Source: Chondrosia reniformis (lineage: Eukaryota > Porifera > Demospongiae > Chondrillida > Chondrillidae). Taken from it: a stretch of DNA of 64,000 nucleotides. The stretch spans positions 6,820,001 to 6,884,000 of the forward strand of contig OX359191.1 in the NCBI GenBank assembly GCA_947172415.1, given 5' to 3'. Below the pieces are notes generated by a model, which was given only the letters and a program-made list of their open reading frames with translations, did not search any database and had not been told where the DNA came from. Both the position numbers and the translations under genes were made by a program. Shown one piece after another: positions 1 to 64,000 of the stretch (the stretch's first letter is position 1; each line of letters opens with the position of its first letter).

Positions 1-3000
1 TATATAGATTATTGTTTAATTAATGTATGGTACATGTGATAATTAGTGTGTTTAATATAGTTTCAGATTGTATATAGTAATTAGTTATAATACATATAGT
101 CTGTTTACCTTGCAGTTCAAGTTCTCGTCAAGGAGAATGTTTCGAGCTGCAATATCTCTATGTATAAACATCTTCTTAGAAAGGTACGACATTGCATCAG
201 CTATTTCAACACAAAACTTTAAAAGGAGTCTACTGTTGTGCTTGTTATCTCTCTCCTGAAATCTATCATGAATGCGTAGAAAAACGTATGAAGTACTTAA
301 TATATAAAGAAAATCTGAGAGTCAAATGATGGCGGCATTTATATAGTCAAAGTTTTAATATAATCGCCTTTAGATCTTAAAGTTCTCATAGAAGATCGTG
401 TACATTAGATTATATATACGTATATATACGTATATACATGTAAATGTATTATTTTACTATTTGGAGAACTTACTGGTCTGACGCTTTAAGAAGATAATTT
501 CTCAGATCACCATTACTTGCTAGTTCCATTGCAATGAAAATCTGTAAACATAATATTATGTTGTTGTATATATAATTAAGTTCTTTATAACTACATAATA
601 TGTATACGTATACTATATGAGTAGTTTTACTGCTAATCTATTAACAAGTTGATATTTCATGAAGTGAAATATCAATTTTCATATATATTCTTGCATATAT
701 ACCTGTCATATACACAGTTGTTTTACTATATACTATGTACACACAGTACCTTGTCATCGTCCATGGCAACACCAACGAGTCTGACTATATTGGGATGGTT
801 AAACTGTCCTATTATGGCAGCTTCCTTCAGTAGTTTGATCTTCTCATCTTCACTTGCACCTTCTCTCAACCTCTTGACTGCCACTATCTTCCCATTCTTC
901 ACTCTTCCCTTGTACACTTCTCCAAACTGCCCCTCCCCCAGCTGGTGGGAGAGCTCTAGATTTCTAATGTCTAGTTCATTGAATTCCTTTCTTTTGTTAA
1001 TGTGAGTGTATAATTCTTCAGCATTACCAGAGGGCTCCCTGTAATATTTCTCCGGATCCAGAACACTATACATCTTGATAGCCAGGGAAATGAAGATATA
1101 ATTTCTAAGACTTAATCACAATATACGTATAGTGAATAGTTAATAGAATAAAGATTTCTTCTAACTGCATTGAACTTATCACTTATCTTTTGAAAGGATC
1201 ATCTTTCGACTTTTAGAGCGTCTAAAGATGCAGTTTTGTTGTCTCTTCTTGGTTGTCAGATGTTTCGACCCCGAGGGTCTTCTTCAGTCAGCTCTAAAAG
1301 TCGAAAGATAATCCTTTCAAAAGATAGTGATTAGTTATTGTGTTCCTGTAGCAGCATATACGTATACTGCTATGAGAAGCTAGCTCTATATAAGTAAGTA
1401 ATCCCCGTCATCACGACAACATATTGAACCTTTTAATTAGTCTGTCAATATATAATTTGCACTATATATATGTGCATCTATATACAATTAACTGAAGATC
1501 GATATCATGGAGGGCTTGCAGGATTGATTATTCTGTAAAATGCACAGTTCCTATGACATTGACTGTAGTTTCAGAAAATAGTCATGCATAACAATTGCAT
1601 TGTATCACCAAGACATCATATTTTCATTAAATAACATGTGTATATATATGCACATTTATATATACTCACATGACTTTCAGGTTCAATAGTCTGTTGCAGT
1701 ATTTCATGGTGATTTGATTTACCCTGCTGTTATGAAAACACACGACTGAACCAAAATTTCATATATCTAAATATGTACTCTAAAAGACATAACAATAATC
1801 AAGTGCATGCTGCCTAACTGAGGTACTGTACCAGTATACATAATTACATACAATATTATACATCCTATGTATATACAATATGTTTTGGTACCACAAACTA
1901 CATATATACCCACTGTATTTAATTTGTGATGTGCTTCTTGCTTGGTAAGGAGAGTGCATTCACAAGTTGATCCACTTGAGAATGTTTCTTTAGCTATATA
2001 CATTTACAATTAGTCTCAATATTATTATGTATGGATATATTTATAGACGTATGTACGTATGTAGCATTTATATGGAGATACATGTATGTATGTATGTACA
2101 TGAGATGAAATTAATATGTATATAATAATCATAATTGATAAGCTCCTGGTAATCAAGATACATATTTACAGAAACATGTACATATATATTTGCTGGCTGT
2201 AATGATCAAGTTTCTTTGCCTGTATATACCATATATAACTTTTTTGAATACAACCTTCTTACATGGGTTGGTCTTCCTTCCCTGTGTTCTTCTACGGAAT
2301 ACAATCCATCCTATACTGATGAGCAAAAGGACACTGGCAATCAGTAGAAGAAGAGATAAAGATATTACCACAGCAGCTGTGGCTGAATTGCCATCCATCT
2401 GAGAATTAACTAAAGTATAGTATAAACAGAATAACCTGTTGAAATCTATATGTTATACCTTACATTTGAAACTTACTATTATGGCAGGTATCTTCGATTT
2501 CATGTAGAGATGACATCGAAGTTATACAATCGGACTCTATGATACAGGAAACATATATTACACCTGCAATAATCATTTCATATACAAATACGTACATACA
2601 GTACACTATTCACCTACCGTTTATCATTATTTGTATGACAAAATAAGGTTTATCATGGGAGGTCAGGTTGCAAGGTATTTCAGTAGTTGTGAGAACTATG
2701 AAATTCTCTTTACTTCCAAAGCAGTTTCCCCAGTTATCTTCTTTTGGGATACTCACTATAGCTCTTAATTCAATAGAATCTTCTGGTTCAAACTGTAGCA
2801 CGCATACTTTTGGATTGTCACTATCACAAATATAATCACTTCTATCACAATAACAATTATACGTACACCGTGTGGAATAGAAATCATGGTATCTTAATGT
2901 CTTTTTTAAGAAAACTCGAAATACTTCTAAATAGCATCTTGAATCAGAATCATAACAATACTGGATATTCTTGATAGCTCCACTACAATTGAATCCTCTA

Positions 3001-3654
3001 GAATCTGATAAAAAATATCTCTTGGTATTTCGCAAGCAATCTATGACAATAGCATTAAATAACATTAAATAACATTAAATACAATATTTATTAAATAACA
3101 TTAAATACAATATAACATTTTTACAATATATATAAATGTATTATGGGGGCATAATTCTACAATTATTATCCATGCACCACACTACCTATAATCTGCAAAT
3201 GTTTCTCCTGCACAAATGCATTTGTATGGCAAAACTTCCCACAATGGAACCTGTGGAAATGGTCACCTCTCTAGAACAGTCATTTACTTAAAGTGGCAAA
3301 TTTAATCAAATCCCAAAAATTCACACTATTACTTTATTCTCTTAACCCGATCCAGTCTGAAAAAAACTTTTATTGCGGCCAAATAAATTAGGTCACATAT
3401 GTAGACAGCTGGATTAGGTTTGTGCAGGTTTGAATTCACTATAGATTTATTGATTGAAGCTTTGCGGCAAAACTACAGTGTTGTGGATTATGTGGAGTGC
3501 ACTGTACACGGCAATTAAAGTACTTTCTTATATGTGACCATGTAAGATATAATATATCAACTGCACTACATGAAAATGCTAATATATACTAACCTCCAAG
3601 AGTGTTTACCCAGAGTAGTGGCAGTAACAGTATGAAGAGACTAGAGGAGACCAT
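1..3654 (-). CDS. Receptor tyrosine kinase, 3' end cut by window edge
   Basis: Single-pass receptor tyrosine kinase; about 470 residues are visible. Exons read on the minus strand: 3654-3594, 3040-2618, 2563-2477, 2409-2263, 1993-1902, 1726-1670, 1073-750, 541-474 and 262-109; phases agree throughout. The first exon is a signal peptide (MVSSSLFILLLPLLWVNTLG). A Cys-rich ectodomain of about 180 residues matches no family I recognise. The transmembrane segment follows (about residues 203-226, then FRRR). The juxtamembrane region contains EKYYREP. The kinase domain shows the glycine loop GEGQFGEV, the lysine in VAVK, and the catalytic loop HRDIAARN; the AARN form marks a tyrosine rather than a Ser/Thr kinase. 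The DFG motif, activation loop and C-lobe lie beyond the left edge. The 1993-1902 and 1726-1670 exons rest on phase and splice consensus only. Ligand unknown. Confidence 0.85.
1171..1340. mobile_element. Foldback MITE-like element in receptor kinase intron
   Basis: Near-identical inverted arms of about 47 bp at 1171-1219 and 1291-1339 (core ATCTTTCGACTTTTAGAGC) flank a short centre. The centre contains, on the minus strand, CTGAAGA, then GACCC/GGGTC as a small hairpin, then GAAAC. A truncated relative sits at 17216-17370 in a DDB1 intron, and more diverged relatives lie near 45270-45400 and 55660-55860. There is no coding capacity, so it is a non-autonomous element. Confidence 0.7.
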
Positions 3655-4423
3655 TCTGAAAGTTGTTGCTTATATGTAACCCAAAAATGCTATAATAAAC
3701 TTGCACAAGCTTTTCTTTCTTTCTGTACATGTATTTATTTACAGAGCTTGACTAAAAGTGAAATTACTTTCAACTTCAATGTTTATTTGATCACTGCATG
3801 TTTATATAACATGCCATGTGCAGTTAAGGTGAACACGAACATCTAGTCATGCATGTCATTTCAAATTTGTGTACTGAATTATACTCACTACTGCTACACG
3901 CAAAATTGATTGATATAAAATGAGATGATAGAAAACCAGTCGGTTGAGTTAAAAGAAACACAGTTGGACCTGAAAATGTTGTCACTACATGCAGAAACAG
4001 CTGCTATATAAAACTATCAAATATAATGGAATAATTCTCTTTAAGAAGTAAACACCTTTCTTTCCCTTCACACTAGGAAGGCATATCTTCGCTGTTCAAG
4101 TGAATCTTTAGTAGCATAATTTCTTTGTTGCATGCACGAATACTGGATTCAGTTTGTTCAATTTCAACACCCAACTCCTGTATCTGAAAGCAAAATAAAT
4201 ATATTGAAAGTTAAATTGGTTAATTCCTTTATCATTTGCACATTGTACATACAGTATGAAAAACCATACACCCCGTTGTGCACCGTTGCATAACTATAAT
4301 AAGAGGCACTTTGGCCTCTTATTAGAGTTATACAATGTGATATCCTGCCGAAAACTCAGTAAAGATACAGGAGTCTTTTCTTTTCTGTAATACAGTATAA
4401 ACATTAGCCTGACTTAACAAGTT

Positions 4424-4595
4424 ACCTACAATGTTTCATATGCAGGCTGAGCATCTTCTATAGGGATTGAGCAATAATGGTGAATGTGTGTTGTTTTCCT
4501 TTAACAAGTTAAGTCTTCTACCTACAATGTTTCATATGCAGGCTGAGCATCTTCTATAGGGATTGAGCAATAATGGTGAATATGTGTTGTTTTCC
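4424..4595. repeat. Two-copy tandem duplication, period 96 bp
   Basis: About 76 bp beginning ACCTACAATGTTTCATATGC at 4424 recurs almost unchanged at 4520, separated by about 20 bp. The high identity implies a recent duplication. Confidence 0.85.
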
Positions 4596-5420
4596 CAGCA
4601 TCCTTAGATTCTAGCCACCTTATATGGGAGGATTTCATTGGACTATGTGGCATCTTTAGTTTGGCTTTTACACTGCAGCTGTCTTTTACACTTTTAATGT
4701 TTGTAATAGCCTTGGATACCTTTCAATTTTAAAATATTTTATTATTAAAGTACTATAGGCTCTTTTACACAATAGGCAGAATAGGCATATGTGAATATTT
4801 TACAGAACAGGCATATATATAGCATATAGGAAAATGGTATCTTAAATTTTTCATGTCCAATGGCTACATTAGTACATTAGTACAATGCAAGTGTGATGTG
4901 AATATGTTGAAAGTGACTCATTGTAAGACATTTTCAATATTGTGGCATTCCCTTTGGCGACAATTAGCGGCACTCCCACCATACCCCCCCCCACTGGGGT
5001 AGATTGGTTAGCTCTTCAATTTCAGTCTGATGTCAAGTGTTAGACAAATGTGAGCTTAGAGATACACATACTAGCAGCTTCATATAATGATTAGCCTTTG
5101 TAGCAAGTTGGTAATAGATTCCTTTGATCATAATATGTTATGACAATATACTTCTTCTTTATACGTCTTTATACTTTAGAGTCAATGGTCTGAAACGTTC
5201 CATATGAAGTCAACTGTAGTGCAATATTTAGTAGCTATCAATTTCAGGATGTTTTCTAGGGAAACAATACTGGTCCCAGTACTATACTCTTAATTCTGAG
5301 AAAGGTAGGTACATTGTACTTACCTACGTATGTTTCATAGCTAATTAAGCTTCTGGATCAATTTGACATTAAAAGTAGGAAAATGAGAATACAACTACTG
5401 TAGCTAAAAAGGCCACATTT

Positions 5421-5815
5421 GTGTAAGAGGTATCTTTATAACCAGTCAACTACATGGACACATATGTAAGAGGTATCCTTGTAACCAGTCAACTACATGG
5501 ACACGTGTGTAAGAGGTATCCTTGTAACCAGTCAACTACATGGACATGTGTGTAAGAGGTATCCTTGTAACCAGTCAACTACATGGACACGTGTGTAAGA
5601 GGTATCCTTATAACCAGTCAACTACATGGACATGTGTGTAAGAGGTATCCTTGTAACCAGTCAACTACATGGACACGTATGTAAGAGGTATCCTTGTAAC
5701 CAGTCAACTACATGGACATGTATGTAAGAGGTATCCTTGTAACCAGTCAACTACATGGACACGTGTGTAAGAGGTATCCTTGTAACCAGTCGACTACATG
5801 GACATGTGTGTATAC
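5421..5815. repeat. 43-bp minisatellite, about 9 copies
   Basis: The unit carries GTAAGAGGTATCCTTGTAAC followed by CAGTCAACTACATGGACA. Copies differ mainly in one alternating dinucleotide (ACGTGTG versus ATGTGTG), a pattern expected from unequal exchange of a two-unit block. Confidence 0.95.
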
Positions 5816-6060
5816 ATGTGGTACACAGAAATACACTGAAAGGTATATGTCAGTGATGAACAGTGGAAATCCCAGAAACAGCTGTCTGGCCCAGTGGATA
5901 ATGAGAAGAAAAAAATTGGCATGAAACCATATCCTCATCCAAAGTTCTATAGATATTCCCTAAGTAATAATTCTAGGAAAGAGTCTATTCTACCATTCTA
6001 AGTATGCTTCATTATCCTCATGGTGATGTCAACCATGTTTGTAGGAATAGGATGCTTTAC

Positions 6061-6771
6061 TTAGTTAATTCTGTTTAATACCTTGGTTGACTGCAGCTGG
6101 TGCAGGTTGGTCCTCAAAGTCAGTTCCTGGTCCAAACAGGATATCACATCCATCAACTGCCTCTCTCTAGCCCTCGCCTTTGGGAGCGTAGAATTACCCA
6201 AGCTAGACTGTAGCTTCGCCTCGAGCTGTGCAAGTTCCTTCTGATGTCTTTTTAAAAGGCTTTCCTTCTCCTTAAAAATCTTCAACAGCTCGTCTTTGTG
6301 ATCATTTAGCAGCTTCAACTTTTCTGGATCTTCGCTTAAAGAAGAAATGGCACAATCCAGGTTTGAAGCGATCATAGTGACTCCTTGTAAGCGTTTCCGC
6401 AAACTTCGTTTCATTCGACCAAGCAGAAGCTCGGAGCGTCGCAGAGCCTTATGTTTGATCAAATATCCTTTTGGCTTCTTGTGAGAAGGCTGAGACACAA
6501 AAAAATCCGCGTCCTTCAACGCAAAGGTAACCTGTTTCTTGTGCTTGCCCCACTGTGCCCAAACAAGAAGAGGTCTCTCCTCCGGACTCATTCGTCTCAT
6601 GCAGTTGTGCCATATTTCTACCATGACTTGGGGCTTAGTCTTCTTGGTTGCGTTAGAAAGAACTTTAACGAGGTCACCACATGTCGTGTCTACGCTTACA
6701 CCACGAATTACGCGCCCCTGACCTTCCACTTCAACTACAAAGTCGAACTTGCTTTCTGCGTCTTCAGCCAT
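6061..6771 (-). CDS. N-terminal RASSF (RASSF7/8-like) protein, single exon
   Basis: An intact 236-residue intronless reading frame. Residues about 8-90 form a Ras-association domain of the N-terminal RASSF type. The pattern is FVVEVEGQGRVIRGV, TTCGDLV, EIWHNCMRRMSPEERPL and AQWGKHKKQVTFAL, which follows RASSF7-10 proteins closely. Residues about 115-225 are rich in charged heptads and should form a coiled coil, as in RASSF7/8. The family links Ras/Rap-type GTPases to cell adhesion, mitosis and stress signalling. The gene is head-to-head with DDB1, 237 bp between start codons. The lack of introns may reflect retroposition or ancestral intron loss. Which of the four family members it represents cannot be settled by eye. 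Confidence 0.85.
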   Translation of the reverse strand: MAEDAESKFDFVVEVEGQGRVIRGVSVDTTCGDLVKVLSNATKKTKPQVMVEIWHNCMRRMSPEERPLLVWAQWGKHKKQVTFALKDADFFVSQPSHKKPKGYLIKHKALRRSELLLGRMKRSLRKRLQGVTMIASNLDCAISSLSEDPEKLKLLNDHKDELLKIFKEKESLLKRHQKELAQLEAKLQSSLGNSTLPKARARERQLMDVISCLDQELTLRTNLHQLQSTKVLNRIN

Positions 6772-7008
6772 TTTGTAAAACTGTAAACACGATTACCGAT
6801 AAGAAACCACAAGTCATCAGGGTACATCTTCAGCACATGTAGTGCCTTTGGACTTCAATGTTAGGAGTATACACTTGCTAAGGGACAGCCTCGCAGTGAA
6901 TCATACTTGTGTCAACGTTCGTCCACTATATTCCTTTCCGGAAGTGTAATTCTAAATTTCAGTGGGACGTCGGCCATTTTACGAGCACATTTACCTCCTT
7001 TGACCAGT

Positions 7009-10000
7009 ATGAGTTATAACTATATAGTCACAGCTCAGAAGGCTACAGCTGTTAGTCATTCGCAGACCGGCCATTTCACCAGTAAAGATGACCTCAATCT
7101 CCTCCTGGCGAAAGGGAACAGGCTGGAGGTATACTGTGTGACAGCAGAAGGACTCAAACCTCTTGTAGAGTACTCCCTCTATGGGACCATCTGTGCAATG
7201 CAGTTGTTCAAAGTTGAGGTGAGTGTGCACAAGTTCCTCTTGTTTACACAGCTTGTTTGCATTTCATTGTCAGCTGTGCATTGCTGTTGTTTTACATGTT
7301 ATTTGTAAGTATTAATCACATTGTCCCTGAAGGGTTTAAAGTAATTTGTTTTTAGGTATGTTAATAGATGTTTGTCATTATTTCATATGCGTGGGAATAT
7401 TCGCAAGATGAAATTTCATGAACATTTCTCACTTGCAAAGTTGAACGATGCTGCCATTTCTTACACTTTCAACAATGCAACAATTAATACTAATACATTG
7501 GCTATATAACTAATATAAATAATCAAGTACCCATTTGCGAAAATAAAACACAAAATTTTAGTTCAACTGACAATTTGTGAAAATTTTGCCTCACGAATAT
7601 TTCCATGTATATGGTATATTGGGTATTCATTATAGTCATTTACTTTCTATAGAAGGAAACAAAGGATTGGCTCTTTGTGCTTACCAGCAAGTACCACATT
7701 GCTATTGTGGCCTACGATGAGGAAGCAAGGGAGATTGTAACTAAAGCCTATGGAGATGCAAAGGTAAGTTTGCTGGTTGCCTAATAAGATGCCCTCTAGT
7801 TGCCTAATAAGGAGATGCCCTCTAATCGCCTAATAAGAAGATGCTCTCTAGTTGCCTAATAAGGAGATGCCCTCTAATTGCCTAACAAGGAGATGCCCTC
7901 TAATTGCCTAACAAGGAGATGCCCTCTAATTGCCTAATAAGGAGATGTTCTCCCTGCTATGATCTAGGAACGTGTTGGGAGGCCAACAGAGAGTGCTCCG
8001 CTGTGCATCATTGACCCAAATAGCAAGATTGCTGCTCTGTATATGTATGCTGGCATCTTGAAGATTGTGCCTTTGAAGTTTGAACAAGATGAGAAACTGA
8101 AGGCATTCAATATAAGGTATGTACATTTGAAATACTGTAAGTTAGGATGATTTGAGATATGTATGTAGTATCTATAGAAAAATTGATTATTTTGAGCATC
8201 AGCAGCACAATTTAGATAAAGAAATTGAGTATTTCAACCCATAGGTCTTCATCAGTAATGAATGAGGAAAGATGCAACCAGTTTAAATAGGATACTGTAT
8301 CTGTGTATGTACGTAGTTATACAACAATTTTAAAGCATGTTGTGTTGCTAGTGGCGACAGAACATTTAAGCTTTCTTAAAAGTTTAAAGTGTCATTTCAA
8401 GCAAAGAATTCTTGGAAACCAAGACATTGAACTTTGACCCTTCTTTATGAAAGGGATTATTTATTCCGCTGTGAATTAAATTTAGGAATAATACAAATGT
8501 AATCCAGAACAATTGTATAACAACCTTTCAAGACTCTATTAAAGTTGAGAGATTTTCCTAAACCTTCAGAAAACCCCCTGCACCCCTGGGTCAATGTAAT
8601 GCCCATGTTTTCCGTTTTAGCAATATTTATTATATTTATTGTTGTTTATTGTTGTTTATTGTTGTTTATTGTTGTTTATTGTTGTTTATTGTTGATATTT
8701 CCTGATTTGCAGTAACGTCACACACATACATGCAGTATGTGTGTGATGCAGTTGTTTGGTTTATGTACGTGTATATACAAAGTATTATATTCCTTTTAAA
8801 GTTTGTAGATAAGTTCTTTGTACAGTTTATGCTTATCTCTTATTTTCTCTTTACTCGTCCTAATGTACTGTGTGATACGTACTATTGCTTGCAATAGATT
8901 GGTGGACCTGTACATTGTCAACATGTCGTTCTTGAGCGGATATGACAAGCCAACACTAGTATATTCTTGTGGAGTGAGTATATACAATAACTGTATCTAG
9001 ACTGTATCATTACTGCATTATGACTGTATCACGACTAGTGTCATTCTTTGCCTCTGGATTTACCCCGCCCATTCATGTCTCCTGAGGCTAATCGAACACA
9101 GGATTGATGATGATTTCAACTTTAAGATCAGCTCTAAATTTTATAGTCCCATAATTTTTCAATGTATCATGACTGTATCACGACTGTAGCAGATCATTAG
9201 TAATGACATTAATGTACGTATGTACTTCCATTCGCTTGACACTGAAGTCTTCTTTGTAGTCCACTAGTGGAAAAAGGTGTATCAAGTCCTTTACTGTTGA
9301 CATCCAGCAGCAAGATTTAGTGCGAGCACCTTTGCAAGTGGACAAAGATGACCCAAACAGTTATTTGATGTTTCCCGTCCCCCAGCCCTCAGGGGGCGTG
9401 CTCAGTGTGGCTGATTATGCAATCACTTGGTACAATGGAATTAAACAAGTAATGACAGATTCGGCTTTTCTTAATGTAAGTCATTCATTACTAACTGGTG
9501 ATTATGTTGTGATTGTCACATGTAATATTGTGATTGTCACATGACCGCCTTATGATTGTCACATGTAATATTGTGATTGTCACATGACTTCCTTGTGATT
9601 GTCACATGACTGCCCTGTTAAGTTAAGATGGTCCCTCACTTATCTGAACCCAATGGGGATGCCCCTGGTTCAGATAAGTACATATGTGAAATGACTGGAT
9701 TGGTAAAGCAACAGAGTGTGTGTACACTTAATTTATGCCACGTACAACTTAATGCCTAATACCTTCTTCAACTAATCTAAAATAGCTATAATTGGTCTCT
9801 AGAGATACGTACAACAATAAGCTTCCTTTCACTAAAGTAGACATGTGGCCTTTCTTACATACATGTGTACATGTAAATGTTGATAGAAACAAAATCATAA
9901 TCCTGATAATCTGATTGGCCAGTTATTTGTGCTCCAGATACATAAAGTACCTCTACGTATATACACAAAGATTAATGAGTGGTGAGTTCATAGTGATCGT

Positions 10001-11452
10001 TTTTGTGTGTTTCCAGGGAGCCCAGATCAGTTGCTATGGTGAGGTGGACAGCAAGCGCTTCCTCCTTGGAGATGCAAACGGGTACCTCCACATGGTGTTC
10101 CTGACCACAGAGGAGAGCATGGAGGGAGACGTCACAGTGGTGGAACTGAAACTGGAAAAACTGGGAGAAGTAAGTGATGCTGCCGCTAGACTGCTCAAGA
10201 TAACCTACCTATCAAGACAGTACAGTGCAAACGACCTTACAGTGTTTCTTTCAGAGTATTTAGCAAGGGGGGGGCAAAATAATGATAATAGAAATGAAGG
10301 GGGCAAACATATTTAGTACACCAATGTTCATTCTAGCACATATATAGCATCTAACATTTGTCATTTTCAAGGGGGGGGGAGGCCTGAAAGAAACCCTGGA
10401 AGGTATTAGTCTCAAGGTTGCTGATCAGGTTTCATTTAAGGGGAGGGGCATTTTCATCCTTATTATAATATTGCCTTCCTTAGATTCTAGGTTAGCCAGA
10501 AATTCACAAAAGGTGCCATCCTGTTCAATAATAAAAGTTTCTTATCATCAGCAAACTTAATAAATCAGGGAGTGCACTAGTAGCAAGGTTAAAAATAAAA
10601 TAGATTTTCTGGGGTGCATCATGCCTCAGACCCGCTTACATGCACACGTGGACAATAAGAAGCCTTCCCCCTTTTCCCCAACATTTCCACAAAATTGAAA
10701 ACCCTCCTTCCCTTGGTATCTTTCCTCTATGTTTATGAGGCCCTGTTGACAAAGGAGGAAACTGTATCCTCATCCTCATCCTCTGAAGCTGTTTCAGTGC
10801 ATATTCTGTCATTGGCATATGGTGACTAGTGCTCTGTATTTCTTGTCCAGGTTTCCTCTCCAAAGAGTATCACTTACCTGGACAATGGAGTGGTGTTCAT
10901 TGGGTCCATGCTCGGTGACTCACAGCTCGTGAAACTCCTCAAGGATCCACTGCTCGGCACCGAAGACTGCTACATTCAAGTGCTAGAAACCTTTACCAAT
11001 CTGGGCAGTATTGTTGACATGGTTACGGTTGATCTAGACTGTCAGGATCATGATTCTGTGAGTGTGTCGACTCACCACTTTAACACATAAGAAGTGGCTT
11101 GCTATATGAGTATTATCTGTGGCTACGTATAAGGTTTAATTTTATTCAATTGGTTCTACAAATGCAATTGGATTAATTGACTTGGATGTTACCACATCCC
11201 ATTTCCATTTTGTTTTTTTTAGATTGTGACTTGCTCTGGATATGGAAGGAGTGGTAGCATCAGAATAGTTAAAAGTGGTATAGGGATAAATGAGGTAGCT
11301 TCCAATGAATTAGAGGGAATCAAAGGTACGTGTATATACATACATACATACATACATACATACATACATACATACATACATACATACATACATACATACA
11401 TACATACATACATACATACATACATACATACATACATACATACATACATACA

Positions 11453-11486
<34 letters not shown>

Positions 11487-14400
11487 CATACATACATATA
11501 TACATACATACATATATACTAATAAAGGGATTTAAAAGCAACACAATTTTATCAAATTTGAACGTTTCAACCTGAAGGTCTTCATCAGCAACAGGGTTGA
11601 AATGTTCAAAATTTGATTAAATTCTGTTGCTGAGACTCATTTGAATCCCTTTATTAATATGATCGCAACAAATAATCCGTATCATTTCATACATATATGC
11701 GTACATACAGTATATGTACATGTATACGCATGTACATGTATATGCATACATACTAACTTACATATGAGCATATGCTATATTCTGTTTGAGCCAGTTGCAA
11801 TGGTAACACAAGATTTTTTTGTTTTTGAGAAAATGGCTTCCAAATACGTATCTTAATATCAGAATGTCATTGTATTACAAGAGTACCATTTCTATGCTCT
11901 ACTGCCTCTAGGGGTGTGGTCACTCAAGACTGGACCAGACAGCACATCTGATAATGCTATTGTTATTAGCTTTGTGGGACAGACGCGGTTAGTGTACAAC
12001 TTCTGTTGTCATAGTAACTAATATTCATATTGTTTCTCTTTGTTCCGTTTCTTCCTCAAGTATTTTGAAGCTGACTGGAGAGGAGTTAGAGGAGACAGAA
12101 GTCCCAGGGTTCCAAGATTCTGATCAAACTTTTCAATGTGGGAATGTAAACCATAGCCAAATTGTACAGGTACGTACGTATGGATGAGGATACAAGAAAC
12201 TTCTAGATTTTCTTCTTCATCTTCTTCTCCACTGGGAATTCCACCCTTCCTCAGCGACCCTGGGATTCTTAACCTTCTTCTTGATCTTTTGTGATTCCTT
12301 GGCCTATGTGTATGGACTGACAGATTATCTATCCCTTTATGTATTGATCTGCTGTCTTGTCACACTCAGCTCTATCCTTGCAGATTACTCCATCTTCTGT
12401 GAGGCTTGTTAACCAAGAAACGTTAGCCCTGGCAAGGTGCTCATGTGTATAGTATAACCTACTACGTACACCACAAGAATTGTCTAATTTACTAATGCTA
12501 ATAACTAGTACTGGTTTTACGCTAACCAGGTGTTACCATTAGATATGTAGGTGCAATTTACTAATACATCACTTTTTTAAATAAAGATGAAGATGAAAGC
12601 TGTGTCTTAATGTATTAAGCTTCAGAGCTTTAAATGAGGATTCACTTTTTTAATTCCTTTATCTTTGATTCACATCAATGATACATGTACGTATCGTACA
12701 TACGATCAAAAATATATTATGTAGAGTTTATTAACATTTAGTTCAGCATTTCCACTTGATTTCATTATAGCCTTTGGAAGCCGACTTCAGGAAAGAAGAT
12801 TGGCACATCTGCTTTCAATAGTAACCAGGTGGTGGTTGCTATAGGTTGTGATGTGCACTATTTGGAAATAAAGGAAGGAGAACTTAAGGAAGTCTCGTAA
12901 GCATAATATACAGTACACTCATTATTAACCTGAAAATGTCACATGATGGTCACATTACTCTGCACAGGCACTGTATCCTAGAGTATGAAGTTGCCTGCAT
13001 TGATATATCCCCGATTAATGGGAAGGATACAAGTGACATTTGTGTAGTTGGACTGTGGACAGACATTTCAGTGAGGATATTAAAGCTTCCTTCGTTACAA
13101 GAACAGCATCATCAAATCCTCGGAGGAGGTATGTATAAGTCTATACAATGTACATAATGTATATACCTACTATAACTGCAGACATTTTTGTGTGATAAAC
13201 TTTCATGTTGAAATATTTTCATGGTCTGGACCAATCAACTACACTCGTTTGATTTGTGTGACTGATTGCATGTGTGTGAGTGTGTGAGTGTGAAGGGACT
13301 GGTGAGTAAGAGACGAGTATACCTGCAACTAGCAGGGATGTGAGCTTTTGGGCCGTACTACATATTTCACTCTTGTTCCCAGAGCATTTTATTATTCTCT
13401 CTGTGTGTAGAGATATTGCCAAGATCTGCTTGTATGATCACAGCTGAGGAGATATCCTATCTTTTGGTTACCCTTGGCGACGGATGTCTACTCTACTACA
13501 ACCTTGATCCACATACCTATGCCTTGTCTAATGCAAAGAGAATAGTACTCGGAACTAAGCCAGTTATACTGAAGAAATTCTATACCTCAGGTATGGGCTG
13601 GTGAATGTAATATCTATCCCTTTTATTTATATTTGTGCATCACATCTCTCACATGCAGGTTCAGCAGTGAATGTTTTCACTTGCTCAGATCGTCCAACCA
13701 TCATTTATTCAAACAATAAGAAGCTCCTCTTCTCCAGTGTGAATATGAAGGAAGTAAACTACATGTGCACTCTGAATGCAGAAGCTTATCCTGACAGGTA
13801 AGGGTGCTTGGGGAGGGGAGGCTGACAGGTGAGGGTGCTTGGGGAGGGGAGGCTGACAGGTGAGGGTGCTTGGGGAGGGGAGACTGACAGGTGAGGGTGC
13901 TTGGGGAGGGGAGGGTTACAGGTGAGGGTGCTTGGGGAGGGGAGACTGACAGGTGAGGGTGCTTGGGGAGGGGAGGCTGACAGGTGAGGGTGCTTGGGGA
14001 GGGGAGACTGACAGGTGAGGGTGCTTGGGGAGGGGAGGGTTACAGGTGAGGGTGCTTGGGGAGGGGAGACTGACAGGTGAGGGTGCTTGGGGAGGGGAGA
14101 CTGACAGGTGAGGGTGCTTGGGGAGGGGAGGGTTACAGGTGAGGGTGCTTGGGGAGGGGAGACTGACAGGTGAGGGTGCTTGGGGAGGGGAGGGTTACAG
14201 GTGAGGGTGCTTGGGGAGGGGAGGCTGACAGGTGAGGGTGCTTGGGGAGGGGAGACTGACAGGTAAGGGTGCTTGGGGAGGGGAGACTGACAGGTAAGGG
14301 TGCTTGGGGAGGGGAGGGTTACAGGTGAGGGTGCTTGGGGAGGGGAGGCTGACAGGTGAGGGTGCTTGGGGAGGGGAGACTGACAGGTAAGGGTGCTTGG

Positions 14401-17400
14401 GGAGGGGAGGGTTACAGGTAAGGGTGCTTGGGGAGGGGAGACTGACAGGTAAGGGTGCTTGGGGAGGGGAGACTGACAGGTGAGGGTGCTTGGGGAGGGG
14501 AGACTGACAGGTGAGGGTGCTTGGGGAGGGGAGGCTGACAGGTGAGGGTGCTTGGGGAGGGGAGGGTTACAGGTGAGGGTGCTTGGGGAGGGGAGGCTGA
14601 CAGGTAAGGGTGCTTGGGGAGGGTGACAGGTGAGGGTGCTTGGGGAGGGGAGGCTGACAGGTGAGGGTGCTTGGGGAGGGGAGGCTGACAGGTGAGGGTG
14701 CTTGGGGAGGGGAGGCTGACAGGTGAGGGTGCTTGGGGAGGGGAGGCTGACAGGTGAGGGTGCTTGGGGAGGGGAGGGGAAGGGAGGGGAGGGTTACAGG
14801 TGAGGGTGCTTGGGGAGGGAGGGTGACAGGTGAGGGTGCTTGGGGAGGGGAGGGGAAGGGAGGGGAGGGTTACAGGTAAGGGTGTTTGGGGAGGGAGGGT
14901 GACAGGTGAGGGTGCTTGGGGAGGGGAGGGGAAGGGAGGGGAGGGTTACAGGTGAGGGTGCTTGGGGAGGGAGGGTGACAGGTGAGGGTGCTATGGCAGT
15001 GCATTAGAGTGATCGATTATTATCAAGCACTGCTTGCATACAATCTTAGACACTGAACTACTTTTTAAAGGGAGTGTGTGCTAACTGATTTTATGTGGCA
15101 ATTTATGAGTGCTGAAACAAACTATATGCCTGTAGTAGTATTCCAGGATCTTTGTAGCTAAATTGAACTGAATTTATGACATTGTTGGCACTTAGTGTAG
15201 ACACTTAGATATATACATACGTATGTACTTGCTTGCTTATGTAACAATGTGATGCATGTAGACAAATGCATTGTTCTGTGTCTTCTCATGTAGTTTTGTA
15301 TTAGCCACGGATGACTCTCTCATCATTGGCACAGTTGATGACATTCAAAAGCTTCACATGCGGACCATCCCCCTCTACGAGACGCCTCGTCGCCTTGCCT
15401 ACCAGCACTCCAATCATGTGTTTGGTGTTGTAGTAGTACGAACAGACACTATTTCGGACAATAGAAGGTATGTTGAAGGTATAGATTGGCCCTCCAGAAT
15501 CCTGGTATGCTGAGTCAGCAAAACCAAGAAAAGTGACAAAGTGTGCCAGACCCACCTTATGTGGGTGGTAGCCATTTTTGTGGAAGTGGGGCTGGGGACG
15601 AGACTAATTTTCGGAGGTTTACTATTAAGAGGAAGCTTATAGAAGATGCACACTAAATGTTCATGCCTAATACCTTGTTAGCATGCACTGAGTTGTTCTA
15701 TTCAAAGCTGCTCATAAGTTTGATTTTCATTTGTAATTCCAATCTCTTTCTTTAGTGCTAGTTTATCAGCTGTCAATCATGGCATTTGTCCTGACGAGCC
15801 TCTACTTGAGAAGGATGAGGAAGCTTTATCTAATGACACCTCCTCAGTCCTAGTCTTGGATGAAAATACCTTTGAAGGTAATATATTAGTGTATGAATAA
15901 TATAAATTACCACTTTCCTATATAGTTATTAAGCCTAAGAGCCTAAGAAACTAAGAGCCTAAGAGACTAAGAGCCTAAGAAACTAAGAGCTGAAGAGACT
16001 AAGAGCCTAAGAAACTAAGAGATTAGAAGTTAAGAGCCTAAGAGACTAAGAAACTAAGAGCCTAAGAGATTAGAGGTTAAGAGACTAAGAGCCTAAGAGA
16101 CTAAGAGCCTAAGAAACTAAGAGCCTAAGAGATTAGAGGTTAAGAGACTAAGAGCCTAAGAGACTAAGAGCCTAAGAAACTAAGAGCCTAAGAGACTAAG
16201 AGCCTAAGAAACTAAGAGCCTAAGAGATTAGAGGTTAAGAGCCTAAGAGACTAAGAGACCAAGAGCCTAAGAGACCAAGAGCCTAAGAGATTAGAGACTA
16301 AGAGCCTAAGAGCCTAAGAGACCAAGAGCCTAAGAGACCAAGAGCCTAAGAGATTAGAGACTAAGAGCCTAAGAGAGATTAGAGACTAAGAGCCTAAGAG
16401 ATTAGAGACTAAGAGATTAGAGACTAAGAGCCTAAGAGAGATTAGAGACTAAGAGCCTAAGAGATTAGAGACTAAGAGCCTAAGAGACCAAGAGCCTAAG
16501 AGATTAGAGACTAAGAGCCTAAGAGCCTAAGAGACCAAGAGCCTAAGAGCCTAAGGAGATACATAAAGAATATAATAGACTAAAACATATAACACTTATG
16601 AGACTTAGGGCAACTCTATATAGAGCTTTGGATGAGGATATGTGCAGTTTGACTTACTGTCTTCCTTTTCTCCACTGCTCCATTGGTCATGTATGCACTT
16701 TATACACTAGGTGCTTGTGGTATGTCACAGGAGTTTAAATGAGATTTCATGTGCGTATGATAATTGTGCTGGTAAAACTCAAGCCTGTGAAATATCTAGT
16801 TTGCATGTTTTTGTCTCTGAGATATTATATGTACTGTACCTAGCAATGAACCTCTATGATATTACGTATATGTAGCAAGACCACAATAGATTAATATACT
16901 GTTTCTTGTTCGGGGAAGTGGCTTTTAAAGCCATGTGGACAGAAGTGGAAGTAGCAATCAGTGACACCTCTTTTACGTCCATGTGTGTCACTTGCACAAG
17001 TGGAAACAACTTTGAACTGACACGTGTGCAAGCTTCTTAACTATTTTGTACAGCTTTAATTTACAAGTTTCAATGCCGAAATATGTAGTATTAGTGAATT
17101 ATTGATAACTACTTTACCCAGTTATCCGTAGGGGCAGAGGATGAGAAACAAGAAATTATTCTACTTTGACCTTATGTGTAATTCCTATTTAAATGGATAC
17201 ATTGTACAATCTATAATAGAATAAGGATTCCTTCTAATTGCGTCGAATTTATCTTTAGAAAGGGTCATCTTCGACTTTTAGAGCGTCTAAAGACACAGTT
17301 TTTCTTGCTTCTTCTTTCTGTCAAATGTTTCGACCCTGGGGGTCTTCTTCAGTGATCCACTGTACAATCTCTTTCCATTCCAGTGCTTTTTGCCCTTACC

Positions 17401-20347
17401 TTGTTGCCATGTGAACAGGGATGTTCTATAATTTCTGCCAAGCTGGGTAATGATGCTCAAGAGTACTTCATTGTGGGCACAGCCATTGTGCAGATGAGAG
17501 ATAAAGAGCCCAAGCAAGGAAGGATAATTGTGCTCAAGTATGAAGGAGGTAAGCGGGTGAAGGAAGATACATACGTATAGACTATACCATACTGTATATC
17601 GGAAATTGAATGGTAGTAGATTGTGATTTATCTGATGTGAGTAAAACATTGTGGTTAAAGGAATGTGAGATGAAGCTTAAAGTGTACAGACTAGTACAGT
17701 GTATATGGAATTACTATAATGTCCAAGCAATGCATTTCAAAAGACTTACACATGTATGTAGGTAAAACTGGCAATCTGGCATTCTTTAGACACATACGTA
17801 CCTACATTCAGTATGGTAATCTGTCCTCAGGTGGTGTCTAGTCTATTTATAGTAACTAATCTGTCCTCAGGTGGTGTCTAGTCTATTTATAGTAACTAAT
17901 CTGTCCTCAGGTAAGCTCCAGGTGGTGTCTAGTCTGGTGATTGAAGGACCAGTGTATGCTCTAGAGCTGTTACAGAACAGTAGGAAGTTGGTTGCTGTAG
18001 CTTTCAGTACAGTATTTGTCTTCAATTGGAAAAATAATTCACTCTCTAATGATGTCACACATGAAGGATGTATTCTTGGCCTTTTTCTGAGGACTACTGG
18101 AGATTTTATACTAGTAGGTACACCATCATACTGTATTATTAGAACACAGCAACTAAAACCCATAATTGTTCCCCTATTCTCCACATGCACTGCACTGATG
18201 GTAGGTTGGAGATTTGATGAGGTCATTTATGCTGTTACTATATAAAGAAAAAGCGCTCGAAAATGTGAGTAAAACTCATTAGCAAATTATTATACATTTC
18301 TCCTGTTCAACTTTATCATTTTTATCAAGAATATTATAAAACATCTTTTTTATACAGACTATGTCTATTCTAGAGTAAAAGGCCTATAGGGAACTAAAAC
18401 TAGTGAGAGTTTTAGATGAGGATACAAGAATCGTCTCCTCCTCCTCCTTCTCCACTGGGCCAGACAGCTGTTTCTGGAAATTTCACCCTTCATCAGTGGC
18501 CCTGGGAGTCTTTGTCTTCTTCTTGTTCCTTTGTGAGTCGTTCCTTATGCATACTTTCATTTCTCTTTTCCTTTCTATAGATTGCTTTTGATACTGAAAT
18601 GTCACCATCCTACATGACTGCCATTGACATCATTGATGATGAAACATTCCTAGGTGCCGACTCTCAACATATATTTACCTGTCAGAAGAACACGTAAGTA
18701 CTTATTGCTCACTAAATGTGTACATATTCACAGGTCACTGGAAGGTTTAGCTTATATTCTTATGAATACTCAAAGTATTGATCAAACCACAAGTGTGTAA
18801 ACTAATACATATAACTTATATATTATTAAAGAGGTAAAGAACAACAAAAGAAAAGTAAATCAAAGACATGCTGGTTTAAGTCCATCAGTGCTCCGACCCA
18901 CAATTGCCACTGAAGCTTGACTTGTACTCTTCCCCTTGTTAAACTAATTACTGATTAATGTGTACTTCAGTTGGTTGATTTTATTTGCCGGAATAGCCCG
19001 GTTGGTGGCATCTTAATGTATTCTCTGTACTCTTTGACTTCACTAGTGATAGTGCTTGCGAAGCAGCTGCACTCTACATGGAGCAGCCGTCAAGAATATG
19101 CATTGGGGATTCTGTAAATGTCTTTAGAAAAGGTATGTCTACTGTATAATATGTGTACATATACAAATTATTGTTGACAAATACTGCAGCCAAACATTTG
19201 TATGTACAGTATATGATATTTGTATATATTTGTGTTTGTATGAGTGTCCAATATTTACTGTACGCTGAGACTACTGCTGTATTTTATTAGTTTGGTGTAC
19301 TCCATATATGGCTGTGTCTAATGTTCCCAGGCTCTCTTGTCATGAAGCATTCGAGTGGATCTCTGTTGCAAGGTTCTCCAATCCTCTTTGGTACAGTCAT
19401 GGGAGGTATAGGTAAGTATGCAGTGATCACTGGTAGTTGATGGTCACTGATGCTCACTGATGCTCACTGATGGTCACTGATGGTCACTGATGTCACGATG
19501 GCCTCCTGCTAATGTTACCTGTTAATGCACATTCCCTATAGGTATTGTTGGAAGAATTGAGGAGTCGACCTTCAGGAAGCTAAAGGCAGTTGAACTAAGC
19601 ATGTGTGGTACTCTGAAGAGTGTGGGTAATATTGACCATGAAGTGTATCCTCACAGAACCCTTGATGTCATCACTGATGATTGACCAATCTGCCATGCGT
19701 ACATGCTAGGGTTAGTTCCCTATAGGCCTTTATTCTAGAGTAGATGTAGCACGTTGGAAAATGGTGTGTTAGGCTATTCACATACACACTGTAGATAATA
19801 CATACATTTGATTTTGCAAGAGATTTATCTCTTGGGAAAGGGTTTATCTTCTAATCTTTGAATGTCTACACACATTTGATCCTCTGTTGGGCATTTCAAT
19901 CAATCCTTCTACATAGCGTAACTCAGGTTTAGTTAGTGCTAAATGTTCCTTACTTGCAAAGTGAGGCAAAAGAGGATTGTTCCTTGACTTAGCCAAAGAT
20001 GGCGGTCCTTCAACAGTGAACACCGTTACAAGCCATCGGCTGGGTTCATCGATGGTGACCTTTTGGAGAAGTTTGTGGATCTTCCAAAAAATAAAATGGA
20101 TCTGATAGCAGAAAATGCCAAGGTAAAATCCATTAGTAATGTACATTTCTCTTTTGCTTATAGCTTAATAAAATAAAAGAATTATTTATGGTTTTGACAA
20201 AACTAGCAGTTGTATTTAAAAAGTACATCCAAATATGGAGTTACTGAACATTTCTTTGATTAGATAAAGGATGATCAAGGTAAAGAGGTTGCTATGACAA
20301 CTGATGAGATTTTAAAGATAATGGAAGACCTCTCAAGAATTCACTAA
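7009..20347 (+). CDS. DDB1: DNA damage-binding protein 1 (CUL4 ligase adaptor), complete
   Basis: Three-beta-propeller adaptor that joins CUL4 ubiquitin ligases to DCAF receptors; acts in nucleotide-excision repair and protein turnover. I assembled 25 exons: 7009-7218, 7653-7763, 7968-8116, 8898-8973, 9260-9475, 10017-10169, 10851-11057, 11223-11325, 11912-11987, 12061-12169, 12384-12436, 12771-12896, 12968-13128, 13411-13590, 13659-13797, 15294-15467, 15756-15877, 17384-17548, 17911-18200, 18581-18693, 19047-19132, 19331-19411, 19542-19644, 19999-20122, 20264-20347. The sum is 3411 nt, i.e. 1136 residues, against about 1140 in vertebrates. The N-terminus ([15 protein letters not shown]), [21 protein letters not shown] and the C-terminus ending EDLSRIH match DDB1 along its length. 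The exon 19 donor (18200) and the 19644/19999 junction are the least certain. Several introns hold large tandem arrays. Confidence 0.97.
7775..7950. repeat. 26-bp minisatellite in DDB1 intron 2
   Basis: About six copies of TTGCCTAATAAGGAGATGCC plus CTCTAA. The array fills nearly the whole 204-bp intron and ends about 20 bp before the acceptor. Confidence 0.9.
8637..8696. repeat. Decamer repeat GTTGTTTATT
   Basis: Five to six exact tandem copies in DDB1 intron 3. Confidence 0.9.
9046..9165 (+). repeat. Interspersed repeat, family C copy
   Basis: Shares the core GCCCACTCATGTCTCCTGAG (here with small changes) with sequences at 35445-35555 (plus) and 63005-63112 (minus). The copies are diverged and non-coding. 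The family is unnamed to me. Confidence 0.6.
9500..9615. repeat. Short tandem repeat TTGTGATTGTCACATG
   Basis: Five diverged copies just after the exon 5 donor of DDB1. Each unit contains the palindrome-like GTGATTGTCAC. Confidence 0.8.
9638..9679. repeat. Hairpin, 13-bp perfect arms
   Basis: ACTTATCTGAACC (9638-9650) pairs with GGTTCAGATAAGT (9667-9679) across a 16-nt loop in DDB1 intron 5. It is probably the remnant of a small foldback element. Confidence 0.6.
11335..11515. repeat. (CATA)n microsatellite
   Basis: About 180 bp of almost pure tetranucleotide immediately after the exon 8 donor of DDB1. It gives open frames on both strands that are not genes. Confidence 0.97.
11516..11665. 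mobile_element. MITE with roughly 65-bp inverted repeats
   Basis: The left arm starts TAATAAAGGGATTTAAAAGC, and the right arm is its near-perfect complement ending CCCTTTATTA. Inner arms pair AACGTTTCAACC with GGTTGAAATGTT. It lies directly next to the CATA microsatellite in DDB1 intron 8. There is no coding capacity. Solo copies of its central GGTCTTCATCAG motif occur elsewhere (8230, 26453, 55422). Confidence 0.8.
12180..12305 (+). repeat. Interspersed repeat, family B copy
   Basis: Diverged copy of a roughly 200-bp element with GGATGAGGATACA, then TTCTCCACTGGG, then CTTCATCAGTG.CCCTGGGA. Other copies are at 18360-18560, 24000-24290 (longest), 5830-5950 (minus) and a fragment near 16622. 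Dispersal without coding capacity suggests a SINE or MITE. Confidence 0.65.
13791..14990. repeat. G-rich 28-bp minisatellite that copies the DDB1 exon 15 splice donor
   Basis: Roughly 40 tandem copies of CTGACAGGTGAGGGTGCTTG plus GGGAGGGG. The array begins inside exon 15: CTGACAG is the last seven bases of the exon, and the real donor is CAG|GTAAGG. Every unit therefore repeats a strong 5' splice site (CAG|GTGAGG or CAG|GTAAGG). The plus strand is G-rich enough to consider G-quadruplexes. Confidence 0.95.
15930..16555. repeat. Purine-rich minisatellite (AAGAGCCTAAGAGACT)
   Basis: About 620 bp of interleaved short units (AAGAGCCT, AAGAGACT, AAGAGATTAGAG) in DDB1 intron 17. Higher-order blocks of about 28-60 bp repeat within it. 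Confidence 0.95.
17216..17370. mobile_element. Truncated foldback element beside DDB1 exon 18
   Basis: One arm (GACTTTTAGAGCGTCTAAAG) and the centre (TGTTTCGACCCTGGGGGTCT) match the element at 1171-1340, but the second arm is missing. Its edge lies about 15-30 bp from the exon 18 acceptor at 17383. Confidence 0.7.
17821..17910. repeat. 40-bp tandem copies of the DDB1 exon 19 acceptor
   Basis: The block CTGTCCTCAGGTGGTGTCTA plus GTCTATTTATAGTAACTAAT is present twice (17821-17860 and 17861-17900). It is followed by the real acceptor CTGTCCTCAG|GTAAGCTCCAGG at 17901-17911. The two upstream copies repeat the acceptor but would read into an early stop (TAG) if used. Confidence 0.9.
18360..18560 (+). 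repeat. Interspersed repeat, family B copy
   Basis: Contains CCTATAGGGAACTAAAAC, GATGAGGATACAAGAATC, TTCTCCACTGGGCCAGACAG and CCTTCATCAGTGGCCCTGGG, aligned with the longer copy at 24000-24290. It sits in DDB1 intron 19 and ends close to the exon 20 acceptor. Confidence 0.7.
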
Positions 20348-20618
20348 CTTGAAACTATACTGTTCTTTTAATAGACTTGTCTTATTCATTACTGTCAACT
20401 TTGTGTACACAAGTACCATTTATAAACAATTGTGTAGTAATGATTTATATCCAAATTCGTGAATTATATGACCCAGTTAACCAGCTATCGTTACGTTGAG
20501 CACATAGTATAAGCTGGTTCACTGAGCCACCATTTTGTTTGGCAGAGATTATCACGTGACCAAAGTATACGTTTCAAAAACGTACGGTGTAGTGGTCTCT
20601 AACCCGAAGGAGTAAAGG

Positions 20619-22049
20619 ATGTCTTACATGCTTCAACATTTGACGAATGGCTGGCAGGTCGACCAGGCCATTGTAACAGAAGAAGACCGTGTTGTTGTTA
20701 TACGTTTTGGACATGACTGGGACCCTACCTGCATGAGAATGGACGAAGTAAGGTTTACAAATAGTAATTTGAAAACTCCTTTAGTGGTAAAAAAAGTACG
20801 ACTTACATCCACCCTAGGTATAGATACGTAATACGATCTGATCATAGATAGAGGAAAGACAGTCTTTCCTCTATCTATGATCTGATGTAGTTCTTAAGTA
20901 GAACATGAGATTAGCAAAATTGGTAAATTACTCAATCAGATCCTATTGTAAAGGGAAGTATACATTCATGGTCCTACAATAGTCATGCAATTAGGCATCT
21001 CAGATCAGGCACATAGCAATATCCTGACGAATCTCCTCACAGCGTCTCTGTAGTATGTCTGATGAATCTTCCATGCTGAGCCAAGTGTTTAGTCTATCTT
21101 GTCTCCTCACAGCGCTTCTTATCCTCGGCGTATTCTCAATTAAAGCATGAATTTCATTAGACCCGTGTAGGGACTTTATTTACATCATATGAAATTTATT
21201 TTTAGCTGTACTTCACTTCTTTGTAGACCTTGTACAAAATTGCTGAGGCTGTAAAGAATTTTGCTGTCTTATATGTGGTTGACATTTCTGAAGTTGCAGA
21301 TTTTAATAAAATGTATGAACTCTATGACCCCTGTACTATAATGTTCTTTTATAGAAATAAGCATATCATGATTGATTTAGGTAAGTCACATGTTGGTTAC
21401 ATGTGTGTATGTGTTTATGTATGTACGTATGTATGTATGTATGTATGTATGTATAAATGAATAATCATCGGAGCATATATAATGACTGAGCGCTCAGTCC
21501 TGGCTAGACTGTAGACCCCCTTCATTTATTATGAAACCACAAGTGTTTCACTTGAGATGGATTCCCTAAAAAGGGAAACAGCTGACTGTGGTTCTTTGAT
21601 GATTTTACATCTTGGATGACTGGGAAACAATCACTGGTTGCACAACATTTAATAGGATTTCAGTCCCCCAGTCAAGATTAGACTTTCCTTGCTAGGCTGG
21701 TATGATGTAGTATGCTCCTGTGATTATTCACTTGTCACAGTAGCCATTGCACAGACTGTAAATTAATGTAACTACCTTTTCAATCTATTTATGTTTTCCA
21801 TGAATATGCTGAGATATCATTTTCTTACATGATATATGCATGTACATTCATCTGTGCATTCTCTAATTATTATCATGCTAGATTTTTCTCCCTTGCTATC
21901 TAGGTACTGGCAACAACAATAAAATTAATTGGGCTATCGGAGATGAACAAGAAATGATTGACATTTTAGAGACGGTGTATCGAGGAGCAAGCAAGGGGCG
22001 TGGTCTTGTTGTCTCTCCAAAGGATTATTCTACCAAATACAGATATTAA
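20619..22049 (+). CDS. TXNL4A: U5 snRNP 15-kDa protein (Dim1), complete
   Basis: Thioredoxin-fold spliceosome protein of the U5 and tri-snRNP. Three exons, 20619-20747, 21227-21380 and 21904-22049, give exactly 142 residues, the length of animal TXNL4A. Diagnostic runs are MSYMLQHLTNGWQVDQAI, the modified active-site region GHDWDPTCMRMDE (single Cys, as expected), MFFYRNKHIMIDLGTGNNNK, and the C-terminal PKDYSTKYRY. It starts about 270 bp after the DDB1 stop on the same strand. The family is among the most conserved in eukaryotes, so the call is firm. Confidence 0.98.
20840..20882. repeat. Perfect 21-bp palindrome
   Basis: GATCATAGATAGAGGAAAGA+C (20840-20860), a single A, then the exact complement (20862-20882). 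It lies in TXNL4A intron 1. The one-base centre makes it a cruciform candidate rather than a normal microRNA hairpin. Confidence 0.9.
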
Positions 22050-22361
22050 AGTTACCAGCCAATTTACCAGCACCACCTCAGTGCCTGTCTACCTTCATGT
22101 GACTTTGCTGTTAGCCTGACTAATCAACTATTTATTTTGTACTCGTGTTTAATTAAGCCATTAGCTAGTCTGGCACAAGCACCCAGAGGCGTCGAAGTGT
22201 ATGGACGAACGTTTCTGGGCGCTTGTTTTGGACGGTCACTGGACGAACTCTAGTCCGTGTAAATTGATAATTGCTTCCGTTCATAGTGACAATGTTGATA
22301 TTGGATCGCGGATGACTGGTGTTCCTTACCGTAAATCTGAAATTATAAAAACAGTAGAAAA

Positions 22362-26134
<3,773 letters not shown>

Positions 26135-26452
26135 CCAGTTACCATGGAAACATCTACAGTGTGCCCGAAACCCACTATAACTTGCAATACCTAACATGTA
26201 CAGAAATTTATTTTTTTGTACATTATATATACTGTAATTATATCTATAGTGATGAAAACATTCATCTTAATAATATAATTTTGATGAAATACGTATATAT
26301 ATATATGTACTGTGCTGACTTTGAATAATGCTCTTACGGATATACACACTGTATTATGTTTCAGTAAAATTATAAATTGCTGATTAATATACGTATGTAT
26401 GCATGTCTTGAATACAAGTATAATACTGTATCATTCCCACCTCATTGTTTTG

Positions 26453-26540
26453 CTGATGAAGACCTTCATGGTGGAAACGTTCAACAACTTGTATATTAAA
26501 AAATGAAATCCACTGATCTTACAATGAATGCAACAAATAA
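26453..26540 (+). repeat. Half foldback element with CTGATGA-hairpin-GAAAC core
   Basis: Carries CTGATGAAGACCTTCATGG+TGGAAACG on the plus strand, downstream of STK38. It matches the centre of the MITE at 11516-11665. Confidence 0.55.
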
Positions 26541-26859
26541 GCTATATCATTTCACTACAGATATATATCAATCAATCTTGCACTATATACGTAAATTGTA
26601 CTAACTAAGGTAATAGGTTTCTTTTATGGTAACAAAAATGGATGACTTGTAATTTATTATTCTAACAGCTAGATCAACCTTTAATAGATTCACTTAATAT
26701 GCCCCCATTTTTATATATGCACTATAAAGGCGTATCAACAATAATGTGTATACTTCCAGCCTTTTAATGCCTAAGTGTACATGCAGTAATAGTCTTATCC
26801 ATCAAAGGCTCATTCATGCATACGTATATGCCTATAATTAATAGAGATCTAGAGAGAGA

Positions 26860-27232
26860 ATTAATAGAGAGAGAGGGAGAGAGGGAGAGGAAGAGGAAGA
26901 AAGGGAGAGGGAGAGGAAGAGGAAGAAAGGGAGATGGAGAGGAAGAGGAAGAAAGGGGGAGGGAGAGGAAGAGGAAGAAAGGGAGAGGGAGAGGAAGAGG
27001 AAGAAAGGGGGAGGGAGAGGAAGAGGAAGAAAGGGAGATGGAGAGGAAGAGGAAGAAAGGGGGAGGGAGAGGAAGAGGAAGAAAGGGAGAGGGAGAGGAA
27101 GAGGAAGAAAGGGAGATGGAGAGGAAGAGGAAGAAAGGGGGAGGGAGAGGAAGAGGAAGAAAGGGAGAGGGAGAGGAAGAGGAAGAAAGGGAGAGGGAGA
27201 GGAAGAGGAAGAAAGGGAGAGGGAGAGAGCAT
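26860..27232. repeat. Pure purine minisatellite (GGAAGAGGAAGAAAGGGAGA)n
   Basis: About 370 bp with essentially only A and G on the plus strand; two alternating unit types (GGGAGATGGA, GGGGGAGGGA). It is the source of long false reading frames on both strands. A mirror-symmetric purine tract like this can form intramolecular triplex DNA. Confidence 0.97.
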
Positions 27233-27457
27233 GTACACGCAGGTTTGGTGAGTGGTGTATGGATTGTGATTTCGAGATGGTCTCCAGGTAGCTCCCTTCC
27301 TCCATTGTGTTATGCATCTGCTACTGGGTTCTTTTCAGATATCAAGGCAGTTCTGCAGTGGTCAGTAAACTTACTCTGGTGCATGGGGACTTCAATATTA
27401 ACATATTATATACACATGTTCATTATAATATTCAGTTTTAGGTTTTGTCTCTTCAGC

Positions 27458-30400
27458 TTATAATACCAGCAGCAGGCAAAGGACAGTTAAGAGAGATGCC
27501 ATAAATTTAAAATGTGCTGAAACAGATGCTCCTCCTGTGAATGCACTCACATTGGTAATCTCGTACACATCCATGGCTAAAAAGTTTTCTCCTTCAAAAC
27601 TACCTCCAGTACCAAATCTACACAGCTCTGATGGCCCAGATGCATTGAATACTGCATTATCCCCCTCTCCAGCAATACACACATTCTGGAGGATGCCATA
27701 GATGGTTAGACCTAGGGAGTGAGCGGCCATCCCACACTGCCTCACCACTGGAGATGCATCCGTACCACCAGATAGGAGAGGCAGACTTCTGTTGATGGAC
27801 ATAAGACCACCGTTCTGCTGAGTCAGGTAATAGCACCCTCGATAGGTCACCCCTTATATGGAAAGAGTAAATCATAATTTATCTGAATATGATCACTACT
27901 CATATGAAGATTACAGTAGGTTGAAGAGATGAAATTAAGCACTACTATGACTATAGATCCAGTATTCTCTCTAGCTGTACTGTTAATTAGTTTATTTTAC
28001 ATGAACAATCTAGTACACCTCTATGGTTATCATGCCTATGAAGCTAAGGAAGCAAATGAGTATAGACTTAAAACACTATTTTCTTAGACTAGTTACTAGG
28101 CACAAACTTAAAGATTACATATATTGCAATAGTAATATGATATTTGTAAAATATTACTTCCATCTGATTCAACTCCTATAAAGACATGATATATAACTGT
28201 ATATACCTGTTAGATTGGTAGCACAAGATTGTGCATTACATGACTCCTCTTCAGTAGCACAAGGTAAGTCATTACATCTGTGTCTCAGTCTCCGCCCACC
28301 TCCACAGGAGAGGCTACAATCAGACCACGCCCCCCAACCTGTATTGGGCAATGCTACAAGAAACAAAGTTTGCAATTGAAATGATTCTACAAACCAATTA
28401 AAATTGAACTGCTCTAAATTGGAATCCTGAAAAGAAAAAGTGACATGCTCCAATATTGATGACCTACCTGGTTCATTGGGACAAGGTATGTTGACATTAC
28501 AAAATTCATACTCGACCAAGTTCCCCTCACAACTTGGAGCATCCGGTTGACAGTTTCTGGAGCGATACCTCCTTCCTGCTCCGCAAGTGGAGGAACAACT
28601 GCTCCACCCACTCCACTGGGAGAGACTGCCCACTAACATATACAGTATGGTATGACAAAATGAATATGAACATCATGTGACCATCATGTGACCATCATGT
28701 GACTATCATGTGACCATCATCATGTAAAGCCAATAATATAATATATACCTGGACATGTTACTTCATTACAGGACTGAAAATCAGTATTCACTCCAACACA
28801 AGTGTTTCCATTTAAACATGTTCGAGTACGAGCTTGTCTCCCTCCATCACATGACTCACTGCATGAGCTCCATGATGACCAGCTGCTCCAAGATGGCCGA
28901 CGTGAATCTAAAGATGCATCATAGGGCATGTATAGTAGGATGTTCATGTGAGAGCTTCACCATGGCAACTAACTTCTGCAAGTCTGTGTGTTGCAGGTAA
29001 TAATGTCACTGCTCTCCCCATCACACACGTCTCCTTCCACACAACTCCTCACTCGTGTCTGAGTGCCTCCATTACAAGTGGCAGAACAGACAGTCCAACT
29101 TGTCCAGCTGGACCATGTTCCCACAGTGACCCCGCAGTCATACAACAAGTTGATGTGGTCAATGTCCAGCTCTGTCATTGCAGTCCGCTGTCCCAGCTCT
29201 GAGAGGGAGACTCCGGCTGCCAGTGGAATGACAGTGGGCTGTCCGTTGGCTGAGAATGCAAATGCACTGTAATGCATGATGGATCTGTAGTCATAAGGTA
29301 TCCCATTGGTAGTTGAGAGGGAGGAGGAGATTATCTCAAAGTTGCGCTCCGTACCTGAGACAGGGGAGGAATGGTGGCTGGCTGGATTAACAGACAGACA
29401 GACAGAGAGATGGATGGATGGATGGGTGCTACCTTCTATAGCATTTTCTCTTGCAATGGTGACATAGAGATCCCTGTCAAATCTGCTTTGTTCGTGCCAT
29501 CTTCCCAGAGTATGGAATATCTCGTGTTGCACAATCCCAGATACCTCACACCCTTTGCCAATAGATATGTCTTGCTGGCCTCCTGCCATCCCAATTGGTG
29601 AGAAACATCTACACAGAACAGTTACACGTGACTGTCATATGAATGGAATACACATATTCTATCATGACTGCATATCCTGTACATGTACGTATATATACTG
29701 AATTAGAAGCCTAAAAGGCACACCATATTTGATTAGATATATTAAAGAAGTTTTACAATATTCTCATTCATGTAATAATGGCTTCAACTATAGAATCACT
29801 ATAGAACGGTAGAAGGGTGTGATATACTTCTCTCTGTCCTACACTCACCCCTCTCCTAACACACTCACCCCTCTCCTAACACACTCACCCCTCTCCTAAC
29901 ACACTCACCCCTCTCCTAACACACTCACCCCTCTCCTAACACACTCACCCCTCTCCTAACACACTCACCCCTCTCCTAACACACTCACCCCTCCCCTAAC
30001 ACACTCACCCCTCCCCTAACACACTCACCCCTCCCCTAACACACTCACCCCTCTCCTAACACACTCACCCCTCCCCTAACACACTCACCCCTCTCCTAAC
30101 ACACTCACCCCGCCCCTAACACACTCACCCCGCCCCTAACACACTCACCCCTCCCCTAACACACTCACCCCTCTCCTAACACACTCACCCCGCCCCTAAC
30201 ACACTCACCCCTCCCCTAACACACTCACCCCTCTCCTAACACACTCACCCCTCCCCTAACACACTCACCCCTCTCCTAACACATTCAACCCTCTCCTAAC
30301 ACACTCACCCCTCCCCTAACACACTCACCCCGCCCCTGGATAAAACCTGACGTAGTTGCTTTGTGTAGTTCTTGGGACGAATCTAATGCAAGTGTTTGCC

Positions 30401-31169
30401 ATGTAAGACTCCATTGCAGACATAATGACTGACACAGCAGTACTGGCTGTACAAAAGGAGACATTAACACACACACATACATGTATGTACATATGTACTG
30501 TGTATTTATAATTTATATCCGATAGACACTCACATAGAAGAACATCCAATACATATGGAACAGTTCTGTCTGGCCAAAGTCTCTCTTCAACTGCAGGAGC
30601 AAGGACAGCCCTTTTGTTGCGATTTCCTTCTGTAGACCTTGCTTGATCTGCTTCAAGAAGCTTCCACTGATCATCAGTCAACACAATGTCACCTTCAACT
30701 AGTCCTCTACCACCTAATACACAACCAGTCACACACAGATACACAACCAGTCACACACAGATACACAACCAGTCACACACAGATACACAACCAGTCACAC
30801 ACAGATACACAACCAGTCACACACACAGGTACACAACCAGTCACACATAGATACACAACCAGTCACACACAGATACACAACCAGTCACACACAGATAGAT
30901 ACACAGCCAGTCACACACAGATACACAGCCAGTCACACACAGATACACAACCAGTCACACACAGATACACAACCAGTCACACACAGATACACAACCAGTC
31001 ACACACAGGTACACAACTTATTAAGCAATCACAAACCTTGTGTAGCTTTTTCAATGATATCCCACCCCTGGGGTCTGGGAGTTGGAGTTGGTGCTCCTTG
31101 AGTAATCTGAAGGTTATTCTGTATATAAAGCCACAATGACCACAATAACACTACAGCTCTAGAATCCAT
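27458..31169 (-). CDS. Secreted astacin metalloprotease with four thrombospondin type-1 repeats
   Basis: Nine exons on the minus strand, 31169-31037, 30713-30534, 30446-30329, 29608-29433, 29354-28974, 28907-28749, 28632-28468, 28353-28207 and 27852-27458, sum to 617 residues with consistent phases. A signal peptide precedes a propeptide ending in NKR. The catalytic domain has the zinc site HEIFHTLGRWHEQSR (near residue 172) and the Met-turn SIMHY. Four thrombospondin repeats follow, each with a WSxW-like start and CSxxCxxG. The last exon encodes a domain of about 100 residues with paired cysteines (YRGCYYL...VCIAG), only loosely WSC-like. The tail MASLLTVLCLLLVL has no residues after it, so a GPI anchor is possible. 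The family cleaves matrix and growth-factor substrates; the substrate here is unknown. Introns 1 and 3 are filled by minisatellites. Confidence 0.92.
29845..30345. repeat. 20-bp minisatellite that copies the astacin exon 3 splice donor
   Basis: About 25 copies. On the gene's strand the unit is GTGAGTGTGTTAGGAGAGGG. The real donor is GGGGCGGG|GTGAGTG at 30329/30328, and the array starts exactly there. Each unit repeats GG|GTGAGTG, a near-ideal 5' splice site. Internal variation is mostly CTCTCC versus CTCCCC or CGCCCC. Confidence 0.95.
30716..31018. repeat. 22-bp minisatellite abutting the astacin exon 2 acceptor
   Basis: About 13 copies of ACACAACCAGTCACACACAG+AT fill intron 1. On the minus strand the last unit (GGTTGTGTATTAG) has become the acceptor itself. 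Confidence 0.93.
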
Positions 31170-33019
31170 TCAGCCTAATATGTGTGATCATACAGTCAGC
31201 TAAAGTCTGTATAGGAAGGCTGCAGGACGGCCGGCAGAGCACTTTTATCCAAACTATATCTCAGGTACCCCTTTATAACTTAATATGTACACATACGTAT
31301 ATAGAGAGAGCAGTATTAGAAAGATAATACATCACAGACAAGTAGACAATACATTCAATAGAATTAATTACATTATACAAGAAATCTACAAAGTATACGA
31401 TCACATGCAGGGCTACTGATCACATGCGGGGCTACTAGAATTGATGATACTAGATGTGGTTCAACTACTACTCTAATGTAATTTTAGGAATATCAGAGAT
31501 TTCAAGATGATAAAGCTAGGAACAAGTTTGGAGAGGTAAAGATTGTAGCAGTATTGAGTATAGGTTTCAGTTCTGAAGAGTACCTTTAACATCCCAAACT
31601 GCACATTATAGGCTATGCTAGGTACATATAGAGTACTGAATGGATCAGGAACTACTTGAAGCTTGAGTCATTAATATTTACTATTTAGATTCCAGTTACC
31701 TCTAATTAAGCTCCAAGTGTTTCCATGGCAATTACTTTGCTTCTATTCTGAAGAGTTGTGTTTAACTGTTGCCATATATGGTAATACTTGGCTGTTATTC
31801 AAAATGTTCTGACAGTTACTGAGTTGCTTTGCACTAGATCTGCCATTGTTCTTTGTTATTCCCCATAACTGTTCATAACAATAATCTGGACTAGAACATT
31901 CTAAAAAAGTTCTCTAAGTATTAGTCAATCACAAATAGGTAATCTGAAATGATTATCACACAAAGAATACAAACTGACATGCCATACTTTAAACTAAAAG
32001 GTACCAGGCCCCAGGGCTATACTTGGAACAAGGATCACTATGAAACCCAAGCAGCTAGCTACACTTCAACAGGAACAGCCAGATACCTGGCTCTCCAGGG
32101 CACATACAAAGCTGCTAGAATGTGGTACATATCTTAAAGTGAACAAGCAGGGAACCAAATCACTCTAATTTTAAAAGAGAGTGCTTTGTATGCTATTCTT
32201 TGAGCGTATGGTCGGCAGATTTATATTGCTCAGTTATAAGGCTAATTGACTACTAATCTGGGGAATGTTTGGATTTTGTTAAAAGGTTAACAGAGTCCTA
32301 AGATCAGGTTTACGTATAATTGTACAGCTATACATATACACTTTATACATGTATACTGAGTTGACACACTCATTTGAAGCAGCTATATAGTTTGTCTGAT
32401 TCTCTAAACAAGATAACCTACCATGAGTGTAGTTTAGGCATGGACAACGCAAAAATTCTTCATATTATGCAATTGCAATTTTGAGCAACGGCCATTTTGA
32501 TTCACATATTGATTGAGCAGAAATTTAGCTACGTGTGCTAAAGAAATAACATAAGTGATTCTTGTAAATAAATATCGTTGTCCTGGCCATTTTGGATTCA
32601 CAAATTAATTGAGCAATAGAAGATTTAGCTATGTATGCTCACTAAATAACACAATACAAATAGCAAGTGATTTACGTTAAATAAATATGATATTATCCTT
32701 GTGACGTTGTCCTGTTTAGTGTACGAAACATGCCGATTGACATGTCGATTCATACACTTGCAAGAGTTTGTTTATTAATTAAGCATTTCTATTCATGGGG
32801 TCACTGTACATTTTATGATTTGCTTCGCTGGATAGCCATAAATGATTTCCAGTCGAAATTCATTAACAATAACAGCTTGCTGAATAGGCCGGGTCATGTT
32901 CTGCATGTAGTCTATTGTTCTCGAACATAACATAAACAAAATATCAATTCCACGATTTTCCGCCAAGTTCAGGTTGTTTCCCGCCGACAATTTCTAATAA
33001 ATAGGTGAGGAAATTTTCA

Positions 33020-33720
33020 GTCTTTGGCCTCCGGGCTATCAACTCTGGAGGTCTACTTTGGTGTGGATCGATGCGAAAACCGTGGTAGGAGCACGACCAT
33101 GGTACCATGCGACAAAGGGTCATCGGTGTTCGTATAGTGGGGTGGTCTCTCTACCTATGGGTTAGTGCCTGGAGATGTATCTCACTATTAATCCTGCTTG
33201 TGTGTTAAATTGGCACTTGCGGATTCTCACTATACGACCCGTACCTGGAGGAGCGTGGGTCCAGTGCCACTACGTAGTCGGTCAGGAACCCCTGTTGTAG
33301 GCTGCAGCTTCAGGTTGGTTTGAAAGGCATTTGCATTAATTTTGATTTTGTATTCAGTTTTCGTATCCATGCATCAATGCAGTATTTCATTTTATATCAT
33401 GTATTTTGAATTCTTTTCTTATAGTTCAGTGAACTGATGGGTCCCTACTCTAAAGCGCCTGGCCGATCCCGATGAGCTAAAGTCTGTGTGCAGTGTTCCC
33501 AAGCTACGTTGTGTGCACATGATGATTCTCATTGGTGGGAGTTTGTGGTCCGCCAGGGTCGGGCTTGTTCTGTTCGTAGCGTTGCAGAGCAAGACTAGTA
33601 ACTGGTCAGAGGTCGGTCAGGTACGCCGGATCGCTCCCGTGCAACTTCTCTTACGACGCAAGTAGTGGAAGTGTCAAACAGAGTTGAGAAACCGGAGGCC
33701 ATTTGGGGCACGAAGTACTT
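33020..33720. other. GC- and CpG-richer non-coding block
   Basis: Composition changes sharply from the AT-rich flanks, with many CG dinucleotides, and no frame stays open. It contains the palindrome CATGGTACCATG, paired motifs CGTATAGTG (about 33134) and CACTATACG (about 33228), and 10-bp inverted ends TGGCCTCCGG (33025) and CCGGAGGCCA (33692). It could be a structured RNA gene, a promoter or CpG island, or an inserted element. I cannot assign a class. Confidence 0.4.
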
Positions 33721-34141
33721 CTACCTCCTCGTGGTGTGCCCTGGGATCACCAAGTGATGCAAAAAGAAGTACTGCAGCACCGTTCCAGTAACACTCAAAA
33801 GGAGAAGAAACAACCATGAAGAACTTGTTTGAGAACTACATTGTTTGAACATATTTTTTAATTTTAAAACTATGTACATGCATATGTATATTTCAGAATT
33901 GTCAACAAAAATGATCATTGTGCAGTGGTTATATACGTGATAAAATGATAAATTCAATTGGTATAAGATACACATTAAAATATAGCCCAGCTCATCGCAA
34001 GTTACCTCTATGTCAGCATTCAGTATACTCTTGTAAATTATTGCATAACAAGTTATAAAAACCCACCCAATGCGGTCTCTTAGATTGCAGCAACGTTGCA
34101 GGACACAAACATGTGTCATAAATAGCAAAAAGGAACATAAT

Positions 34142-34335
34142 AATGGGAAAAAAGGAAAAAGGAAGAAAGTAAAACGAAAAAGAAAAAAAGGAAAAAGGAA
34201 GAAAGTGAAACGAAAAAGAAAAAAAGGAAAAAGGAAGAAAGTGAAACGAAAAAGAAAAAAAGGAAAAAGGAAGAAAGTGAAACGAAAAAGAAAAAAGGAA
34301 AAAGGAAGAAAGTAAAACGAAAAAGAAAAAAGGAG
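34142..34335. repeat. Purine minisatellite, about 32-bp unit, five copies
   Basis: Units read AAAAAGGAAGAAAGTGAAAC+GAAAAAGA. The open frames through it on both strands are repeat artefacts. Confidence 0.93.
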
Positions 34336-35444
34336 AAAAGAAAAATGTTTTCTGTATGATGTGTACTCCAGAGAATAAGAAGAGAGGAGTAGTGTACCAA
34401 GTCCCTTGCAAGGATTATAGGTGAGACAAAGAGGACTCTTAAGACAGTGAGGAGAGGTGACCCTAAAAATGGCATTGCTGTTCATGCTCATGAAACCCAG
34501 CATGAGATTGACTGGGTACAGTGTCAGAGTTAAGAGTACTACACCTAATTATTGGCAGAGAAAAATCATGGAAGCTATGAGGATTAGACCAGATTGCTGG
34601 AAAATGGTTAATTTATAAAAATACCATTTAAAGGCAGATCCATGTCCCTAAGATTGCGGCTACATTGCAATATATACATTGATAATGTCATTGTGCATAA
34701 GAAAAAGGTAATTATATAAAAAGATAAAAAGAAAGTACACAAAAAAGAAAAAAGGAAGATAATACACATAATTACAGTAAATTTTTAAACATTTTTTGCT
34801 TGCCTCCAAATTGATCTCCAAATGCACCTATAGGCTTAGGAGTCACTTTGCTTACATCTCTTACTTGCACTGTGTACATACATAAATCTGTCAACAAAAT
34901 GGCGCACGCTGGGCTAGCTTTAGCTAGCTTTCTAAACTTAAAAATTAGCTTTCTCTTCCTCTGCATTGAACATTGAACCAATGAAAAGAATTTATAAACC
35001 ACCTTTACTAATGCTATGCAATGGAAAGCCTGCGCAAAAGGTTTTCTACGATCTATGGCCTTGAAATTGGTGGTATTCAAGTGACAACCGGAATCAGTGA
35101 ACCAGACTAAAAGTAGTTGTTGATAAAAAGAAATATCAAAATATACTGAGAAACACAAAATAGAGAAGCATGCAGTGCATATGCATGGAAAGGGGTTTAT
35201 CTAAGAAGCATGCACACTCCAGTTTGTTGTTTATTGCTTGCACTTGATACTTATATGCAATACGAATAATTAAGTGTAATCTCTGCACCTGCATGTGGAG
35301 AAGTGAGACACAATATACAGTATATGAAAAGTGTTTAAGCACAATATTACATTACATTATACAAAGATTTTACATTACTTTTATTTGATGGCTGGGTTGT
35401 AGAGATAAATCCTGAAGAGTTTCTCAATTAAAATTTATTATTAT

Positions 35445-35555
35445 CGTCATTGAACTCTGGATATTACCCCTGCCCACTCATGTCCCCTGAGAGCTAATGG
35501 ATGGAACCAAAGTTTGCTTGATGGGAACCAGAGTATCCCCCTAGCCACTCAAAAA
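35445..35555 (+). repeat. Interspersed repeat, family C copy
   Basis: CCCTGCCCACTCATGTCCCC+TGAG, then GATGGAACCAAAGTTTGCTT, closest to the copy at 63005-63112. Intergenic. Confidence 0.65.
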
Positions 35556-36044
35556 TTTATAAACGTGCAGTCTAATTAGACCAACCTACTTAGAGTAATA
35601 TTTATTCATTCATGTTTATTCAAGTTCTCCTCATCTGCATGGTTCTACAATTTAGTACTTCAGCCATCACAAAAATATTGGACACATTCATCCTAGGCCT
35701 GGTATCAGTGAATGGCATGTGCACACTTGGGCCTCGTGCATGTGGCATGTGGAGGTATGCAGTTGTGAAGGCATGGCTACCTCAGATGCATGTGCAGGGT
35801 AACTTTTGTCTGGAGAAAATTCGGAATGAAACTATACACAAGACAATACCATATATAGTAAAAACTTGGAATACCACTTTCAAATTGCTTCCTTTCCCAT
35901 GCATCCGACTTGTATCTCAGGGGATAATTACACATGCAGTATATAGTTGTGGTGTGTGATTGAGGAATATGAGGCGCTAAGCAGTGAGGCTGTTTTTGAG
36001 AGCAGGTACTAAAATGGAAATAGCACCTGATCAAGGAATACATC

Positions 36045-39000
36045 CTAATTATTAACTAGACAATATTCACACATACTGTCATCTGAGGATTCATTGTCAC
36101 ATCTTCTGTATTTTACTGATCCATTTGTAGCTACCACTTGTTTGTGAGTGATTCCAGTACCTTCCCTTTCCATGTTCTCTATTTGTAAATAAGTACAAAA
36201 GATTACGAATAACTAACTATCCAATATGCATGTTGAACTGCCTTAAGAACTAGTATACTATGCAGCAATACACATATTTCACCAACCAACCAATAAATTC
36301 CCTGATCCTCCTCACTAATTCTTGGTGAGGGTCATGAGTTGCATCAGTAACAAGTGCGTCAGCAACTTTAGCTAACTTCTCCAAAGAGGGACACCTCTCA
36401 AGGATCAGGTACATCTCTTGATTGCCCCGTTCACTAATTGAAAGCAAGAGCCGCTCACTCTCAAAATGAGTAATAACTTCAGAAGCTAGGAGTTTTGTGG
36501 CAATGTTCCTGAAGTCACACTCGGACTTGATGAACTCCTGGTTTTTCCTCAAAAAATCTTTTACTTTTTCATCAGCAACTTTATAGAAAGAGAATACAAA
36601 TTACATAATCATATAATATATTATATATACGTATACATTTAGTATATTAGCACTATAATGGTCATACTATATGTTCAGAAATAAAATATAAACTTCTATT
36701 ATTAACAGGTACAGACACACAAAAACTACAAAATAGCAAACATACAATGTTGATTTTCTCCCTCTGGTAGATTCACAGACAGAGTGTCCAGGCATTCCCT
36801 TGAAACTATATACGTAAATGTACATATAAAGTAGGTAAATGAACAATTTGAAAGCATACACAAATTAAAATACACCTTAGAAATGCACATGTTTACAACG
36901 AGAATGAGTGACTGAAACTTTTAATTTTTAATGATACCACAGTTGCTAAACAACATTATTTCCAATCTCTAATCATGATTTTATACATGCAGTAATTAAT
37001 ACAATACGTACATACATTATATACTCTCACCAGTTAAGGTGCTAGATGAAGGAAGCATATTTTTCAGCTGCACCAACGAAGGATGACAGCCAAACACCTC
37101 ATCTGTTGGGACTGGAGGAGGATGTGAAGAATCTTCAGCAAGAGGGAGGATAAAGTGTTCACCTAACTGAACGGACCGTAGCACATCTTCAAGTGGAAAA
37201 AGCCTGCTTTCTGAAGATAAATTAGGCTTTCCAAACAGACTCTCATCTTGCACAGCATATGCCTTTACTGCCAATTGAGGGGACAATTCCTTGACTGTCT
37301 GAAGAATGAGGCAGGTAACATCTGAGATGAAGGCAAGTTGGCCATCTGGAGTGGACAGGCTTCTGCTCATTACTTGTACAACATTCCTGTTGGATATCTG
37401 AACAGCAACTTCAATGCCACTGGTGGTGGACCAAATAATGCCGTTCTGCCAGAAAATACAGCAATGCTCTTTTGTTGAGATACGCTTGATCACAAAATTT
37501 GCAGCCAAACGAAGGAAAATGGTTTGATGGAGCCGAGCTGAATAGAATTGTTGTCCTGTGGCTTGAAGATGCCAGCAGAAATGGCTGTAAACTCTGCTTG
37601 GAAGAGGTTCTGAGAACAGATCATCTGGTTCATTCTTCTGCCTCATCAGAGATGGGAAGAACAACCAACCAGTCTCGTTTGTCTGAGAGGTCAGTTTTAG
37701 AATGTCTTCTTTCAGAAAAGATGGATCAACTTCAAGACAGAACTCAAGATTAATCAGCAGTAGGTGTATCATTTCCATTTCAAAATCAATTTGGGAAAAC
37801 AATTGATCAATGACCTCTCTTTGGATAATACCAAATTTTAATGTTGGAAAGTCTTCATTGGGTTCTATAAACTGTGCAAACAGTCTGCCATACACAATAG
37901 AGAGTACTCTATTAAGATCCAGCACCAACCAACTCTCTGCTGGAGCTCGTCTGTTTGGAAGATACAGAGCATGTCCACTGGCGGAGAGGTCTCTACATAC
38001 TTGATCAGCTGATGGAAGATTGTATGGCAACACTTCCTTATTTTCTATCATCCAGGATTTGAATTGTCCCATTCTGAGAGCTGCATCTCCAAGAGACGAT
38101 CTCAGTTGGCTAATAACCCAGATTAAATTGTACCTATATTGATCAAATATTACTGATTCTTCAATATTCACATCCCTGATACATTGTTGAATGTGTTCTA
38201 TTCCATGAGACATAATATAACGACAATCTAAAATGCATGGCTTCTTCAGTTCCATCCATATCGGCCTATCTAATCTTTCACTGCATCTCTTAATCTTCTG
38301 TAGTGCCTCTGTAATTTCTGCCCTATTTTTCAGCAGGTTGCCATAGTTACCAACAGGCACCACTTGGACTGTGCTATCTCTCAGAATATCTGATGCTTGC
38401 TGAATAACTTGTTGGAGCCACTGAGTCATCTGATCAAAGATTACCTCTTCTCTATCTGTGGATTTCACAAGAAGCAGTAGAGTAAGTGTCACTCCTGGAC
38501 GACCAAGCAGTGCTTCAAGAAATGGTTGGTGTGGACCGTGGTACTGTTCCTGACCAGCAAAGTCATAAAAGAGGACTCTTCCATAGAATTTGCTTTGAAA
38601 TGGAATACTCTCTATACCAGCTGTGCGTTCAGTGATATCATCAACTCTTGCAAAATATCCACTGTGACAATATGGTTCAATCATTAGATCAAACCATTTA
38701 ATAAAGCTGCTTTCAACAAGACATTTTACGTGTTTAATAATGAAGGCACCACACTTTAAAAATCCCCAATAAAAGCTTCGATTCTCACGCTGTAGAGCCG
38801 CTACAAGAGTGCTCTTTCCATGACAACTGTTTCCAATGACAGCTACCAACTTGTGATTGTTCAGAGAGGCCACTTGTTTCATTTCATTCTTTAACCATGC
38901 AGTAGCGTAATACAATGGTGCATTGCCACTTTTATCCAAAAGATCCAAACTGGCTCCAGCCTTAACCAGATATTCACATGATTTAGATTGCTGCTCAATA

Positions 39001-40544
39001 GCAGCCCAATGTAGAGCAGAACACCCATAGACAGGATCAGTCAGGTGTGGGTTAGCTCCTCTCAAAATCAGCTCTCTCGCTATGTCATCATGACCATGTC
39101 TTGCTGCTTCCATTAACGGGATCCCTGAACCATTTCCATTAGGGTCACCTCCCTTGGAAAGGAGTAGACGCACTACTTGGAAGTGACCATTAAAACAAGC
39201 ATATTCCAGAGCTGTTCCATCTGCTTCTTTATTGACGTCAGCTCCTGCTTCTATGAGTGCTTCTACAATACGTTCCGAACCCACTTCACTTGCTAGCATT
39301 AGAGCAGTTTTTCTTCTTCTCCATTTATCATCTCTATCTTTGCTAGTACAATTGATAGATACCAGATCTTCAGTGTGAAGGAGTGATTTAACTGTGGAAA
39401 GATTTCCCTGTCTGCAAGCTTCATAAAGTGAGTCATTAGGTGTGATTAACAACAAGGCAGTTTCTTCGTTAACTCCCAAATTAGCAACATTACTTCGAAC
39501 ACAATTTCTTTTGAGAGATAACAGGCATTTACAAAAGATTTTACAAGTATGAAGTAATTTAATTTCTTTAGTTTTCATACTACAGTACAGTGGTTTGATT
39601 ATAAAGGCAAACAAATATGCCATTATTATTGCACTGATTAGCAATCCATTATTATTAGAAAATTTAAAAAGAACAATGTCATGGAAACAAGGAATAAGTA
39701 AAGAATACTGAAAAATATTAATGACCTGCAAAGGTATCCATTGCTTGAAAACAGTCTTTACAGTTACAGGTCTCACTGGATGAATGCTTAATTCTCTGAT
39801 TGGTATTGAAGAATTGAGACCACTGTGCTGTGTCTGTTTGCAGCATTTCCTGACCAGTGCAACAAAAAAGTAGAAAGTTGGTAAAAGTATGATATACTGT
39901 ATAATAACTGTATATTTATAATCAGTTAAAATAGTTGCATAACAACCATTAACACCCAAAACAATTGCAAAAACCACAACAGTTACCATGCCGACCACAT
40001 ATGTAGCCAACCAAAACAAACAAAAACATGATCGATTGAAAATGAGTTCACAAATTGGAGTTACTCTGTACGACAGAAGTTTGTTTCTAGGTTCACCATT
40101 TACAACTTGAAAAGCTAAAATACAACTCAGAAACTCAGCACTCCAGAAGGATACAATTTGATAGGTAGTATAGGCTACACAGGAGATCTGTGATCCATAA
40201 TGTCCATAATCGCATTCTTTATTAGACACTAATATGAATTGCACTGTTAATGTAACCAGGATAAGCTGTATGTTGCTGATAGAGAGGAGACCAAGGAGAC
40301 ATTCCAACACTGAAAGCCTACATCTTCTGTTCGATTTGCAGTTACGCAATACAGAAATGATTAAGAGTAAGTTTGTCAACAAACCAGTAAACAAAAGAAG
40401 TGTAGCAGGTATGAAGAACTGCGGTGAAATTGTTGAATAGGTAAAATTACACCGGTAGAAATAAGAATACGGGTGAAAATTCGTACAGCAATTCATCCGA
40501 CCAGTATTTCTCTTATAATTTACGAAAGTAAATAAGTTTATCAC
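36045..40544 (-). CDS. Seven-transmembrane receptor / ankyrin / Roc-COR GTPase / CARD-like fusion protein
   Basis: One exon (40544-37031) encodes 1171 uninterrupted residues; a second (36578 to about 36283) and a last one (about 36186 to the stop at 36045) finish a protein of about 1,310 residues. Residues 44-322 contain seven hydrophobic helices with Cys122 before helix 3 and Cys201 in the second outer loop, the usual rhodopsin-type disulfide pair; helix 1 has TNLLLIISVLRN and helix 7 ends IIKPLYC. Residues about 372-560 are ankyrin repeats (GADVNKEADGTALEYAC, GCSALHWAA). A Roc GTPase follows: P-loop GNSCHGKST at 571-579, DFAGQEQYH at 661. COR follows from about 800 (CRDLSASGHALYLP, SWLVLDL). 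The second exon is a helical death-fold, CARD-like. The ankyrin-Roc-COR-death-fold order recalls the DAPK1 tail, but with a receptor in place of the kinase. The last splice junction is ambiguous. Confidence 0.9.
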
Positions 40545-40643
40545 TCAGGTCATATGACTCTAGTCAGATACGAGGAGGGTATACAAGGGACTGGCCCTAG
40601 AATACGCCGAGAGGTCACGTGTCCGAATATTGCGCAACAGAAA
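40545..40643. promoter_or_regulatory. Short divergent promoter region, fusion receptor / CYB5R
   Basis: Only 99 bp separate the two start codons, so both promoters and 5' leaders must be packed here or overlap the first exons. No TATA element is visible. Confidence 0.5.
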
Positions 40644-43600
40644 ATGGTGGATCAGGTGCTGTACCCCCTCTGCTTTATCACCGCTTTATTACTTAATGTA
40701 ATCGTTCTTCTATTTTCTTCTATTCTCATTAGAGCATCTTTTTTGGTGTAGTTGGTGTAGCTGCCCTTCTAGTGATTTTCCTTATTTGGAAAGGAAGGCA
40801 ACGCAATGTAAGAAGGCCAACAACGTTGGATCCGGAGAAGAAGATTCCAATGAAACTAATTGAAAAACACGTCAGTAATGCACTCCTTCACAGCAGTAGA
40901 ATTGTGTGTTAAAAAGCTTCTTCGTTACATCTTAGAATAAACACTTCCTTCATAATAATGCTGCTCTGTAACTGTAACTGTATGGTTTCTATATTACAGT
41001 GATAATTCATATTATCATTAGGTTACGTAGTATAGATAATCTATCCTATATTTTAATTTAAACAGGAAGTGCCCCCTTCAGCATACAGCTGATCTACCAG
41101 TGGTCTATATACAGATACTGTATAAACAAAATAAATAAGCTTATCATGTCAGAATAATTTAAAAGTTCTAATCTCAGGGAATAAGCTTCCCAAAGATACA
41201 AAGACAACATCAAACCCAAGACTATTTAAGAAAAGGATTATCAATATTGACCATTGTCAGACCAGCAGATAAATGATCTCCTAACCATTCATTTCTAACA
41301 TTGGGAACAATTATATTGTCTCCACCAAGGGTCCTGCAGTGATCAACCTGACAGTTATTTAATTATTTAATTCTGTTGGAGCCCAATGTATAATACATCT
41401 GTGTAGTAGCATCATCCGGGATATTTGCTCAAGTGTAGACCATTTAAGCTGCCTCCTTTGGCCATCACTAGGTGTTCGGGGTGGTTTGTCCAGAATTATT
41501 TGTATGGCATAATCCTGAATTCTATGTAGCTGCTCTTAAAGTGCTTTGGAGTCTATAGAATATGTAACTTTACCAGTCCAATACATGTCTTTCTCTTAGT
41601 TTCCCTCTAAGTGCAGTGCATTTCAACTTGTCATCCAATCAGACACTTTACTTCACTGATCCTATTTAATACCTCATCGTCAGTTATTACCTTTATTCTT
41701 GAAGCCTTCATCTCATAGATATTACCATGTACTGTGTCTTCTGGACGTTGTGTTTTAACTTGTTAGCTGTGACCCATTTGTTGATTGCTTCCAAGTCCCT
41801 CTCTCCAGCACCATTCAAATATGTCTCTGTTCTCCTTAATCAACACAACTACAGTTACTGTATCATCAGCATATTGTATGCCTGATGGTACTATGCAGGA
41901 CAGTCTGTGGCATGTCATTAACATAATATTGTATCAAAAATAGGAGGACCTGACAAAGAATTGGGGGACTCCCCTTCTGATAGCAGCTCATTCTGACTCT
42001 ACCCCACTGATGTGAAATTCTCCTGCCTTCTATCATTAGTAGTCAGCAAGCCATTTCAGTTCATTACCGCTAAAGCCATGTCTACTACGCTTTTGGAGAA
42101 GAGTAGGATGATCAACGAGATCAAAGGCTTTATTTGAAATCCATGAAAATAGCACACACTAGTTTACCATCATTCAATGCCTCCCTCCAATAGACTTACT
42201 AAGAGTTCTTGGGTGGAATGACCTGGTTTAAGAGTCCTCAACTCATATAGGCCTTCAAATACTATAGTTTTTGCTATCTTCATTTTGAAGTTCATCTTAT
42301 TCCTTAGCTGTGTACATATACATATTCCGGTCATCTGTATTCTTGCACTTTTTGGATTTTGTACAGTAATAGTTTCTAATTCTCATCAAAATCCTCAACT
42401 CCCTAGTTATCCAAGGAAAAGTATTCTTCCTTACTCTTGTCTTATAAAGTGTTATTGAGATGGTTCATCTTTGTTCTTTGAGCATCTAAAGTGTAATATT
42501 GCTAAATTTGTTATTTATTTCTGTTCTAGAATGTATCTCATGATACCAGAAGGTTTAGGTTTGCTCTTCCTTCAAATCAGCATGTCCTTGGATTACCAGT
42601 TGGTGAGTTTGTGAGCTCTCTCTTTCTACTTGTCTTTACCTCTTGATCTTTGCAATGATGACAAATTAGCAATTATACACTGCCTCTCTACTCCTCTCTG
42701 CTCCTCTCTACTCCTCTCTCCTCCTCTCTACTCCTCTCTACTCTTCTCTGCTCCTCTCTGCTCCTCTCTCCTCTCTACTCTCTGCTCCCCTCTAAGGGAA
42801 ACACATGTATCTGTCGGCTCACATTAACAATGAGCTTATCACACGTCCGTACACTCCTGTGACCAGTGATGATGAGGTGGGGTTCTTTGATCTGGTAATC
42901 AAGGTGTACAAGCAGAATGTTCATCCCAAGTACCCAGAAGGTGGGAAGATGTCACAATACCTGGATAGCCTTCAGATAGGGGATACCATTAGCTGTCGTG
43001 GACCTGGAGGAAAAGTGGTCTATGCAGGTGAGTCCTCATTGAATGAGGTGCACACATATCACATGTAGCTTGGTTAGCTGTGTGTTACATGACATTGTAT
43101 AACTGTGTGTATGACTGCCTGAAACTGATTCTTAGTGTTGCAATAGCTTATTGTACTCTTTTATCATTTCATTTTAGTTAACACACATTTTCAACTTGAG
43201 TTTTATTTACTTTGTATTATATCTTTTTCCTCCTTTTGTGTGTGTTTATAGGAAGGGGGACCTTTCTGGTCAAAGAGCCTGGGAAACCAGAGGAGACCAG
43301 ACTTGCTAAGCAAGTGGGTCTGATTGCTGGAGGAACTGGCATCACTCCAATGCTGCAGATAATTAGAGCTATACTGAAAGATGAGGAAGATGATACTCAG
43401 GTGTCACTTCTATTTGCTAACCAAGTAGGTCATGTGACAACTTGTTGTGACTATATATCATTGACCAATTAACTGCAGCATAGCACTGTTTCCTATTTAC
43501 TGTATAAAGTCATGTGACTTGCATGTGACTTCCATGCAGACTGAGGATGATATACTCTTGCGATTAGAGCTTGAACAGGAGGCTCAAAAACACAGGAAAT

Positions 43601-44187
43601 TCAAGCTGTGGTACACTCTGGACCAGCCTCCAAAGAGTAAGATGTTCCATTATCATTATTAGTTGAAGTAAGGAATGTGTGCTGTTTGTAGCTGATAATG
43701 TACGTACTGTATATTTAGTTAATCCTCATGCACTTTAATGAAAGGTTACACAAGTAGGTACGTACACTGTTAATATATGGTATATATAAGTTAATTGTGT
43801 ATATATAGTATATAGAGCTACATTGTGTGTAAAATCATTGTGTAATAATGCAGGTTTTCCTTTAGAGTGGGGTATTGTAAGATTACTAAAGTGACATGCA
43901 AATAAGTCACTTGGAAGTCAGTTAGAAGTCTAGCTGAACCTAAAGAGCTTCACAAGCTATGAACATGTTCTGTGGCTGTGGGTAACTCTTCATCTCCCTC
44001 CTCTCTCCTTGTAGACTGGCCTTACAGCGAGGGCTTTGTCAGTGATAGTATGATTGCGGACCATCTTCCCCCACCTGGACCAGACACGCAGATCCTGGCC
44101 TGTGGTCCTCCACCGATGATCAAGTTTGCTGTCAGACCCAATTTGGAGAAGCTGAACTATAGCAGCAGTATGTATGTGATGTTTTAA
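40644..44187 (+). CDS. CYB5R3: NADH-cytochrome b5 reductase, complete
   Basis: FAD enzyme that passes electrons from NADH to cytochrome b5 for lipid desaturation and other reductions. Exons 40644-40655, 40733-40870, 42530-42602, 42797-43027, 43252-43424, 43540-43636 and 44015-44187 sum to 298 residues (human CYB5R3 has 301). Residues 5-23 form an N-terminal membrane anchor ([17 protein letters not shown]). FAD site [15 protein letters not shown] site [10 protein letters not shown]; dinucleotide-binding CGPPPMI; the end SSSMYVMF resembles the family's short C-terminus. The first exon codes only four residues (MVDQ), chosen because the phase and anchor fit. The symbol could equally be CYB5R2 or R1, which split later in evolution. 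Intron 2 (1.66 kb) holds a retrotransposon remnant, and intron 3 ends in a pyrimidine array. Confidence 0.95.
41400..42480 (-). pseudogene. Degraded non-LTR retrotransposon reverse transcriptase
   Basis: Read on the minus strand in shifting frames: [23 protein letters not shown], a GVPQ box, then [10 protein letters not shown] (YADD at 41873-41862), and then [18 protein letters not shown]. This order (palm motifs followed by the W..NKL..N..KT region) is typical of jockey/CR1-like LINE reverse transcriptases. Stops and frameshifts throughout show that it is dead. It sits antisense in CYB5R intron 2. Confidence 0.88.
42665..42796. repeat. Pyrimidine array (CTCTCTACTCCT)n before CYB5R exon 4
   Basis: About 120 bp of CT-rich units end directly at the acceptor CCCCTCTAAG|GG, acting as an extended polypyrimidine tract. 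Confidence 0.9.
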
Positions 44188-44823
44188 GGGGTTAGTCCTG
44201 TTGCCATGGTAACTCCAGTCTCTCTATGTATAATATTCTTAACCTCTTCAATATAGATTTGCTCAGCACACTTGTAATACAGGCATATAGAACTTAACTT
44301 ATTTTGAGAAAAAAGAAACTTTTAGGAGACACTTTTGATTTGTAGTGTTTGTTAATTTATTCATTTTACTACTGCAATATAGATATATTACTAGACCAAT
44401 AATGTAGTAACATTTGTAGTAGCAAATTAATAATATTTCACATTTCTTGGAAATATCAAATTACTTACAATTAAAAGTGGATATTCTACCAAGTAAGTAA
44501 ATACTATAGTAAGTATATACATATAGTGTATTAGTGACATTTAATATTGAAGCTGTGTGCTGGTACTGAATGTTTTATTTGAGTCCTCTAATAATATTGT
44601 TCCTAGCTCAAGTCGTAGGATTCCTTCTTTGTGCAAATTAGAAATATTAGAGCACCAGGGATAATCCATGCAACTATAATCTAAAGGATATAACAAAGTC
44701 ATGTGACAGTCATGTGATCAGTGCTCATCAGTGTCAAAGTGACACACATGCACTAGTGTCTCATATATGTAAGTACATATGTCTTCATGTTCATGTAAGT
44801 GGCTTGGATAACGTACGTATACT
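44188..44823. other. Convergent interval between CYB5R and tetraspanin
   Basis: 636 bp between two stop codons; both 3' untranslated regions must lie here. I see nothing else beyond AT-rich sequence and a few CATGTGAC motifs. Confidence 0.5.
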
Positions 44824-47403
44824 CTAAAACTCTTTATAGAAATGTCCTCCTAAACTCACTCCAAATAATCCAGCTGTCAATCCAAATGGTCCGATGATGT
44901 ATAATTGCTGTCTTACATATTCACTCAGTGTTCCATTGCAGGGCTAAGATCATTGCAAAGATTTACATGATTTTTAGATACGTCAGTATATACAAACTGT
45001 ACTGTATAGATACTGTATATTAAATGTACATACATATATGTAGTACAACTCACTTCATTACGAATTGGATTTACCCCAGTATTCCTACCACAATTGTCAG
45101 CAAATGACACACAACAAGTATCTGGTACTCTACCAATCAACATTTGCCATTCAGAAACTGTTCCACTACAACACATGAACTACACACATACAAAAAATCA
45201 GAAATCTGGAAATGTTACACTCATCACTTGATCAACCTTCATAATACAAATATACTATAATTAGATGATATCTTCTAGCTGCACCAAAATTATCTTTGAA
45301 ATGGTTCATATCCCATAACAGGGTCAAAACGTCTGAATCCCTAAAAGAATCAACCATGTCTCTAGACGTTCAAAAGACTAAAAGACGAACCATCTCAAGG
45401 ATAGGTGTATTATAATTGTATTTCTTCCCTACCCTTGTGTGAAGGTGATCATATGCTTCCTGAATATTGATGTGGTCTTCATACAACTCTCTAGATCTTT
45501 CCAAATCTAGTGTTGCTGAACCCTCAGTCTGGAAAGAGAAAGAGAAAGTAAAGCTTGGTCCAGCAATATGACATCCCCTTGCCCTCCGCATGCTGATGTA
45601 CCATATATATAGCCGGAAATATTGGTGGGAAGAATATTTGGCGATTTTGGATAGATTTAAATATTGAGTTTTAATTCTGGTGGTCACCTACGTATGTCAC
45701 TATGATGCAATAATATTGGTGGATCATAATTTGGCGATTCAATTCACCAAAATAAATTCCCTGCCAATATTTCTGGCTATACGGTATGTTGGTAGCTTGG
45801 CAGTATAGAATATATAAATGCTTATTTGTGAACTGCCAAATTGTTTTGACGCATGTCATTATCACACAAACATATGTAGCAAGTCACAAAATATTCATCC
45901 AAGCATACTTTCAGGTAACTATGTATATTACACACACCTAAGTACATAGCATATGGTATGTGCACTACATCTACTTGATGACTCACAAAAATGCTTGTCT
46001 GAACCGCCCAACCTCCAGTTGCTACCTGAATTATGCTTGTTATGCCAATCAGAACCATAAACTGTACAGAGAAATACATAATATTAATGCTGTGGCTACA
46101 CTAACATCTTTGTAGGCTATACGTATAATATAAGATTCATTCTTGGCCAAAACAGTGATCCTAAAGTACCAAACAGGTACACTATCACTTTTGTATTACA
46201 GCAGTGTTTGTTTATAGCGATCACACATAGTGACTGAAAACAGTGTATATCCAATAAATTATTCTCCATTAGCCTATATATCTAATAATACTAATTTAAA
46301 ATGGGATATTAACCAACTGTTTTGAATTAAATAATTCATTACCAATTGCAAAAGAAAAGCTCATATATTTAGACAATGATATCAATGCTTTAAGACCGGC
46401 TTTAGATCTCTTAAAGTTCCCCTATTTTTAGGCAGTGTGGTTAAAATTGAAAAATTTGAAGTATTGTGCTCGTAATTTGCTACTATTAATAGCAACAGGC
46501 ATTTAAGGGATCACTTGTGGAATGTTTGGCATTTAACAAATGAAACATTATCAGTGTATTGATATGATTATCTGCAAACTTGTGAAGCATGCATGACACA
46601 AAAAGGAAATGTGTGACATATTGGCTTAAGATTTTTTTCACCACATTTTTACTTCAAATAGCAGTGTCATTAACATTCAAAATGATTCCCTTTTTCCATA
46701 CATGCTATAGATACCTACTATTTTACACATACATATACATGTAGAAAACCTGTAGTGTAACCTAAAGATGATGTTTTTGAATATGCATTCTTAATTGAGA
46801 AGCACCATCTGTATATTTTTGACCAATCCAAGCATTGGAAATATCCTTGCATGCATCCATCAATTCCAAATATTTGTCAAAATTCAATGATACGATTAAG
46901 TACTGTGTATACAGACAGTTAACGAGTTAAGATCATATATATATGTAACCAGATTACATAGAACAGGACATGTTGGGCTATCTATAGCTATTCACGGAAA
47001 ATTGTCCAAGATCGACGTGCGCGAGTGTACGCACGATCACTACGTTGCATGTTATACATGAATGGCTGTAACTTGTTAGTTACGGAGATATTTTCTACTT
47101 ACCATTACGAGTACAAAGACACTCTCAAAGATTGCTCCTATTGCTCCAATGAAGCCAATGATAATTACACCGAAGCCTGCCGCCATTAGAAGTACGCTTC
47201 CTGGCAAATAGCGACTCTGCGATAAAACTGCGTATTCGTTGTTGGTAACGTACAGCCATACTCCCAGGGCTAAAGAAGCTATGCCAAGTAACTAGAACAA
47301 CAAACACATCATTTTAACTGGTTTAATTCTTTGTTGTGATTATATCTCAACTTACCCAGATAATAATATTGGTTAGTATTACTGACCATTTTACCAAAGA
47401 CAT
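44824..47403 (-). CDS. Tetraspanin, complete
   Basis: Four-helix membrane organiser. Exons 47403-47356, 47291-47103, 46061-45987, 45528-45433, 45179-45054 and 44943-44824 sum to 217 residues, all in phase 0. Helix 1 reads WSVILTNIIIWLLGIASLAL, helix 2 AAGFGVIIIGFIGAIGAIFE, helix 3 FMVLIGITSIIQVA, and helix 4 LYIIGPFGLTAGLFG, with a three-residue cytoplasmic tail (KEF). The large outer loop has six cysteines: FMCCSGT, then PDTCC, then a single Cys, then PCNGT. The family signature CCG appears here as CC-S-G. The protein is at the short end for the family. The uniform phase-0 introns are typical of tetraspanin genes. Partners unknown. Confidence 0.92.
45270..45405. mobile_element. Diverged foldback element in tetraspanin intron
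   Basis: TTATCTTTGAAATGGTTC (left) pairs imperfectly with GAACCATCTCAAGGATA (right). Its ends resemble those of the element at 55660-55860. Confidence 0.5.
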
Positions 47404-47615
47404 GCTGATACTAGTACACTCAAAGAGACCTTGCCGACCCATTTCTTGGCTTGCCTTCTTCACTTTGGAAACTCACACTATGCGGCGGGGATATGCGCAG
47501 GAAGGTGTTAACTCAAATTCCGTTCGATACTTCGAGTTGCTTGGAAGGCTGCACGTAATTGAATACCGGTAAGTGAATTTCGCAATAGTAACACTTGATT
47601 GCGACACTGGTCAAA

Positions 47616-47891
47616 ATGAGGCTATCCTTGTTCAAGCTAGGAGCAAGGTGGACCCCGGGGAGACAGTGGTCTGGAAAGCACAGGAAAGCAATCAAAATGA
47701 CTCAAACAAAGAGGCGCAATATTTCGAAGAAGGAGAAACAGGCGGATTTGGTGGTAGCTGCCACAATGAAGCCATTTCTCTCTCAGGAACAAGAGATTGG
47801 TAGTGGCAGATCAAAGTGGTGCACAGTGGGTAAACTATCTGATAAGAAGAACAGATGGATGAAGAAGGACTCGTCAACATTTGATGTATGA
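47616..47891 (+). CDS. MRPL57: Mitochondrial ribosomal protein mL63
   Basis: A single-exon frame of 91 residues. After a basic, mitochondrial-import-like N-terminus (MRLSLFKLGARW) it has PGRQWSGKHRK, which matches the PGRQWIGKHRR block at the same place in MRPL57, followed by a basic helix and PFLSQEQEIG aligned with the human PYMTREQERG region. Human MRPL57 is about 102 residues and also single-exon. An upstream in-frame ATG at 47595 would add seven residues; I prefer 47616 because it aligns with the family start. It is head-to-head with the tetraspanin gene (212 bp) and tail-to-tail with HORMAD. It acts in the large mitoribosomal subunit. Confidence 0.85.
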   Translation: MRLSLFKLGARWTPGRQWSGKHRKAIKMTQTKRRNISKKEKQADLVVAATMKPFLSQEQEIGSGRSKWCTVGKLSDKKNRWMKKDSSTFDV

Positions 47892-48042
47892 TAGTTATGA
47901 ATAGTGACATAAACCTTACATGACATGACATTACATGTTTTTACAGTGAGTCTGAAAAGTTGTACTGAGAAATTGTGTTCAAATAAATGTTCCAATAAAT
48001 TGATTGATGATATAATTGTTACAATAACTGAAGCTGATAATC

Positions 48043-51000
48043 TCACACCATGATGGATTTATCAGCCACACTGACTTTCCTTTTCTTTTCCTTGGAGACC
48101 TCTTCCTGGCTGTAGGTCAGGTCAAACTCTGCCTCCTAGGAGACACAGTATGTGATGGATATTACCACACTTAGGGTAGGCATCTCTGTTGTACGTGTAC
48201 CTGATCTGCCAAGGATCTGGCTCGTTTGGCCAACCTGGGGGATCTCCTAACTCCACCCATTTCATCCACCTGTTCTGACTGAATTTCCTATATTGTATAG
48301 AATCCATACATTCATTCAATGGCAAATCTGGACATGTCTTTAGTACATGCATGGAGCATCCTAAAGTAGTGTGTAGCAGATGTACCTGAACTCTGCTCTT
48401 GTGTTTAGAACCAAGAGAGAGAGACTTTGCTACTCCTGCTGTGAGGCAGTCCATTCCCTAAACACAATATGGTTGCAAAGCAAAGGTGCAATGATGCAGG
48501 GTTTTAGAAAATATCACAGGGGGAGGACAATATACAACACAGTTAAATTTTGAGAGGGCAATTTGATTCTCTTCAAGAGGGGGGGCAAATATTTTTAAAG
48601 GTGAAAAATGTCTCCCCTTTAAAAGAAACTCTGTGATGCTTTATAATACTCATCATAGGAGGCACCTCAATGATCGCTGGAGGTACATTTTGTGGAGGTG
48701 TGGTTGAAGATGGGTTGTGTTCCTTGTCCCCTCCCTCGGACTGGTCATCCTTTGCTAGCATAAACTTGGGCAGTGCTGCCACGAGCTTCTTCTTGTTGAC
48801 TATCCTGTTTATCCTTCTTCCCTTTGCTGCCCCCACCAACCCCTCTTTTTCCAATCGATTCAATAGTCCTTGAGCGGTAGACTTTTCAACTCCTATATTG
48901 TGTATACACACAGAGAATGCTATGGCACTTACCAAGTAGCTTGTCAGATAGAGCTGGTTCACTATGACTGTGTGTATTCACTTACCCAGTCTCTTCATAA
49001 GGTCATTTGGGCCAACTCTGTCTGCATTCATGGCGACCAGGAGCGTTCTCCTGAGGAGGCAATGAGTCTGCAGTGCGTCAGCTGCCAAGTATTGGAGCAG
49101 AGGATCGGTACATCTCATCTGTGAGTCACCCTATGAAGCAGACAGTAAGTGGAAATGAGTATTAAAAGCCCTTGATATCTTGAAGCACAATTACCTGTGG
49201 ACACATTTCACAGATATGTAGTGTAGGCACTTGCTCTTCTTCAAGTAGACCAAAACACACTGCATGTTGCCAGGAGTTGCACACACCACACAGTATCATC
49301 AGACCATCATCCTAGAGGTCACATGACAGTCACATGACCTATATGATACACTATATGGACTACCTTTGACTACCTAACATTCCATTAAGTGCTATTTTAG
49401 TAACATATGTCTTTATATTGTACAAATGTGACAGTTATTAATAGTAGCATATCTTTATCTGACAGTCTGTTGCTAAGTTACCAGACCACGTCATTCAAAA
49501 AGAATGTGAATACATATCTGTGTGTAACTGGTGCACCATAGCATTAGAATGCCATCATCTTGGAAAGGTTCCTACACATAGCAGCACATGAAATGCATAG
49601 AAGTCAGAGAAGTGTGGAGGAATGTTGTACCAATATCTTAAATTTGGGCTTCAATTGTCAGAGGATATAACTATTGGAAAAGTATTACAAAACATTCTGT
49701 ACAACGGATTAGAGTGTAGAGATAATTAATGTAGGTAGGTTTACACATCAGGGACATTCCGTCACTGAATGAGAATATAACATGAATAATCTATATACAA
49801 CACCAATTTTCTATAGACATACGTAGTTGACATTGATATGATATACTTCTGTGACCCTAAATAGCACATAGCAAAGACTGTGAACACACCTCACTGATAC
49901 TACATGGACACCGAACTTTGACCTCTTGGCTTGAATTGTCCATGGAGGCCTCAACTACTGGGGAGGGCTTGTTGTTATGGTTACTGGTGGGTGGGATTAT
50001 AGGTGGGACCTCTGCAGCTAAGAAAGCAAAACAACCATGTTACTAAGAATATAACAAGTTGATGAAATAGATTCACAAACCTCTGTTTGGTTCTTTGGCA
50101 ACTGTTTCCATGGGAACAACTTGGCCTTCATCTATACAATTGGAAATATGTAAGCACACATAAATATGTACATAGGGGTATTCCAAATATGTAAGTTGGT
50201 TGTCAATCAGGAAACATTCAACTGTCTTACCAGGATCAGTTGCAGGCTTGGAATGTGAAGTCTGTGCATTGAAGAGAAGTTAAACAGTCAGTCATTCCCA
50301 ACTAAAAAGGATCTAGAAACATGTCACAATGTGACAGTGTACCTTTTCGTTCCGTTCTTCCTGTCCCTGTTCCGTAGGAAGCTCAAACTGACTGGCTGCA
50401 GTTTGAATGCGCAGCTTAACCCTTTAATAAAGCAGGAATGAGGAAGGTCGTCAAAAGTAAGGGAAGAGGAGGGAACAGGAATTAATCCACTTACATGTGA
50501 AAGGGCTACCACATCCACGAGGCAAGACCACATATGGACATAGACATAGAAATAAACAAGAAATGTGTAAGTGACAAGTCCCGTGATGTATGCACACACA
50601 TATACTCCATAACATTATAGGTTGCAGACTCACAGTGGCTACTTCACCGGCTGCTATATTGACAGTCTCCTCAGAGTGCTTAAAGTTATGCTCCCCCTTC
50701 ACAAAATTCGGAGGTTGATAGTCCACCGGAGTCACTACATAACACAGACAGTCCATCCCATGTGCTCAAGGGTAGCTCCTGCAGACTACATTACCATCAT
50801 CATAGTACAGCAGTTTCATTGTCATCATGACATCATCTGGGAGAGGCTTTAAGGTTTGGGTCAATATGACAATTGTCCTATGTAAGTACATATTTGAGGT
50901 ATATGATTGGATATAATACGTGTCCAGTGTTGAGGTATGTGGAACTACCTGAGTAGTTTAATTGTGGCCTTCCTTGTCTCAGCTTCACTGTATGCTTCAG

Positions 51001-52648
51001 CTAGCTTTGAACCATTTCTACATACAAAGCCAGGTTAACCTTTGACCCCATGCACTCTACACTGTACGTGAGTATTGTCACATATATTGCTGGCACATAT
51101 GTACATACGTACTGACCTGTATATGTCCATTCCTCCTCCTTCACCATAGCTGAACTTGAAAGTGTAGGACTCTATCACTGTCTAAACAGCAGATACGGAA
51201 CATACGTGCGGACACTTAAGTACCAATTGAAGGGTCTGGCACACATAACGTGCACTTGAATTGGTCTACAGTGTTCACCTCTGGATCATCCACATTGTGG
51301 TATATCTGGAAAGTGGCCATAACATCACGTTAATAGCTGATACCAACACAACCTGCATGCAACTCACTCCAATAACAATCGCCTGAAGCTGCATGCAAAG
51401 GAGCAGAGAAAAATAAGTGACAACTGCAAAGTATCCATCTCATCTGGACAACTCACATATTTCTTCTCTAGTGCATCAAAGCAACCTCTAACCCTAAATA
51501 CAATACATTAGTTATGGGGGCAGTCTCATACACTGATAGCCTCACTCACCATCGTATGACCTGGCATGCTCCAGGGCAAGTGCTGTCATCTCGTAGTATC
51601 TTCAAGTTCAGGTCTAATGAAAGAGGTTTGTAAAGCATGGTTTACTTAGCTAACTGCACCAGCAGTATGTTCTGCTCCATGGAGCAGTTAGATAAGTGAA
51701 GCATGGAGTAGAACATACTCCTAGTACAGTTAGCTAAGTAAAGCATGGAGTAGAACATACTCCTAGTACAGTTAGCTAAGTGAAGCATGGAGTAAAACAT
51801 ACTCCTAGTACAGTTAGCTAAGTAAAGCATGGAGTAGAACATACTCCTAGTACAGTTAGATAAGTGAAGCATGGAGCAGAACATACTCCTAGTGCAGTTA
51901 GCTAAGTGAAGCATGGAGTAGAACATACTCCTAGTGCAGTTAGATAAGTGAAGCATGGAGTAGAACATACTCCTAGTACAGTTAGCTAAGTAAAGCATGG
52001 AGCAGAACATACTGCTAGTACAGTTAGATAAGTGAAGCATGGAGCAGAACATACTCCTAGTGCAGTTAGCTAAGTAAAGCATGGAGTAGAACATACTCCT
52101 AGTGCAGTTAGCTAAGTGAAGCATGGAGCAGAACATACTCCTAGTACAGTTAGATAAGTAAAGCATGGAGCAGAACATACTCCTAGTACAGTTAGATAAG
52201 TAAAGCATGGAGCAGAACATACTGCTAGTGCAGTTAGATAAGTTCAATTATGCAAACCTTCCAAACAGCGATCCCCAAATGCATGCTCAGGGAATATAGT
52301 TCTATTAAATGAGAAGAGACAAAGAAGATATTGTTGAGCAATAGACTACTCATTCATGTTCCTTTGCTCACGACACAAGTACACTATTCCAAAGACCCAC
52401 CTCAAATATGTGATATTGGACACCTGTAAGAATGCGAAAATACATGACGCTACATTTTTGTTTTAAGGTTTGGAAAACTTACTGCAATGGCCAGGAGTTT
52501 CTTTACGAAAAGGCTTGACTGTTGTTCTGTTACTTGCTTGTTTGGAAAGATAGTTGACCACTGTGGAGGAAGAAGCGTGTTAACGAACAACCTAATTAGC
52601 TATACCAATTCCCACCCCTCCAGTTCTTTGCTTTTGACAAGTTGCCAT
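48043..52648 (-). CDS. HORMAD1: Meiotic HORMA-domain protein with PHD and winged-helix region, complete
   Basis: Meiotic chromosome-axis protein (Hop1/HORMAD) promoting strand breaks and synapsis. 22 exons: 52648-52616, 52560-52483, 52423-52401, 52301-52258, 51613-51550, 51493-51457, 51388-51368, 51305-51279, 51181-51117, 51017-50949, 50877-50795, 50734-50634, 50505-50495, 50421-50343, 50261-50231, 50131-50081, 50017-49890, 49311-49195, 49130-48986, 48892-48666, 48457-48386, 48135-48043. Total 532 residues. The HORMA domain (about 12-240) starts FPNKQVTEQQS and includes KPLPDDVMMTMKLLYYDD and VTPVDYQPPNF. Residues about 307-354 form a PHD-like finger (RCPCS, LMILCGVC, WQHAVC, ICEMC). Winged-helix-like sequence follows (KSTAQGLLNRLEKEGLVG). 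The end KKRKVSVADKSIMV looks like a nuclear signal plus closure motif. Vertebrate HORMADs lack the PHD/winged-helix part. Confidence 0.93.
50495..50505 (-). other. HORMAD1: 11-nt HORMAD micro-exon
   Basis: CCCTTTCACAT between a TAG acceptor and a GTAAGT donor. It restores phase between exons 12 and 14 and supplies PFH, matching PFH in human HORMAD1 (GEVSTPFHIFK). Without it the flanking exons do not join in frame. Confidence 0.8.
51650..52245. repeat. 42-bp minisatellite, about 14 copies, HORMAD intron 4
   Basis: The unit is AGTTAGCTAAGTGAAGCATG+GAGTAGAACATACTCCTAGTAC. Because 42 is a multiple of three, it gives a false 201-residue reading frame of 14-residue repeats on the minus strand. It lies wholly inside the intron. 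Confidence 0.95.
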
Positions 52649-52760
52649 TTCCAAATGGCTAACTTAGGCGGGATTGTAAATAAAGATAAATTGAAGTACC
52701 CGCCAACTTCCCGCCATAACGTCGAATGCGCATGCGTTACGGCACGCGGTGATTGTGAAA
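52649..52760. promoter_or_regulatory. Divergent promoter region HORMAD / PRMT1
   Basis: 112 bp between the two start codons, with locally raised CpG (CGTCGAATGCGCATGCGTTA). GCGCATGCG resembles an NRF1-type palindrome (TGCGCATGCGC), which is common in TATA-less promoters. Confidence 0.55.
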
Positions 52761-55125
<2,365 letters not shown>

Positions 55126-55639
55126 CTCTTACAGAGAAGAACCGATTGTGCTGTACCGTTTAAACTACATAGTATGATTGTACGTACGTACATCTATTTT
55201 TGCCGATAAACATTGCATTTATTAATTGTAGCTGGCACACTTAATTATTAAAAGATCTATTCAGTTTCAAATTGTTGCTGCATGAGGTTTTTAAGTGAAA
55301 TTTCCTTAGCTGGTTGTAGAATATCTTTGAATGAAGGAATAGGGAGTGCTTGTTGCAATCATTATGAGAATAAAGTCTTATTGAGCATCAGCAACATGAT
55401 GATGAATTTACTAATTCTGGATGTTTCAACCCAGAGGTCTTCATCAGCAATATATATCAGCAGAATATCTTTGAATGTATACATACTAAGAGAATTAAAG
55501 TGTCGTTCAGTAGAACTGGGTGATGACCTTTCACATCTACGTATCACTGATTTCACAGATGTAATACAGAATATTCGTTTGGTCTAGTCTAGAAGTGTAA
55601 GTGATAGTGCCAAAAATTTGGATTTAAATTCACTCAAAC

Positions 55640-55870
55640 ACTACCACAACAGTGAGGATAGGTTTACATGTATATACACTAGATCTTGTAGATGGTTCTT
55701 TTGAGTGTCTAGACACAGTTATTTGTTGCTGATGTGTTGTATGGATATTTCCACCCTGGGGAGTTTTCTTCAACAACTGATCATGATGACCCCCAGAAAA
55801 CTCCCCAGGCTTGAAAACTAAAGGTCTCAACAGATTAACCATCTCAAAGATAAGTTTGACACCAAGTGTC
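55640..55870. mobile_element. Foldback element downstream of PRMT1
   Basis: The outer arms (TAGATGGTTCTTTTGAG at the left and ACCATCTCAAAGATAAG at the right) pair imperfectly. Inner arms pair ACCCTGGGGAGTTTTCTTCA with GAAAACTCCCCAGGCTTG. No coding capacity. Confidence 0.65.
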
Positions 55871-57944
55871 AATAATCCACCTCTTTAATCCACCTATGCT
55901 TCCACTGAATGAATTCATTTGTGCAGAAAAAGTACTATCAATTGAATTGTTGATATGAACCAGATGTATATATGGTATCATCATATGGAGTAGAATGATG
56001 TGTTATTCTATACTTACAGATGTGCATATAATCTCTAGTATACCCTATATGTACATATACGTATATGTACATTACCGTGATCACATATTATTTAAGCTGC
56101 AGCTACAGAAGATTAATAGAAAACTTTCCTACTATTTCTCTTGTTGATTAGATTTGAATTCAACTGCCTCATTACTAGGTACAAATCTAGCATTCTTAGT
56201 AATTAGTTGTAAGGTCTCTTTAGTTGAAATAATAACAGTGGTTAGCACCCCGTGTGCTACTCCTAATTCAATATATGTACTCTTGTGTCCCAGTGATATA
56301 TGTACTCTGGAACGGAATGTTGTGACGTATTTTGTGGAAGGTTTAATGATGTGTATATACGTATTAGAAATGAATCTAGAAAAATGTATAGCTCAATATT
56401 AGACTGTAGCACTTCTTGAAATCTTAAAAACTGTTTATCTGTAATCCTAATTGTAAGGGAAACTGTACCATACATAGGAGCAAACTGTAAGGGTAAACTA
56501 CAGTACGTATACCTGTAAAATTACATGTACATATCCGGTAAAGGTACCTACGTAAGTAATTTGAAGACATTTTCCATATTCAAACACTATGGACTAGTAC
56601 AACAGTGAGACTGGTTCATAAGTGGTAGGGTTAGTAATGTATAAGTTGTATTGAATGCATATTGCTATCTGTATCATGTATATATATACGTATACTATAA
56701 GAATAACCTCTTTATAAATTATGTATAATTTTAGTTATAATACATATGTACTGTATATGGGTGCTAGGGGCACAAATATGTATTTAAATGGTCCTATATT
56801 GTGGTCTGCAGCAGCTGTTGCTTGACCTGTACAAGTGCTAGTTAATTGGATTAGTATGGTGGGTTTGTAATGCAACCTGACCTGTCTGTAGACCTTGAAG
56901 TTGGATAGTTATGGCAGCAAGATGTGGACAGGGAGGTATAGAATTCAGACTTGAGACACCCAAACATAATACCCACACATTACACCTCAAAGCCTGCCAC
57001 CTATATTAACTTAATTTTTCATCAGAATCTGCCCACATCTTCTGGTGGGTTCTGGTAATAGTTTTCCATTCCCATCTTAGCCCAGACAGTCAGACCAGCA
57101 CGCTGGCCAGCCAAGTAATATAAGCAAAACAAAGTGCAACTATATAGACAAATCATAAAGGAAATATGTGATGAATAAATATGTAGCTTTTCCTGGAATT
57201 GGGCTTGTCTATATCCAGTGTATCTATTAGATATTACTGCCCAGTTTACACAATGTTTGTATTATTGTAATAATTGCCACCTTTTTAGTTTGTTTTACTG
57301 ATATACCTATAGCAGATATCAACTGTACGTATATATATATATATATGTGTACATTACACACACACACACTATGTTCCAATTAAGAAGGCAGCCTTATGGT
57401 GTTTACTGAGAATGTCCATCGTTGTTAAACAGAGGTTTCCTCCCATAAAATGAATGTATTTTTCATCAAAGTATCTTCACACCTCATGTGGACTGATAAT
57501 TATTTTCATATGGCCCAGACAATCAAACCTGCCAGATAAGTGATATAAGCAATACCAGGAATTCAAAAACATTTAGGAAATCTGTCACAGTGACTGGTAT
57601 AGTTTTTTGGTTAAAAAGCTCAGACAATGGCTTCAACTCACAAAATGTTTTCAACTTAAATTGATTATCAACAAGTTTCATCATGTTCTCAGAAGGGCTA
57701 ACTGTCATATGCTGCTTACTGTCAGAAAAACCTTTCCATTAAATGGAAGTGATGTCATATACGTATGTATATTATACACTTGTGAATTGAAAATGCAAGT
57801 ATTTCTAGACATGGTTTTACTGCCCAGTTACATTATTATAATAATTTTTACGGATATACTGTAATTTGGGAAATTTTGTTGTTAATATATTTTGTGGCTA
57901 AAGCTTCCTGCATATATCTACAGGTATTCCATTACCTATATGCC

Positions 57945-57975
<31 letters not shown>

Positions 57976-60342
57976 AGATGTCAGTCAATGCTTAGCACTA
58001 CTAATTTAGTCTTCCTAGGTCAATGCAAATTTTTTCTGTGCAATGGATTAACAATGCTGAATGCATTCGTGAAACATTAAGGGTTCTACATATAATATTT
58101 AGACAATAATTAAAGATATACGTATATATATAGTAATAATATAATATAATCTTTTTATGGTTTCTAACTATATATTAAAACACATGCATGCACTTGATGA
58201 TATCATAATATATATATATACTAATAACTTAATTTGAAATTAACATCCTTTTAGAGATAAAAAAAACTTTTAATTTCTTGAGGTAACAGTGTGATGCATG
58301 AGGTATATACATATAGATGAGGTAGACTTTCATTTCACATCAGATGAATGGTCAATGGCTCCATATGTATATGATGTCATCTTTGAAATAACCAATGCTA
58401 CATGGAAGTGGGAAGATGACATTTCCAGGCTTATGTTGTAATATCAGATTACTCCTGGACATTAACTAAAGTAATATACGTATGTATGGGTGATATAACA
58501 CAAGGTCTTCAAACAAGCCTTACTTTGATTAATATAGTACAGACACTATACACTCCCTTTCCATATGTCTACTTAACAATATAAATAGTAGGGTTTGTTG
58601 TGATGGGCCTTGACAGTATGCTATTTTGGGTATTCAAGTAGTGTCTCTATGTCCATTGGCTTCATATGGCTACATTTCTTTGATGTCTTCAGATCTAATT
58701 TACTTTTGATGCATCCAGAAGTGAGGAGACAGAACTAACTGCTAAGTTAGAATGATCAGGCTATACTATTTCTATTCATTGCCTGTTGTGGTTGGAGACC
58801 TAATGTAATTAAGCCTTTGTAGTAGAAAAGGAATGCTTTTTATTATAAAGCCAGTTAAATCATACTTTCTGGGAAGACAGAAAAGTAGTTGTGTAAATTA
58901 GAAAAGTATTTGATTTAATTTCCTGATATGTGTGAAATGCATTTTTCTATATAAAATAAAGTCTTCCTCTGACCTAAGCATTTCAACCTTTCCTTTAGCT
59001 GTATAGATTTTGTGGATTCACATTTTTTGGTTTTGATGTAATGTTTGCAAAGGACAAGTCACAGACTGGAGCCCATGAAAACATGAGACCATAAAATTAG
59101 GAAAGGAAAATAGATTTTGAGAATTCACACCTACGTAAGTACGTACATAAACCTAGCTATGAGAAGTACATTTTGTACAGAAACATATATTAGAAGCTTA
59201 CATATAATGAAAATAACCCTTCTTGATCCATGTTTGCCTCCCTATGTACACTGAATTACATATTTGTGTAATTCATATGTAAGTATATATACGTACACAT
59301 GTGTACAGACTGAAATAGGTACCTACCTAACCACAATGTACTGAACTAATATATTAATTCAATTGTTAAATTTAATCAGAACTGTATTCTATATACGTAT
59401 GTTGTCAGTCTTAAAACACTAACAGAAAAATTTCAAAATTTTAGGCATACTTTAAATTTTCTAGGCATACTTTTCTATCACCAAAGCAACAGAACAAATT
59501 TCCGTCATCTAGAGTTTATAATATGTACACATTGTGGATATATATGTATATATTATGAGATGAATGTACACATAAACAAAGATCCTAATGAATTTTTGGC
59601 ACACTTGATGTAAATGTTATTCATTGTGTGAAATCAAATTTTAAAGATTCAATAAAAGAGAGTGTCATATTTTGGGTTCATGTAAACAAGAATTTAAGTT
59701 AGTTTTGATACAACTAGTAATCAGTAATTTACTGTATACGTATACTATTTCCTTATATATATCTTGGCATCAGTATGTAAATGTATTATACTATATAGAA
59801 CTAGAATGTATGTACGTAGTATTAGATGGGGGTTCACAAGGTAAATAAATTATGGAACAATTAAGCTTCTTCTGGAGCTGGTTTGTGGGGTGCCATCTGG
59901 GCAGTTGTGGGACTGGAGAGTGGCTCAATTGGAGGGTCTTCCTGTTACTAAGGTCCTCCCTCCTGCCCCACGCCCAGTTGCTTTGTTTTTAACCGTTTAT
60001 GATACGTACAGAACAGATATATATATATATACGTATAATCCAATAGATCCTGTATGAAATTGGATATTGCTCAAAATAGATCCTACGTATTTATATGTGT
60101 GTGTTGGCCTAGGGGACGCTTGAGTAATGAAATTCCTAATCAATAACATAACATAATTAAGCTTGAACCTTACATCTGTTTACTGGCTGCTATATATATG
60201 GCTTCAGCACCAAGCCTTAAAACTCTATTCTATATGTTATGTGCAGGTACCAACAGTATACAGTATGTGCAGTGCACCAAGTGTGTGAAATCCTAATACT
60301 AATAGACAATTAAAAATGATGACTTATGACATCATTCAGGGA

Positions 60343-60350
60343 TATATAAA
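60343..60350 (+). promoter_or_regulatory. TATA box candidate of integrin beta gene
   Basis: TATATAAA followed by GG, 100 bp upstream of the start codon, the only clear TATA-like element found before a gene in this window. Confidence 0.45.
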
Positions 60351-60450
60351 GGCAATCTTGTAGCATTTCAAGTATATTTTGGATTCCTTAAAGGCCTATC
60401 ACTTAAATAGCTTAAGACTATTTCCTCAGCAGCCATACCAAATAGGGAAG

Positions 60451-62003
60451 ATGAGATTTAGTATTCTTATCAGCTTGTTATTCACAGTTGCTTGGTCAGA
60501 CAGAGCTTCAGGTAAGGCCTTGTGTATATACTGTTATTATTTCCTTATATTCTACACATTTATAGCTGTAAGAATCTTGTAGTTGTGTTTATATGATTAG
60601 TAACTATATACAACAGGAGGAGGATATTTTACTTTACTTATCAAATGTACGTAGATGATAGCTCTATATAGCTCTCTCTACATATGTACAAGGCAATAGT
60701 TTTGCTCTATGCACTAACTGCAATCACTATTAGACATACAAAAGGGTGCATATATACACACAAGGGTAACCTACAACAACTGTAGGCCTCCTTCTCCAGC
60801 CATAGCTGTATGGGTATCTTAGCCACAAATCGGTATCTCAGTCACAAATCGGTATCTCAGTCACAAATAAGGTATCTCGGTTACAAATAAGGTATCTCAG
60901 TTACAAATCAGTATTTCAGTCACAAATCGGTATCTTAGTCACAAATCGGTATCTCAGTCACAAATCGGTATCTCAGTCACAAATCGGTATCTCAGTCACA
61001 AATAAGGTATCTCAGTCACAAATAAGGTATCTCCGTCAGGTATCTCAGTTACAAACCAGTATCTCAGTTACACAAACCGATTTCTCAGTCACAAATAGGG
61101 TTTCTCAGTTACAAACCGGTTTCTCAGCCACAAACAGGGTATCTCAGCTATAGTTTTGTGTGAAAGGTGGTGATATTTACTTCTGTGTTGTATCAGGTTC
61201 AAACTGTGCTCAACTAAGTAACTGCTCTGAATGTATTCAATCAAGTCTGAAATGTAAATGGTGCACACAGCTGGTAAGTCTATATTTAAGACACGCATGT
61301 AGTCAGAAAACAAGTTTTCTATATATATATACTATATTATATATATTTTAGTCTGTATAATGTAATAGCTTTATTTTGCATATTTAGGGTTTTATTGGAT
61401 CAAGGTGCCATTCTAATGAGGCTAATTCTTCTTGTAAAGTGTTTTATAACCCAGAAGGAGAACTTAGTATAGACAAAGTAAGTCATCTTCCTCTGGCCAT
61501 TTCCTTCCTTTCCTACTCAGTCTGTTCTGGGAACTACATGGTTCATATAGGATAATATATATCACATATTGCTTCCTTATTGCATTTGGTAATGGCTTAC
61601 TTCTCATTGTTAGCTTGTGAACTTTACTCTTTGATCTTTAACCAGTTTTAACTTGATAGAATGTGTTCAGTAATGTTAGAAATATTAGATTAAACTACAA
61701 TGCAAATGCAGTAATAGGATGGATTGTGATACTCTAATGTGTATATTACACATTACCAAAGAACCCCACACTCTATATATCTATCCGAACTCGGTACTTG
61801 TGTATGTGACTGTCTGGGAAGTGCGGCCTGGTAGCCTTAAGTGGCGATGGCTTAATGCGCCCAGGCAGTCGGGCTATGTACCTGGGCGGACGGCCTGGTA
61901 GCCTTAAGTGGCGATGGTTTATACGTGTCCAGGTATAGCCCTGTGCCCCTTAACCACCTCTGGTTTGCATCTTATACATTTATCTGTTGTATGCATGGGC
62001 ACC

Positions 62004-62047
<44 letters not shown>

Positions 62048-64000
62048 TATATCTATCTTTTATATAGAATGAAGCCTTCAGTGATATCATACAGGTGTCG
62101 CCTCAAAGGGTAAATCTGACATTGAGACCAGGTTAGTACACAACACTGTATTTCTTTTATGTAAATAAACTCACATGCAGCATACCGTATCAGAGAGTAT
62201 ATATGACAATAATAGGGATGGCAAAAACATGGCCTCCCTATTATAACAACTGATCAAATGTTTAGCTATGTGTAATTTCTTTTACAGGACAGCCTCAAAG
62301 GTTTAATCTCACTATCAAACCAGCACTCAACTTTCCCCTTGATGTTTACTTTCTGATGGATCATTCAAAGACAATGAAAAATGAGATAAAGGATTTAAGA
62401 AACCAGATAATTAGTATTGGTAAGAATGGGGCTGTAATTTTGATCTAATCCTTCATTATTTGATGTCATCTTGCTGTGCATTAATGAGTGGTCTATATCA
62501 TTGTTTTTCAAAAAAAGTTTCTCTTGAGTGTGATTCTTTGTACTTCATTTGTGTTGTTTGAATAGTGCCAAATATGAGGAAAATTTCTAAAGATTCCAGA
62601 ATAGGATTTGGTGCATTTGTTGACAAACGGAGTGAACCTTTTGTCAGACCAGAATCTGACTTGTAAGCTGGCTTACCATCTGATGCTACAAATAAAGTCT
62701 TTCAAAGAGAATTTCATATTATGCATAAAATCCTTTAAGTCAGAGAGATTTAGCATAATCTACTACGTACTGTATATTCAGTATATTGCATCCCTATACT
62801 ATGTTTCATGTGTTCATGAGTGTGTCCTTCCTTATTAGGAGACCTTTCAAATGTAAGCTTTGCAGACCTGGAACTTACTCTTTTACTCACAAAGTATCGC
62901 TCCAAAACTTTACCTTCACCGATACTAACAGAGGAACACAATCTGAGCTCTTTGTAAGTATTTCACTGAGAAAGCTACATTTGCTGCAGTACATACAGCA
63001 AATGATTCATTTAGGGGAGACTATGGGTCCCATTAAGTGAACTTTGGTTCCACCATTTTGCTAATTGTGCTCCTCAGGAGACATGAGTGGGCAGGGTAAA
63101 ATTTATAGTCAACTGATGAGGTTATTAATTTGTATTGTCAGTTATAATAGGTTATTTAGTAACTATTTACATATTTAAATATTAATGACTTTAGGTGAAG
63201 CTTGTAGTGTCTGAGATATCTTCCACTTTTGATAATCCTGAATCTGGTACAGATGCATTGCTTCAGACTGTAGTTTGCACTGATGTAAGTTTGAAGAAAC
63301 ATATTCGTGCATACACAGATACATATAATTTATTACAGTGACATGTGCTGGAAGGGGACTAGGCCAAGCTGGGGCCCACGAGTCACAAAAATACAGAATA
63401 ACAAAAATGATTTTAGTAAATTAGGAACTGCCATCATTCAATTATAAGCTATCTATAAATTCAATTGTAATTATAGATCTCCAATTCTTTACATATGCCT
63501 AGGTTAGGATTTCGGTGCCTTCACATACATCCCACTTAGTTAATCCTTCCATATATATATACTAGTCCAATCAGAAAACCTGCAAACTTAAAGACTGAGA
63601 CTTTCATGATTAATGTTTAAAATATTATTATACAATACATGCAGTATTTGATTATGATTATAATACATATGTTTCCTTTGTGTGGTTCCTCAATGGCTAA
63701 ACTCTTATGAGTATCAAGTAAAGTTTGAAATCTGATACCTTTTGAATAGAACAGTGTGGGACATTTTGTTTAATCAGTGATTTTATCTTATCTGATGTTA
63801 GATAGGGATGGTGGTGTTATATCTGTACTGTATATACAATGACCAATGAATGTCCTTGTACAATGAATGAAAGCCTAACCAATGCTATATATATTTATTG
63901 ATGTACGTACGTATGTATACATACAGCTGGTGGGATGGCGGCCATTTCCTGCAAGACACCTACTGATGTACATAACAGATGATGACTTGCACTTTGGATA
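60451..64000 (+). CDS. Integrin beta subunit, 3' end cut by window edge
   Basis: Cell-matrix adhesion receptor subunit; about 265 N-terminal residues are visible. Exons 60451-60511, 61197-61273, 61388-61477, 62068-62131, 62288-62419, 62566-62662, 62839-62953, 63195-63284 and 63927 onward, phases consistent. Signal peptide MRFSILISLLFTVAWSDRAS. The PSI domain follows (CAQLSNCSECIQSSLKCKWC). The hybrid-domain start ends RFNLTIKPALNFPLDVYF. The beta-I domain has the MIDAS loop LMDHSKTM (usual form DLSYSM), RIGFGAFVDK, the LIMBS-like FDNPESGTDALLQTVVC, and LVGWRPFPARHLLMYITDDD at the right edge. The cytoplasmic tail and the EGF-like stalk lie outside. The alpha partner is not in the window. Confidence 0.93.
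60830..61150. repeat. 19-20-bp minisatellite, integrin intron 1
   Basis: About 16 diverged copies of CGGTATCTCAGTCACAAAT. Two length variants (AAATCGG and AAATAAGG) alternate in blocks. It ends about 45 bp before the exon 2 acceptor. Confidence 0.93.
61815..61960. repeat. GC-rich tandem duplication, integrin intron 3
   Basis: GGCCTGGTAGCCTTAAGTGG+CGATGG occurs twice, about 67 bp apart, in locally GC-rich sequence, and is followed by GTCCAGGTATAGCCCTGTGC. It looks like part of a small inserted element. A faint relative (CCCAGGGCTATACTTGG) lies near 32010. Confidence 0.6.
62006..62044. repeat. (AAT)n microsatellite
   Basis: Thirteen tandem trinucleotides upstream of integrin exon 4. Confidence 0.95.
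63005..63112 (-). repeat. Interspersed repeat, family C copy
   Basis: On the minus strand it reads CCCTGCCCACTCATGTCTCC+TGAGG and later GGTGGAACCAAAGTTCACTT, matching 35445-35555. It lies in integrin intron 7. Confidence 0.65.

What the first reader, a model, noticed from the sequence alone, without database searches (positions are those of the whole stretch)
36045..40544. A seven-transmembrane receptor fused to ankyrin, Roc-COR GTPase and CARD-like domains
A single 1171-codon exon runs without a break from seven hydrophobic helices through ankyrin repeats into a Roc P-loop (GNSCHGKST), switch motif DFAGQ and a COR domain. A downstream exon adds a CARD-like helical domain. In known DAPK1 and ROCO proteins the GTPase module is soluble. 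Here it would be tethered behind a receptor, giving a one-chain route from an outside signal to a GTPase and a death-fold adaptor, bypassing heterotrimeric G proteins. I know of no described protein with this domain order. Because the join lies inside one exon, a misassembled gene model cannot explain it; only a genome assembly error could.
Basis: partly seen in the sequence, partly recalled or inferred. Interest (0 to 1): 0.92.

Follow-up and report, generated by a model that had tools for sequence, protein, structure and literature searches.

The report
Sponge seven-helix receptor fused to GTPase
A sponge genome carries a small family of genes that build, as one protein chain, a seven-helix membrane receptor joined to ankyrin repeats, a Roc-type GTPase and a CARD-like adaptor, a domain order not found in the papers searched, which suggests a direct route from an outside signal to a cell response.

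Summary
A 1175-codon frame at 37017-40544 (-) encodes a seven-helix domain, ankyrin repeats, a Roc GTPase and about 420 conserved residues in the place of COR. A spliced, in-frame exon adds a conserved CARD-like domain. It is not an assembly error: the genome (contig sizes fit Chondrosia reniformis) holds at least ten 7TM-ankyrin-Roc genes at four places (C3 x1, C7 x6, C1 x2, C13 x1), several of them broken or with degenerate Roc. The GTPase parts tested (6 of these 10 plus 7 database relatives) form one clade (93/88), so the fusion probably arose once. The 7TMs on C7, C1 and C13 link through a free receptor to Pfam 7tm_1 GPCRs of the same genome; the window's own 7TM has only weaker support. 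Between the window gene and its two nearest full-length relatives, outer loops are 19-30% identical and inner loops 90-91%. Best reading: a one-chain receptor-GTPase-adaptor, probably immune or chemosensory. Not shown: expression, ligand, GTP cycling, COR fold, CARD fold. GPCR-kinase fusions and soluble Roco proteins are known; no 7TM-Roc fusion turned up in my paper searches.

The parts
37031..40496 (-). Coding exon 1 (7TM - ankyrin - Roc - COR position), 1155 codons + 1 base from the ATG
   Evidence: open frame; start aligned with P0003; donor ACTG|GTGAGA
39450..40496 (-). Seven-helix domain; model helices at residues 25-52, 57-91, 101-132, 146-183, 191-223, 246-276, 283-339 (last one includes the helix-8 stretch)
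   Evidence: hydropathy; AF2 helices at mean pLDDT 47; variable outer and conserved inner loops
38895..39428 (-). Ankyrin repeats
   Evidence: Pfam Ank_2 1.8e-30, Ank 1.8e-28
38310..38867 (-). Roc GTPase: P-loop GNSCHGKST (38808-38834), DFAGQ (38550-38564), G4 position GNYGN (Asp to Asn), about 33 extra residues between G1 and G2 compared with the C7 genes
   Evidence: Roc 17.9 bits, below cut-off 27; family profile to LRRK2 Roc 4.4e-8; motif table
37050..38309 (-). Conserved region in the position of COR (fold not tested)
   Evidence: conserved with paralogues and ENA relatives; no Pfam COR match
36579..37030 (-). Intron 1, phase 1
   Evidence: GT donor and AG acceptor, frame kept across the junction
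36291..36578 (-). Exon 2: conserved CARD-like helical domain
   Evidence: 44-52% identity to 8 C7 exons, 32-38% to C13, C1, P0005 and P0117; weak CARD leads only
36045..36178 (-). Putative exon 3 (44 codons and stop); inferred from splice signals and frame only
   Evidence: in frame, total 1295 aa, but no relative of this peptide (best E 2.2) in the C7 array, L038 or L040

Best explanation
The gene encodes a one-chain membrane receptor of a small sponge family. A diverged rhodopsin-type seven-helix domain, N-terminus outside, senses a signal with a variable outer face. Helix 8 runs straight into ankyrin repeats and a Roc-COR-type GTPase, which sit under the membrane. The signal changes the nucleotide state or dimerisation of Roc-COR and thereby exposes or clusters the C-terminal CARD-like adaptor, which recruits death-fold partners. 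Shown: the chain, its order, its relatives, the loop pattern. Inferred: membrane topology in the cell, GTP cycling, dimerisation, adaptor partners, an immune or chemosensory role.
For: Ten copies at four places in the genome. The 13 rows of the four 7TM-bearing lineages form one clade in the GTPase tree: 0.90 and 0.945 FastTree, 93/88 IQ-TREE. B/E/F 7TMs are related to the free receptor L041 (F finds it at E 8.8e-12). All 15 PDB matches of L041 at E up to 10 are class A GPCR chains or chimeras (best 9.6e-5), and L041 finds two further free receptors at 2.5e-8 and 9.1e-8 that score 1.5e-32 and 3.1e-35 with 7tm_1. Window-type 7TM against that family: hhalign E 1.9e-4 over TM6-TM7-helix 8 in register, probability 48%, 0 of 200 block shuffles as high. 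Outer segments 15/78 and 23/76 identical, inner 105/115 and 104/115, Fisher p 1.5e-25 and 2.9e-18. CARD-like exon kept behind an intron in the paralogues.
Against: The window's 7TM gives no match over cut-off to any Pfam family, no PDB match, no other match in the genome, no relative in a database search of its own and no significant hmmsearch match to the B/E/F family (E 11); its weak TAS2R match is not shared by P0002 or P0003. Loops of the C7 copies do not show the outside-variable pattern: ICL2, TM4 and ICL3 vary most. The G4 Asp is Asn in the window, and C1 and C13 copies have degenerate Roc motifs and a first exon that ends early in the COR region, so GTP use may be lost in part of the family. 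3 of 6 C7 copies have a broken exon-1 frame and one of the two C1 copies has its N-terminal part in a separate frame with stops. No expression data were available.
Confidence: 0.6

Rival explanations
1. The seven-helix domain is only a membrane anchor or localiser and senses no ligand; an intracellular cue acts on the ankyrin repeats, as one may suppose for soluble ankyrin-Roc-COR relatives.
For: Two other groups of the same protein family carry a different multi-helix block inside the ankyrin array (25 such proteins put in the tree, the list holds more), so membrane tethering itself recurs. C7 extracellular loops ECL1-ECL3 are fairly conserved (71-89% identity).
Against: In the window lineage the outer segments are by far the least conserved part, unexpected for a mere anchor. 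B/E/F 7TMs are related to free receptors.
Confidence: 0.2
2. The Roc part no longer cycles GTP in the window copy; the protein signals by ligand-driven clustering of the CARD-like domain, with Roc-COR as a scaffold.
For: G4 Asp is Asn in the window and P0002, against Asp in 90 of 93 proteins; the E copy has Ser there and a changed G3, the F copy a changed G3. From recall, the matching change in Ras lowers guanine preference.
Against: G1, G2 and G3 motifs are intact in all 4 A-type proteins; 2 of 4 keep the Asp. Roc is the most constrained part in the C7 copies (dN/dS 0.23).
Confidence: 0.25
3. The window's 7TM is not a GPCR but an unrelated seven-helix module that replaced the original receptor part.
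Against: In-register TM6-helix 8 match to the family profile, 0 of 200 shuffles; weak TAS2R match 0.0043 over TM1-TM3, in 1 of 3 A-type members; a PIRxL motif before TM6 is shared by A, B and E.
Confidence: 0.15
4. Artefact: assembly error, or a pseudogene whose helices are never translated with the rest.
For: Half of the C7 copies are broken; no transcript evidence here.
Against: The same join in ten places and on other contigs; 1155 open codons in the window; conserved inner loops.
Confidence: 0.02

Closest known systems
Roco proteins: LRRK1/LRRK2, DAPK1, bacterial Roco (PMC6337361, passages)
   Same: Roc GTPase followed by a long C-terminal region; ankyrin repeats occur in LRRK1/LRRK2; the DAPK1 group has a death domain
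   Different: The passages seen name LRR, ankyrin, armadillo, kinase, WD40 and death domains, no transmembrane receptor; the window frame has no kinase or LRR match
GPCR-TK, GPCR-TKL/K and GPCR-PIPK fusions of choanoflagellates and sponges (PMC12716839; section 26 read whole; other passages)
   Same: 7TM with an enzyme at the C-terminus, one chain; TK parts of sponge and choanoflagellate GPCR-TKs form a clade while their 7TMs do not
   Different: Effector there is a kinase; here ankyrin, Roc-COR-type GTPase and a CARD-like domain. The word ankyrin does not occur in that paper's main text
Sponge rhodopsin-family GPCRs (Amphimedon, 126 receptors; PMC4302439, abstract and passages)
   Same: B/E/F 7TMs link to 7tm_1 receptors of the same genome
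   Different: The words ankyrin and kinase do not occur in that paper's main text; fusions of this kind were not seen in the passages
Anemone LRR-Roc-COR-TIR and kinase-death-TIR genes with Roc/COR (PMC5094078, passages)
   Same: Roc-COR joined to immune adaptor domains in an early-branching animal
   Different: No 7TM or ankyrin named for these genes in the passages seen
Brown-algal ROCO candidate immune receptors (PMC11378527, abstract part and passages)
   Same: ROCO family with a variable sensing part proposed for immunity
   Different: Variability lies in LRR exons, not in a 7TM

Membership tests
Rhodopsin-class GPCR | Seven helices, N-terminus outside | tested here: met
   Prediction only; outer/inner conservation pattern in phase with it; basic inner loops seen by eye
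Rhodopsin-class GPCR | Score over Pfam 7tm_1 cut-off | tested here: not met
   Window; four C7, one C1 and one C13 copy; free receptor L041:
Rhodopsin-class GPCR | Homology to 7tm_1 receptors through intermediates | tested here: inconclusive
   Met for C7/C1/C13 copies; for the window only hhalign 1.9e-4 (probability 48%) with shuffle control
Rhodopsin-class GPCR | DRY motif at the end of TM3 | tested here: not met
   Seen by eye in the sequences: absent in the window (AFQVVNGEP) and in B/E/F; FDRY and IDRF in free receptors L042 and L043. Motif from recall
Rhodopsin-class GPCR | Couples to heterotrimeric G proteins | not testable with these tools
   needs an assay
Roco | Roc GTPase domain | tested here: met
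   family profile to LRRK2 Roc 4.4e-8; G1, G2, G3 motifs; single sequence below Pfam cut-off
Roco | G4 aspartate | tested here: not met
   Asn in window and P0002; Asp in 90 of 93
Roco | COR domain after Roc | tested here: inconclusive
DAPK1 type | N-terminal protein kinase | tested here: not met
   no kinase match
CARD / death fold | Match over Pfam cut-off | tested here: not met
   leads only: Dark_CARD 0.11 in 1 of 4 scanned, CARD8 0.09 and 0.12, ranked below an unrelated Nudix protein at 0.025; an earlier profile of 9 exons found no CARD
GPCR-effector fusion (GPCR-TK, GPCR-PIPK) | 7TM joined to a cytoplasmic enzyme in one chain | tested here: met
   (sequence level)
GPCR-effector fusion (GPCR-TK, GPCR-PIPK) | Kinase or PIP-kinase effector | tested here: not met

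The most novel reading that the evidence does not exclude
A receptor lineage of the rhodopsin class dropped the heterotrimeric G protein and took a covalently attached GTPase instead: ligand binding is read out by Roc-COR in the same chain and passed to a CARD-like domain. The family is a variable recognition system (pattern or self recognition) that keeps its inner engine and swaps or remodels its outer face, perhaps even between haplotypes of one animal.
Probability: 0.35. Interest if true: 0.93.

Novelty: new variant of a known kind. Interest (0 to 1): 0.8.

Why it matters
Textbook 7TM receptors act on a separate GTPase. Here a 7TM domain and a Roc GTPase are one molecule, with a CARD-like adaptor at the end. 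If it works, it is a natural one-chain receptor-GTPase circuit and an animal membrane receptor of the Roco family that includes LRRK2 and DAPK1. It would show how Roc-COR can be switched by an outside signal. The gene family also offers a direct test: in the window lineage conserved inside and variable outside, several copies in one genome, and free receptors related to the C7, C1 and C13 forms as controls.

Tried and rejected
Assembly or gene-model error: rejected, the join recurs in ten places. Restriction to one gene: rejected. A-type and B-type 7TM as plain homologues by pairwise or profile comparison: not shown; only a profile with the free receptors gave a match. A search for stand-alone relatives of the window 7TM gave none. 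CARD and COR by Pfam or PDB profile: not confirmed. Positive selection: dN/dS in the 7TMs of five C7 copies (two of them broken further on; only open parts used) is 0.77 over 10 pairs, above 1 in 2 of 10 pairs and 1.00 in one; 0.60 among the three intact copies; not separable from relaxed constraint. I took P0002-P0004 first for another species. P0123, P0125, P0126 and P0127 are 100% identical to C7 copies over the compared stretches and the genome paper reports a deposited alternate haplotype and a primary k-mer completeness of 69.43% (PMC12181767, passages), so P0002-P0004 may be the other haplotype of the same animal; I cannot tell. The organisms behind the other ENA relatives are not named by the tool. 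Structure search of the 7TM model and a model of Roc-COR were planned and did not run.
Full report
What is there. The minus strand holds an open frame of 1175 codons at 37017-40544. Forty Markov-1 simulations of the window gave at most 178 codons. The first ATG lies at 40496 and aligns with the start of the close relative P0003. From the N-terminus: a short outer segment, six hydropathy peaks at a 1.6 cut-off (seven in P0002, six in P0003), then ankyrin repeats, a Roc domain and a conserved region in the place of COR. AlphaFold on the 365-residue start gave seven long helices, but at mean pLDDT 47 with 11 aligned sequences, so only the helix count is used.

Exon structure. Exon 1 ends at a good donor (ACTG|GTGAGA, 37030). 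Exon 2 (36291-36578) keeps the frame and codes for the CARD-like domain. A third exon (36045-36178) keeps the frame to a stop and gives 1295 residues in all, but its peptide has no relative in the C7 array, L038 or L040 (best E 2.2), so it is inferred only. Paralogues show the same plan, one giant exon and then a separate CARD-like exon: eight such exons in the C7 array, one behind the C13 copy and one behind the C1 copy L038.

The genome. G000 has 117,379,552 bases in 15 contigs. Contigs C1, C9, C10, C13 and C14 measure 10.41, 7.70, 7.66, 6.90 and 6.75 Mb, as do the longest scaffold and chromosomes 9, 10, 13 and 14 of Chondrosia reniformis, 117.37 Mb (PMC12181767, abstract and passages; taxonomy). 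The naming is my inference from these sizes.

A family, not a freak. A full-length search of the genome, reading of fetched stretches and a 7TM search give at least ten genes with 7TM, ankyrin and Roc: the window (type A), six in a tandem array at C7 743-809 kb (type B), two at C1 2.93-2.94 Mb (type E) and one at C13 4.32 Mb (type F). Three of the six C7 copies have an intact first exon (772, 779, 797 kb); the other three have a stop or a frame break. One C1 copy has its N-terminal part in a separate frame with stops. The E and F first exons end early in the COR region. In the protein database, P0002, P0003 and P0004 are 89, 85 and 89% identical to the window protein in the alignment (89, 82 and 86%); P0002 and P0003 carry the whole 7TM, P0004 as listed starts inside it. 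P0121-P0127 are type B.

One origin of the fusion. A tree of the Roc-COR part (46 rows, IQ-TREE) puts the 13 rows of A, B, E and F in one clade, support 93/88, not at the tool's starred level. Those rows are 6 of the 10 own-genome genes and 7 database relatives. For this tree I kept 46 of the 93 rows. FastTree on 93 rows gave 0.90 and 0.945. E and F have long branches. Soluble ankyrin-Roc-COR proteins lie outside, and so do two groups, C and D, whose different multi-helix block sits inside the ankyrin array. So membrane tethering of this protein family arose more than once, and the 7TM form probably once.

A variable face. Between the window and P0002 or P0003, outer segments are 15/78 and 23/76 identical, inner segments 105/115 and 104/115, helices 133/161 and 129/161, gaps counted as differences (Fisher p 1.5e-25 and 2.9e-18). 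The alternation follows the predicted topology loop by loop, so it also supports the topology. I set the segment borders by eye after I had seen the alignment, so the p-values are descriptive. The C7 copies do not repeat this pattern: their 7TM is the fastest part (58% identity, dN/dS 0.77, against 0.47 for ankyrin and 0.23 for Roc; 0.60 for the 7TM among the three intact copies), but ICL2, TM4 and ICL3 vary most.

The GTPase. G1, G2 and G3 are intact in all four type A proteins. At G4 the Asp found in 90 of 93 aligned proteins is Asn in the window and P0002 and Ser in E. The window and P0002 also have 60 and 58 residues between G1 and G2 where type B has 27. The nearest solved relative of the family profile is LRRK2 Roc, 4.4e-8. 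COR is inferred from position only.

The adaptor. The exon-2 domain is conserved in ten compared sequences. Pfam gives no match over cut-off; the leads are Dark_CARD at 0.11 for the C13 copy and CARD8 at 0.09 and 0.12 for the family profile, below an unrelated Nudix entry at 0.025. I call it CARD-like and no more.

How it probably works. The outer face binds a signal, the helix bundle moves, and because helix 8 leads straight into the ankyrin repeats and Roc, the GTPase or its dimerisation changes and the CARD-like end is exposed or clustered. The chain and the pattern of conservation are shown; every step of signalling is inferred from Roco, GPCR and death-fold biology in general (recalled, and PMC6337361 passages). 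A sponge specimen with 53 binned bacterial genomes (PMC12181767 abstract), a tandem array, broken copies and copy-number differences (one copy here, three relatives on one other contig) suit an immune or chemosensory receptor; GPCRs are counted among candidate pattern receptors of another sponge (PMC8242945, passages).

What is known. Searches of the held library: Roc-COR with sponge, 4 papers, none on topic by title and start of abstract; sponge, GPCR, ankyrin, Roco, at least three of four, 78 papers, 15 listed; Roco with transmembrane, ankyrin, Roc-COR and receptor, at least four of five, 98 papers, 15 listed; Amphimedon GPCR architectures, 27 papers, 10 listed; Roc domain with 7tm and sponge, 0 papers; Roco protein with GPCR terms, 28 papers, 10 listed. 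I saw listings only except for the papers named. No 7TM-Roc protein appeared in what I saw. Kinase fusions to 7TMs are described in sponges, choanoflagellates and other eukaryotes, and the authors know of none functionally characterised among GPCR-TK, GPCR-TKL and GPCR-K (PMC12716839 section 26). Preprints and most subscription papers are not in the library.

Verdict. It is a new variant of two known kinds: GPCR-effector fusions and Roco proteins. Interest 0.8.

Noticed in passing
P0076-P0120; tree: Two groups of ankyrin-Roc-COR proteins in unnamed ENA records carry a multi-helix block inside the ankyrin array, a second kind of membrane-tethered Roco-like protein.
   Followed up: partly
G000, all contigs: 149 matches to the Roc profile among 150 scored candidates; an unknown share are ordinary small GTPases. 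Several long single-exon ankyrin-Roc-COR frames on C13, C9, C10, C7, C6, C4 and C2.
   Followed up: partly
L042 (C9:7110600-7112400, -) and L043 (C9:7077300-7079300, +): Two single-frame rhodopsin-family GPCRs with DRY-like and CWxP-like motifs, Pfam 7tm_1 1.5e-32 and 3.1e-35, free relatives of the fused 7TMs.
   Followed up: partly
window 38628-38807 (-): 60 residues, in part hydrophobic, between G1 and G2 of Roc in the window gene (58 in P0002, 38 in P0003/P0004, 27 in type B).
   Followed up: partly
window 13791-14992: G-rich tandem array, 31-bp unit, 32 copies, in a stretch of strong GC skew.
   Followed up: no
window 15932-16555, 26879-27227, 29841-30331, 30717-31017, 51685-52243, 60813-61147: Other tandem arrays with units of about 8 to 93 bp.
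   Followed up: no
window 23143-23856 (+): Frame that looks like part of an NDR/LATS-type AGC protein kinase (by eye, no search).
   Followed up: no
window 28969-29634 (-): Frame that looks like an astacin metalloprotease with a thrombospondin type 1 repeat (by eye, no search).
   Followed up: no
window 6061-6792 (-): Frame that looks like a RASSF-type Ras-association protein (by eye, no search).
   Followed up: no
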